A stretch of DNA of 64,000 bases from Dioscorea cayenensis subsp. rotundata (taxonomy: Eukaryota; Streptophyta; Magnoliopsida; Dioscoreales; Dioscoreaceae), in contig NC_052477.1 in NCBI RefSeq assembly GCF_009730915.1, positions 868,001-932,000 of the forward strand. The letters run 5' to 3'. Shown in pieces: positions 1-64,000 of this stretch. The notes below the pieces were generated by a model. That model did no database searches. It worked only from the letters and a program-made list of their open reading frames with translations, and was not told where the DNA came from. The translations under genes were made by a program, and so were the position numbers. Positions within the stretch are counted from its first letter, which is position 1, and each line of letters starts with the position of its first letter.

Positions 1-3000
1 ATCTGCACCACCTCTTTGGCATCTGTCACTTAAAGAGAGGCAATGATCAATGACCAACATGACAAGTGATGCAGGCATCTCCGGCAAAGATTTAACGGCA
101 CGGCATTCAGTTATGTATAGCTCTTCCAGACGAGGAATGCTTGCAAGCTCATCAGGCAAGCTTTGGAGATTTGCACAACCTTGTATATGCAGCTTTTTGA
201 GGGATTTAAGGCAATGAAGTCCGTCCTTTATCTCTTCAGGGAAGCTTACAATAATAATGCCCACTATTTGTAGCTCTCTTAATGAGGTGAGTCTTCCAAG
301 CAGCTTCCTGTTAATGAACTCTATTGGTGAACGCTCAATCTGCAGAAATTCAAGAGGCAGTGGTTCATTGTTATTAGCCGATGACGAGCATGAAACCAAA
401 TTAGGACAGTGTTGGATGCACAATTCCTTGAGAGACACAAGTGATTGGATTCCAAGATTTTCAAGCTCATAGCACTGGAGCATGGCAAGCTGTTTTAGTG
501 TCATCAAGTGTTGCAGCAATTCTCCGGGGAGTGAACTTAAGACATGGTTGTGTGGAGAATATCCTTCTTGGATGCCCAGTCTCACACCTCTGATAAACAT
601 GGAGCTCAGTGAGTGAAGCCTTTGTAGCCCCATAAAGAATGAGTCATTGGTAAGAGCTGCACAATCGATGATTTTCAAATCAGCAAGTGATGAGGGAAGT
701 GTAGCAGAGCAGTTTGCCACTGGCTTGTATCTGAGTTTGGTGCATTTTTCAATGTGCAAGAGCTTCAATGACTCAAGGGCTGAGAAGCCATGATCCGGCA
801 AATAAACAAGCTCACCACAGCCTTCGATTATCAAAGTCTCGAGAGCTCGGAGTTGGTGCTGGCTTTGGTATCCTAGCAGCCCTGTTTGTAAAGTTGTTAA
901 TCTGTGACATTTTGAAATATGCAGAGACAAGAGTGATGATGATGAAGGTGTTGGTGCACTCTTGCTCTGATGCAATGTAGGAAGCTCTGCTAGCCCCACA
1001 TTTTCCAACATCAACTCTTCTAATGTTGTTGGGAGGGAGATCAATTCCATCATATTAGAGCATTGGACCAAATGAAGAATGCGAAGACGAGGAAATAAAT
1101 GATGGATTTCTCCTTCCCCATTCATAAACGCCGCATCCTAGCTGTTGCAACTTGCTCAAAGATCGTATTTTGAGTGATTTAAGGTGGTGGAGTTGTTCGA
1201 TAAGTCGAAAGGTCCATGTTTCGGCAGTAAAAAATGTCTAAAGCTTCAAGACTAGTGAGATATCCATCTTGCAACCAGCTCGGAGTTTTGGCTCCACTGT
1301 AGCCTAAAATTTTCAGCTCTTTCAGGTTTTGATGTGGCTGAAGACCTTCAAGAACTGAATCATCTGATTTTTCAAAAATATCATCCTCTGCTGGTTGAAG
1401 ACCTTCAGGAACTAAATCATGGAATTGTTCAGAAATGTCGTCCTCTGCTAGTTGAGGACTGTCAAGAACTGAATCAACTGTATCTTCAGAAATGTTATCC
1501 TCTGTTAGTTGAAGATCTTCATGAGCTGAATCATCAGCTTCTTGAAAAATTTCATCATCTGCTGGTTGAAGACCTTCAAGAGCTGAATCATCAGCTTCTT
1601 CAGAAATTGCATCCTCTGCATTATCCCACCAATATAGGTCCAATTTCACTGATGTGCTCTTTCTCATTCATCTTGGCTCCCTTTGCCTCTTCTTCTGTGC
1701 GCACTGTTTCAAGATGTGAGATGCGAAGCACACCTCGGAGATGTTTCATATCTTTGAGCTCTTCTATTCTGTGTCCATCTTCAGTCATAAGAGTGAATTC
1801 CTCCAGCTCCTGCAACAATTCAAGCTTTCCAAGCTTGTGAATTCTTGAGATGTTATCACTATCTCCTTTCAGATGCCGCAAATTAACCAAATTTGACATA
1901 CACTTGGATAAAGGTTCCATGGAGAATGACATGCTCAACTTCAGAGTCTGCAAATTTTGTAGGCTACACAACTCATCTGGTACAGTGGAAATAGCAGTCT
2001 CAGAAACATCTAGGTATCTGAGCTGTTTCAAGCTTCCAATTGATTCAGGCAAATTGCTTAATCTTCTGTCACTCAAACAGATCACCCTTACACACTTCAA
2101 CTTTGCAAACAGAGCATGATATTCAAAACTAGAGCTAATTGTTCGGTAAAAGAGAAGTGTGCGCAGTTTATTGAGCATGCCCGAATCCAAAATTTCTGAC
2201 ATCTCTAGAGTATCAGATTGGATTGATAAATGGCGTAAACGCACCCTTTCACGTCGGTTGCAGGATTTATCAGTGCCTGATAAGCAAAGTGATTCATCCA
2301 AAGTGACAGCCATTGCTAACCTGTGAACCAAACTGTGCATCATGTAATCACCCTCGGAACTCTGTAACAATGATCTTTGTATGAGATGAATGAAATACTG
2401 ATTCCCGGTATCCTCGATCCGTATTCCTGGTTGAGGTTGAATCAGGCCTTCGGCCATCCACATTTGAATTAAATTATCCTTGTTGAACTTGTGATCCTGA
2501 GGGACAATAGAACAGTATGAAAAACATTGCTTGATCTGCGGCGGCAGGCGCTGATAGCTCAGCCACAGAGCAGGAGGAATGCTGTGCAATTCTTGAGGTT
2601 TAGACTTCCAAATATCAGCATTCAAGATCATCTTCCAGTCATTAAAGTTGACATTAGAATATAAGACAGATCCAAGTAACCGGGCAGAGAGTGGAAGCCC
2701 CTCCAACTTTGCTGCAATCTTCATGCCAACTTCATCCAGCTGTGTGATATTCTGGTTGGATGCAGCAGCTTCGAGATTTGAACATTGTCTGAACAGAGAC
2801 CAGCAGTCTCCAGGTGACAGGCCTTTCAAATGGTAGCTACTTGATGGCAATCTCATCTTATTAACGAACTCTTCATTCTCAGTGGTGATCAATATCTTGC
2901 TGCCAACTTGTGCAAGCTGCAACTTCTCCCACACCGCCTCCCATTCAATCTTTTCATTCTGCACATCATCCAAGATGAGCAGAAACCGCCCTGAAACCAA

Positions 3001-3784
3001 TTGAGCATCAAAATCTTCTTGTGTTCTACTTTCAGCTGAAGACAAAATGGATGCTGATAGGCTCTCACTGTCATAGATTTTCGGATGCTGTAAGTGTAAC
3101 CCACAGCTTAAGGTTGAAATAGCTTGTCACTTCCTTGTCATCATTATAGACAATCCGTGCAAGAGTTGTCTTTCCTACACCCTCCCTGCCAACAATGGCT
3201 ACGAGAGAAAGATACACCTGAGAAGATTCATCAGATTTCAACAACTGGACCAACTTCTCTTTATCTTCATCTCTCACAAACTCTCCTGAGTTTGGATTTG
3301 TGGCTTCTATTGATTCAACTTCATTACTCATGAGGCTGCTTGATTGTTGTAGATGAAGATGAAGAGAAAAAGGCTTCTTTCTTATTAACTTTTGTACTCT
3401 CCTCCGGATGTCTTGGATCATGATGAGCTCTGTTTGTGTGGCAGGGTGTTCTTGGCCACAGTTGAAGATAAGACAGCAGCGCCGGTCTACCACCTCCATG
3501 CCATTGGCATCAACTTCAGGTTCTTGATCTTTGAGAACCGAGCAGTCTAATAAGTCATCAGCATCATATGCAACTTCTTGGAGCTCACAGAGCCAGGTTC
3601 TCATGGCCTTGGTCTTTCTCTGCTTCTTCTCAGCAGCTTCAAGTGTAGTTTCTTGAATTGCTAGAAAGGCTTTGAGAAGTCTCTGTAGCTCCTTGACAAC
3701 ACCAAGTGGAAGCTGATCACTTGCTGCAATGGTGGACTGTAACCTCTGGCACAGTGCTTGGAGAAAGGCCAACACCACTGCCAT
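1..3784 (-). pseudogene. CC-NB-LRR disease resistance gene (NLR1), frame-broken, C-terminus off the left edge
   Basis: Intracellular immune receptor of the Rx/RGA type. The ATG is at 3784. The coiled-coil N domain spans about 3784-3260 and contains the helix WLCELQEVAYDADDLLD. The NB-ARC (about 3240-2330) has a P-loop GREGVGKTTLA, kinase-2 FLLILDDVQN, GLPLSARLLGS, RNBS-D CFSYCSIVPQDHKF and an MHD position reading MMHSLVHRLA. LRRs of the LxxLxIxxC kind run from 2250 to position 1, where the frame is still open; by comparison with the two paralogues only about 50 codons lie outside. The coding frame changes at about 3063 (one extra A in an A-run, before YDSES), 1650 (one base short, after KEHIS), 1187 and 1120, so at least four small indels. 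It is single-exon like its paralogues. The LRR also holds a 5 x 57-bp repeat (listed separately). The frame changes could be decay or assembly error; four of them favour a pseudogene. Confidence 0.85.
1338..1622 (-). repeat. 5 x 57-bp in-frame tandem repeat inside the NLR1 LRR
   Basis: Five consecutive units start at 1338, 1395, 1452, 1509 and 1566. Each encodes 19 acidic residues on the minus strand, for example AEDDIFEKSDDSVLEGLQP. NLR2 and NLR3 have a single equivalent stretch (VIEGLKPHINLKEL, ALEGLRPHANLKDL), so the array is a local expansion of one LRR linker segment adding about 76 residues. The opposite strand is also open through the array, a by-product of the repeated codons. Confidence 0.92.
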
Positions 3785-4570
3785 GATCTTCTTTAGCTCA
3801 ACAACTCCTCCCCCAAGTCTCAGCCTGAAAACAAGAGCTAAATGACTGGAGAGTTGCTGGTTTTCATTGTTTGAGTATTCAATTCATACCAATTAACAGG
3901 TTGAATTTTTCAAGCTGATACATAAGCTTATTTTTAAAATCCCACTTGCTTGTTTGGTGGTTCCAGCTTGCCCAGATTTATATATTGCTTCTTATCTTAT
4001 TACCAAGTGGATGTGCGGAAGCTGCATCAAAGTCTCTGCTACTAAAATTCAACACCAATATTGTCCTATCCTGTATTAATCCCATGACCTCCTTTCATTT
4101 CAGATACTATACTGTCCTATCCTCATAATGTAGATGAGCCTTTGTTTCTCACTATTATTTTGGAGCAGACAGTCAAGCAACAGCTCAATCTGCAATTTCT
4201 GTATAATGCTTTTGTGGATTAATCCGAGAACTTGCTTCTTATTTTTTTCTTTTTGTAATATGGAAAACAAAGTTGAGCATTGAACTCCATTGTTGACTTT
4301 GTTCTGTTACAGATCCAATCCTAATACTGTAGACAGAGATGCTACAGTTAACCCAAGCGAACTAAATTTAATGCCCTTTTTGCAGTATAGACCAGGAACT
4401 TGCTTTTCCTTCTTTTTTTGTGGCATAATTTATGTGTACATCCAAGTCAATGGTCAATAAATATTATTTCTGTGTCTCTCCTTTCTCTTTGAAGTCCAAT
4501 CATTCATATCAATAGCAAAAGGGCTACTATTTCAAAGAAGGATATTTGTAACACAACCTTACATCTCCAG
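3785..4570. other. Intergenic region between NLR1 and small gene copy A
   Basis: No gene is seen. It holds the NLR1 5' flank. The stretch 4140-4465 recurs in diverged form at 12970-13245, sharing the words caagcaacagctcaatctgc and agtatagaccaggaacttgc, so it belongs to a duplicated block. Confidence 0.6.
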
Positions 4571-4890
4571 ATCCACCAGCAAAAGATCAGCAAGGTGCTC
4601 ATTCTCCTTTTTATTTTATTTTATTTTTTGAAGAAGTGTCTTTTTATTTTTAGTTTTCCATTCCAAATCATGTAATATTTTGCATGTTTTTTTATCATGA
4701 TCTACAGCTTCTCAGGCTTGAAAGAAAACAAATCTTCAGATCCAACAGTGAAACCTCATCAATCTTGGCATAAAAAAAATGGTTCTTTCTCTCTTTACCC
4801 CTCTGTGTCTAGTAATACACAAGAGCACAGATTTTGCACTAGGATTTATTAACCCTCTGCTGAATTCAATACTGTGTTGTTCATTAACAG

Positions 4891-5124
4891 AACTCCAAAG
4901 AGACTCCTGAACAAATAGCAGCAAGTGCTCGTGCAAAGATGGCTTTGGCAGTAGCTAAAAAGGCAGCTGAGGATCGCCAAGCATCAAACAATGATAACAC
5001 TAATCTCAAACAAATCTCTGAAGAAACAGTTGTTGCTCCTCATGTTCCAGCGCCAGTGACCAATGCCAATCCATCAAATGAAGATGAGAAAACGCCAAAG
5101 AGGTCTTTCTGTTGTTGTTTCTGA
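4891..5124 (+). CDS. Small protein ending in CCCF, copy A (unrecognised)
   Basis: The ATG at 4939 gives 61 residues, rich in Ala/Lys at the start, Asn/Glu/Asp in the middle, and ending KRSFCCCF. The frame is open back to a splice acceptor (attaacag) at 4890, adding 16 codons without a Met (NSKETPEQIAASARAK), with an in-frame TAA just upstream. A possible upstream exon is about 4571-4594, ending AGCAAG before gtgctc. The second copy at 12634 conserves the acceptor, the upstream exon and the coding sequence, which argues that this is a real transcribed gene. I do not recognise the family. The terminal Cys cluster after KR could be lipidated (inference only). It is transcribed divergently from NLR1. 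Confidence 0.5.
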   Translation, partial: NSKETPEQIAASARAKMALAVAKKAAEDRQASNNDNTNLKQISEETVVAPHVPAPVTNANPSNEDEKTPKRSFCCCF

Positions 5125-6070
5125 ATTATGTGATTTTGTTCACCCTTTCATATGTATGCTTTGATTCCATCATCCAAACACTTGTATGAAGAGTCTCTGC
5201 ATATAAGATTCTTCCACTTGATTGCAAATTTCCATATCCATCTTCAACTGATAAGAGGAGCTTGACATTTAGGCATTTTAATCTGTTCACTAATGAAGAA
5301 TGGGACATAACATGATGCTTATCATGGGCCACGCACTGCTATTTTTTTAATAATAGAAGTTGTTGGTTTTCAACCATTGAATTGGAACCCTTAACTTTAA
5401 AGTGGAAATGAAATACTATTCTCTTACGGTGTTGTTGTTGGACTTTCTCATACTTAATTAGTGTGTTTTCCTATTAATTTAATTTAAAGTGATTTTTGTA
5501 ATATAGACAAATCAGCTTTTAATTTTTTAATTAGGAGAACTTATATCTTGGAAAGTTGGTTTGAGAGGAAATAAAATATCAATCTATGATTGGTATTACT
5601 TAATATTTTGGTGCTAGTGGGATGTAGATAGAGAGGATAAACTATAATTTATTCAAAACAAAGAAAATTAGTAAAAAAATCAGAGACAGAAAATAAAGAG
5701 ATAAATAAAGACTGAAAGCAAGAAAAAAAAGTAGCAAAGCAAAACAAATAAACTAACAAAATCATCAAAGATGGTGAATAAACATTAAGTGCAGCTAGAA
5801 GACGAAGAGTGCTGGTGGGAGTTATCCTCCAAATCCTCAAGTTGGGAGATTCTATGTAATGACTATCAAATATAGCCTCGATTAATTATGCATCTTTTCA
5901 GGTGTCAGTGAAAGTTTTTCTTCAATCATGGATCCAAGTAAAATTCTCGAGACTTGTGATTGATAGAGCTATCACATATAAATGGTCCTCTTTAACAATA
6001 ATTTATATGCCACCAAATCATCTCTAATGATTTTTTTAATTTTATATATACCTAATTTTGTTCCTAATTT
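5125..6070. other. Intergenic region with a LINE 3' tail
   Basis: AT-rich. At about 5630-5850 there is a minus-strand LINE 3' terminus with the gataaactataatttattc signature seen at several other places in the window. No gene is seen. Confidence 0.5.
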
Positions 6071-7246
6071 TTTTTTAAATAAAATGGATAAATCACGAAT
6101 TTATTGAAAAAACCAGGAAACAGACAAAAGTCAACCGACAGAGCAACAAACAACAAAAACAAAAAGAAGGAAGGAAGAACCGAGAAAAAAACAGCAAAAA
6201 CCCACAAAGCAAAATGGACGCTACACTAGCAGTGTGGCGAACCAGAACAAGAAGACGAAAAGAAAAACAAAAAGAAAACGGTCCGAGACTGAGGTGACGA
6301 AGTCCACCAGAAGGTAACAAAGGCCAACTCAGTTAGGGAAAAGGAGGATCACTCGTGGGGCTGGGCGTGGGTCGAGCTGTTGATGACGTCAGCAGATCTA
6401 GCGCTCAGGAACTCAAGGGAGCGCCTAACAGACTAGAAGGAGTCACTGGAGAGAAGTTGTGACGAGTCTCTGGTTGCAGAACACCAGTCAGTAAACATAT
6501 GAGATATTTTAAATAAAATTGTATCTGTTGGAAGCAAGGTATGATTAAAAATGCTGTTGTTTCTTTCCAACCAAATGTTCCAAAAAATTGCTCTGGAAAG
6601 AAGATCCCAAGAGGGGCGCGAGGTCGCATCAAGGGAAGGAATCCAGGTGGTTCAAACCTGCTCAAGCGTAACTGGCAGCGAATGCAGATTAAGATAGGTC
6701 TAGAAGAAAAACCAGATACGGATAGTAAAGTCACAGTGAATCAGGAGATGATCAGCAGTTTCAGAGTTCTGATAGCACATTACGCAAGTATCAGTTGCGT
6801 ATTGGAAATTGCAGCATTTCTTGGCAAGATTGGACAAAGTTAGAATTTTATTTTCATAAGCGAGCCAGCAGAAAAGTGTGACTTTGCTCGAGCAATCCAC
6901 TTTCCAGAAAGATGGATAAAGTGGGGTACGCAAACCACCATCTACAAGGAATTTGTAGAAGGAACGAACGGAAAAAGATCGGTTTCTTTCAAGAGTCCAA
7001 ATACACATGTCCTCCTGAGAAGAAGAACAATCAGGAAGAGATTGTAAGATGAGTAGGAGAGCATCATTAGTGGTCTCACGAAAGAACGACACTCTGCTAG
7101 ATATAATCGAAGAAAGATATCTAATAGTAGCCCAGGGTGATAAACAGTCGTTAAAGAGGTTAGGCCACAGGTCTTTAGGAGCTCGACCACCAAGCCAATT
7201 ATCGAACCTCAAGATATCTAATAGTAGCCCAGGGTGATAAACAGTC
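6068..7246 (-). mobile_element. 5'-truncated L1-type LINE, C-terminal zf-RVT part
   Basis: The minus strand encodes 170 residues (7212-6700) including WLGGRAPKDLW, FWKVDCSSKVTLFCWLAYENK and the zinc-knuckle-like CVMCYQNSETADHLLIHCDF. This is the zf-RVT region found downstream of reverse transcriptase in plant LINEs. It ends in a 3' UTR whose tail (rc of aaaatggataaatcacg, about 6080) is next to an A-run on the element's own strand. Endonuclease and RT domains are absent. A 36-bp exact repeat of an internal segment sits at its 5' break (7114-7149 and 7211-7246). Confidence 0.8.
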
Positions 7247-8561
7247 CTAACTTTTTATATTTGTGCTTGCTTTTATTTTTAATAAATTTTCAATAACATG
7301 TCCATTTAAAAAACATACAACCTCAAAATAAAAATTGTGTTTGATAAACAATGATTTATTCTTTCTTCTTTAGCAAATTACTTATTAATTTTTTTTTACA
7401 CACACCTAACATACCCACCACATAATAAGTGCTGGTTTTAAAAAAACATGATATTTATTTCAGAATAATTTTAAAAAATTATAACACATCATTCAGATAT
7501 CAAAATGTTGTTTTGAGATGAGGCAGAAAATCAGGCTCTTCATGGATTTGAATTAACAGTCATGCTGAGGTTGTTTGGCATTGAGGATGAAGGGAAGGAT
7601 GAAGATGAGGAGGATGTTTGGGTGGTAGATGAGTAGGATAGGCTTTTGACCATGCTGTGGCTTGGGACGAGATTTATTTTCACTGCCAATGGACAGTCAG
7701 AATATGTTCTGATCTTTGCCAACTATCCTCATGCTGGTGCTCCCTCAACACAGCCGATGTTTTGCGAAGAGCTTGTATTCAGTCCAACGATGAATCGCAA
7801 AGCCACGCATGAGATTACATCAAGTGAAAAAGGGAAGCAACCTATGTCGAGGTTGGTTGTGTTCGGCCCACTGGCGATGACTAATCTGAATTCTTCGAGA
7901 GTGGTTGAGCCTAGCTCTCATCCAGGCGAAGGAAGTCATCGCACGCCGTCTATGATGTGTGTTGACGGCGGCCAAAAAGGAACAAGCACAGAATCATACA
8001 GGCAGTGGTCGAGCGATGCTCCCACGCCGGGGAAAAGATGACTAACGGGATGAAATCCTGGAAGTGGAAGACGATGCTAGTGAATGCTCATTGTTGGTAA
8101 GTTTGAAAGCCACGAGGGCGGTGAAACTTGGCTCTCGCCCCAATGGCAGAAGTTCTCGTGAGACTTTAACAAACAAAAGATCAAAGATTTCCGCATGGGA
8201 AGATGTTTTTTTATTACCAAGAGAAAAAAGAGATGAGAGAGAGAGAGAGAGAGGAGGTACTTTGGTTAATGAACTGGTGGAGGTGGAAGGTGGCTCCCAC
8301 ACCAGCATTATGGTGGTCGAGTAGGGAAGGGACTTTCATGTTAAAAGTCTGGTGATGGTTGAGCGATGTTCTCACTCTAGCACGGTGGTTGTCGAGCTTA
8401 GCTCCCACTCCCCGAAGGGTGACGATGACTCCAAGGGCCGTGCTCGGATTTAAATGCAACGGACCGACGGGAAATCAGGGCAGCGGTGTACAACTGATGG
8501 ACTGGTTGAGGAGTGGTCCCTCAGCTGTGCGCGGTTAGTGAGGGTTAAGTAGCTTGGGGCA
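7247..8561. other. Unclassified repeat-like region
   Basis: AT-rich to about 7500, then moderately GC-rich (7540-8560). Short open frames exist on both strands but none resembles a known protein. A roughly 25-bp motif of the form GGTGGTyGAGCnnwGCTCyCAC recurs at about 7901, 8005, 8352 and 8386. This may be a transposon remnant; no function is assigned. Confidence 0.4.
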
Positions 8562-8569
8562 GTGGCTCG

Positions 8570-9191
8570 TAGAACTGTCCATGGGCCTGGTTCGAGTCGG
8601 GCCTCGTCTATAATTACTAAATTTTAAGTTTGTCCAAGCCCAGCCCGGCTTGAAAATCTGGGCCTTAACTTTTACCAGAACCTGCCTAAATTTAATAACC
8701 TCTACCCAAGGCCCTCCCACACTTGCCCAAATAGGTTTTTTATCAAATAATATATAAGTTATAAAAAAATTAACAATAATATTAATATGTGAGTATGACC
8801 AAATATTATTCTACAAAACACTTAAAAATTAAAATACCAAATGCAAATATTTATTCAATTACAATAATTAAAATTCAATCCATTATTATAATTAATGGTA
8901 ATCAACAATAAATATATATTATATAAGTATATAAAAAACTAATTAATAAATAATCAATGGCAATTCAAACCATTATATATATAAGTATTATTTTTGATAA
9001 ATATATTTTATAATTCGGGTTGAGCCGGGCCGGGCTTTTAATAATGAAAACCAAACCCGACCTGTTTTTAAAATGGGCTTTTTTTTTTGTCCAAGGCCCG
9101 GACATCGGGTCTTATATATTTGTGCAAACCCTCTCATTTTTTGGGCGTTCTTTCAGGTTTGGGTGGGTAGCCTGCCCCTTGGACAGGTCTA
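8570..9191. mobile_element. Non-autonomous hAT element (622 bp)
   Basis: The termini are imperfect inverted repeats: the left end starts TAGAACTGTCCATGGGCC and the right end, reverse-complemented, starts TAGACCTGTCCAAGGGGC. An 8-bp target duplication flanks it (gtggctcg 8562-8569, gtggctca 9192-9199, one difference). The subterminal parts are rich in GGGCCGGGC-like words and the middle is AT-rich. No transposase is present. An 8-bp duplication with TAGnnnTGTCnAA-type ends is characteristic of hAT. Confidence 0.8.
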
Positions 9192-9199
9192 GTGGCTCA

Positions 9200-10045
9200 A
9201 GAGGGGCTTGTGTCGCAAGGTGGCAACCTGGGCAAGGGTATGTTGTTGCGCAGGGAGAGGTTATGGTTGCTGGGACAGGTGTTGAGCTTGAAGTGGATCC
9301 TAGAGAGATAGATGTCAGACATGGAGAGGCCTTTCATGGGATTGGTGTTGGGCTGGGTGGGAAAGCTGGAAATGAAAGAGGGGATAAGGGACCAACTTCA
9401 AGTGTAGGGAAAGGAGCTGTTAAGTCAAAAAGAGTTGATCGTGTTAACTTCTTTATTGAGGTGGACCTGGTGACTTTAGATGTGTAATTCTCACTTTGAC
9501 TCTAAGCACTTTAATTTGATCCCTTGCTATTGTGTGATGTGGGCCGGAATTTGGCCCAATTGTGTGAGGGGCTGGACCATTTGGGAGTTATAGGCTAGAA
9601 AGAGGTTGTGACTGGGCCTGACTTGATTGGTGTGCTGGACGGGAAGAGAGTTGATTCAAAAGTTACTCAGGATAAACTGGAAGATTCCATTACTGTCATT
9701 CATCACAGTTTGGATTTTTTAGGTCCATGTTCGGAGGCGGCTAGTGGGGACTTCACGGGCAAGGAGGCATAGGACAGTGTGGAGGGCTAGTTTTTTTGGC
9801 TGGGCTTCAGGAGGCCCATTGTTCCTCTTTTTGTTCTTCTGTTTGTTGTCGGATCACGCCTAGTGGTCAGTTTTCCTTATTGCTCAGTTTAGGCTTGTTT
9901 TATTTAATTGAATTATGTTTATTCACCTTTTTTTAAAAAAATGTTTTAATATAACTAAGGGCAAGTACATTCCCAATAAATTTATAAAAAATATCTTCGC
10001 CCACCAACTCTTATCTCTCATGATGTTGTGCTATGAATCTTTTGG
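9200..10045 (+). mobile_element. Probable LINE-derived fragment ending in a LINE-type tail
   Basis: The stretch ends at about 9950 with ttgaattatgtttattcacc followed by T- and A-runs, the same 3' signature (forward orientation) as the other LINE tails here. An open frame (to 9487) crosses from the hAT element into it and resembles no known protein. LINE assignment rests on the tail only. Confidence 0.35.
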
Positions 10046-10054
10046 TATAAAAAA

Positions 10055-10886
10055 GGGATTTTTACTTGTATACCCCTATAAAATCATGAATTTGCTTAAA
10101 TACCCTCATAAAAATGTTATTTGCTTGTATACCCCTACAAATCAATTATATTTGGTTATATGCCCCTATTGTTAAGTTGACTATGTTAAATTAATTGATG
10201 GATTAAGGGTAAATTACCAAAATGGGTTTGCTTATATACCCCTCTAAATTTTTTTTTTCTTATTTTGTAGACATTACTCATTTCATTCAACAAATGACCA
10301 TTATGTGTTTGTTAATATACCCATCAAAATTTTTTATTATATTTTATAGACTTTAAGTTATTTAAATTATAGATAACCAATGTAATTTTTTTATATACGC
10401 TTTAATTATTTTTAAAAATTATTAAAAATCATGAATTTTTGAGTAAATTCATATTTTTAAGGTTTTTACAAATATATCTAAAAAATTTTAAATTATCATA
10501 TGCTCTTTACAAACACAACCTAAAAATAGATAAAAATTACGACATGTAACAATATGTAACAAATAATTTCATAACATGGTTAAGGTTAATTGGGTAATTT
10601 TGAATGATGCTAAGGGTAATTGGGTGATTTGATACTAAAAAATAACTAATAATTTCATACTAAAAATTACGATCTTGGATGATGTTAAGGGTACTTGGGT
10701 AATTTTGTTAAGTTGGGTTAAGTGGGAACTATGGTTAATTCCATAAACCCTAACAGTGCATAACGGAAACTAACGGTAGGGATATATAAATAAAATAAGT
10801 TAGTTTTATGGGGTATGCAAGTAAATAGTATTTTTATGGGGTTAAGCAATTTCATGGTTTTGCAGGGGTATGCAAGCAATTTTCCC
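10055..10886. mobile_element. Mutator-type MITE with about 80-bp TIRs
   Basis: The left end reads GGGATTTTTACTTGTATACC and the reverse-complemented right end GGGAAAATTGCTTGCATACC. Similarity continues for about 80 bp with repeated TTGCTTGyATACCCC words. The flanking 9-mers are tataaaaaa and taaaaaaaa (8/9), consistent with a Mutator-size target duplication but low in complexity. There is no coding capacity. Confidence 0.7.
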
Positions 10887-10899
10887 TAAAAAAAATTAT

Positions 10900-11690
10900 A
10901 TCTTTACTAAGTAACTTGTCTAAAATAAGGATTATAAACCTTTTGCCATATATATATATATACATACTATTTAAGTAACTTGCCTAAAAATAATTAGTTA
11001 TAAACTATATCAGTAATGACTAAATTATTAAAAAAGTCAGATAAATTTTTAATCAAATTTGAATCAATTTTATTTACTAAAATGATTAATAATAGTCGCC
11101 CACCTCCAAGGTATTCTTATAAATAGCAACAACCATTTGCCATCTATAATAATATATATATATATATACTATTTAAGTAACTTGCCTAAAAAAATAATTA
11201 GTTATAAACTATTTCAATTATGACTAAATTAGTAAAAGATATATAGTCACCCAACTCAATTATGACTATTTAAGTAACTCACCTGTTTTTCATGGGCTTT
11301 GTTCGGTTTATTTTTGTTTTCGGTTTTTAATAAATCAATGATTTATTCATTTTTATTAAAAAAAATTATTAAAAAAGTCAGATAAATTTTTAATCAAATT
11401 TGAATCAATGTTATTTCCTTAAATGATTAATCATAGTTCCCACCCGCCAACTTATTCTTATAAATAGCAACAATCCTTTACCATATATATATATATATAT
11501 ATCTTTATTATTTAAGTAATTTACCCAAAAAAATAATTAGTTATAAACTATATCAGTAATGACTAAATTATTTAAAAAGTTGGATAAACTTTTAATCAAA
11601 TTTCAACCAATGTTACTTCGTTAAAGGATTAATCATAGTGCTCCACCTCCCAAGTTATTCTTATAAATAGTAACATGCTCTCTTCTTAAA
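10900..11690. repeat. Tandem repeat of about 200 bp, each unit with a TATAAATA box
   Basis: Units share tatttaagtaacttgcc, aattagttataaacta, gactaaatta, CCACCTCC and ttcttataaatag. Unit landmarks (tatttaag) lie at 10968, 11170 and 11509; TATAAATA boxes at 11119, 11459 and 11662. A plus-strand LINE-like tail is inserted at about 11285-11370. The last unit leads directly into small gene copy B. Confidence 0.75.
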
Positions 11691-11756
11691 AAAAAAAAGA
11701 AAATCACAGTGCAACCTCCACCCCCCAAAGAACGAGAGAGTAAAAGATGATTAAGG
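11662..11756 (+). promoter_or_regulatory. Putative TATA box and first exon of small gene copy B
   Basis: TATAAATAG at 11662 is followed 85 bp later by ATGATTAAG and a strong donor GTACGT at 11756. This could be the first exon of the transcript that ends with the copy B exon at 12628. Whether the exons join is not shown by the sequence. Confidence 0.3.
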
Positions 11757-12627
11757 TACGTATTCTTCTCTTTATTCTTAATTTTACATTCTAAATCAAT
11801 TAAAATTTCTCATATACCATAATCTCCATCTCCATAGACTTGAAAGTAAACAAATCTTTGGATTGTTTTATCTAGTGTTGTGTTTATTCTGTCATATTTT
11901 TAGTGTGCCCTTTGTTTTGTTTTTCTTCTTATTGTATTTATATTTTTTAAAGTTTTTTTAACAAAATTATGATTTATTTATTTTATATATATTTAAAAAA
12001 TCTTCGGATTCAATAGCAGAGTCTCATCAATCTTGCTTATCAATCTTGTGTTGGGTATGTGGAGCCTTAATTGTGTGACATTCTTTGAGCACGGAGGCAA
12101 TGTCCCCGTGTTAGAATACAAAGGTAATTTGTATCTGATCAGAATTATAATTTAATAATTTTGTAAATTGTATGTCGTTCATTGATTTAAATGTTGTTGT
12201 TTCTTGATATGCAGCTTTGTTGGATTCTCATGCTTATGCAGTATTAATTTGTAACTTAAAGCTATTAATATCTACCTTGTTGAATGCCACATAGTAACGG
12301 AGTCTCATTTTACAGACAGCTTTTACCTAGAGCAAAAGTTCAGCAAGGTACCTATTCTCTGCTTTTTTCTTATTTTTACATTCCAAATCATCTCATTTTT
12401 TTCATGTTAGTTTTCACCCTTGTTTTTTTAAAAAAATCATGATCTACATCTTCTCAAGCTTGAAAGAAAACAAATCTTCAGATTCAAGAGTGGAACCTCA
12501 TCAATCTTGAACATTAAAGAAATGGTTCTTTCCCTCTTTATCTCTGTTTTAGTAACACGAGCACAGATTTTGTACCAGGATTCAATTAACCATCCGCTGA
12601 ATTCAATACTCTTTTGTTCAATAACAG

Positions 12628-12860
12628 ACGCCCATGGAGGATCCTAATCAGATAGCACGACGAGCTCGTGCAATTATGGCTCAGGAGTTCACTAGAAGGG
12701 CGGCTATGAATGCCCAAGCATCAAACAATGATAACACTTAGACTGATCAAATCGCTGAAGAAAAAGTTGTTGTTCCTTCTGACCTGGTTACTGCGAATAA
12801 TGACAACCAATTAAATGAAGATGAGCAGATAACGTCAAGGTGGTCTAGTCTTAGAAGACT
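12628..12860 (+). pseudogene. Small protein gene, copy B (truncated)
   Basis: Homologue of the gene at 4891. An acceptor (aataacag) is followed by ACGCCC and the ATG at 12634, giving MEDPNQIARRARAIMAQEF and so on. A TAG after the shared word ASNNDNT stops it at 35 residues. Past that stop the frame still aligns with copy A (QIAEEKVVVPSD, NEDEQ) but lacks its CCCF end. The upstream exon (ending AGCAAG before gtacct, about 12353) is also shared with copy A. A third partial copy of the upstream intron sequence lies at about 11830-12040. Confidence 0.55.
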
Positions 12861-12869
12861 TTTTCTTTA

Positions 12870-13264
12870 TATTAAAAAAACAAGTGTTTTAGGCACATCA
12901 ACAGAATTAGAACCAGAGAAAATTCCTTTGTTAAGTAATTATCAGTAACAAATTTAATGCCTTTTTGCAGTATTGTCACTATTATTTTGGAGCAGATTGG
13001 CAAGCAACAGCTCAATCTGCAATTGAGTTTAATGCTTTTGTTGATTAATCCGGGATGGAAAACAATGTTGAGCATTCAACTCCAGTGTTAACATTGTACT
13101 GTTACAGATCTAATCCTAATATTGTAGACATACAAGCTACAGTTAACCCTGCGAACAAATTTAATGCCTTTTTGCAGTATAGACCAGGAACTTGCTTTTC
13201 CTTCTTTTTGTAGCATAGTTTATGTATACATTCAAGTCAATGGTCAACTTCAACAGAGAAGGCA
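12870..13264. other. Duplicated non-coding block
   Basis: 12970-13245 matches 4140-4465 upstream of small gene copy A. Here the block lies downstream of the small gene instead of upstream, so the duplication was rearranged. No gene is seen. Confidence 0.6.
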
Positions 13265-13279
13265 TCACTGCACCAGACA

Positions 13280-13526
13280 AATTTATTTATTTATTTATTT
13301 TTTTTTGCCAAGATGAGTGGCCTAGCCGCTAAGAAAGGCAGGGTCGTGTACAAATTTCGGCGGAGCAAGTGAGAACGGGGCCCATGCACACATGGGCGCT
13401 GAAACCACTCACACACAATCATTATTTACACTCTCAGAAATGCACCCTCATCTAAAATTCGAACTCTTACCACTTGTGAAGGGTTTTATTGAGGACTTGA
13501 CTACCAATAGATCACTTGGTCGTTGG
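13280..13526 (-). mobile_element. SINE with A-rich tail and 15-bp target duplication
   Basis: Read on the minus strand, a pol III B-box-like GAGTTCGAATTTT lies inside and the element ends in an A-rich (AAAT)n tail. It is flanked by TCACTGCACCAGACA (13265-13279) and TCACTGCATCAGACA (13527-13541), one difference. Size, tail and direct repeats are those of a plant tRNA-type SINE; the A box is not clear. Confidence 0.7.
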
Positions 13527-13541
13527 TCACTGCATCAGACA

Positions 13542-14671
13542 TTTTGGACCAGTCTTCACCAACAATGTGCTTAAGCCTCCAAAAGTCTATGACATACAGT
13601 TCTTTAAGGAAGGGAATGATTGCAAGTTAATCATGCAGGGATTGAGGATTGTCACACTCATAAATATGTAGTTAATTTAGTGATACAGGACGATGGAGAG
13701 CCCATTGTTCATACGTTTTCAAGCCATGCCAAATGAATGTACTTAACTAAATGTTCCCACTTGCAAGATGCATGGTGAGTCTATTTAACAGTTTTCTAAT
13801 GAGCATTATAGTTGAGATCTGATTGATCTCCAGAGTTTACTAGGGCAACAGATAAGTATCTATTATAAGCCAGAGGCGATTCTGAGTGAATATGGGGGCT
13901 CTAGACAAAATTCATAATAAATTTTTTAAAATTATTTTTATTAAATAATAATTTTTAGAATAAAAATAAAAAATATAAATCATTATTGACAATTATAATA
14001 AATAAAATATTGACATTGCTCATGCTTCTCAGGGGTCAAAAATATATTCAAAGAAATTTTTTTTAGATTATGATGTTTTTTGTTATTTTGTTAGTACTCG
14101 TATTCTATAATCGACAAATTTATGCACAGACGGAGGTGTGTGGCGAGTAACCAGCAGCGACATTTGCTCTGAATTACAAACCTCTTGCATTATGGAATAT
14201 GATGATAAACAGGGACCAATTCTGTATGACAATTATGTCCATTTTACAACAGTGGTGTCAAATTGTTTGTTTTGTTTGTTTACTGGTGTCCATGAACTTC
14301 AGGTTTTCTATCTTCTTTATACTGACATTCAAGTAGTTATCCACAATACTGTGATTGCCTGAGAATGTGTCCTGCTGTCCTCTGGAGAAAAGAGATTTTC
14401 AAAAAAAAGAAAAACAACAACAACAACAACAACAAAAGTATGCAAAACACTGCTTGAATTTTTTTACTGCATATGGTGTGGACATATGGCTTCTACAAGA
14501 CCAAATCAATCTAAGAACAAAAAAAAAAGACATACCAATGAAAAAAAAAAAAACAAAAGTGAAAGCTTAGAACCAATGCAGGCCTTAGTATAACACTCTG
14601 ATCATGCTTTTCTTTATTTTTTTACTTAAAGTGAAATCATAGTTTGAACATTTAACAAGTGTAGTTTACAA
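13542..14671. other. Intergenic region 3' of NLR2
   Basis: AT-rich, with an (AAC)n microsatellite at about 14414-14435 and several A-runs near 14520-14560. No gene is seen. Confidence 0.5.
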
Positions 14672-17600
14672 TTAGAAACTGGCATCCCAATCTAATAGAG
14701 CAGATTCAGAAAGGTACTCATCAGCGGAAGCTGTCTCAGATAATGTCTCATCCTTAACATTCCGTCCATCAACTTCAATGTAGAAGATATGAGAGATCTT
14801 GGGCCAATCTTCACCTTCCTTTTTGCATCTCTGCTTCAAACGGCGGCAATCTTTGATAACCAGTATCATCAGGGAGGCCGGCAGACCCATATCCGGCATG
14901 GACTGAATACTACTGCATTCAGTTATAAATAACTCCTCAAGTGAAGGAATGAGTGCAAGGTCATGAGGCAGAGACAGAAGCTCATCGCAGTTATGAATAT
15001 ACAGCCGCTTGAGGGAAGTGAGGCAATTTAAACACTCCATCTCTTTCGGAAACATTACTAGATCTTCGCAATTCATGAATTTCAGTTCATGCAGTGAGGT
15101 GAGCCTGCTTAGCAGCTCTAAGCTCATCATCTTCAGTGAGCTGTTGTCAATCTCCAAAAATTCAAGAACCATTGGAGCACTATCAGAGGATGATGAACAT
15201 GCAATCAAATTCAGGCAGCCAGTGATCTTCAAAGATTTGAGCGACACAAGAGCTTGAAGTCCAAGATTTACTAACCATTCACAGTCCACAATTTCTAACT
15301 GCTTTAGTGACTTCAAGTGTTGCAGCAGTTCCCAGGGGAGTGATGTCAATACAGGGTGTTTGGGAAGTTGATCTTCCTCTCTGTCTGGCATGCCTTTGAT
15401 CACCATCGATGTTAGAGAATGAAGGTTTGTCATACTCATGAAGAATAAATCATTGATCAGAGCTGCCGATTTAATGACTTTGAAATCAATGAGAGATGAA
15501 GGAAGAGTAGCACTGTCATTTTTACTTGGCTTGTATCTGAGTTTTGGGCAATTTCCAATGCGCAAGGTCTTCAATGACATAAGAGCAGAGAAACCATGTT
15601 CTGGCAAATAAACAAGCTCATCACAGTCTTGAATAACTAAGTTATGAAGAGCTTGCAAGTAGCACTGTGATTGATGTTCTAGTAGTCCCGCTTGCAGTGT
15701 GGTCAATCTTTCACAAGAAGAGATGTGCAGTGATGCAAGTGATGAATAAGATGTCGAACTTTTGATTTGCTGCAAAATGGGAAGAGTAAACAGCCCCACC
15801 ATATTCAACCTTATTGCTTCGAGTGTTAGAGGGAGTGGGATTATTCCAATCAAGCTAGAGCATCTACTCATGTCTAGTATTTGAAGACAAGGAAACAGTT
15901 GGGCATCATCATCTTCATTCTTTAGACCGACATGCCGAAGTACAGGCAATCCCTCAACTCGAAATGTCTTTAAGATCTTTAGCTGCCCAATAAGTAAAAG
16001 TTCCCAATTTCGACACTCAAATATCTCTAAAGTTTCTAGGTTTGAGAGTGATCCATCTTTCAACCAGGTTGGAAGCTTAGTTCCACCATTGCTCCTTATA
16101 GTGAGCTCTTTGAGATTTATATGGGGTTTAAGACCTTCAATGACTGCATCATTTGATTCTATAGGATGTCCAGGATGTCCATCCCATGAAAAGTAATCCA
16201 AAGACCAGTTTAACTCCAACTTCATGAGATGCTCTTTCTCACTCAATTTGGCTTCCTTGGCTTCTTCCTCGCTATGCACATTCTTAAGTTGAGAAATGCA
16301 AAGTTCCCCATGGAGTTGTGTCAGGTACTTTAGCTCTTCTATCTTGTGTCCATCTTCATTTGAGACTATGAACTCCTTCAACTCCTGTAGGGATGTGAGC
16401 TTTCCGAGCTTATATATCTCTCCACAGTTGTCTGCTTTCAGGTGCCTTAAGTTGATCAAATTTGATATGCAACGGGGCATCTCTTGAAGAGAAGGAGGTT
16501 CGTCACTCAGCTTCAAAGTCTGCAAATTGGACAGGCTACACAGCTCTTCTGGTACTGCAGCAACAGATGTCTTCGAAAGGTCAAGATATCTGAGTAGTTT
16601 CAAATTGCCAATTGATTTGTGCAAATCTTCTAAACTTGTGTCACTCAAACATAACACTCTGATGCATTTCAACTTTGAGAACAAAACATCATAATCAAAA
16701 TTAGAACTTATTGTTGTGCGATAAAAAAGAAGTGTGCGTACATTATCCAGCATGCTTGAATCAGAAATTTCAGCCATGTCCAGGTTGTCAGCCTGTATTG
16801 TTAAATGCCGCACCTTCTTCTTGTTCTTGTTCTTGTTCTTCTTTTTTTCTTATTACTATTGCAGGGCATCGTGGCTGATGATAGGCAAAGGGATTCATTC
16901 AAAGTAATGAACACAGCTAAGTCATAAATCGAGCTATGCATAATGTACTTGTCTTCAGAGCTGTGCAAGGGCTTCGGTTGAGCATAATCAACACTGAATT
17001 CAGTTCTTGAATAAAATATCAGCTCATACATATCAGATTTATCTCCAGAACTCAATCTCTGCAAAAAGGACATCTGCAACAGATAGTCAAAATACTCACT
17101 TCCTAAATCCTCCATTCTTGTCCCTTGGACAGCTTGAATAAGGCCCTGAGCCACCCACATTTGGACTAAGCTTTCCTTGTCGAACTTATGATCTCTAGGG
17201 AACACAGAGCAGTATGCGAGGCATTGCTTGATGTGCGGTGGCAGATACTGATAACTTAACCACAAGGCAGCAGGAATACCATACAATAATAATTCATTGG
17301 GGTTAGACTTCCAAACATCAGCATTTAAGATCATCTTCCATTCATCAAGCTCAATGTTTGAGTGCAGTAGACATCCTACCATCCTAATTGCAAGTGGCAA
17401 CCCATCCAACTTGGTCACAATCTCCATGCCAACTTCTTCCAACTCTGCTACATTCTCAATGGATGACAGCTGATTAAGACATGAAGATTCTCTAAAAAAA
17501 GACCAAGAGTCTTCAGATGACAGGCCCTTCAAATGATGTAGGAATGATGGCAATCTCTTCTTGCTCACAAACTCTTCTATTTGTGTGGTTATGATAACCT

Positions 17601-18484
17601 TGTTGCCACTCAGTCCATACTCCAAGTTCTTGCACAGCTCCTCCCAGTCAAGTTTTTCATTGCGAACATCATCAAGAACAAGCAAGAATCTGTTTTCTGC
17701 TAATCTACCCTTCAATATATCAAGTATTTGATCCATTTCAAGGTTGTCACGCAAAGGAAACCCAGCTGCAGACACTCCTATGGACTTCAAAAGCCTCTCC
17801 GTATCATAGATTTCAGATGCAGTAACCCACATTCTAAGCTTAAAATGACTAGCAACATTCTGATCATAATAAACAACATGGGCAAGGGTCGTCTTACCGA
17901 CACCTCCTCTGCCAACAATGGAAATGAGAGAAGATTCTTCTGTCATCGAAAAGTTGCATCAGCATCTCTTTATCCTCATCCCTTCCAAACACTGCTACTG
18001 CTTCCGCCATTGCATGTCTTGTGTTTCCAACTTTGATTTTTGGTTGGTGACAGAGATGGTGAGGTTGTTTCTTCACCAATCTTGGTATTCTTCTCTGAAT
18101 ATCTTTGATCATGAGTTGCAGTTGTTGAGTAGGATTATCGGAGCTGGATAGACCAGCACAACAGAGAATGTGACATCGATGACGATGGACTAGAACTTCC
18201 ATGCTTGCATTCACATCATTGAGAGACAATAAATCAAGGCAGTGATCAGCATCAAGAGCAACATCTTTGAGCTCACAGAGCCAAGATCCAACTGCCTTGC
18301 TTTTTTTGTATGGTTTCTCCTCAGCAGCTTCAAGTACGGAGCGTTGAATTGCTAGCAAACCCTTTAACAATCTCTGGAGTTCCTGCTTGATGGTAGTTGG
18401 AAGCTCACTTGTTGCAACAGTGGCTTGTAACCTCTCACATAATCCTAAAAGGAAGGCTGACACCACTGATCCACCTTCTTCCAT
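14672..18484 (-). pseudogene. CC-NB-LRR disease resistance gene (NLR2), full length with two frame breaks
   Basis: Paralogue of NLR1 and NLR3, about 1270 codons in one exon. I chose the ATG at 18484 (MEEGGSVVSAFLLGLCERLQ) because it aligns with the paralogue starts. The CC domain contains WLCELKDVALDADHCLD. The NB-ARC (about 17940-16920) has P-loop GRGGVGKTTLA, kinase-2 FLLVLDDVRN, GLPLAIRMVG, RNBS-D CLAYCSVFPRDHKFDK and an MHD position reading IMHSSIYDLA. The LRR domain (16810-14800) is one open stretch. The acidic tail ends SETASADEYLSESALLDWD. The frame changes at about 17940 (one extra base between MQL and MTEESS) and at 16806-16860, where an AAGAAC microsatellite has altered length. Everything else is intact, so it is either a recent pseudogene or mis-sequenced. 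Confidence 0.88.
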
Positions 18485-18589
18485 GATCTCCAAACCAAAG
18501 AAACGAGCAACTTCAATCGAGTGGGCTCTTTGGCTCCCAAAACACATAAAACTAAACAAAACAAAAAAATAAAATAAAATAAAAACTAA

Positions 18590-18820
18590 AACTTTTAATG
18601 GAGTGGTCGATTCCTCTCTTGGATGCTAATCCAAGAACTAGTTCTTTCTTTTGTAGAGGTCTTCTTAGGTGTAGAACTACTTATCTTTCTAGTATAAAAG
18701 CTTATAATGGAGTGGTCGATTCCTCTCATGGATGCTACTCCAAGGACTAGTTCTTTCTTTTGTAAAAGTCTTCTCAAGTGTAGAACTACTATTCTTTCTA
18801 GTATTAAAAGCTTATTATTT
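18590..18820. repeat. 119-bp tandem duplication upstream of NLR2
   Basis: Two copies begin at 18597 and 18716 with aatggagtggtcgattcctc and share tccaag, actagttctttcttttgta and gtgtagaactact. They lie about 110-335 bp upstream of the NLR2 start. Confidence 0.85.
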
Positions 18821-19760
18821 TTTTATTTATTTATTTTTTTCTGAAAAAACTGGACAAACTACAGTGAGATAAGATAAAGAGAAAAATACTGAGATATCAC
18901 GAAGTGATACGTAATCGATACTCAAAATACAAAACAGAGGAACAACACGCCTCCTCGAGCTCACAACATCGAGGAGAGTCAGCCCGTGGACATATCGTGG
19001 CCTCCCGCCATCCCAATCATTTCCCACTAGATCCAAGAAAATCCGTGCTACGACGCATTTGAGCCCATGTGCCTCCGGTTTTTGCTTTTAACACTGCCTA
19101 TAGAACATCAAACCACGAAAGGAGCATATGATTAATCTTCAAGTACAAAGCATGCACAGGCAGACAGTTAGAATTAAATATGCAATCATTCTGAGCAATC
19201 CAGATATTTCACAGTAAAGTTTTAACAACAAGGTCAGTTAAGACCATACTAGAAGGTCGCACCTCCAACCTCCACGAACACCAAATGTGACGTAAGGTTC
19301 TGTCTTCAACTTTCCACTTTATCTTTCATTTTACAATTAATTTGTGGTTTTTGTACTTTTTAAAAATAAATAAATAATCTCGTTGGCCTCCTCCGGGCAC
19401 AAAAGTCTAAAAGCATCCTTTTATTAATTTTTTTCCCTTACTATGGAAGTTTAGAGGATAAGGCTCATTAAAACAGAGGGTAACACTAAATTAATATTTT
19501 TAAAAATAGATAAATTAAATGCATTAATATAGAAGAGAGGTACGAAAAACATAAAAACATGAAAGACAGAAAAAATCAAAGAGAGTCAAACAACAACAAA
19601 CACAAAAACAACATCCACTAGCACTAAACTAATAGTACATGGAGACAGCTAGTACCCACTGCCTCTTAAATAAGTCTCCCAAATCAGCGCAAGGTTAGGC
19701 AAATCAGCAGAAGCTAAAGGCATTGACCTTTCAGCAACAGCCAGTGAAAGAGAAGGAGAG
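18821..19760. other. Intergenic region between NLR2 and DUF247-1 with LINE tails
   Basis: Minus-strand LINE 3' termini are recognisable at about 18845 (ctggacaaactacagtgaga) and 19505 (atagataaattaaatgc). No gene is seen. It should contain the divergent 5' flanks of NLR2 and DUF247-1. Confidence 0.45.
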
Positions 19761-21195
19761 ATGGCAGGAGTTAGAGATGCAGGCGAGATGGTGGTAGAGG
19801 TGGATCAATTGCTTTCAGTAATGGAGAAGAAGCTCAAGTCCTTTGAAAGCCAAACATCAGATAAGAAAGAAAAGTGCACCATCTACAGAGTAGTTCCATC
19901 TGTCCGACAAGATGACGGAGCTGCGTATGATCCAAAGATCATTTCTATCGGTCCATACCATCGGAATAACAATCAACTATTGCCAATGGAGGATGTCAAG
20001 TGGCAGTTCCTTCTCAGCCTCATTAATCGCCACAAAGACAATAAACTGGCCAGGTGGCTCAGAGTAGTCCGTGCTCATGAGCCCTTAGCTCGGAAACTAT
20101 ACTCTGAAAAGCTTGAGCTTGAGCCTGATGCCTTTGTTGAAATGTTGGTGCTTGATGGTTGTTTTATACTTGAGCTTATCACGAAGATGGTAAAGAATGA
20201 AGAAATCTTTGATGAGAACTGGAAAGTTGCCTCTCATTAGGAGTGATTTACTCCTGCTGGAAAATCAAATCCCCTTCTTCATCCTTCAGGCCTTGTTTGA
20301 CTCCACTGTCATCCCGGGGATCTCTTTAGAGAATAAGGATGAGAGGCCACTGATAACTCTGCCTGATCTAGTTTTCATTTACATCACCAATGCAAGAAAG
20401 GACACCGCACCAAATATTGAAATACATCATTTGCTTCATCTGTTCCATATATCTCTCATGCCCAATACTGGGCCAAAAGAACCAAAGCCATTCTCTTACC
20501 TTGCTCTTTTACTCTATCTTTTTATGATGTTTAAAAGATTCATCTCTTATGTGTTCATTGGCTTACTGTCACTGATCCTCTGTTGCTTTCGGCGTTCAAG
20601 ACCTCTGGCAGTAAAGAAGAAAAGCCAGAGGGCACCGAGAACAATACCCAGTGTCACTGAGCTGCAAGAAGCGGGTATCATGTTCAAGAGAAGAGAGGAT
20701 GCTATATGTTACTTGGATGTGAAGTTCGAAAACAGCATTATGGAGATCCCCCAGCTCAGTATACAAGCAACCACAATATCAGAGTTTCGCAACCTCATAG
20801 CTTTTGAGCAATGCTGCCCGGGTTCTGGAAGCCACTTCACTAGTTATGCCATTTTCATGGACAACCTCATTAACACTCATATTGACGTTGCTGTTCTCCA
20901 GGACTGTGGCATTATTGAGAGCAAACTGGGGAGTTACAAGGATGTGGCAATTTTCTTCAATCAATTATGCAAGGGTGGGTACTTAGAGTATGAAAAGCAT
21001 TATCTAGTGCAAGTGTTTAAGGATGTGAGAAATTTCTGCTCATCTGATCGCCATAGATGGAGAGCAATGCTGGTACATGATTATTTCAGCAATCCCTGGG
21101 CAATTATCTCTTTTATAGCAGCAGTTGTGCTCCTTGGCCTCACAATTGTTCAGACTGTATTTTCCATACTGGCATATGTTCACCCTCCTAATTAA
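19761..21195 (+). pseudogene. DUF247 membrane protein gene (DUF247-1), one frame break
   Basis: Member of the plant-specific DUF247 (UPF0481) family; molecular function is unknown for most members. The start MAGVRDAGEMVVEVDQLL is followed by family landmarks CTIYRVVPSVR, PKIISIGPYHR, LEPDAFVEMLVLDGCFILE, RSDLLLLENQIPFFILQ, SVTELQEAGIMFKRR, NLIAFEQC and FFNQLCKGGYLEYEKHY, then a C-terminal membrane helix (IISFIAAVVLLGLTIVQTVF). A second hydrophobic stretch lies near 20510-20590. About 20 residues shorter than DUF247-2. The frame shifts by one base at about 20225-20235, between ENWK and LPLIRSD. The rest is intact, so it is either a young pseudogene or an assembly error. Confidence 0.88.
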
Positions 21196-21209
21196 ATCTT
21201 TTAGTCTTG

Positions 21210-21795
21210 TCTGTTTGTGATTTCTGTTAAAAAATTTGCTTCTTCTACTTTTCAATTCTTATGAATTTGATGAATGTGCTAATTGATTTGGATCCCCTTA
21301 TCTTTGACATGAGTGATGGTAGATGCATACTTCAGTTTTACTTTCTTTAATAGGACTATAGACTTTTGATACTGATAAGAACAACTCCCAAAACAGATGA
21401 GACACTCATAAATGTGTTTAACAAGCGGGTAACGTGTGTGCTACAGTGAGTTATAGTTGCTGTCCGCTGTGATGCTAAATTTATTTCCACTTTTTTTTGA
21501 CAAGTAGCATAATAGGTGTCACTGTCCTGTGAACACAAGGTGGCTGCTGTGTTGTACTTTGATGTTCATAGCTTGCAATAATTGAATGTTGACATAGATT
21601 AATTAAATACCTGCAATAATTTAACACAAAATTATTATTTTTTTAAATAAAAAATTGGATAAACGACTTTATTTTTACAATGGACCGACCAGCATCAAGT
21701 AGAAGTTGGTAATTTAATACACAGGCGGCGTTGACCTTGACAACAAGAGTTTACTTTTTTTTTTTTTATTATTCTTCAATGGATTTAGGCTAGGA
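21210..21795 (+). other. Orphan copy of the DUF247 intergenic/promoter region
   Basis: This stretch matches the DNA upstream of DUF247-2: 21300-21600 with 26340-26950 and 21600-21795 with 28150-28390, through ttcttcaaYggatttaggct. It breaks off where a DUF247 coding region should begin, and none follows. It includes an old LINE-type tail (about 21650) that is also present in the 28186 copy, so that insertion predates the duplication. Confidence 0.65.
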
Positions 21796-22417
21796 ATCCT
21801 ACTTAGTTAAACATGAATTTTTTCTTCTTTGAGAGCTCAAGAATTAATGATTTCCCAGTGGATGGTAAAATTGATTCTGTAGCTTTGGCTGGCTGTTTGA
21901 GCCCTCATGTGGATTGGAATAGATTGTCTAAATTAAGTTATTGTAGTAGAGTACTGTAGCATACGCAAGAGACCCTTAAGTTTTCGGCGAAGTCATGCGA
22001 GCGACATGCGACCCGCATGGAACCCGTATGGGTACTATAGTAACACGAAAGATTACTTAACTCTTCTTTCTCTCTTAGATCTACAGTGAAATCGGGAGAG
22101 TTTTTGAGAGAGGAAAGAAAGGAGAAAAGGGTTGCGGGCTAGATCTTCAAGATCCATCAAAGGGGAAAGGCTTGGAGACGTTCTAGAGCTTTGGATCTGA
22201 GCTTGAGAGCTCTAAGAAGAAGAAGAAGAGAATATACGTTTGTGCTCTTCTTTTTTATTCTTGTAAACCTAAGCTAGGGCTTGCAAGAAGGTGGGAAGTT
22301 GGCTAGGGCAAGTTGATTTTCTTCTTGTTGTGTGTTCTTCATTGCTTAAAGAAGGCATTTTGTTGATTGTATGCATCAATTTGCTAGATTAAGCTAGATT
22401 GTAGCTTAAGGGAGAGG
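21796..22417. other. Unclassified sequence, possibly repeat-derived
   Basis: No convincing coding region. It has a run of GAA codon-like repeats (22215-22232) and purine-rich tracts. It abuts the truncated end of the LINE at 22418. Confidence 0.3.
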
Positions 22418-24954
22418 AGCATGATCCGAAAAGACATGCGAAAGATGCTTAACAAAATATGAATAAAGTATGGTAGAACAACAGGAATTAATCAAACAAC
22501 GATCTTGGCGATCCCACCTCCAAGCCATACCTAATTGATTATTTCATCAAGTAAACATAGAACCTGTAAACTTCACGTCCAAAAGATTATTAGAAGCATT
22601 GAAATCAGAAAACACGCGCGCTTTACAATTATAATAGTGGTGAGAACCACCCTGGAACTCATTTAAGGAAACAACAACATTAAAATCTCCGATAAGAATC
22701 CATTAAAAGTTTAAATTAGCCATACCTTACAATTCTTGCTAGACAAAGCGTTAATCTTAGATCCAAGAAGGATTGTAAACAATAGTAAGGATCCAGGACC
22801 CATCTTCCTCTGTGGTAACAACAAGATGCAAAGCATACCTGGTCTTAGCAATCGGAGTCACCTTGCCCAAATGATTTTGCCACAAGACAATAATCCCGCC
22901 AAAGTAACCTTCTGCCAAAATGGCAGCCCAAGCCCATTTCTTTTTGAGTTTGGATCAAAATTCGTTAATTCTATCATTATCAGCTCTAGTCTCCACCAAA
23001 TAAAAGACAATCGGGTTGATTTTTCCTCATCATATACTTGATATGTGAGGTAGTATCCCTAGCCGATACTTTTCTACAATTCCAACACACAAGCTCAGTT
23101 AGTTCAGTAAACATAATAAACCAGAAGAGAGGAAAAAAAGCATGAAACATAGATTTCCAAAGAAGACAGATAAAAAACAAAAGCAAGACACAGAAAAGAA
23201 AGTCCCTAAAATAGAGAAACAGAATCACTAAGCGTCAATGCTGCCAGTATCTAGCCTCCCCTTTTTATGAGATGTTACCAAGGATTGAGGAACTCTGCAA
23301 ACAAGAGCTTCTTTCCATAACCCAGTCTGATACTGATCAAGGGTTATGGAATCATCGGGTTCTTCTAGTTCTTCATATTATGACATTTCACTAACATCTC
23401 CTTCAGAATCATCCTCCTCAGACTCATTTCCTTCGGATCCACTCATTATAGGATCAGAGTTCTTTAGCGTTGGAGGGGGGGTGGAGGCAGGGGCGGGGTT
23501 CAAAACTCTAGCAACTAGATCAACTGTTAGCTTATGGGAAGTAAGAGAAGCTCCAGCATTTGAACTCTCTTCCTGCCCATCAAAGATCCGAAGCCTAGGG
23601 GAGGAGCATGATCTTAGATGGGATTCTTCAACTTGTCCTTAGAACTCACCACAGCCTTGGAACTCGATCCAGGATCTGGCGTAAAGCTGACGCCATCACA
23701 CAAGGAAGGAGAAGGATCCATGCCCGTTGAGATTTCCATATCTTAGATAGTGGACAGGGTCTCATCACAATAAACACACTGCGCCATAACAATAATGGGA
23801 TCCATAAGCTGGGGTCTGTTCCCAATGTGGTTGCCCCTACCTTTGAATATAGTGCCTCCACGTGGTGAGCGAGCGGATGCAGCATGGAGAGACGTGGCAT
23901 TAGGAAAATCACTACTAGTATTAGTTGAGATCGCATGTGTTGCATGTGATCTTGGTCTCTTGGCACCACCACTGGCACCATCATGACCTCCACCACGGCC
24001 CCTTCTTCGTGAAACCATCATCCAGGGGCCAAAATCAGTCTCCATCTTATCCTTATGCTGTTTCGGCAAGCTTTTGTATTCTGGTGGTTGAGGGTCAATC
24101 CCTGCCTCTAGGCCATTGTTCGGGGAGACCAAGGTCGTCCTAACCTCCATCCTTTATTGATCATTGGGATTAGTACAAGGGGGTGGATAAGAACAACCCT
24201 GATTCTCCGATCTCCGATGGCTGCAGGAATTTGACCCATGACTGACCATCCCACAGAAAAAGCAAAACGTAGGAAGTTTTCCATAAAGAATAACTACAAA
24301 CACCCGATGTTTATCGTTTCCAATCTAGTCAGTGTCTTGGCCAAGTCAATCTCCACACAAATGCGAGCATACTTGGATCTAGACAAAGAAAGCTGAAATT
24401 ATCAATCTAAGTAAATGACCCAAAGACACTGAAATAGTTTCCAGAGTTTCCTCATCCTAGAATTCCACTGGGAGGTTGTGTAGTTGCACCCAAGTGACAA
24501 CAGAGGATAACTTTGAGAACACCTGCTCAAAGTATGGTTGCCAAGGCACAAGTTGCAAAATGACTCCATTCACAGCTTAGGGTTCTTCGAACAAGAGCTT
24601 TTGCATTACTTCATAGGTTTCAATCTAGAGAAAAGATATCCATTGGGTAAATTAGACATATGAATCACACCAAAATTGCTCCATCTGGTAAGCAAAACTA
24701 TCTTGACTTGGTCAAACTGGGGTAGTTTCCCAAAGAACTTGCCAAATAGGGAGTGTTGGAAGTGGAGGCGAGCTCTAGCTATGGCATCACCATCAATGCG
24801 GATGAACTCTAAAGTGTTGGCCTTCAGTTTGTTCAAGGCTGGACCGTCAACTAGCGGGGAAGGGTTAGGATGATTTTTGGCTGCAGTAGCTATCTCCACC
24901 CAAGAACGAGGAGAAGTAGAGGGTTATCCCCCACTTGCCATGCCAAAGGGGGCG

Positions 24955-24995
<41 letters not shown>
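22418..24995 (-). mobile_element. L1-type LINE: ORF1 plus endonuclease part of ORF2, RT missing
   Basis: On the minus strand ORF1 (ATG about 24941) shows a DUF4283-like stretch (SLFGKFFGKLPQFDQVK, LPNGYLFSR), a CCHC_4 knuckle FCFFCGMVSHGSNSC at about 24200-24250, and the basic GPWMMVSRRRGRG segment. Further on is the ORF2 endonuclease: WNCRKVSARDT, GGIIVLWQNHLGKVTP, GDFNVVVSLNEFQGGS and a final HVFSDHAP at about 22420, where it is cut off. Several stops and frame changes show it is dead. A (GA)n run at 24957-24993 lies at its 5' end. Confidence 0.8.
24957..24993. repeat. (GA)n microsatellite
   Basis: About 18 uninterrupted GA dinucleotides next to the LINE 5' end. Confidence 0.95.
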
Positions 24996-25193
24996 GAAGA
25001 TAGTAGTCGAAGAAGAAGAGAGAAGGCGCTCAAGAACCTTAGGAGAGCATGAACCAAAGGCAAGCAGTTTCAAATCTGATAGAAGGATATTTTTGGACTT
25101 TATTTCTCCAGCCACCCTATTATCTTTCTCTGGTCTTTGTCCTTGTGTTTGACTGTTCTACTCGCATGCCATTTGATAATTGCCATGAGTGAT

Positions 25194-26332
25194 TGATGAG
25201 TATAATTTACATTCAATATATAAACCTTCTTTAACTCATAATAATTAAATTTGAATTATTTTGAACCAATTTTACTCTTAATCTTATTGTTATTGAATTG
25301 TAGGAAAGAAAGATAATGATTTGAAGGAAGAACATGTAAAAAGCACAAAATTGGAGAAAGAAGAGCAAAGTTTCAACAAAGAGGGAACAAGCAAAACAGA
25401 TTGTATAGCGCCTAGGCGCTAGCATGCAGCGCTTAGGTGCTACAACATCAAGAGTTGCAAAATAGAAACTATAGCTCCTAGGCTCTACCCCGATTTTTAT
25501 GTTATAAAAGGGGCTAGGGTTGAGACGAAAAGAGGAGAAATTGTGGAGATCAAGAGGCCGGGAGTGAAGATTCGGCGCGGATTCATTGACTAGGCTTTAG
25601 TTTTTATTTTTTCTTTGTTTATTTGATTATGAACCTTATTTATATGTCGAACTTTGCAATTATTATGTTCTAAATACTTTTTCTAGGGCTATGATGTAGC
25701 TAGACTAAGAAAACCTAGATTCATCTTTGTTTAATTTAATTGATGCTTGTTTCAAGACTATGATGGATATTTTAATCTATGCTTAATACTTGTGATTGCA
25801 TGATTAGTAATTTGATTTGAGACCGAGAGGTGATAATTAAATTAGGTCTTAGTTGAAATATCGTACCATCATCATAAGATAGAGATATTTATGAGGTCGT
25901 ATGCATCATTATAAATTTCTAGAGCTTAATGAGTTCTATAGGTTCACAGTTATCTCAGAGATGAAGTTAACTTATTTAGTGGAATATGCTATTGATGCTT
26001 GAGAAAGATCAATATGCAATTTAGGAAAATTTGATGACAACATAAGAAACAAACATTGATTGATTAAACTAGATTATCTAGGTGGAATTAGTCTAGGTGA
26101 ACTCGGAAACCCTAGAATCTCTTGACATTGATTTCTTCTCATCTAACTATCTTTCTCTAGTCCTTGAATTAGATTTTCTAAATTAAATCTCTCCAATCTC
26201 ATTAGTAAAGTAGAATTAGGGTTATTGATTTTGGTAATTAATAAACTCAATCCTCGTGGGACGATACTCTCTTATCATTATATTACTTGTTTACGATAGT
26301 GTACACTTGCTTTATATAAATCACAACCAATA
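25194..26332. mobile_element. Probable solo LTR of a Ty3/Gypsy-type retrotransposon
   Basis: About 1.14 kb flanked by a 5-bp repeat GTGAT (25189-25193, 26333-26337) and beginning TGATGAG. Its last 150 bases carry the cctcgtgggacgatactctc and gtgtacacttgc landmarks that occur near LTR ends of plant Gypsy elements. No internal region is present, so it is a fossil left by LTR-LTR recombination. The right flank (gtgatggtaaaggcatac) matches the uninserted duplicate at about 21310. The age cannot be set from one LTR. Confidence 0.6.
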
Positions 26333-26454
26333 GTGATGGTAAAGGCATACTCTTGTTTACTTTAATCTTTAATGGGACTTTAGACTTTTGATACTAATAA
26401 GAATTACTCTCAAAAACAGATGAGACACTCATATATGTATGTTTTACGAGCGGC

Positions 26455-26819
26455 GGGCGTTTATTTGGGGGGAAGTGGTCTGACTTCCCCACTTCTGGTG
26501 TTTATTTTGGTTGAAAGTTACGGAAGTGACACTTCTCACACTTCCAATAGAAGTAGATTTTAAACTAAACCCACTTTAGTATTTTTTTACTGAAGTGGGA
26601 GAAGTGAGTCAATTTATAAAAACTCACTTTTTTTTTTACTTCTAAAGTTATTTTTGAATTCATTGAACTTCACCCATCACCTAAATTCTCCGGTTCTATT
26701 ATCACATTATGACAAATGAGCACCAAAAGTACTAGAAGTGATATCACTCCCTCCACTTCAGGGAAGTGACACTTCCCTCACTTCCCCACTTCAGATCACT
26801 TTCCCCGAAATGAACGCCC
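26455..26819. mobile_element. MITE with GGGCGTTyATTT termini (365 bp)
   Basis: Left end GGGCGTTTATTTGGGGGGAA; reverse-complemented right end GGGCGTTCATTTCGGGGAAA. The body is made of repeated AAGTGn(6)ACTTCC words. The duplicated flank at about 21415-21435 (aacaagcgggtaacgtgtg) lacks it, so the insertion is younger than that duplication. No clear target duplication is seen, so the superfamily is uncertain (PIF/Harbinger-like possible). Confidence 0.7.
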
Positions 26820-26949
26820 AATGTATGTGCTATAGTGAGTTATAACTGTTGTCCATTGTGACCAATAGGTGCTGAGGAAACCCATTGTCTATTGTGAACA
26901 CAAGGTAGATGCTCTGTTCTGGTATAAAGTCCATAGTTTGCAATAATTT

Positions 26950-27209
26950 ATTTTTAAAGAAAAGTGGATGAACTATAAGTGCATTGCAAAAAAACAAGGG
27001 GGAGATAGGATATAAAAAAGACAAAGGCCACAACAAAAAAAGTAGAGCCCGGGTCACTAGTAGTGAAGCTTGGGAAAAAGACAAAACAATAGAAAGAACA
27101 CATAAAGAGGACTGGAGGAGGAAAAGGGGATCATCCAAGAGATGGATGATGCGGTTCAACACTAGCTAAGGAGGTGCCATCAGAGAGGAAGCAGTTGGTT
27201 CACTGGTTG
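26950..27209 (-). mobile_element. LINE 3' end fragment
   Basis: The rc of aagaaaagtggatgaactat gives the recurrent LINE terminus. It interrupts the DUF247 intergenic duplication (26950 versus 28150 are contiguous in the 21210-21795 copy). Only 3' UTR-like sequence is present. Confidence 0.5.
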
Positions 27210-27217
27210 GAGTGGGT

Positions 27218-27730
27218 TAGTGATGTCAAACGGGCTGGCCCGGCCCGGCACGGCCAGGGCCCCTACGACCCACGCACTATGCGTGCTCGGGCCGGCATGG
27301 CCCGTCTAGAAATCGTGCCGGGTCAGCACGGCCCGCCAACCACCAAGGTTGGCCCAGCACGTGGCCCGACCCGGTTATATTATATTTATATTTTTTATTT
27401 TGAACCCTAAAAATATAAAAAATACCCTAAATTTGCTAAAAAAATATAAAAAAATATCATAAAATTCAAAAACATAGAACTAAATGCCTTATTGACTAAA
27501 AAAACAAAAAATATACCAAAAAAATTAAAAAAATAGAAAAAAACTCGTATTTGGCGTGCTAGCCACGTAGTTCGAACAGGGTCACGGATCGCCTAGCCCA
27601 CTTGCTGCAAAACCCTTAGTCCAAAGACGGCCCAGGGGTTTGGGCAGTGCCTAGCCCTGAGACACGATCTATAGCACCGTGTTTGGGCCAAGCACGACCC
27701 AACTCGTGCACGGCCCGTTTGACACCACTA
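27218..27730. mobile_element. Non-autonomous hAT element (513 bp)
   Basis: 18-bp terminal inverted repeats: TAGTGATGTCAAACGGGC on the left and TAGTGGTGTCAAACGGGC (rc) on the right. A perfect 8-bp target duplication GAGTGGGT flanks it (27210-27217, 27731-27738). Ends rich in GGCCCGGC; AT-rich middle; no transposase. Confidence 0.92.
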
Positions 27731-28050
27731 GAGTGGGTGGTTCAAGTTGAGTTTAGGCACATGTTTTCCGCAAAAACAAGGCTACGTTTAATCTTATGGA
27801 GTGAGTCCTCGAGATGTGGTCTTGTTGCACATGGGGCTGCGGTGTCGTTGGTGGGGCTTCTACTTTTTAAGGGCCGGCACGGCCCGTTTGACACCACTAG
27901 AGTAGGTAGTTCAAAGCTGAGTTTAGGCACATGTTTTCCGTAAAAATAATGCTACGTTTAATCTTACGGAGTGAGTCCTCGAGATGTGGTCTTGTTGCAT
28001 ATGGGGCTGCGATGTCGTTGGTGGGGGCTTCTACTCTTTAAGGTTTGAGG
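27721..28050. repeat. 169-bp tandem duplication spanning the hAT right end and its flank
   Basis: gacaccactagagtgggtgg at 27721 recurs as gacaccactagagtaggtag at 27890, and the following 150 bp are nearly identical in both copies (acatgttttccg, tcctcgagatgtggtcttgt, gtcgttggtgggg). The second copy includes about 20 bp of the hAT terminus, so the duplication followed the insertion. Confidence 0.9.
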
Positions 28051-28149
28051 GAGATCTAGAAGTAAGCCTGGATTCACGTTCCAGTAAGAAGACAAATTTT
28101 TGGGTCTTTCACTGCCAGGGCAGCTGGGGACAAGTACAACAATTGAATG

Positions 28150-28417
28150 CAATAATTGAAGATGAAATTAATTCTTCTTAAATTAAAAATTGAACAAACC
28201 ACATTACTTTTATAAAGGACCATTATTACTAATTAAAGATGTTCTAATCCATGTGGTCCATCTTCTTCTTTTTTAGAAATGGACCTAGCAGCATCAACTG
28301 CAAGTTGGCATACAACTGAAGGCAGCATTAACTTTGACGACAAGAACTTAGCTTTCATTGTCTTGATTCTTCAACGGATTTAGGCTAAGAACGAGATATA
28401 GTTTGAGGAAACCAGAG
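28150..28417 (+). promoter_or_regulatory. 5' flank of DUF247-2
   Basis: Promoter-proximal region, duplicated at 21600-21795. No clear TATA box was identified. Confidence 0.4.
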
Positions 28418-29896
28418 ATGGCGGTGGCAGCGGAGATAGTGTTGGAGATGGACCCATTGTTGGATTCCATCAAGGAGAAGCTCCAGGTTATCGGAAGCCA
28501 AACAGGTGAAGTGGAAGAGCCATGCACCATCTATCGAGTAGTCCCATCGATTCGTGGAGAAGAAGGAGCTGCCTTCGACCCCAAGATCATCTCCATTGGT
28601 CCTTTCCACAGAAACAAGAAGCATCTCTTGCCAATGGAGGATATCAAATGGTGCTACCTGCACAAACTTCTTAGTCGAGTTCAGGAGAACACATTGGAGA
28701 AGTTGCTGGGAGTTGTCCGTGCTCAAGCTCCCCAAGCTCGGAAAATGTACTCAGAGAAGCTTTGTCTGGAACCTGATGCTTTTGTCAAGATGTTGTTGCT
28801 TGATGGTTGTTTTATTGTTGAGTTTCTTGTCAGGTTTCTCTTTGAAGAGAACCATGGTCAACTCTCGGATACTAACTGGAAGATGCCTCTTGTGAGGAGT
28901 GATCTCTTATTGCTTGAAAATCAAATTCCTTTCTTCATTCTACAATCCTTATTTGACTCCTCAGTTGCCTCATTGTTTGATTTGAAGAACCAAAATGAGC
29001 CTCCCATCACTTTAAAGGAGCTCGCTCTTAGTTATGTTACTCTTGGGAGGCTAGAAACATTGCCAGAGCCAGTGAACAATGTCAAAATACATCACTTGCT
29101 TCATTTGTTTCAAATTTCTCTTACTCCGAACCCCGCATTGGGTGGGCCTCAACCATTCTCGTGCATGAAGATTTTGATGCAATTTCTGAGGAAGTGTAAG
29201 AGATTCATCATTGATCTAATTATTTGGTCACTCTCCATTTGCCTTTGTTGCTTCGCTGTCTTTCGGCGTCATTCTTATCTTCTGCCAAGCAAGCGAGATA
29301 GTTCAAGGGCCCCAAGAACAATACCCAGCGCCACAGAGCTCCAAGAAGCAGGGATAATATTCAAAAAAAGGAAGATGAATCAAGAGATGCAGAATATGTG
29401 TTATTTGGATGTGAAATTTGAAGATGGCATCATGGAGATTCCATGTGTTCCCATACAAGCAATGACTATCTCATTGTTCCATAATCTCATAGCCTTTGAG
29501 CAATGCTACCCCAACTCAGGCAGCCACTTCACTAGTTATGCTGCTCTCATGGACAACCTCATCAACACACCAATGGATGTTGCTGTTCTTCGAGATTGTG
29601 GTATTATTGAAAGCAAATTGGGCAGTGACAATGAGGTGGCTATCTTCTTCAACCAGTTATGTAAGGGTGGGTATTTAGACTATGAAAATCATTATCTAGC
29701 AGAAGTGTTCAAAGATGTGAGAAAATTCAGCTCATCTAGTGGTCATAGATGGAGAGCAATGTTGGTTCGTGATTATTTCAGCAATCCCTGGGCTATCATT
29801 TCTTTTGCAGCAGCATTTGTTCTCCTTGGCCTCACAATTGTGCAGACTGTATTTTCCATTTTGACATATGTTTGCCCTCCTAAACAACCAACTTAA
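28418..29896 (+). CDS. DUF247 domain membrane protein (DUF247-2), intact
   Basis: 492 residues in a single exon, starting at the ATG at 28418 (MAVAAEIVLEMDPLLDSIKE); an in-frame TTG at 28403 is not a plausible eukaryotic start. Landmarks: CTIYRVVPSIR, FDPKIISIGPFHR, LEPDAFVKMLLLDGCFIVE, RSDLLLLENQIPFFILQ, APRTIPSATELQEAGIIF, NLIAFEQCYPNSGSHFTSY, FFNQLCKGGYLDYENHY, and a C-terminal helix (AIISFAAAFVLLGLTIVQTV) followed by a short polar tail. The family is plant-specific and mostly uncharacterised; some grass members act in self-incompatibility, but nothing here ties this gene to that. NLR3 starts 200 bp downstream on the same strand. Confidence 0.93.
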   Translation: MAVAAEIVLEMDPLLDSIKEKLQVIGSQTGEVEEPCTIYRVVPSIRGEEGAAFDPKIISIGPFHRNKKHLLPMEDIKWCYLHKLLSRVQENTLEKLLGVVRAQAPQARKMYSEKLCLEPDAFVKMLLLDGCFIVEFLVRFLFEENHGQLSDTNWKMPLVRSDLLLLENQIPFFILQSLFDSSVASLFDLKNQNEPPITLKELALSYVTLGRLETLPEPVNNVKIHHLLHLFQISLTPNPALGGPQPFSCMKILMQFLRKCKRFIIDLIIWSLSICLCCFAVFRRHSYLLPSKRDSSRAPRTIPSATELQEAGIIFKKRKMNQEMQNMCYLDVKFEDGIMEIPCVPIQAMTISLFHNLIAFEQCYPNSGSHFTSYAALMDNLINTPMDVAVLRDCGIIESKLGSDNEVAIFFNQLCKGGYLDYENHYLAEVFKDVRKFSSSSGHRWRAMLVRDYFSNPWAIISFAAAFVLLGLTIVQTVFSILTYVCPPKQPT

Positions 29897-30095
29897 TTTT
29901 AATGTATGCTATTTGTATCCTGTTACATGTACTATTTTACTTTCAACCAGTGAATTTTCTAGTCTTGTGGAATCAAAAGATGCCTCTGACTTTGCAACAT
30001 CCTCTTGGAGGATCGTGTTGACCTTTTCCAAGATGACCACCAGCCGCAGTCAACTTCCTCATGTTTCAGCTTGGAGTTGAACCAAAGCTATGATC

Positions 30096-33000
30096 ATGGG
30101 GGAAGGACAAGCAGTGGTCTCAGCCTTCATCCAGGGTCTCTGCAAAAGTTTACATACTTCTGTAGCTACAAGTGAGCTTTCATTGGCTGTCAAGAAGGAG
30201 CTTGGGAATCTCTTGCAGGCATTTCTTGCAATTGAACTAACTGTTCTTGAAGCTGCCGAGGAGAAGCTGAATAATAGCAAAGTGCTCATAACTTGGCTCC
30301 GTGATCTCAAAGAAGCTGCTTATGATGCTGATGACGTTCTTGAGAGGTTGGCTCTCACAGATCCGGAAGTCAATGATATGAAGGTCATGGTTCAACCCAG
30401 TTGTCTCATCCTCTCATGTACTTCCAGTTTACAGCACCCTGCTCAAAAGATGGTAGGCATGATCAAAGCTATTCGAACGAGAGTGGAAAAATTAGTGAAG
30501 AAGCAGCCAAAGAGGCTTGATCTTCAATTACCATCAAGCAGGTTGACTGGAAACACAGAGATCACATCATACCATCCCAAAGCAGATGAAGATACAGAGA
30601 AGATGATCCAGCTATTGACATCTGAAGAATCTTCTTCACATCCGGGCCTTTCCATCATTGCTATCGTTGGCCGGGGAGGTGTCGGGAAGACGACACTGGC
30701 ACGAATTGTCTTTGATGAGCATAGAGTTGCCAGCCATTTCCAGCTTAAAGTGTGGGTCACTGCATCTGAAATGTATGATGCTGGGAGGCTGTTAAGATCA
30801 ATTGGGGAGTCTGCTGCTGGATATCCTTTTCCAGATAGCTTCACCCTGGAAGAAATTGTTAACAATCTGAAGAATAGATTAGTGGGAAAGCGATACCTGC
30901 TTATTCTTGATGATGTCCGGAATGAAATACTCGGCTGGGAGATACTGCAGGAGAAATTGGAGGATGGACTAAGTGGAAGCAAGATTGTTATCACGACTGA
31001 GAATGAAGAGATTGCTAAGAAGATGAGATTGCCATTCTTGTTGTATCATCTGCAAGGTTTGTCTCATGAAGATTCCTGGTCTTTGTTCAAAGAATGCGCA
31101 TTATCGCTTGATCAGGAGGCATGCCAGAATAGCAGAGAAACTTGAAGAAGTGGGAGTTGGAAATTGTGGCGAAGTTAAAAGGATTACCTCTGGCTGTCAG
31201 GATGATTGGTTGTCTCTTGTGCTTGAACTTCAATCTAAATGACTGGAATATGATCTTGAATGCTGATGTTTGGAAATATAAATCTGAAGACTTGTATGGC
31301 ATCCCTGCTGCTTTGTGGTTAAGCTATCAACACTTGCCGCCTCACATCAAGCAGTGTTTCGGATACTGCTCTATTTTCCCTAGAGATCACAAGTTCGACA
31401 AACAAAGCACGGTACATATGTGGATTGCTCAGGGCCTTATTCAACCTCAGCAAGGGAAAGAAATGGAGGATTTGGGGAATGAGTACTTCGATTATCTTTT
31501 GAACAGGTCCTTCTTTCAGAGCTCAGGCTTTGGAGACAAGTCTGTCGAGTATGAGCTACTAATGTTTTCAAGGACGGAATTCAGTGTTGATTATACAAGG
31601 CCAAAATCCTCAGACACCTCCGAAGAGTACATAATGCATGGATTAATTCGTGACTTAGCTTTGTCCATCACTGCATATGAATCACTTTACCTATCACCTG
31701 TAACCAGGAATATGAAGAAGAATGTGCGTCATTTATCACTTCAGTCTGATAAGAATACCATTGCTGAAGTTCGGGACTTGGGCATGCTGTATAACCTGCG
31801 GACACTACTGTTATACAGAACAAAGAATTCCAGTTTTGATTATGATGCATTGTTCATGAACTTGAAATGCATCCGAGTGCTGTGTTTGAGTGACATTGGA
31901 TTGAAAAACTTACCAAACTCAATTGGCAATTTGAAACAGCTCAGATGCCTGGATCTTACAAAGACATCAGTTGACACGGTTCCGCAAGTTCTGTGTAGCT
32001 TGCGCAATTTACAAACTTTGAAGCTGAGCATCTCTTCATCTTTTCTGCAGTCCTTACCTCGCAATATGTCAAATTTGATTAATTTGCGGCACTTGAAGGT
32101 AAATGGAAGTGATGAGATGTATAAGATTGGAAAACTCACATCATTGCAAGAGCTGGAGAAATTCACCGTACTAAATAAAGATGGGCACAGGATAGAAGAG
32201 CTCAAGAACATGAAACAGCTCCGGGGGAAGCTTTCCATTTCTCAACTTGAAAATGTGCACACCAAGGATGAAGCCCTGGAGGCCAAGTTGAATGAAAAAG
32301 AGCACATTGAAAAGCTAAATCTAGAATGGTCCTGGGACTACTCATGGGATGGAAGTGTTATAGAATCAAATCTTGCAGCTCTTGAAGGTCTAAGACCACA
32401 TGCAAACCTAAAAGATCTCATTATTCGGAACAACTGTGGAGCAAAGATTCCAACTTGGTTGGAAGATGGTTCACTTTCAAGCCTTGAAACTTTAGAAATC
32501 CTTGATTGTCGAAAATGGGATCTTTCACTTCTTGGGCAGTTCAAGGGCTTAAAGATACTTAGATTGGATGGATTGCTCCAGACGCAGCCTGTTGATCTGC
32601 AGCATAACAGAGATTATGACCAGCTTTTTCCTTGTCTTTGCATAATAGACATGAGAAGATGCTCTAGCTTTATTGAAGTACCTCTAACGCTAGAAGCAAT
32701 GCGACTGCACATGGTGAGGCTTCCGACGCTTCCCAGACTACATGAAAGCAGAAGCTCAACATCAAGTTCTTCACTTGCATCGCTGCAAATATCTGACTGT
32801 CAAAGATTGACAACTCTACAAGTGGGACTGCTAGCACACCAATCCCAGGGCCAACTCCAAGCTCTCCATAACTTAGTTATCCAAGCTTGTACTGAACTTG
32901 TTCACTTGCCAGATCACGGTTTCTCTGCACTTGTGTCTTTGAAGACCTTACGTATTGAAAATTGCCCAAAACTCAGGCACAAGCCAGTTGATAACAGTAG

Positions 33001-33844
33001 TGCTACTCTCCCTTCATCTCTAATTGATTTCAAAGTCATTAGATGTGCAGCTCTGACCAGCGATTCATTCTTCATTGATATGGGAAGGCTGCATTCCCTG
33101 AGGTCCATGGTGATTAAAGGTGAGCCAGCAGTTGACGAAGATCATCCTAGTGAACACCTTCCTGTCTTTACATCACTCCCTTGGGGTCTTCTGCAACACT
33201 TTAAGTCACTCAAAGAACTGCAAATTGTGGACTGTGAATGGTTAATAATGCTTGGACTCCCAGTTCTTGTGTCACTCAAACGCTTAAAGATTGCAAGCTG
33301 CCCGAGGTTGGCTGCTTGTTCATCGCCTTCAGATAAATCTCCAATGCTTCTTGAATATCTAGAGATTAAAGAGAGCTCCTTGCATATACTCAATGGCGAG
33401 CTACTACAGAGTCTCATCAATCTGCGGGAGTTAAAAATAATGGAGTGTGACGAACTAGAGAACTTTCCGAATGAGATGGAAGAGGGGCTTCCTTGCCTTG
33501 TCTCCCTCAAACGGCTATTCATACACCAATGCAGCAGACTCCAATCTTTGCCTTGTGAGCTTGCAACCATACCTTCTCTTGAAGAAGTATGCATAACAGA
33601 ATGCGGCTCCATTCGATCCATACCCGAGAAAGGCCTTCCAGCCTCCCTGTTCATGTTGGTTATCAGAAACTGCCGTTATTTGAAGCAGAGATGCAAAAAG
33701 GATGGTGAAGATTGGTCCAAGATTTCTCATGTCTTCTACATCGAGATCGACAACCAGAATGTTAAGGAGGAGGCATTATCAGAGACGGGTTCCTCTGAAG
33801 AATACATCTCTGTGTCAACAATTTCAGATTGGGACTTTCCCTAG
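30096..33844 (+). pseudogene. CC-NB-LRR disease resistance gene (NLR3), full length with two adjacent frame breaks
   Basis: Best preserved NLR, about 1250 codons in one exon. ATGs lie at 30090 and 30096 (MGEGQAVVSAFIQGLCKSLH). The CC domain contains WLRDLKEAAYDADDVLE. NB-ARC: P-loop GRGGVGKTTLA (about residue 190), RNBS-A FQLKVWVTASE, kinase-2 YLLILDDVRN, GLPLAVRMIG, RNBS-D CFGYCSIFPRDHKFDK, and IMHGLIRDLA at the MHD position. A long LRR follows (31730-33700) with a tail SETGSSEEYISVSTISDWD. Between 31115 and 31165 the frame changes twice: NSR ends one frame, IAEKLEEVG is in a second and EIVAKLKGLPLA in a third. Two indels in 50 bp amid otherwise clean sequence could be real or a local assembly fault. 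It lies about 200 bp behind DUF247-2. Confidence 0.88.
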
Positions 33845-35034
33845 ATTTTGCAAAAGTTATATACATGATAATGCTCACAACTACCCTTGTAAAGTCATGC
33901 TACATATGAATTTGATCAAAATCATTTGACAATATTGTTCTACTGTGTTTAAATTGTTTTGGTGGGAAGACATTCTCCCGCTTCTACAATGGATTGTATG
34001 AACATGATTCCAAGTATCACAATATTCAACTAGTCAAGATAACAGGCAACCAAAAAGCAAGATTTTATAATTGAAACGAAACCTTTTAGTGCTGAAAGGC
34101 TATATACTAGTGTCTAGTTGAGTTCAGGAAAGACCAAACTAAATAGAGATTACTAAACAGTTATAGAAACGGCATTCATGATCAAAGCATTGTCAATGGT
34201 AAAAATTTTGACAATAAATTAGTTTGAGTTGAATCTTAAGAGATCAATAACCATAAGCATCAGGATATAATATTTTAACAAATCAACAGGAAAGCAGTTT
34301 GAGATAATATTGTGCCTTAGTTGCTATAGTGCCCATGATATTCAGATAAAAAATCATGTGTTTATGAGATGTAATTTCAAGGCATAATAAAGCAGCGGTA
34401 GTTGCACATGTATTTTTAAATGGAGATGGCCAAGCAAACAGCAGCAGTATTGATTTTAGAAATCAATGAGCAGAAAGCTAACTGAAATTTGAGTTTAAAC
34501 TGACAATAGTAATATAAAATCATGAAAGATTTAAGCTAATGTGAAGATAACCAATTTTATATTATAGCTGCAGTTACAATGAAAGGCATAAAAACAATAT
34601 AATGGCTGAGCTATCATATCAAAAATAACAAGAGCGAGGTGGTGGCCAATTCCCACCACTGACCAATGGCTGCAAATACTGAATGAAACTGTAAAACAGT
34701 GCGCATTAGTGGATTTATTGCCAAATCATTGGAATGTAAATGATAAGTTTTAACCAGATTCAATAAGCATCAAACAGGAAGCAGTGTTTTCACAGAGGTT
34801 TAAAGATGGAAATCAGGATTATAGAGACTGATCAATGTGAAAGCATCAATAATAGTAAATCGCAGATGTTAGAGTCTCCCTAATAATATCTTCAGCCTAT
34901 ATCACAAGACACGGCATAATAACTAACATTACAAAGCCTTCTACTCAATAAAATTCAATCAAAATCTATAAATAGAGAAATATAATGCATCACAAATACC
35001 ACATGCGTGATTAATTTTCATTAACAACCAGCTG
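33845..35034. other. Intergenic region 3' of NLR3
   Basis: AT-rich unique-looking DNA with no coding signal or recognisable repeat; it contains the NLR3 3' flank. Confidence 0.5.
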
Positions 35035-35421
35035 ATGAAAACTGTTTCAACGGCTTCCCTCCGCAAGCTATTCGGTGTCTCTTCCAGCCCTCAGTCATTA
35101 AGGGTTGTAGAAGATATTTGGAATGAAGAAGAAGAAGACGACTCACAGCAGATGACCGAGACAAAGATAGGCTTGCTTTCAACTTCTTGGGCCAAGAAGC
35201 TCACTCTAATATGCTATTTGATTCTTCAGCTCGCTATGCTTCCCATTCTCCCGCAAGTTCTACAAATGTCAGCATGTCTGCATGCCTCAGCTTTGGCAAC
35301 TTGGCTGATGGCACTTGTCGCAAACCCAGATGGTACCAATGGGGCTTCACAGTTCCCCATTAATTGGCTGAGGTATATAAATAGAGAAATTGAACTGTGG
35401 CTCATCCTCAACTTCAGCTAA
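35035..35421 (+). CDS. Hypothetical 128-residue ORF with a hydrophobic segment
   Basis: The frame starts MKTVSTASLRKLFGVSSS, has an acidic stretch (NEEEEDDSQ) and a long hydrophobic part (LTLICYLILQLAMLPILPQ) that could be one or two membrane helices. A possible donor AG|GTATAT occurs at about 35370, so it might be a first exon continuing into the N gap. It does not resemble the known N-terminus of plastid S1. I do not recognise it, and it may be chance. Confidence 0.3.
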   Translation: MKTVSTASLRKLFGVSSSPQSLRVVEDIWNEEEEDDSQQMTETKIGLLSTSWAKKLTLICYLILQLAMLPILPQVLQMSACLHASALATWLMALVANPDGTNGASQFPINWLRYINREIELWLILNFS

Positions 35422-35490
35422 ACTGGATTGAAATGCCCAAGTCTCAAGGTACTTTTAGTAGTTGCACACGAAAAAGAATAAAATATGCAA

Positions 35491-36490
35491 NNNNNNNNNN
35501 NNNNNNNNNNNNNNNNNNNNNNNNNNNNNNNNNNNNNNNNNNNNNNNNNNNNNNNNNNNNNNNNNNNNNNNNNNNNNNNNNNNNNNNNNNNNNNNNNNNN
35601 NNNNNNNNNNNNNNNNNNNNNNNNNNNNNNNNNNNNNNNNNNNNNNNNNNNNNNNNNNNNNNNNNNNNNNNNNNNNNNNNNNNNNNNNNNNNNNNNNNNN
35701 NNNNNNNNNNNNNNNNNNNNNNNNNNNNNNNNNNNNNNNNNNNNNNNNNNNNNNNNNNNNNNNNNNNNNNNNNNNNNNNNNNNNNNNNNNNNNNNNNNNN
35801 NNNNNNNNNNNNNNNNNNNNNNNNNNNNNNNNNNNNNNNNNNNNNNNNNNNNNNNNNNNNNNNNNNNNNNNNNNNNNNNNNNNNNNNNNNNNNNNNNNNN
35901 NNNNNNNNNNNNNNNNNNNNNNNNNNNNNNNNNNNNNNNNNNNNNNNNNNNNNNNNNNNNNNNNNNNNNNNNNNNNNNNNNNNNNNNNNNNNNNNNNNNN
36001 NNNNNNNNNNNNNNNNNNNNNNNNNNNNNNNNNNNNNNNNNNNNNNNNNNNNNNNNNNNNNNNNNNNNNNNNNNNNNNNNNNNNNNNNNNNNNNNNNNNN
36101 NNNNNNNNNNNNNNNNNNNNNNNNNNNNNNNNNNNNNNNNNNNNNNNNNNNNNNNNNNNNNNNNNNNNNNNNNNNNNNNNNNNNNNNNNNNNNNNNNNNN
36201 NNNNNNNNNNNNNNNNNNNNNNNNNNNNNNNNNNNNNNNNNNNNNNNNNNNNNNNNNNNNNNNNNNNNNNNNNNNNNNNNNNNNNNNNNNNNNNNNNNNN
36301 NNNNNNNNNNNNNNNNNNNNNNNNNNNNNNNNNNNNNNNNNNNNNNNNNNNNNNNNNNNNNNNNNNNNNNNNNNNNNNNNNNNNNNNNNNNNNNNNNNNN
36401 NNNNNNNNNNNNNNNNNNNNNNNNNNNNNNNNNNNNNNNNNNNNNNNNNNNNNNNNNNNNNNNNNNNNNNNNNNNNNNNNNNNNNNNNNN
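35491..36490. other. Assembly gap of exactly 1000 N
   Basis: A round-number run of N, so the true size is unknown. The 5' exons of the downstream RPS1 gene must lie in it. Confidence 1.
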
Positions 36491-36661
36491 GTCAAGTAGT
36501 GATTGCTTGTTCTTAGTTAGCTAACAAAAACCAGTTTTCAGTGAGCATTTGGGTGTATGATTTTATCATGTTCTTTTCATCACTTTGTCAGATAATGTAC
36601 AACTTCATTTTGCTTGAAAAGTAGCAAGTATTTTCTAGATTGATTCCTGGCTTTTTTCCAG

Positions 36662-38172
36662 GTTAAAGGAACAGTTTTTATGACCGATAACGGTGGCGCA
36701 GTTGTTGACATCATAGCAAAAGCTTCGGCATCCTTGCCTGTCCAAGAGGCCTGTATTCATAGAATTAAGCATGTATCAGAGGCCGGCATATATCCAGGAT
36801 TGGTTGAAGAGTTTGTTATAATTGGTGAGAAGCCTTCTGATGATAGCTTGATTTTAAGTTTGCGGGCAATACAGTATGATCTTGCATGGGAAAGGTGTCG
36901 ACAGCTCCAGGCTGAAGACGTTGTTGTGAAGGGTAAGGTGGGAATCCTATACTCTCGTATCTCTTCTTTTTCAATACAATCTTGCAGGTTATTATTATTT
37001 TCTCGACCAAGATAAATATGCAAGCGAAACTCCTACAAATCTAACCATTTGTCACGCATTATTTTAGCTTATGTGCCACTTAATTATCGGCTGTCTGTTC
37101 ACTGTCTAAATTTATGATTTTTCTGTACCACAGGTTGTAGGGGGAAATAAAGGAGGTGTGGTGGCGGTCGTGGAAGGCCTTCGTGGTTTTGTTCCATTTT
37201 CACAAATCTCTACGGTTAATTCTTTGTTTTGGCTTATCTGTTATTGCTATTATCACTTCTCTTGGTTTGTGTTATTAATCGACTAGTGCTTGAGTATTGC
37301 TGTATTTTTCTAAACCAGAAATCAACTGCCGAAGAACTCATCGATAAAGAGCTGCCTCTGAAATTTGTAGAGGTTGATGAGGAACAATCAAGACTGGTAC
37401 TTAGCAACCGCAAGGCTATGGCTGATAGTCAGGCTCAGCTCGGAATTGGATCGGTTGTCCTTGGAACAGTACAGAGTTTGAAACCATATGGTGCCTTTAT
37501 CGACATTGGCGGGATTAATGGTCTTCTCCATGTTAGCCAGATTAGTCATGACCGAGTTTCTGACATTTCAACCGTACTTCAACCCGGTGACACCCTCAAG
37601 GTTACTTGAACTACAAAACTTAGTTCTCGACTTTGGTTTTCAATCTATTTTTCGTCTGAGCTTATGTTTCTCTGTCCAAAGGTGATGATATTAAGCCATG
37701 ATCGGGAAAGAGGCCGAGTGAGTCTTTCAACAAAGAAGCTCGAACCAACACCCGGTGACATGATTCGTAATCCTAAACTCGTGTTTGAAAAAGTAAGTAA
37801 ATCTAGTTTTACAACTCATGGTCACAAGTTTAATAAACACATTTTTTCTCATCAAATTGAATGGTTTCAGGCCGACGAGATGGCTCAGACTTTCCGACAG
37901 AGAATTGCTCAAGCAGAGGCAATGGCACGAGCCGACATGTTGAGATTTCAGCCAGAGGTATGCTTATCTTCTTAAAACACTTGAGTTAACCAATGAACTT
38001 GATCTGAAACATTGAATTGTTTGTGTTGATCTCCATTGGCCTTGCAATGCAGAGCGGATTAAGTCTTAGCTCAGACGGGATTCTCGGCCCACTTACGCCG
38101 GACTTACCAGCCGAAGGACTGGATTTATCTGATATTCCCCCAGCAGAAGAAGAAGCAGCTTACAGCGAATAG
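36662..38172 (+). CDS. RPS1: Plastid 30S ribosomal protein S1 (3' part; 5' exons in the gap)
   Basis: Plastid homologue of bacterial S1, which binds mRNA at the chloroplast 30S subunit. Six exons are visible: 36662-36937, 37134-37214, 37319-37600, 37682-37792, 37871-37957, 38053-38172, all with GT-AG borders and a continuous frame. Three S1 repeats: [37 protein letters not shown]; and [20 protein letters not shown], which ends GLLHVSQIS. The C-terminus carries the family signature [33 protein letters not shown] and [11 protein letters not shown], then an acidic end. Sequence known for the angiosperm protein matches almost residue for residue. Missing are the transit peptide and the start of S1 repeat 1, presumably lost in the 1000-N gap. 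Confidence 0.95.
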
Positions 38173-38639
38173 AATATTGTCGAATTTTTTGTATCTGTTA
38201 TCAATTCAAACTTGTTTGCAGAGGAGATAAAATGTCAAAAAGTGTTCTCAGTACATGAATATGTAACCATGATGAACATGTTTGCAGGTTTGCAAGCATT
38301 GCTCATGAAGTGTAGTTTTTGTTGATTTGGTTTCACATTCTCTGAATTTTTCCTCTTTGATATGTAAATTTTTTTGTGAAGTTTTCTCATTTTAAATCAA
38401 ATATAATATTTTTTTAATAAATGATATAATAATTTAAAAAAAAAAAATCATATAACAAAGTTAAATACATAGTTTAATATGTTTATATATATATATATAT
38501 ATGGAAATATGTACTTTAATAGGGGTATATGTGAAATTTCCTCATTGAGCTAATTGGGCTCTTCTTCTCATCGTCCTCTCTGGGATCCGAAATCGAGATC
38601 GAGAGAGAGAGAGAGAGAGAAGAGGATCGTTGGAGCGAG
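38173..38639. other. Intergenic region between RPS1 and ECH
   Basis: RPS1 3' UTR, a (TA)n run at about 38487-38503, then the ECH 5' UTR with a (GA)n tract at 38601-38620. No other gene is seen. Confidence 0.6.
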
Positions 38640-40881
38640 ATGGAACGAATCCAGGTATGGAATTCATCGCATAGATCGAATTAGTATTCGAATCTATCTA
38701 GGGCTTTGGCTTCTTGCATCGATTGCCATTTTAAGGCCGTGATTTCATGAATTTAGGGCTGATTTTTTCTTTTTTTTGTTATATTTTGTGAATTATTGCG
38801 AAATAGGGATTAATATTGTCAGATTTGGGTTTCATTTGATGGATCTAGGTAGAGATTTGTGTTTTCTCATTTTTTTTTTATTGATTTTGTAGCCACCGGT
38901 GGAGAATTATGCGAATCCAAAGACGTGCTTTTTTCATGTTCTATTCAAGGTGATTTTTTTAATGGCCTGTTTTGTTTGGATTCGAGTGAGTTTTTCTCTG
39001 ATTTTTGGCATTTGTGGATGGTTATTAGGCTGGGGCTTTGGCGTTCTACATCCTCTCGGCGCTGTTCTTTAACAGCTTTGTGATCATTTTTGTGGTTACC
39101 GTGCTGCTTGCGGCCTTCGATTTTTGGGTGGTGAAGAATGTGAGTGGAAGGATATTGGTTGGGTTGAGGTGGTGGAATGAGATTAATGAGCAAGGAGAGA
39201 GTGTTTGGAAATTTGAATGCTTGGATCAAGAGGTCTGATTTGCGTTTACTTTTAATCAGGAGCTGAGTTTTATTGTCACTTTGATTGTGGAAATATATTC
39301 TCTATGCATCAAATGCTTGACCTTTTTGTATGTTTCAGTCTCTTGCTAGGATGAACAAGAAAGATTCATGGCTATTCTGGTGGACTCTTTATCTCACGGT
39401 AAGTGCATGGAGAACTTTTGTAGCATTTCATCTGCATGGGCAATGCATCATTTATGCTGTATTTCTATACATACATGAATGATGTTTAGAGAATTTGCAT
39501 ATTAATAAATCAAATGCATTCATCAAGTGATATTTTTTTTAATGTTTGTCTCTTTAACTTAGAGATACTTGGACTCACTTTCTTTGTTTGTTTGTAAATG
39601 CATGAATACATCATTGTATGCATTCTCTTGTTTACATAAGTCTACTAGTGGATGATTTGGATTCTTGAGCAGTTACCTGCCTGTTAATTGATTTATTTGT
39701 TGTAGTTATTTGTTATGAGTATATTTTGATGATGCAGGCTGTTGCTTGGATATTCCTTGGGATATTTTCTCTCATAAGGTTTCAGGCCGATTACCTGCTG
39801 GTTGTTGGAGTTTGTTTGAGCCTCAGTGTTGCAAACATTATTGGTTTCACTAAATGCCGTAAAGGTAAATTATTTTCTCTTTTTGGTTCCTACTGGCAGA
39901 CGCCAGAATTTTCTAAAAATCAAGTATTCTATCCTGTTTCAATTATATGTGGTCTCTATGATCTTGAAAATGGCTTTTCTTGACAATTGTCTCAATATTG
40001 TATGGCTAGTCGTCTATTGAAAAGATTTTGATCATGTTTTGTTTATGCAATATGGCCACAATAATCTCAAGGTATTGCTCCCTTCAAACTAGCCTTTTCC
40101 TTTGTCAACCTACCAAATAGTGAACCATTTACACTATCATTAACCTTTCTAAACTTGTAATCTATCAAGGATAATCTTTATGTGTGTCAATTAACCTCTT
40201 CGATATTGCTGTCTAATACCTTTTGTTCCCTTGACTCGGAAAAGGAAGGAAACCTACTTTCTTGGTCACCAAAAATTGGGAGTTACACCATGCAGACATT
40301 TGGAAGTGGCAGTGGGTGCATGTGTTTCTTTATGCTACTTGCTTTTTATTTCTAGCCAATTGTTACAGTTTCCATAACACCAATTCTTAATTGTTTAAAG
40401 ACCCATTTGTGGGTTTTCTTTAGATTACCGATATTCTATGCAGCAATAGTAGCTGATGAAACTCAGCTCTGTATATACTTATAAAAGTCTCTTAGATCTG
40501 ATACCTTGAAGGAAGTCAGGACCTAATTTTGCTTCATTCATGATTCAACATTCATTAGAATAGCATTCAATACATCTTGAAGTTTATCATGTTAGCCTTT
40601 TACCTAATACTGTTTCCAACCCCTGATGTGCTTAGCTGAACATGAAAAGCTAAGACCACTTGATGAACGTTTTAGCTCTTAATTTTGGTTTCTTTTCTTA
40701 CTTCCATTGTTTTGATCCACTCAATTCTTTTTCCCCGTTTTATTTTTGTTAGCTGATAAACCGGCATAATTATTTCCTCTTGAATTGTACAGATGCCAAG
40801 AAACAGATTCAGCAATTTGCAACGCAAACCATTGCGTCACGGTTTAGCTCAACAGTACAGGCTGCATTCAGTGTCGTCTGA
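38640..40881 (+). CDS. ECH: Golgi/TGN membrane protein ECHIDNA (TVP23 family)
   Basis: TVP23-family protein of the trans-Golgi network; Arabidopsis ECHIDNA acts with YIP4 proteins in secretion of cell-wall polysaccharides and in cell elongation. Six exons: 38640-38654 (MERIQ), 38893-38949, 39029-39232, 39339-39398, 39738-39864, 40793-40881, all GT-AG and in phase, giving about 183 residues as in the family. Signatures seen: ENYANPKTCFFHVLFK, AFYILSALFFNSFVIIF, DFWVVKNVSGRILVGLRWWN, SLARMNKKDSWLFWWTLYL, SLIRFQADYLLVVGVCLSL and the C-terminal KKQIQQFATQTIASRFSST. Four hydrophobic segments are visible. The 5-codon first exon makes the start easy to miss. Confidence 0.95.
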
Positions 40882-41925
40882 GAGCGTCGTCTGAGAAGTG
40901 CTGGAAAATACAAAGAAGGGCAGAGTGTAGATAGTCATTATTGAGTTGGCATCATCTTATCATGCTTTGTTCACATCGTCATTATATTTCAGTCTCTCAT
41001 GTATGATTTAAGTATGTTTTGCTACACTATCTTGTGGTGACTTTTTTACCATCTCTTAACTCACAATGTGATGGCAACCTACAGATTAGATTGAAGAACA
41101 TTGTTTTTCTACACTTTTTCTTTGAGTATATTCATGTCTTAGAACGATTTTGGTTACCTCCAGTTTGTAAACAAAAGGCTTCACAAAGGATTTCTTTTTC
41201 TTTTCCTTTTTAATAAACACATGAAAGTATTTATGAATGTTTACAGTGTATCTCTAGCATCAAGCTTATCCAAGCATCCTCAATGGGGTAAAATCAAACA
41301 AATACATAGCTTTAAGTTTCTAGTGGTTGAGATTTTGATGCTGTCAAGACTGATACTATATCTTTCCTTGTGCATGAATAAATAGACAACCCGGTTAATT
41401 GTACACATCGCATTGGTTATGATACAACATAGAATAGATTTTGAACTCAGTTGCTGGAACACAGCCTGTTACCGCATTTGTCGTCAATCTTTTCGTATCA
41501 ACAAGCCATAACACCCACTAACCTGGAAAAGAAAAACAAGATAAGCATCATAAAATTCACAAATTGATCATCCTAAGAACTTCAATACTTAATCTGCACA
41601 ACCCAGATGAGAGGAAAAAAAAAAGTGCAAAAAACACAGGTTTTAAATCAAAATGAATCACAAAAGTCAGAATCATAAATTAAAAGACTGATGAGAACAT
41701 GTCTGCCAATATGAATAAGCATTATTTAATAGTCAATAGCTCTTTTAATACCTTCAATGCGAAAGTTAAATTAGATTCAAGAACGATGTACAATGTTGTC
41801 TGTCTTCATTGTGTTAAATCTTAAAGTTAATCTGAAAATTGATGAAAATGGATGTTGATCTGAAAGTTTAAGCAGCTTTTGCAACAGTAATCATACCTCT
41901 TTGAGGGCTCAACCACCGACACGTT
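40882..41925. other. Convergent 3' flanks of ECH and the PPR gene
   Basis: 3' UTR-type sequence; no gene or repeat was recognised. Confidence 0.5.
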
Positions 41926-43911
41926 CTACAACTTCATTGCATTGATCGGTCTTTCACGAACTACTTCATCGAGAGTAAACCCCTTGCTCATCATATGCTC
42001 CCAAAGTTTATCAGCCAGCTCAATCTCTCCTCCTTTTAATAGTCCTCTGACTAACAATTTATATGTCTCATTATCGGGAGGTACACCTCTGGCATACATA
42101 TCATGATACAGATTCATAGCTTCATGATGCCTTGATGCACTGAAGAGTCCATTAATGAGAGCACGGTATGAAGCATTATCAGGAGAGATTCCCCTCTGAA
42201 TCATGCCGGTAAAGTAGCTGCGAGCCTGTTCTACTCGGCCTTCCTTGTACAAATGGTGCACCATAGTGGTATATGCATGAACATTTGGAACTACACCAGC
42301 CTTAAGCATCTGTTCAAAGAGTTCCTCAGCATGATGAGATTCTCTTGCTCTAAAAGACCCTTTAATCAAAGTGCAATACGTCACCGCATCTGGAGTGATA
42401 CCCTTATTAACCATATTCTTGAACAGATTGTGTGCAATTCTCATCTTACCCACCCTACATACTGCTTCAATCAAAGTATTGCAAGAAACGACATCAAAAA
42501 GCCCTTTAATCTCCATCTTGTTCACTATTAAAGCATATGCCTTGTCAAGCTTGTTAGACTTGCAAAATCCTTTCAAAAGCTGGTTGTAACTGTGTCGGTC
42601 GGGACTTATGCCATTTATTTTCATCTTTCTCATCTGATTCTCCGCTTCATCCAGCATACTGTTGTCACAGTAATAATTAAGAAGTATGTTGAATGTAAAC
42701 AAATCCGGCTTGTGCCCATTCCTTCCCATGAATGAAACTATATTTTCGGCCTTTTCAACCATACCAGCCCTACAAAATCCACTGACCAAAGCATTATAAA
42801 TTGAAGTACTTGGTTCCACTTTACACTTTATCATTCCCATAACAATGTCATAAGCTTCATAAACCTTCCCATTATCACACAAACTAAAAACTAATGTACC
42901 ACCTGCAACACAATCCAGGCCAATCCCCCGCTTCACCATTTTATCCCAAAGCTCCTCTGCATCTGAAAAGTTTTTGATATTACACAAGCCATTCATGATT
43001 GTTGTAAATGTAACTACATCAGGTTCTCTTCCTTTCTGAATCATAGTACACAACAACTTCATAGCAGTATCTAATTTATGCTCCTTGCATAAGGAATTCA
43101 AATATATGTTGTAGGCCCAAATATCTGGGACAGACCTGATCTTATTCATATCCTTTAAGAGAGTTTCAACAAAGCTGAGATTATTTACTTTACACAAACC
43201 ACATATGAATCTAGAGTATGTGAATGCATTCAAAGAGAATCCTTGTCCGACCATTTTATAGTAGTAATGTATTGCCAAATCAAAACAGCTATTGTGAATC
43301 AGCACGCCAATGAATTTATTGTAGTCTACACTAAAAACGCGACAACCTGAATGTATCATCTCATTGAAGATTTGAATTGCTTTATCGATCATACCGGCTC
43401 TAACATAACCTGATATAAGAATGCGATATACAGAACGATGCAATGAGAAACCATTACTTCTGATTCTCCTCAAAAAATTTGACAAGAGGTCAAAATTGTG
43501 ATCTTTCAACAGCAAGCAAATAATGGACTGGACAGTGAAGTGATCATGTTTGAAACCTGACTGAGTTTCCGCCCACACATAGAAATGGAAACCCATTTCA
43601 GAATCTGACAAGCTTTTCAACACTTGATTAACAATGTAGGAGTTCAACACAATGTTGAGCCTCTGTAACTCCATCTCAACAGATTCAGACCATGCATCAC
43701 ACTGCAGAGCTCTTCTAAGTTTAGAAGCCGACTCAACATACAATGCAGTTTGTGGTTTGAATATCTCTGAAAGATTTCTATTGTTTCCAGAAGAGAAAAA
43801 GCAAACTAATTTGACACGGATTTTGGAAGCAAAGTAAAGACTTTGGCAACGAAAGGAGCTTAAAATAAAGGATTTCGAAGACCCAGTAATTCTGGGAGCA
43901 TACCAAATCAT
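41926..43911 (-). CDS. P-type pentatricopeptide repeat (PPR) protein, probably mitochondrial
   Basis: Organelle RNA-binding protein; the RNA target cannot be read from the sequence. One uninterrupted exon. The frame is open upstream to 44013, with Mets at 43989, 43953 and 43911. I prefer 43911 because what follows (MIWYAPRITGSSKSFILSSF, then basic, Ser-rich and acid-free) is a good mitochondrial presequence; this gives about 661 residues. From about residue 150 on there are some 14 tandem 35-residue repeats, for example PDVVTFTTIMNGLCNIKNFS, PDLFTFNILLNYYCDNSMLD and PDAVTYCTLIKGSFRARESH. No E, DYW or SMR domain follows, so it is a pure P-class protein. It is convergent with ECH. Confidence 0.9.
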   Translation of the reverse strand: MIWYAPRITGSSKSFILSSFRCQSLYFASKIRVKLVCFFSSGNNRNLSEIFKPQTALYVESASKLRRALQCDAWSESVEMELQRLNIVLNSYIVNQVLKSLSDSEMGFHFYVWAETQSGFKHDHFTVQSIICLLLKDHNFDLLSNFLRRIRSNGFSLHRSVYRILISGYVRAGMIDKAIQIFNEMIHSGCRVFSVDYNKFIGVLIHNSCFDLAIHYYYKMVGQGFSLNAFTYSRFICGLCKVNNLSFVETLLKDMNKIRSVPDIWAYNIYLNSLCKEHKLDTAMKLLCTMIQKGREPDVVTFTTIMNGLCNIKNFSDAEELWDKMVKRGIGLDCVAGGTLVFSLCDNGKVYEAYDIVMGMIKCKVEPSTSIYNALVSGFCRAGMVEKAENIVSFMGRNGHKPDLFTFNILLNYYCDNSMLDEAENQMRKMKINGISPDRHSYNQLLKGFCKSNKLDKAYALIVNKMEIKGLFDVVSCNTLIEAVCRVGKMRIAHNLFKNMVNKGITPDAVTYCTLIKGSFRARESHHAEELFEQMLKAGVVPNVHAYTTMVHHLYKEGRVEQARSYFTGMIQRGISPDNASYRALINGLFSASRHHEAMNLYHDMYARGVPPDNETYKLLVRGLLKGGEIELADKLWEHMMSKGFTLDEVVRERPINAMKL

Positions 43912-44013
43912 CTGCTCACTAAAGACATTAAGTTGTATTTTTCTAATACGCATATCGTCGAACAGATCATCGACATCAATCAAACACATACCACACTGAT
44001 TCCCTTCATACAA

Positions 44014-45050
44014 AATGAGATCTTTACTGCATTCTAATGATCAAAACCAGAATCCAACCACGCGAATGAAAGCAAAACAGCGAGAACATCAAGTACCTTC
44101 TCCGAAGCGAAGAAGAGACCAACCTAATTCTCACCGTTCCAGGAATCAAATAAGAAGTAGAGAACGGAAACAAAGGTTGAAATCAAGCACCAATCATTCA
44201 GCCGAATAGCAAAGATTTGAGCTTTATTTTCTTTGGGGAATATCGTCGAACAGTTGATCGGCCTCAGAGAAGGTTGGTAATGGCGTTGAGGCGGTGTGTT
44301 TCGGAGGAGAGTGTTGGGTTTGCGGATCCGTGAACGAGTATAAATGGATTCGGATCCGGAACCTGATCCGAAACCGATAAGCTTGTAGGATCCGATAGGC
44401 TTACTTGTATAGATGAACGGCTGTGATATCATGTATTGGTGATTTTACTGTATAACACTTGTTTTTTTAGATAAACCCCTCGAATTGTTGATAATTATGT
44501 ACTCTTTTAATTATAAGGTTACTTGAATAGATTTTGTGATTTATAAAAATACAAAATTAATTATGTGGAATTTTCCTATTAATTCCAACATTTTTAGAAT
44601 CTAATTTTAATAATTTTAATCTTTTATAAGATGGCCAACTTATAAAACTCAAAATATTTTAACTGGAACTTAACTTTGTATTAAACTTGCTTTGTTCAAA
44701 CTTTGCACCAACTTTTGACCTCTCAAGCTCTGTTTAAAATTAAATAAATTATAAATGGTAATAATATTAACTATAAATAACACATTATTTACATTCTAAT
44801 ATATGTATACTATGGTAGTGTATGTTTCGTGGTTTCAAATACCACATTCAAAAATCCTTTGTTTGTTTGGTTTGAGAGATTTTAAAATATTAAGATAAAA
44901 CCAATTTCTCTTACGGATGTATGTGGACTTACATCCAAATTGAGCATAGATCAAAATTCAGGAAGTTAAAAATCTTTAGATGATGTATATATATATATAT
45001 ATGCATATACATAATAATATATATGCATATATATATATACACATATATAC
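44014..45050. other. PPR 5' flank and AT-rich intergenic DNA
   Basis: Short frames here have no recognisable product. (TA)n runs lie at about 44986-45050. No gene is seen. Confidence 0.5.
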
Positions 45051-45386
45051 ATATGACGCTTAATCTTCTACGGACGTCCTTAGATATATAATCTAAGCAT
45101 GTTGATTATTAGCCCTTGGATCATAAATCAACGATCACGATCATTCACAGGTATACTTTTACTATACTTATGAATAGTAACATAATGAAAAGTGGGATGC
45201 ACAGTATTTTGATTTAAACCGTAGATCACTATCGTAATAGTTTCTGAATCAATCTCAACCATCCAAGTTGGACACCAGACCAACCCGATGGGAGACCGTA
45301 CAGTGGTTTGGCACTATTTATGTTACTGTTCACTAAATTCTTTATTCCTGTCTCTCTCCTCTCAATTCTCTCTCAAACTTTTGTTT

Positions 45387-45418
45387 ATCTGGGGACGTTA
45401 CTGCGAACGTCCCCAGAT
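45387..45418. other. Perfect 13-bp hairpin
   Basis: ATCTGGGGACGTT and its exact complement AACGTCCCCAGAT are separated by a 6-base loop (ACTGCG). This may be a foldback transposon end. Confidence 0.85.
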
Positions 45419-45419
45419 G

Positions 45420-45620
45420 ATATTTGCACTATACATATACATATACAAAAATATATACATATATACATATATATATACACACACATGCACATACATATAT
45501 GCATATATACACATACATATATTTATACACATATATACATATATATAAACATACATAGGTATTTTTTTACACACACATCATATATATATACACACATATA
45601 CATACACTTATACATATGTG
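45420..45620. repeat. Compound (ATAC/ATATAC)n microsatellite
   Basis: About 200 bp of imperfect acatatac/atatacat repeats. The open frames over it are low-complexity artefacts. Confidence 0.9.
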
Positions 45621-47020
45621 TTTTCCAATTCCAAATTTACAAATCCTTCCAAACAAATATAAAATTTTATAATACAGTAATTCTAATTATATCCAACCAA
45701 ACATAATATTTGGATTTACACTATATTTTAAAAACCAAGTATTTTCAGTTACATTGTAACGGAAAATCCACTGCATTTAAAATTACATCCAACCAAATGT
45801 CTTATATATGGAAAAGCTATAGTTTTAATTTGCTCTATTTTAATTCAAAATTTATTTAAATTATAAAATCTATCCATCTTGAGTTCATTTGATATGAAAT
45901 GATTAAAAAAAAGATTTAGGAAAAAGTATATAGATATTTAACCTACCAAAATGTTACTTTCAAGAGTGAACTTTCTACCTAAATGCGTATCTATTTAAAT
46001 AGATTGGCGTTGTATTATAGCAATGTCAACGTGTCACTCTATGCAAGCAATTGTAAACAACTCAACAATGCAAGTCATCATCTTCATAACAACAAAAACC
46101 CTAATTAATTAATATCTTCTCCATCCATCACCTTCATGACCACCATCAAAAAAACAAGATCACAAGAACCTCACTTTAGGGTTGATCACCATGCGTGAAA
46201 TGATCGAAAACTCCGCGTGGAATTTCGACAACACAAACTCTTAAAAAAAACAAAAAAGCATGCTTTGACAATAACTTAATCGGTGATCATACAAAAAGGA
46301 AGCAAATAAAGAAAAGATAACTGTAAAACCCTAATTCACCAATGAGAGTGATAGATGCCATGCACCAAGACTACATATATATTAATAAATATCTTTTGTG
46401 TAAACACTCAACCAACCAAACCTTATTCTTCTTTTGAATTTCATTCCCTTGTGACACTTGTAATATTCATGATCATCTTCATCAAAGTTAATTTAGTTAC
46501 TGTTGTGATCTTTTCTTTTCTTTATATCTGACTCTAGAAGATCTATGATCATGTTCATAAATAGATAAGAAAGAGAAGATAACATGTGGATATATATATA
46601 TATATATATATCTTTGAGTCTTAGGGCACAACTCTATGAAAGTGAACTCACTATGAATTTGGTGGTCACTCTCAGAAGGTATATATCTCCTTAATCTTTT
46701 ATCACACATGGCAAGCCTTTGATATTTCATTTGTCAAAATTTTAGAAGTGTGTATAAACTTTGTAATAAACTAGCTAGCTAGCTAGGTTAAGGAACATTG
46801 TAGTTGTCCATCTGTTGAAAAAAAAAACATATATATATATATATAATATACAGAAATAGCGGCTATTTAACCATAATGTGTGTGTGCACACACGCAATTA
46901 AAGGAGTATCTAATTAAGGAATATATATAAAAAAATACACTGAAATGAGTAGTAAAAAATGATATTAGGGGTAAATAATCTAACAATACATGATAGTGGA
47001 GCTTGTGATAGATATAATTT
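45621..47020. other. AT-rich intergenic region
   Basis: (TA)n runs at about 46592-46612 and 46830-46850; no gene is supported. Confidence 0.5.
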
Positions 47021-47027
47021 TTAATAA

Positions 47028-47110
47028 AGTGGATAAACCATAACTTTATGCAGACAAAACACAAAAACAAAAACACACACCCACACACAGAAAGAAGCAA
47101 ACTGACTAAA
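47028..47110 (-). mobile_element. LINE 3' tail remnant
   Basis: The rc of ttaataaagtggataaacca matches the LINE terminus seen repeatedly in the NLR cluster. Confidence 0.4.
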
Positions 47111-47234
47111 ATCCTACTAGATATAAATTAAGTTAAAGTTATATATATATATATATAGAGCATAAGATAAAAAAAAAAATGACTAGAAATGTAACGTTCT
47201 AAACTGACTGATGAAAAATGACTATATATAAAGG

Positions 47235-47650
47235 AAAATAATTTATTAATTGATGAATGATAACAAGATTTTTCATATTCAATAATTCATTAATTAATGA
47301 ATGATAGCAAGACTTTTCATATTGAATATGAATTAGGTTAAAGCTAAAAAAAGAGATTATAGAACAAGAAGCACATGCAAAATTAATAACATATTTGAAT
47401 AAACAGTAAAAAATTGTGGCCAATGAAAATCATCTATAAATGTGTTACAGACCTTCTATAATTCATTAATTAATGAATGATAACAAGACTTCTCATATTG
47501 AATATGAATTAGGTTAAAGTTAGAGTTTATAGAATAAGAAGGACATGCAAAATTAGTAACATATTTGAATAAACAGTAAAAAATTATCGGCAATGAAAAT
47601 CATCTATAAATGTATTAGAGACCTTCTATTAATGATGAATGTAAATCAAG
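47235..47650. repeat. Tandem repeat of 176 bp, two full copies plus partial copies
   Basis: ataattcattaattaatgaa starts at 47282 and 47458, and the next roughly 170 bp agree (gaatatgaattaggttaaag, acatatttgaataaacagta, aatgaaaatcatctataaat). Partial copies lie at about 47235 and 47628, and diverged relatives at 48480-48540. Confidence 0.85.
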
Positions 47651-49260
47651 TTGAAGTTATAAAGAGGGAGTATACAATTAAAAAAAAAAAGACAGGAAAA
47701 ATAGTATGCTAGGTTGCATAGTAAAAAATAACCTCTAGTGAAAATAATCAATTAACATATATATGATAAAAGACGGGTAAAATTTTGGGTAGTAGACTCT
47801 TACAAAAGGTAAACCCTCACAAAACACTAATATCTTTTTCAATTTAAACTTTTCCAAATATAATTTCAAAGGTTGATCTCCATTTCACATTTCAAAACAA
47901 TGTGAAGATGAGTCAATAAAAGGACTTAATTACAATAACTTGGTGCTTCACCTTCCACTAATCTTTTTTCCCAATTGCTTAGCCGGTTGCTAGGGTTTTC
48001 AGTCTCTCAATTTTGAAGCATGGCTTCCTCTCAGATGAAGAAGAAACTCAAGGACCTCAATGTCCCCCTCACTCTTTCTCTAATGAAGAAAAGGGCTTCA
48101 TGCTCTCTTGGATGGAGGAGAGTGGAAGCTGCTTGCTGATGTGGAGGATGGCTTGTCCAAAAATAAGTGTGACATTGCCTTTGCATAATGTGTCATGTCT
48201 AGCTACGTTAAATAAATGCCAACTCATTATGTCATGAACACACCAAATTAATTTGGTAGGAATTCCATGGGTATCCTCCCGATGAAATGTTGTGATTAAA
48301 GAGATACAAATTAAAATTATGTATCCAAAGAAGTCAGAGTAGAGTGACATATCCAAAATTTTAAATAAAAGAAATTAATAACTGAATATGAATTAACCGA
48401 AACTTACCTAAAAGAGAACAAAATAATTTAAAAAAAATTACCTCTAAAATAACTAATAAAAAAAATTAATTGACAGTGAAAATAATCCATTAATGCATGA
48501 TGACACTTCTGATGTTGAATATCAGAATATGGATTAGGCTAGTTTTATGGAGGGTGTATATATGGAATATATATAGAATAATCACCAATGAAAATCACTC
48601 ATTGAATATAGACTTTCTAGTGATTAATATGAATTATATACGCTAAATTAATATAATAGATTAATCTATATATATATATATATTATCATATATATATATA
48701 TATATATATGATGTAATGAAATAGTTTAATGACACATGGAGGCTGCCTATGGCTTGGCAATGGGGCATTAGAGGCGTGGGTAGAGAAAGATGATGGTTGA
48801 TAGTTGAAATAATAGGTGGAGAGGAATAACAAGTTAGATAGTGGGGGATGAGAGTGATGTTTATATGACTCTTTTTCTTCCCTTTTTGCTCCTCCATGAT
48901 AACAATATTGAAGACAAGTCCGGGTTGGTCATAGAGATGGAGATGGAGATGAAGATGAAGATATATGGCATGGAAATCTAATCATTAAATTTTAATTAGC
49001 AACTTAATTATCATATCATCAACAAGAAGGAGATGAAATATATAGAGGAGCATCATATATCTCCCTTTTCCAAAAGCTACATGAATAGTTTTATAAATAC
49101 CTGCATGAGGAAGAGGAATCATATATGTTTAGCTTTTAATTATTTTAGCAATCAAGGACAACAATTTAATACAAAAGGTACAAATATTTAAGGTTTTTTT
49201 CCTCTTGGTGGAGTAAATTATTTTAATATATTTGAAAAAAATAGCAAATATAATTAAATT
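47651..49260. other. AT-rich intergenic region with a possible gene fragment
   Basis: A short frame from 48019 (MASSQMKKKLKDLNVPLTLS, 39 residues) is preceded by a 5' UTR-like leader including gctagggttttc. It stops early and matches nothing I know; it could be a captured gene fragment. (TA)n runs at 48670-48710. Confidence 0.35.
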
Positions 49261-51578
49261 TTCATAAATGATAAAATATATATATATATATATATCATTT
49301 AGTTTAACCACTTTGATAATTACTGGACAATTAATATAAAACAAAATTTTTAAAAGACAGCTGAATATCTATCAATTCACTTTTAAATAACAATGACAAT
49401 GACAAAAGATGAAAAAATATCACTTAAAAAATATTCTATTACAAGCCAAACCGAATTAATACTGCTAAATAATGGAATGTCAATAAATTATATCATATAT
49501 TTGACCGAATAGAATGTAATACATATTAGATCATCAAGGTCCACTTGATAAATGTCTTCTTCAATGAAAGTCTATGCAAATGGAAATTTTAAAAACACAT
49601 ATGAACACATCCAATTTTGGAACCATCTTGGTCTAACTTGAGTTAACCCAAAATTCCACACACACACACACACTAAGACTAATCTAATCCTTTTGTAGAG
49701 CCCATGAGGAATTTCTTACTCCTTTATTGAGTTCATATTGTCAAACTAAACCTAAGTTTTGACTAAAAACCAAGTTCAAAACTCTTTCAAGTCATTAGTG
49801 GGATCCAACCCAAACTCAAAAATACAATCAAATTAAAGTAGCCAAACCATACCCCTCCAAAGAAGAGTACAAATCCAATGTATTGTGTAATTCTACATTT
49901 GAAGGTCAAAGGGATTCAAAGAAATATTTTTATCATGCTAAGAAAATTTAAGTCAAAGACGCCTTCATTCATGGCTTTTTTTTTTATCATCACAAACCAT
50001 TAGACAAATGTCATCTAATCTTGAGTTCCCTCAATTCAAGGATGCCTTTTTGACTGTTTTATCCCAACCCTTTTATTTTCTGTTTAATTGGGTTTTAATT
50101 CATTTACTAAAATTAAGCTAATAAAAACATGATGTTTATAGTGTGGCATGCAATAGTTGAATGGTTTTCTTTTAGAGACTTCTGTTTGGCTTTTAGCCCA
50201 CTGGTTCCCTTCATAGAGAACAAAATAAAGATGAGAAAAAAAGGATTTATTGGATGATAAAAAGTCTTTTATGTAACTTAACTTTAATAATTATTATGGG
50301 GTCACACTGTTTCTTTTGTTTAGTTAATGGACAAGAAAAGAAATATTCTAATTAGAAGCTTTAATTCTCTTTGATATCATTTAATAATCCCATTCATCCG
50401 CGTGGCAAACACTAATCTCCTTCATACTTTAGTTTTAGTGAAGGACAATTCTTGAAGGACAATTCTTGATGCCGATGCAATTAGGGTTCTATTGTTAGAA
50501 GTCATCTAATAATTAAAGAAACAATCTTAGATCATGCATCAACTCATATTATTCTAAAGCGGTGAAGTGATGTTATTTAGTAATAATATTAAGAATAAAA
50601 AAAAAAGAAGTAAAAGCTTAATTAATTATCTTAGAATATATACAATAATATTAAATAACAAGTATGTTAATTACATAGGTTTATCAATGTGCATGTCTTT
50701 TACTTTATTTAAAGTCATTGGTGGCCGGTCTATAATTAGAGTAAACTTAATTTTAGTGGATATATATAGAAATTAGTTTGATTCTAGAAGGCAATGCATG
50801 ATACTTATTGAACACATTTCAACTCATTCATTCCCTTGTTTTATTTTTATTTTATTTTTTTAACTTTGTGCATTCTATTGCCATACCACCACTTGTAATT
50901 AAATTAATACTAAGAGCAAGTCATCAAACTCAAAAAGCTTAGACATAACAAAACACAAACACACACAATAAGCTCTTTAAAAGTCTTCTTTAGTTGGCCC
51001 TTCAACTTTCATCATTTTTTTTATGTTTCTTTTTGGAAGCACTTGTTGAGATTTGAAGCTTCAAAAATAAACTTTGATACAACTCCCTTTTTCTGAGTTT
51101 TCTCACTATCTATACATATATCTCCATATAATTTAATATATAATAATAACAACAATATCATTTACAATACCAACATGTTGAATTCAAAGACAAAACAGAG
51201 GTCCACACTGTTTGAGTAGTCTTTCTTTTATCACAAACACTTTTGTTTGTATTCTTACCAATAATAAGATCGATCATGATCATGAAAGATGATGAACAGA
51301 AGTCAAAGTTCAAAACCCACTTAATTGGTTAAACATAATTAAGCTTCAAAATCAAAGAGATATATAAATAATCTCCTCTTAACCCCATTGCGGCGTGTCC
51401 CACTAGTATTAAGTCACATGTATATTAATCTCCACTCTAACTTATCCTTTCTATATATATATATACACACACACACAACCCTTACCATCTCTCTCTCCAT
51501 CTCTCCATCTCATCACAAACCCCTCAACCATCTGTAAACACAAGTTATTTATCCATCTTCAAGAGAGACCAGTTAACA
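49261..51578. other. Long intergenic region and MYB promoter
   Basis: (TA)n at 49277-49295, (AC)n at 49660-49672, and tandem gaaggacaattctt at about 50440-50468. Near the MYB start there is a TA/AC-rich stretch (51454-51478) followed by a CT-rich leader. No other gene is seen. Confidence 0.5.
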
Positions 51579-52576
51579 ATGGAAGTCATGCATGCAGATG
51601 AAGAGATGATGGACTTAAGAAGAGGTCCATGGACTGTTGAAGAAGACCTTCTCCTTGTTAACTACATCGCCAACCATGGTGAAGGCCGTTGGAATTCTCT
51701 TGCTCGCCATGCAGGTATATATATATATATATTAATCTTAATTATAATTAACCCTAATTACGTACAGTTATCAAAGTAGTTCAAAACTCTAAGCTTATCA
51801 TGCATTCTTCTTCTCAGGACTTAAACGCACCGGCAAAAGCTGCCGTCTCCGGTGGCTCAACTATCTCCGTCCTGACGTCCGCCGTGGCAACATCACTCCT
51901 GAAGAACAACTCCTCATCCTTGAACTCCACTCTCGCTGGGGCAACAGGTATATATATATATATATACATACATATATAGTTTAAACAGTAATAATTCATA
52001 TATATATATATAGATTGATTGATTGATTGATTGATGAAATATTGTAGGTGGTCAAAGATTGCACAACACTTGCCAGGAAGAACAGACAACGAGATAAAGA
52101 ATTACTGGAGAACAAGAGTGCAGAAACATGCAAAGCAACTCAAGTGTGATGTTAATAGTAAACAGTTCAAAGATGTGATGAAGTACTTATGGATGCCAAG
52201 ACTCATTGAAAGAATCAAAGCAGCTTCCGGTGTGTCTCCGGCCATCACCGGAGTTCTCCAAAACTCACCATCATCCCATCATCATCTAATTATAAATGAT
52301 GGAGTACTAGAGAGTAGTAGTACTGTAGTATCAAGACCAAGTTCGGAAAGCTCTAGCTTTGGTGCTGTGTCATCCTTCTCGGAGTCTTTTGAAGCTCCTC
52401 CGGCCACCGTCTCCGGCTTGCCGGAGGGTGCTGACAGTGGTGGTCTTTGTGGTTGGCCTGAGGAACAGAGCTTGATGAGTCCTGGTTTCATGGAGTTTGA
52501 TCAAGCTTGGTGGAATGGTGACATGATTAGTGATGGTTTATGGAATAATGTTGAAGACTCTTCTTGGTTTCTTTGA
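51579..52576 (+). CDS. R2R3-MYB transcription factor, subgroup 20-like (MYB2/62/78/108/112 group)
   Basis: Nuclear DNA-binding factor. Three exons, 51579-51714, 51818-51947 and 52048-52576, with introns at the usual R2R3 positions; 264 residues. R2 contains [24 protein letters not shown] and [13 protein letters not shown]3 contains [37 protein letters not shown] and W, with Ile replacing its first Trp as is normal. After the DNA-binding domain comes [12 protein letters not shown], the motif that marks subgroup 20, whose Arabidopsis members respond to ABA, jasmonate, phosphate or senescence. The C-terminus is Ser- and acid-rich with many Trp and ends NVEDSSWFL, a likely activation region. Introns hold (TA)n and (GATT)n repeats. 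A G-box-rich island lies 200 bp downstream. Confidence 0.93.
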
Positions 52577-52739
52577 TTGATTTGATTGACAAAAAAAAAT
52601 TATTATTATGAAAATTATGAAAATTAATGTTCTTGTACTTACTTTGTAACTTTGGGATTAAATTTTAATCTCAATTCTTTTTAATTTTATGGTGTTGATG
52701 AAATTAAAAATAATGTAAAAAAAATAATAATAATGATGC

Positions 52740-53080
52740 TGGTGTACGTGCGGATTAATTTAACTAATTAGTACCATCACGCGTGGAGAGTAATCATTTG
52801 ATCACGTGAGGCGATGGTGAAGGACACGCGGGGTGTAACTTGACACGAGTACTCGTTTTGTTATTATGGTCCAGCGGGCGTGGTCCCGAATTGGAGGAGT
52901 TCGTCGCGTGACACGTGTCGATCGGGATGGGTCACGGGGTATCTCGTGACTGCGCCGCCGGAACGCTTGAACGGGGACCTGGTGGACACGTGGCAGTTTT
53001 TGCCGTGTGGATGAGCTGGCACGCATGGGGGTTGTGGGGTCCACGAGAAGACTTTTGGGTCTTCGGTCAACGGGTTAGCT
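52740..53080. promoter_or_regulatory. GC-rich island with three CACGTG G-boxes
   Basis: CACGTG occurs at 52803, 52912 (inside GACACGTGTC) and 52987 (GACACGTGGC, a canonical ABRE), with further ACGTG/CGTG words and a W-box-type GGTCAA at about 53066. Base composition jumps relative to the AT-rich flanks. It starts about 165 bp after the MYB stop. Possible 3' enhancer of the MYB gene or promoter of an unseen transcript. Confidence 0.5.
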
Positions 53081-54815
53081 TAGAACTCTTATAAGAAGAG
53101 TCTTTTGATTAATCAAAGTTCATGACTTCATAATCCACTTTGAAATTAGTCTAAATTCCATGTGATTAATTTAGACTTGGCCAAGTTTTTATTATGAGCA
53201 TGTTAGGAGAATGAATGTGACTCATGAGATTAGATGTAAATCAAACATTTTTTTTTTAATTATTATTAAGAAATAGATTATGATATTGATTTAGTAATTT
53301 TGACATGAAAATATATGTTACCTCTTGTCATCTTACGTCATTACCATTATTATCTGTTAAGGTGTTTCTTCAATTGAAGAATAGAATAATTATAACTCTA
53401 ATAACCTAGTTCCACTGACTGACCATATATACGAATGATCCTAAAGACGGTCATTTTTTCAAAATTCTTCTTACTCTCATCATATTTTTTTTATTATTGG
53501 ACATTCAATCATCGCTCAATTTGACATGTATCAACCCATTCTGCACTTTATTATCATTTTTTTGTTTTAATCTCTCTTCTTCATTTATTGTTGTTTATAT
53601 GCACCGTATCTGTAATGTTTTTCTCGATCATTTGGTACATTTTTTGTGGTTAATATTTTTTTTAAAAGAAAATTTTGAAAGTGGAACCAATAAAAATTTC
53701 ATGTTAAATTGATAATTATGAAACATAAAAAGGTTACGCATTAAAATTGTCACCTGATGTGAAAGAAAAGAACTTATTTCTTTCTTGTTAGTGCTGGCCA
53801 TTGATAAAAAAATGTTCCAAATTCAATGAATGAAATAAACATACCATGCCTTTTTTTCTTTTTAATTTTTTTCTTCTTCTTCTTTTTATGTAGGGACATG
53901 AAATAAAACATAATTTATTAAAAAAGAAAAGCATCACCTAATCACCTAATCACATAGCACACTGTACTATTTTAACATATAACTTTGATGCATGTTTGCA
54001 AACTCATTTTGTTTATCTTTGCATGTAAGCATAACTGCATGTCTGCTTAAATGAAGGCAAAGTGGACATTCTCATCATTGTTTAAGTTAAATCTAAAAGT
54101 TCTTTTAATTACAATTAAGTTTAATTAATTAAAATATCACACGTTTTCATAAGGTTCATTGAATGAACTACTAATGAACCCATTAATTAACAGCCGCTAA
54201 TACTCTAGTTTTCACACCTTCATTAAACTAATCCTATAAATATATATGATCACTATTTATTTAATCACTTTATTATGTTCTTAAGTTATAGTACAAGAAT
54301 CATTGATCCTTGAAGTAATAAGTGAATAAAAAAAATTAGGATAATATGGTTAATAAACTCATAATGATAAGGATGAAGAAAGAAAGTAACACATTGCTTA
54401 ATATGGAATGAGTAAAAGATCAATAATGAACGGCACTATGTGGCAAAACTTAGTGCATTGCCATTTGATGTTGATGTTTACTAGTGATTCCTAAACTTGA
54501 ACAAACTTATTAGAAGATAAATAAAGATGGAGATGTTTAACTTTGTTTTTGATATTAATATATTGCATTAAATGATATTAATCTTGGGAAGTCATGAGAA
54601 CCACTTAATAAGAATCTCAAATTTGATTTGGAGAAAATGATGTATAAGATATGTCATATATATGTGCACAAATAGATAGAGAGATTGATAAGAAACTTGG
54701 ATATCATAAAATGCTTTATGAACTAACTTTTAGTTTTAGAGATGATCAACAAAGTATTTATTAACGATATTTAATATTTTTCGATTTTTTTTAGTGATAA
54801 TAATGGAATTTATAA
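53081..54815. other. AT-rich intergenic region
   Basis: No gene, no clear repeat; short low-complexity tracts only. Confidence 0.5.
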
Positions 54816-55756
54816 TATATTTTTGTGGAAATTGCCAAAAAAACCCTTTAAGTTTGTAAAATTGCCAAAAACACCCCGTTAGTTTTGCAATCCCTAAAAA
54901 CCCCCTCCTTTTAAACTCTATGTTTTTCAAACCCCCAAACCCTGTAACGGATGTGAGCGGAGTGAGTTTCAAATTTTATGGACGAAAATGCCCTTGCATG
55001 GGGAGTCGTGGCTGCAGCCATCTCGGCGATTTGAGAGGAAGTGGGGTGGTTTTCCGTAGAGTAACCCCAGAGACGAATTTATTAGAGCCGTTTACTTGCT
55101 TTTTTCTCAACTCGCGTCTTGACTCTTCCATTTCGAGCTGTCTCCGAGTTGTCTCTACTGCGAAAGCCTCTGTATTTGTAGCTTTTTCCTTTCCACCGGT
55201 ATCTCAAAGGAGAAGTACCCCGCGCAACTAGTTGGCATTTCATCAGTTTGCAATCTAAGGTATTGAGTATGGTTTTATGTTAGCTGCTCATTACAAAGAA
55301 AGATTTTTTTCGGTTTTGTTTTTGTGTTCTGCTTTTTGTTGGAAGATATTGAAGTCTGCAGGGGGATTTCTCGACTTGGGTTTTTGTTAGTCTGCAGGAG
55401 ATTTCTCGGCTAGGGTTTTGTTTTTGTTTTGCATTTTCGATCTGTATACACTATCGAAAAAGTTTTTTCGATTGTTATGATTTGTGTAATATTTATAATG
55501 TATATTTTCCTTTTCATTTGATATGGTTGCAGTTTTACAAATGAGGTTGACGTTTAAGAAATGAGATGTTACTGGGTTTAAGTTTTTGTTGTCATTTGTT
55601 TAAGTATTCTCGCTCTGCTTAATAAGATGGGTCTCTGTTTAACATTTGATATCTCCGTTTAATAAGCGAGAGTTTACCGCTTTAAAACCTTAAATTTGCG
55701 CTTAAACTTTTTGTGAATACTCGCATGTTGAATGTGTTGTTATTGTCGCAGTCGGT

Positions 55757-56575
55757 GATTATGGCGGTCAACCTAGTTAATGGGCGATGCTATTTGACAC
55801 CCGATGAGTGGAGACTTTAGTTGAATTGAAAAAAATAACATGACCCCTCGACACTCGGGAGATTATTCGACGGACACCGTTTGCTGCGTTCATCGAGTGG
55901 AAGCTATATACCAAGAGAGGGCCCTTCTTGATTCTCTTTTGCAAAGGTACGATGGTCGCACCAATAAATTCGGGGATCGGGAAAGCTCGCTGAGTTTCGG
56001 ACCTCAAGATGTGGCCCTCGTTCTTGGTCCGCGTTGCGATGGCGACGCGATGGTCTTTCGAAGAAGAAAACCCGGTCAGCGTTCGAAGGGTAGGTATCTA
56101 TCGAAAACCTCACGAGACGCAGAGACTCCATCAAGAGCACTCGGTGCAACTTGTTCGACGGAGGGAGAAGAAGATAATTTTTGTCAAACTCCGATGGTGT
56201 ACCTCATGGGTGCAGATCCCTCTTCCCAAATACGTCATGCTCGGTTCCGAATCGGATCGTTGATTATGTCGATGATCTACCAGACCCATGGGGCGATACG
56301 CATGGGCGCGAGGCGACGCACAAGTGGCTTATGGAGGATATTCCACAGCAGCCCGCTCGAGTGCAAGATAGATCGCTACGGGAAGAAGACCAACACGAGG
56401 GTACATTAAGGGTTGCTCGGTCGCGCTTAACGTCCGGTTTTACTGAGTGACCGGAACGGGGAAGAAAGTCCGTTTCGGCAAGATCCCAAGGATCTCTGTG
56501 CTACGGTGAAAGTACTTTCACGGGAAGCAAGCTGACGGTAGAAACCAGCTTGTCATCGCTCGATGGAAAAGAGGT
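55757..56575 (+). pseudogene. MULE-borne plant mobile / DUF1985-like domain remnant
   Basis: Starts ATGGCGGTCAACC at about 55760. Recognisable in different frames: ALLDSLLQRYDGRTNKF, FGPQDVALVLGPRCDGD, VYLMGA, NRIVDYVDDLPDPWG, KWLMEDIPQ, and GTGKKVRFGKIPRIS near 56460. The order is that of the N-terminal domain preceding Ulp1 in plant MULEs. Stops and several frame changes make it non-functional. Confidence 0.65.
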
Positions 56576-56879
56576 AATAAATCATGGACAATGTTTAACA
56601 TAAGTCTTTAATGTTTAAACATTTTATTTCGCGTTTAACTTTAGTATTTACCGTTTAACTATTATTCATACTGGTTTAAATATTTTGTTCTCCGTTTAAT
56701 TATATTCTATAACGTTTAAATATATAAACACTCTGTTTAAATATAGTTTTTTTATAGTTTAAAATGAATGATTTTCATTTGAAATTGTTTGGTTTACATA
56801 TATTAGTTTCTGAGATGGTTCCGGCTAATCGTTTGAAGAAGAAATATTTGTTGGGGAGCTAACTCGACGGACGGATGCT

Positions 56880-57735
56880 ATTGCTCCCGGAACCACTTGC
56901 TCGAGGCGGGATGAGAGAGCGACCTCTATCGTGCTGCTACTGACGCTGTTCTCCCTACTTCCAGCCCCACCACGCGCACGCATTCCTCGAGCCGGAGAAA
57001 CCCTCCCCTACCCAGGAAGATTGCAACAACCCCCTACCACGACAACGAGCGGTCCCCCGATTGTGGCGGCCCCGACCATGGCGACCCCTCCGGCAGTGGC
57101 GACCCACCCAGTGACATTAGGCGAAGATGTCACCGCAACTCTTATGCAGGGCATGCCGAGATATTGATGACCGAGTTTCCTCGGCTGTCGCTCGTGTTGA
57201 GGCAGCTGGAAGGGACGTTTCACAGCCACTGCGCCATCCCTCCAAAGACTGAAGCACCCGGGACGAGCGAGGCGTCGGAATTTGGCGACGACGACATCAT
57301 CGGGAAGGTCATTCCAAGGCGGCCACATTCGAAGAGACTTGCGAAAAAGAGGACAATGATAAACAAGAATACAGGCATTATTCTTCATGTCCGGGGTACG
57401 ATAAGGACGCGTTGGACATGGTAAGTTCTTTAATTATGTCCGATTAATATCCGTTTGGTATTTAATCGGTATTCTAATCTTGACTTGCATATCTCGGCAG
57501 TGGAATCTATTCGACAATTGTGTCGATATGGAGTTCGCGAGTCGTGACAACAAAGTACCCGCTCGCTGACGACTTGGAAACCCCACGCCAAAAAAACAAG
57601 GAAGCGTCGATTGCGCGCCCTACGTCATGCGGTTTATCGAGCAATTACTTTGGGGTGAGAAGTTACGGCTACCGCAGACGGGACGTTCCTTACCTCGGAT
57701 TAAGGTACGTTACCCGCGATACTTAAGGAGGGAGG
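56880..57735 (+). pseudogene. MULE-borne Ulp1-like (C48) protease remnant
   Basis: A proline-rich linker (56930-57160) is followed by a diverged segment and the protease C-terminus KQGSVDCAPYVMRFIEQ LLWGEKLRLPQT (57590-57690). The DC in QGSVDC corresponds to the catalytic Cys context of Ulp1 peptidases. Upstream catalytic His and Asp were not located, and the frame is interrupted. Confidence 0.55.
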
Positions 57736-59090
57736 GCAGCCGATGTCCATGACAAAGGGGGGTCGTCACAAGTGGGTTAAATTTTGTTTTTGAAGAACAT
57801 GTCCTGTATATCTCAATATCAATTTTTGTTTTTGAGTGTAAACTCGGACAAATTCAATTCATTGTTTTTGTTTTCGAAGAACATGACTTGTATATGTAAA
57901 TGTAAATTTTGTTTGTTTTGAATTGTAAAGCAGGTTAAATTCCATTCAGTTTCATTTCATTGTTTAATTTACGTTCTAATTGTGTACATTTCACTTTCAT
58001 TGTTTAAATATACTATATATCGTTTAAACATCAGATTGAAATATTTCAACTTACAGTGTATCCGTTTAAAATAACAATGTCTCTGTTTAAATACATTCAA
58101 TTCGGGTTAAAGAGTAAGAGTTTAAATATGGAAAGTTGCCCATCAATACACAATGTTTCCCTGTCATCGTCGGCTTATTTACAATGCCTAGTCGGCGACA
58201 GTTTCATTGCAAGATCGTCGATTGTGACCGGATCCATGGCAGCGGCTGCAATATAACGCTTGAAGACCAAAAAGTGCATAGAGGTTAGACTAGACGTGAT
58301 GTGATTGGGCGGTATTTTTCCCTCCATCAGAAGGGCAAAAAAGGAAAAATATATGCCACTGTCGCGATGAAGACGTATTGTCATCGCTCGACATGAGTAT
58401 CTGTTTAACAGTCAATTTTTTATGTTTAAACAGATACACATAGTGTTTAACATAACGATTACCGGTTTAAATAAAGTCTGCATCATGTAAATAATACGTA
58501 AAACGTTTAAATATAGTGACTTAACTGTTTAAAATATATGTTATTGTTTAAATTGAATGCTTTCACTGACATCGCGTTGAAGATGGGTACCTCCTACGTC
58601 ACTGTTTAAACATCTTTACGTATTTTCTTAAACACCGTTGTCATTGTTTAAAGAGTAACTTGAGTATTGTTTAACTTTTTCTATTGTTTACAATGACGTT
58701 CTTTTGTTTCCCACATTGTTTTTACTAGGTCTCTGTTTAAATTTCAGAAGTTCACATTCAAATAAAACATTCGTTTACAACATTTACAAAACATTTACAA
58801 GGACTTTGGACACTCATGACTCGACCCTCGTATAACGAAACAAGTGTCTGTACATTCGAATGCTCACAGCGGTTGCATAACATGCGCATCAACTTGAACC
58901 TGCACAACATACAACATTAAAAAAAAGGTTAAACAAACACATTCATGAAAACGACTATTAATCAATGTGTCATGGTCGGACTTAAGGGAAGATACTGGTA
59001 GTTAAACACGTAAAGCGACATAGTTGTACAGCGATGTAATGTTCTTAAGCAGTAACAAAAAGTCTCAGTGATAAATATCAACCCCGTCTT

Positions 59091-59338
59091 AAAGGATGTT
59101 TCCCGACCTCCCTCCTCTGAGAATCATCCGCAATCACGCATCACGTGAAAACTTTCTTTTCTTACCCAAGTCGAAAAGCTCGCTTAATTGCTTCCCGTCA
59201 TCCATCACGGAGAATCCTCCGCGATTCGTGCGATTATGCGAGCATTTCGGCTTGGGCAAGAAAAGATAGTTTAACTTGTTGCGTGATTACGGCTGATTGA
59301 TTCTCAAGATAAGGAAGGAGGTTCACGAAACATCCTTT
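59091..59338. other. Long imperfect hairpin (arms of about 100 nt)
   Basis: The outer pair is AAAGGATGTTTCCCGACCTC with its near-complement at 59315-59338; the inner pair CTTTTCTTACCCAAGTCG matches the rc of 59241-59275 with few mismatches. The middle is a partly paired loop. Located inside the MULE. Confidence 0.8.
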
Positions 59339-59549
59339 CAGATAGAGTGGTTGTCCATGGGAAGAGGAGGAGGAGGAGGATGATGATGAGGACGACGACG
59401 AGTGGTTGTCCATGGGAAGGGTTCTTCCTGATTATTTATGGTGTGAAGTCCACAAGCAGGCTGACTCTTCATATCCGAGAAAAAAATCAAACGCACAGTG
59501 GACCGACATTGACTGATTACAACGAACGGGTGTTCGGATATTTATGTTA

Positions 59550-59591
59550 CCGTGCATAAGAATTAATGCCGTCATTAATTCTTATGCACGG
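59550..59591. other. Perfect 19-bp inverted repeat with 4-base loop
   Basis: CCGTGCATAAGAATTAATG at 59550-59568 is exactly complementary to 59573-59591. Confidence 0.95.
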
Positions 59592-59669
59592 GATACCATA
59601 ACCTTGCCACCTGCCAACAATTCAGATCAAACGAAAAAGATCACCGTTTTACTGCGAGACTTTGAGAAT

Positions 59670-59860
59670 TTAAACGTTAATATGAAAAGTTATACATGTA
59701 AAGATAATATTAAACGGAGATGACAAGTATTAAACGGATATGACAATTATTAAACATATTAGTAATATATTTAAACGGATAATAGCAAATAGTTAAACAT
59801 TATTTAAAATATACAAAAAGATAACAATAAACGAAATGAACTCGTTTTCAAACGGAGACG
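59670..59860 (-). repeat. Inverted-orientation TTAAAC array (20-22 bp phase)
   Basis: TTAAAC (rc of GTTTAA) ends at 59675, 59715, 59735, 59755, 59776, 59798 and 59853, continuing the phasing of the left arm but in the opposite direction. Confidence 0.8.
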
Positions 59861-60407
59861 ACAATCGCACATGCTCTGCCTCGACAATAAAATCGAATAC
59901 AGCTCATTTGAAGATGAAGTGCACTTGACCAATCCGATGGAAATCAACTTAATTTTCTGTTGGAGAAACCGATTTATATATTTCGGGTATGATAAACTTC
60001 ACCCAGACTACCACAAATGAGCTGCCATAATAAACTCCGACTGAATGGTCAAACTGATAGCAACGAAGAGATTCTCACCAGTACATGCAACCGGCGGAAT
60101 CGAAGTCGAACAACTCAAATGAGGAGAAATGAGGAGAACAACAAGATGTAATGCAACTCCTATACATTGTGTATCAGAAACCAAGCAGAAAGCCCTTGAA
60201 AAGGTTGAACATGATGATTTGACACTTTTCTTTCCCACCATTTTCAAGGCCAAAAATGGGATTTCACAACATGGACCCATTTGAAGTGAACGGTAGGGGG
60301 TAATAGGGAAGTTAAACACTAACGGAAGGGATGTCCGGGGTGTGTAAAAGTAGGAGGGGATTTTTGGGAAGTTTTGAAAATTATGAAGGGTGAACATTAA
60401 TTTTTCC

Positions 60408-60952
60408 TATATTTTTTGATATTTTTAAAATAAAAATTATAATTATTACTTTAAATTCTTGGGTTGTTTATTAATTTAACAAACATCACCGCCGCAATAA
60501 ACAAGTGATATTGTCCTTAAGTCTTATCTGGAAAGTCGTGAGTTCAACTTCTTTCACAAATAGTTTTAAAGTTATCGTTAGTTATTTTAGTTGTTGAATT
60601 TGAATTTAATAAAACTATTTTTTTTTTTATGTTTACCTATTTTGGAGATTTTATAAAAATAGAAGGGCCAAATCGAATAAAAGCATATAATTTATGAAAA
60701 ATGAAATTAAAAATATATATATATATAGGCTCTAAGCCCAAAAATGGGTTTTGAGCCCAAGCCCATTAAAATTGCAATCTCAATTTGAGTTTCTTGGGCC
60801 CAAATCAACATTATCTAAAAGCCCCCCTTAGTTTTCTAGTTATTTGTTATTTTGCAATTTAGCCCTTGAATCCCAAGTTTTCATTAGAATTAGACCCATC
60901 TTCACTTCCATATCGTTTTTTTCCCGGGAACGACGGCCGGAAAAACTCCGCC
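60408..60952. other. Invertase 5' flank
   Basis: AT-rich to 60730, then a unique-looking leader. At 60715-60830 there are ggctctaagcccaaaaatgg and cccattaaaattg words of unknown origin. No gene is seen. Confidence 0.4.
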
Positions 60953-63900
60953 ATGAAGCCATATCGCCGGCTCTTATCACATCTCTATAAGATTTCCTTA
61001 TTCTTCCCGGAATGCCCCCACCGCCGGTTCATCGCCGGCGCTGGTCACGATTGGCCCCGAACCATGGGCGTGCTCGGAATTCCCATTATACGTCCGGGCA
61101 GGGGCGTCCTGGGAACAACCATTCGCTGCTACTCCACCTCGGTGGAGACGATCGCCGGAGAGAAGCCCTTTGATCGTGCCTGCCTGCAGAGCATCTCCGT
61201 GAAGCCTCTCGTGCTCGATGGCGTGGATGCTGGAGCTTTGGAGGAGGAGGAGGAGAAGTGGGAGGATCTGGGAAGCGAGAAAGGAGGGAATTTGGAGGAT
61301 TTGGGTGTTGTGGAGGTGAAAGGGAGGGAGGAATCGGAGGTGGAGAAGGAGGCTTGGCGGCTGCTTAATCGGGCGGTGGTGAAGTATTGTGGTAGTCCGG
61401 TGGGCACCGTGGCGGCGGATGATCCGGCGATGGCGAACCAGATGCTTAATTATGATCAGGTGTTCATCAGGGATTTCGTGCCCTCTGCCCTTGCTTTTCT
61501 TCTCAAAGGAGAGGGCGAGATTGTTCGGAATTTTCTCCTCCACACCCTTCAATTGCAGGTAAAAATCTCAGCTTTTTTTTGGCTTTCCAATCGATTTCGT
61601 CTATTTTGTGCATTGAATTATGGATGTAGTTTAGAAATTTCGATTATATATCTCTTGATTTGCTATTTTGAAGCATTATATATTTTGGAAGGTTGTTTAG
61701 AAATTTGCGTATTGTTTATGAATTGAATTATGAATGTAGTTTAGAAATTTTGGTATGACATTCTCTTGATCAAGCGTTTATTCAACTCGCAACAAAATGA
61801 TATTTTTCGAAAGGCTAGTTTAAACAGTTCAGTAATTTAGAGAATTATGAGATGTTTGCATAGACGGCAACATGCTATCTAGAGAGTAAGCAAATCTATA
61901 CATAAGTTTTGTACATTTGATTTCTTGTCTGGTTGAATCGTTGTTATATTGATCACATACCTACGTATAACAAGCAGCAAGCATTCTCTTTTACAGTTTT
62001 GAATTTATAGTTGACTAAATACTTGCAAGGCTCTGAAGACCATATGCTGCACCCCTAGCAATGTTAGTGTATTTTCATCACTTTGACACAAAATAGAATA
62101 GAGAAAATTAAAACTTTCTCTTTTGTTGGATTGTGTTGTGTAACATTTGTGGAGTCAATACAACTTTCCTTTGGTACATGTATAAATTTGTTCTTTATTT
62201 TGCTCTTGGATTTGCCTTCCCATAGCTGTTGCAATCTTTCTTTGATTAAATCTAAGAGAGTTATCATTTTCATCTCTCGGGGATGACATGCTATTACACT
62301 TGACGCCATTTTTTGCTATTGTGTTCTGTGCTGCTATAATTGATGTGTTTACCCATTTATCCCCTCGATTTACACTTGTTGCTAAAGGACCATTCTTCCT
62401 GTCTGTGCAGAGCTGGGAGAAGACTGTAGATTGTTATAGCCCTGGACAAGGATTGATGCCAGCTAGTTTTAAAGTTAGAACTGTATCTTTGGATGGAAAC
62501 AATCAAGCGTTCGAGGAGGTTTTAGACCCTGATTTTGGTGAATCAGCAATTGGCCGTGTGGCTCCTGTTGATTCAGGTGAGCCAATGATGGGTGGTGATT
62601 CTTTATTTAATCGTTTTATCTTCTAGTCTGTGATAAGGAAGTATATATTAATTGCTAAGCCTTTTGATTCACATCTCATTTTTCTTATGATGCCAGGATT
62701 ATGGTGGATTATTTTACTGAGAGCTTACGGAAAGATTACAGGAGACTATGCTCTGCAAGAGAGAGTGGATGTACAAACAGGCATCAGATTGATCATGAAC
62801 TTATGTTTATCAGATGGTTTCGACATGTTTCCGTCTCTTCTTGTCACTGATGGTTCGTGTATGATAGACCGCCGAATGGGAATCCATGGGCACCCTCTTG
62901 AGATCCAAGTAAGTTTACTCTTCCAAATAATCACTTTACAAAAGTACAATGTTTTTGGTTGAGTTTTATTTATTTATTTTCTATTCCACAGGCTTTGTTT
63001 TATTCAGCTTTGCGTTGTGCCAGGGAATTGCTCTCTGGCAATGAAAGCTCAACAAATCTAGTCCGCGCCATTAATAACAGGCTCAGTGCTTTGTCTTTCC
63101 ACATCAGAGAGTATTACTGGGTGGATATGAAGAAAATTAATGAAATATATCGGTATAAAACTGAAGAATATTCACACGATGCTATTAACAAGTTCAATAT
63201 CTATCCCGATCAAATTCCTTCTTGGCTGATGGATTGGATTCCTGATCATGGCGGCTACCTTATTGGCAATCTGCAACCAGCTCACATGGATTTCAGGTTC
63301 TTCTCACTTGGAAATCTCTGGGCTATAGTCTCATCTTTAGCCACACCGAGACAAGCTGAGGGAATTCTTAATCTTATCGAGAACAGATGGGATGATCTTG
63401 TGGGTAACATGCCTCTCAAAATATGTTATCCGGCTTTAGAATATGAGGACTGGCGTATTATCACTGGCAGTGATCCTAAGAATACGTGAGTTATCTTGAT
63501 TTTTATCCACACATTAGAAGTGAAAATTTATCGGTTCTTTTTTTGTATCACAGCCCTTGGTCGTATCATAATGGAGGCTCTTGGCCTACACTGCTCTGGC
63601 AGGTGATTGATTGTTTGTTCATCTTCCATTCTCCGGGTTTGTTGTAAACTCTTGCATTTGACTGGTTTGTGCTTTTCTTGTTTCAGTTCACGTTGGCTTG
63701 CATTAAAATGGGCAGACCCGGGCTAGCAGAGAAAGCTATTGCTGTGGCAGAAGAGAGGCTTTCAAATGATAAATGGCCAGAGTACTATGATACAAGAACT
63801 GGAAGATTTATTGGCAAGCAATCCCGACTCTATCAGACATGGACCATTGCTGGGTTTCTGACTTCCAAGATGTTTTTAGAAAATCCGGAGATGACATCCA

Positions 63901-64000
63901 TCTTGACATGTGATGAAGACCTCAACCTGCTCGAAGGTTGTTTATGCGGACTTAGCAAGAACTCTCGTGTCAGGTGTTCCCGACTGGCCGCCAAATCACA
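60953..64000 (+). CDS. Neutral/alkaline invertase (GH100), mitochondrial-type; last codons off the edge
   Basis: Hydrolyses sucrose to glucose and fructose at neutral pH. Exons: 60953-61558, 62411-62576, 62697-62908, 62992-63485, 63554-63602, 63687->64000, all GT-AG and in phase, at least 613 residues. I chose the ATG at 60953 ([18 protein letters not shown]): basic and acid-free, so a likely mitochondrial (or dual) leader; an ATG at 61063 is an alternative. An acidic variable region ([16 protein letters not shown]) precedes the catalytic domain. Family signatures: [20 protein letters not shown] (Asp in IRDF is the acid/base), [60 protein letters not shown] and [20 protein letters not shown] followed by PWSYHNGG (nucleophile Glu in this segment). 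The frame ends [16 protein letters not shown] at the window edge, where the family usually has only about five more residues. Confidence 0.95.

Follow-up and report, generated by a model that had tools for sequence, protein, structure and literature searches.

VANC proteins, the anti-silencing factors encoded by VANDAL transposons of Arabidopsis, bind short motifs that share one orientation and are dense in introns and other non-coding parts of these elements (PMC5735166, PMC10398659). Hosaka et al. (2017) located the sites of VANC21 in introns, between genes and in terminal non-coding parts, and motifs occurring at low density in other places were not bound (PMC5735166); the accessible text of that paper does not discuss motif spacing. 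The locus described here resembles VANC21/VANDAL21 in its short, dense, same-orientation motif in the non-coding parts of a Mutator-like element and in the single motifs found elsewhere (PMC5735166). Motif copies are tied to tandem duplication in VANDAL21, and some duplication is visible here among mostly near-random spacers. It also resembles the VANC6 arrays of VANDAL6/8, which repeat another short motif (AGTTGTCC, AGTTGTAC) in tandem, again in non-coding parts (PMC5735166). Binding and loss of methylation were demonstrated for VANC21 (PMC5735166) and are proposed for our element. The motifs also differ: the VANC21 motif YAGTATTAY occurs 0 times in our element, and the VANC6 motif AGTTGT[CA]C has one match across its whole length.

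Ulp1-bearing VANC genes (KIU) with their own target motifs are described in the available portion of PMC13317346. Our element shares with them the Mutator-like class and the motif arrays. Its candidate Ulp1-like remnant has a sub-threshold match, and neither a VANC domain nor a transposase was detected in the element. Short interrupted repeat cassettes (SIRC) of Arabidopsis likewise combine short direct repeats with unrelated spacers; according to the available text of PMC10342631, which mentions no period, they are common in transposons including VANDAL, and their repeats measure 10–29 bp in 2–8 copies. Here, in contrast, 6 bp are exact with weak flanks, and up to nine consecutive cores (array B2) follow a fixed period.

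CACTA elements carry clusters of short TnpA sites that face each other near both ends, and their target-site duplication is 3 bp. TnpA is said to counter methylation in the accessible part of PMC10706983. Unlike these sites, most cores of our element are internal, and its duplication is 9 bp. Helical periodicity is reportedly named in the abstract of Sasaki et al. 2022. The first-pass annotation of this locus knew of no description of such a pattern. VANDAL/VANC motif arrays had in fact been published (PMC5735166, PMC10398659), and the present pattern, which chance does not explain, probably belongs to this known kind.

Layout and ends of the element

The element lies in a 64-kb window, by which we mean the whole stretch of DNA that was analysed, and its features are collected in Table 1. 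GC-rich coding remnants separate the AT-rich arrays (GC 0.20–0.33). The five array stretches hold 37 exact cores and the four remnants none on either strand, which bears out the alternation of blocks and coding remnants in the first-pass annotation. That annotation had placed the pattern at 55550-58745; the four blocks stand, and a fifth array on the minus strand at 59670-59798 had been missed. Orientation is uniform across B1–B4 and opposite in B5, whose cores read TTAAAC (59670, 59710, 59730, 59750, 59771 and 59793). The internal arrays B2–B4 hold 26 of the 37 cores, and the outer arrays start 727 and 609 bp inside the element ends.

Table 1. Features of the element by position in the window
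Feature	Positions	Strand	Remarks
Left copy of putative 9-bp target-site duplication, TATATTTTT	54816..54824	.	exact match to 60408-60416
Decayed Mutator-like element, 5583 bp, imperfect terminal inverted repeats	54825..60407	+	inverted end alignment
Array B1, 5 exact cores	55552..55662	+	GC 0.33
Coding remnant A, stops and frameshifts, no GTTTAA on either strand	55757..56572	+	no Pfam match
Array B2, 9 consecutive exact cores	56593..56762	+	best period 20.40 bp
Coding remnant B, no GTTTAA	56826..57421	+	
Coding remnant C, sub-threshold Ulp1 protease (Peptidase_C48) match	57500..57764	+	
Array B3, 6 exact cores, 3 degenerate slots	57962..58125	+	
Possible coding remnant D, no GTTTAA	58150..58398	+	no Pfam match
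Array B4, 11 exact cores	58403..58740	+	7 tight in 58403-58551, 4 loose in 58604-58740
Array B5, 6 exact cores, opposite orientation	59670..59798	-	best period 20.40 bp
Right copy of putative 9-bp target-site duplication	60408..60416	.	exact match to 54816-54824

Local alignment of the terminal inverted repeats gave a score of 48, compared with a mean of 25.2 and a maximum of 43 in 1000 shuffles. The chance of the 9-bp duplication is 0.0005 with the ends fixed within 2 bp, a value to be read with the ends having been picked after a wider scan and with a 9-mer that is all A/T. The available text of PMC6446971 gives target-site duplications of 8–11 bp for Mutator-like elements, and 9-bp duplications with short degenerate terminal inverted repeats for VANDAL elements. 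The 9-bp duplication and imperfect inverted ends match those of Mutator-like elements, and the ends are likely as placed (54825 and 60407). The earlier assignment to this class fits the ends; for a MURA-type transposase no Pfam match was obtained across six whole frames of the element. Given this absent match, the element would be non-autonomous or too decayed. A blastn comparison with the rest of the window returned nothing convincing among the best 20 matches (best E 0.079), and neither did tblastn with remnants A and C (best E 3.7).

GTTTAA cores recur at 20.4- to 20.5-bp steps

To compare GTTTAA spacing with shuffled sequence had been proposed with the first-pass annotation; carried out for this element, the comparison confirmed an excess at 20–22 bp. 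The plus strand of 55500-58800 contains 31 exact GTTTAA, whereas 1000 dinucleotide shuffles contained 2.06 on average (maximum 8) and 1000 local shuffles within 150-bp segments 2.49 (maximum 10). Pairs 20–22 bp apart number 16, compared with 0.004 and 0.006 in the respective shuffles and a maximum of one under both schemes. We also compared all 3701 hexamers made up of three or more different letters across the whole window. GTTTAA has 17 neighbour gaps of 19–22 bp, far above every other hexamer; its reverse complement and the overlapping TGTTTA follow with 5 each, and then the count drops to 3. The longest phased chain has nine GTTTAA, and hexamers outside this group of three reach at most three. 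The periodicity is therefore real, and the nine cores originally reported at 56593-56757, with spacings of 20, 20, 20, 21, 20, 20, 21 and 22 bp, are exact.

Summed block power peaked at 20.45 bp with a power of 30.6 (300 random placements: mean 11.3, maximum 17.0). Regression gave 20.36 ± 0.10 bp for 33 of the 37 cores, leaving out the sparse block 58604-58735, whose four cores alone prefer 21.9 bp. The common period of the arrays is thus 20.4–20.5 bp, in agreement with the roughly 20.5 bp first noted. The same phase had also been claimed across blocks. The period is shared within blocks and the fitted block phases differ, a difference that says little of a common phase because the 0.1-bp period error adds up over long gaps.

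Exact GTTTAA occupies 37 of 48 register slots. Agreement per column is 85–98% for the core letters and 31–62% for neighbouring columns, and a pyrimidine precedes the core (position -1) in 32 of 37 cases. The 11 empty slots show a mean of 2.5 mismatches at best fit, compared with 3.4 by chance, and six of them have at most two (chance expectation 24%). This lends modest support to the degenerate on-register sites of the first-pass annotation, whose examples at 57982, 58043 and 58487 (58485 in our register) carry two mismatches each.

Spacers had been described as unconserved. Most are indeed near random, yet some tandem duplication is visible. Across 210 pairs, spacer identity is 0.415, compared with 0.374 in shuffled sequence, and exceeds the largest of 300 shuffles (0.399); for the 13 adjacent pairs it is 0.426 compared with 0.378, inside the shuffle range. 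Plain duplication is seen in array B5, where two units are 86% alike, in a 20-bp period at 92% in 59708-59755 and in a 61-bp period at 75% in 56612-56744. Units of different blocks are linked by weak similarity.

Coding remnants and CpG content

Remnant C matched the Ulp1 protease with E values of 0.016 and 0.011 (15.5 and 16 bits), below the Pfam cut-off of 20.7, and the match was not recovered in whole-frame scans, which may be insensitive on long broken frames. DUF1985 and DUF287 gave no match at E up to 10 in pieces and read-through, nor in whole frames; because the remnants are broken, the missing VANC domain weighs little. An assignment of remnant A to DUF1985/DUF287, judged by eye, found no support in the Pfam scan. 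A PDB sequence search with remnants A and C returned 0 matches at E up to 10, and an AlphaFold model of 110 residues of remnant A had a pLDDT of 41.8. Pattern searches for remnant A gave 3 matches and no relatives in viral contigs, and 24 matches in genome contigs. One of the latter, in a Treponema MAG (L008), stood out with an E of 2e-5 relative to the candidates only. Two stop codons interrupt its aligned stretch, which lies on the strand opposite a 446-residue reading frame; GTTTAA is absent from the locus and TTAAAC occurs once. We took the match as chance. Rfam and tRNA searches gave no matches. The sole strong donor-like site near the exons (57421) opens a short gap without an array. Elsewhere in the window, an invertase gene has a GC3 of 0.66 in its first exon and 0.37 in a later exon. 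We weighed these values as a sign of a monocot and set the idea aside because other genes of the window range from 0.39 to 0.46.

The CpG observed/expected ratio of the element is 1.19, compared with a mean of 0.47 and a maximum of 0.74 in 493 equal-length windows elsewhere. Such a high value is as expected if the element escaped methylation; a recent arrival or a nearby promoter could also be its source. The excess is uneven, with 0.77 to 0.86 at the element ends and around B3, where TG/CA is 1.49. CpG counts in the arrays are small and derive in part from CGTTTAA itself.

Candidate explanations for the arrays

We propose, at a probability of roughly 0.6, that the arrays are clustered sites for a VANC-type anti-silencing protein, sequence-specific and encoded by a transposon, and that the element is a non-autonomous one of the VANDAL/KIU sort. 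The predicted target of this protein is close to TnnYY-GTTTAA-M. With two helix turns (about 20.4 bp) from one core to the next, adjacent molecules would sit on the same side of the helix and bind cooperatively. Recognition would extend to dense arrays and not to single hexamers. Binding in the non-coding parts would then remove cytosine methylation and allow expression and movement of the element, and the decayed copy may have been served in trans by an intact relative. We infer the binding, its cooperativity and the methylation loss, and also the protein itself, since DUF1985, DUF287 and a transposase went undetected. Sites for a DNA-binding protein with a kept core and a free spacer had already been suggested and fit best, with the VANC type absent from the candidates then listed, which were a transposase, a host protein and nucleosomes. 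We count in favour the density and period beyond shuffles and every other hexamer, the kept cores, the core-free remnants, the uniform orientation with the fifth array reversed, the imperfect inverted ends, the 9-bp duplication, the weak Ulp1 match and the CpG content. Against it we count the negative searches for DUF1985, DUF287 and transposase, remnant A without a PDB relative, the sub-cut-off Ulp1 match, the array-free gap behind the one strong donor-like site and the uneven CpG excess, as well as the published VANC motifs not being arrayed here, though motifs differ between families.

A transposase or TnpA-like accessory protein might instead use the arrays in end pairing or excision rather than anti-silencing. 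The outermost arrays face each other in the style of subterminal repeats, and CACTA elements also carry Ulp1-like domains, according to the available part of PMC2528002. However, the predominance of internal cores and the distance of the outer arrays from the ends make this role unlikely, and a 9-bp duplication does not suit CACTA. It is quite unlikely, too, that host factors, and not a transposon protein, read the arrays as a signal for nucleosome placing or DNA bending or as an intron signal at the RNA level. At 10.2 bp per turn, close to the figure for nucleosomal DNA, the regression period makes two turns, and the arrays are AT-rich; such signals would nevertheless not need an exact one-strand hexamer with a flank preference, and array B5, which is reversed with respect to the coding remnants, is hard to square with a splicing signal.

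The visible duplications and the weak similarity between blocks would also suit an old neutral 20-bp minisatellite, its periodicity being a relic of tandem duplication. We consider this very unlikely because neutral decay would not spare the core, and adjacent spacers resemble each other no more than shuffled sequences do. Recent repeats of a like pattern, in contrast, show alike spacers: of seven viral loci with four cores at exactly 20 bp, arrays were viewed in six, and by eye all six resembled plain tandem repeats. Chance is negligible as an explanation, even for so AT-rich a word, because local shuffles that keep AT-rich stretches never exceeded 10 cores and one pair.

Returning to a VANC-type protein, a bolder and still doubtful version is that the system has its own target code, exact GTTTAA at 20.4-bp steps, in which spacing and sequence together would give specificity and a dead copy would still record past activity in the CpG that it has kept. 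Should the plant lie outside the eudicots, so would the system, and thus outside the group where published work places VANC-type systems. If the proposal is true, the arrays would supply the target code of an uncharacterised transposon anti-silencing protein, helical autocorrelation would be able to find such codes in sequence alone, with no need of methylation data, and elements that escaped methylation could be sought in a simple way through the CpG that decayed copies preserve.

Periodic GTTTAA arrays in the element

The nine GTTTAA cores at 56593-56757, and the spacings listed for them in the first-pass annotation, were confirmed exactly. Between 55500 and 58800 the plus strand carries 31 exact GTTTAA hexamers, against a mean of 2.06 and a maximum of 8 in 1000 dinucleotide shuffles, and 16 pairs at 20-22 bp (mean 0.004, maximum 1). 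Shuffling inside 150-bp segments, which preserves the AT-richness of AT-rich stretches, gave a mean of 2.49 and a maximum of 10 for the count and 0.006 and 1 for the pairs. For this element, the proposed comparison with shuffled sequence thus placed both values far above the shuffles. In a word control of 3701 hexamers across the window, GTTTAA led with 17 cases of neighbouring copies 19-22 bp apart; the runners-up were its reverse complement and one overlapping hexamer with 5 each, followed by 3.

A fifth array, lying beyond the region first noted, holds six minus-strand cores with spacings of 40, 20, 20, 21 and 22 bp and brings the element to 37 cores in five arrays. Stray cores comprise one on the plus strand at 59269 and ten on the minus strand outside this array, four of these ten being the opposite strand of the palindromic GTTTAAAC within plus-strand arrays. 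A common period of 20.45 bp gave a summed block power of 30.6 (maximum 17.0 in 300 placements), and regression over 33 of the 37 cores gave 20.36 +/- 0.10 bp; the loose block at 58604-58735 (four cores, own preferred period 21.9 bp) is included in the summed power and excluded from the regression. The measured period agrees with the suggested two helical turns, of about 10.2 bp each, and the suggested shared phase holds inside each block.

Coordinates, strand and characteristics of features in the window
Feature	Position	Strand	Characteristics
Mutator-like element, decayed	54825-60407		
Array B1	55552-55662	+	
Array B2	56593-56762	+	
Array B3	57962-58125	+	
Array B4	58403-58740	+	
Array B5	59670-59798	-	
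Coding remnant	55757-56572		GC in 0.46-0.57 range; no core on either strand
Coding remnant	56826-57421		GC in 0.46-0.57 range; no core on either strand
Coding remnant	57500-57764		GC in 0.46-0.57 range; no core on either strand
Coding remnant, possible	58150-58398		GC in 0.46-0.57 range; no core on either strand
Two 52-nt copies	57782-57917		81% alike, 84 bp apart; AT-rich, no cores; directly before B3
Strong inverted repeat	59084-59345		between B4 and B5
Perfect 19-bp inverted repeat	59550-59591		loop 4 bp
Alkaline/neutral invertase gene	60954-63489		Glyco_hydro_100, E 9e-83 for later stretch
NB-ARC/LRR resistance-type reading-frame cluster and two DUF247 genes	1621-33841		
170-bp unit, two tandem copies	27708-28043		92% matches

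Structure, composition and surroundings of the element

An exact 9-bp duplication and imperfect inverted ends (local score 48 against a maximum of 43 in 1000 shuffles) delimit an element of 5583 bp. Given the local flanks, a perfect 9-bp match at two fixed ends, allowing 2 bp of play, has a chance of 0.0005; the ends, however, come from a wider scan and the 9-mer consists entirely of A/T, so they may be a few bases off. The alternation of arrays with coding remnants was borne out, the remnants being core-free and the arrays lower in GC (0.20-0.33). One remnant gave a sub-threshold Ulp1 match (16 bits against a cut-off of 20.7, E 0.011; E 0.016 in a second scan). Scanning the element as six unbroken frames with X at stops returned zero matches, Ulp1 included, and DUF1985, DUF287 and transposase were absent from every scan of it. 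Three donor-like sites score at least 7/9, and the best, at 57421, opens a short array-less gap; since intron boundaries are thus unsupported, "non-coding" is judged here by base composition and absence of coding remnants. RNA folding of 59080-59350 gave -131.8 kcal/mol (z -14.5, matched by 0 of 200 shuffles), and the inverted repeat there could be either a foldback element inserted into this one or a hairpin able to feed small RNAs.

CpG loss is expected in a transposon under long CG methylation. The observed/expected CpG ratio is 1.19 in the element (TG/CA 1.00) and 1.66 in the arrays (TG/CA 1.03), where counts are small and partly contributed by CGTTTAA itself; 493 equal-length windows outside the element, a set without an identified transposon as control, have a mean of 0.47 and a maximum of 0.74. 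The excess is uneven: the ratio is 0.84 in one terminal part, 0.77 in the other and 0.86 around B3, where TG/CA is 1.49. The right flank next to the gene is also CpG-high (0.97), and recent arrival could explain the excess in the element.

About 0.5 kb separates the element from the start codon, as read here, of the invertase gene downstream. GC3 of this gene is 0.66 in the first exon, also as read here, and 0.37 in the later stretch. Among ten long frames from the rest of the window, those that gave matches were NB-ARC/LRR, DUF247, PPR and invertase genes.

Conservation of cores and spacers

We compared 21 spacers, each flanked by exact cores 19-22 bp apart. Mean identity was 0.415 over all 210 pairs against 0.374 in 300 shuffles (maximum 0.399), 0.432 against 0.384 (maximum 0.430) within the same block, and 0.426 against 0.378 (maximum 0.479) for adjacent units. 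These figures indicate that a slight overall spacer likeness persists and that adjacent units are at the shuffled level. The claim of unconserved spacers thus stands for adjacent units, and over the whole set spacers are close to random apart from this slight likeness; plain duplication among array units is also seen. Seven arrays in viral contigs have four cores spaced exactly 20 bp apart, and in the six inspected by eye the spacers are alike.

Exact cores occupy 37 of the 48 register slots, the positions predicted by the array period. Over the slots, letters agree in 85-98% at core positions and in 31-62% across the seven flanking columns of each side, with a bias toward core agreement from the 11 non-exact slots, which were positioned by best match within 2 bp. 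Weak flank preferences were found for Y at -1 (32/37 cores, p 1e-4), C at -2 (15/37, p 3e-5), T at -5 (26/37, p 9e-4) and A or C at +6 (28/37, p 8e-5), the p values referring to columns chosen post hoc and to non-independent sites.

Relation to VANC-type systems

Hosaka et al. (2017; PMC5735166) report that the VANDAL21 protein VANC21 recognises a motif of nine bases, arranged in one orientation and at high density in introns and in intergenic and terminal non-coding parts. Its in vitro binding falls drastically on single-base substitution, sparse motifs elsewhere are unbound, methylation is lost, and VANC6 uses other motifs (PMC5735166). Further papers describe overlapping target regions of VANC and small-RNA-directed methylation (PMC10398659), 9-bp duplications and short degenerate ends of VANDAL elements (PMC6446971) and, in a review, VANC genes bearing Ulp1 and acting on motifs of their own kind (PMC13317346).

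The GTTTAA arrays agree with this system in the features visible in sequence; its protein domains were searched for in the element and not found. The arrays fit a VANC-type system, whose protein, binding and effect we infer. Next ranks the reading that they are transposase or accessory-protein sites, because the outer arrays face one another; the three inner arrays, however, account for 26 of the 37 cores, and those facing each other begin 727 and 609 bp inside the ends. A neutral minisatellite should not keep its cores while adjacent spacers are at chance level, as here, and a hexamer fixed in both sequence and strand is not required of nucleosome, bending or splicing signals; the reversal of one array speaks against splicing.

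The first-pass annotation knew of no description of this pattern; arrays of such kind are, however, already published. Sasaki et al. (2022) reportedly mention helical periodicity in their abstract, alongside motif sequence and density. Our literature search, with the most pertinent paper outside its reach, found the GTTTAA motif reported nowhere, no paper uniting VANC, VANDAL and periodicity in transposons, and none that brings Mutator-like elements together with helical features, tandem repeats, methylation and DNA binding. Under a VANC-type system, the sites in this dead copy may have been retained via service in trans from intact relatives.
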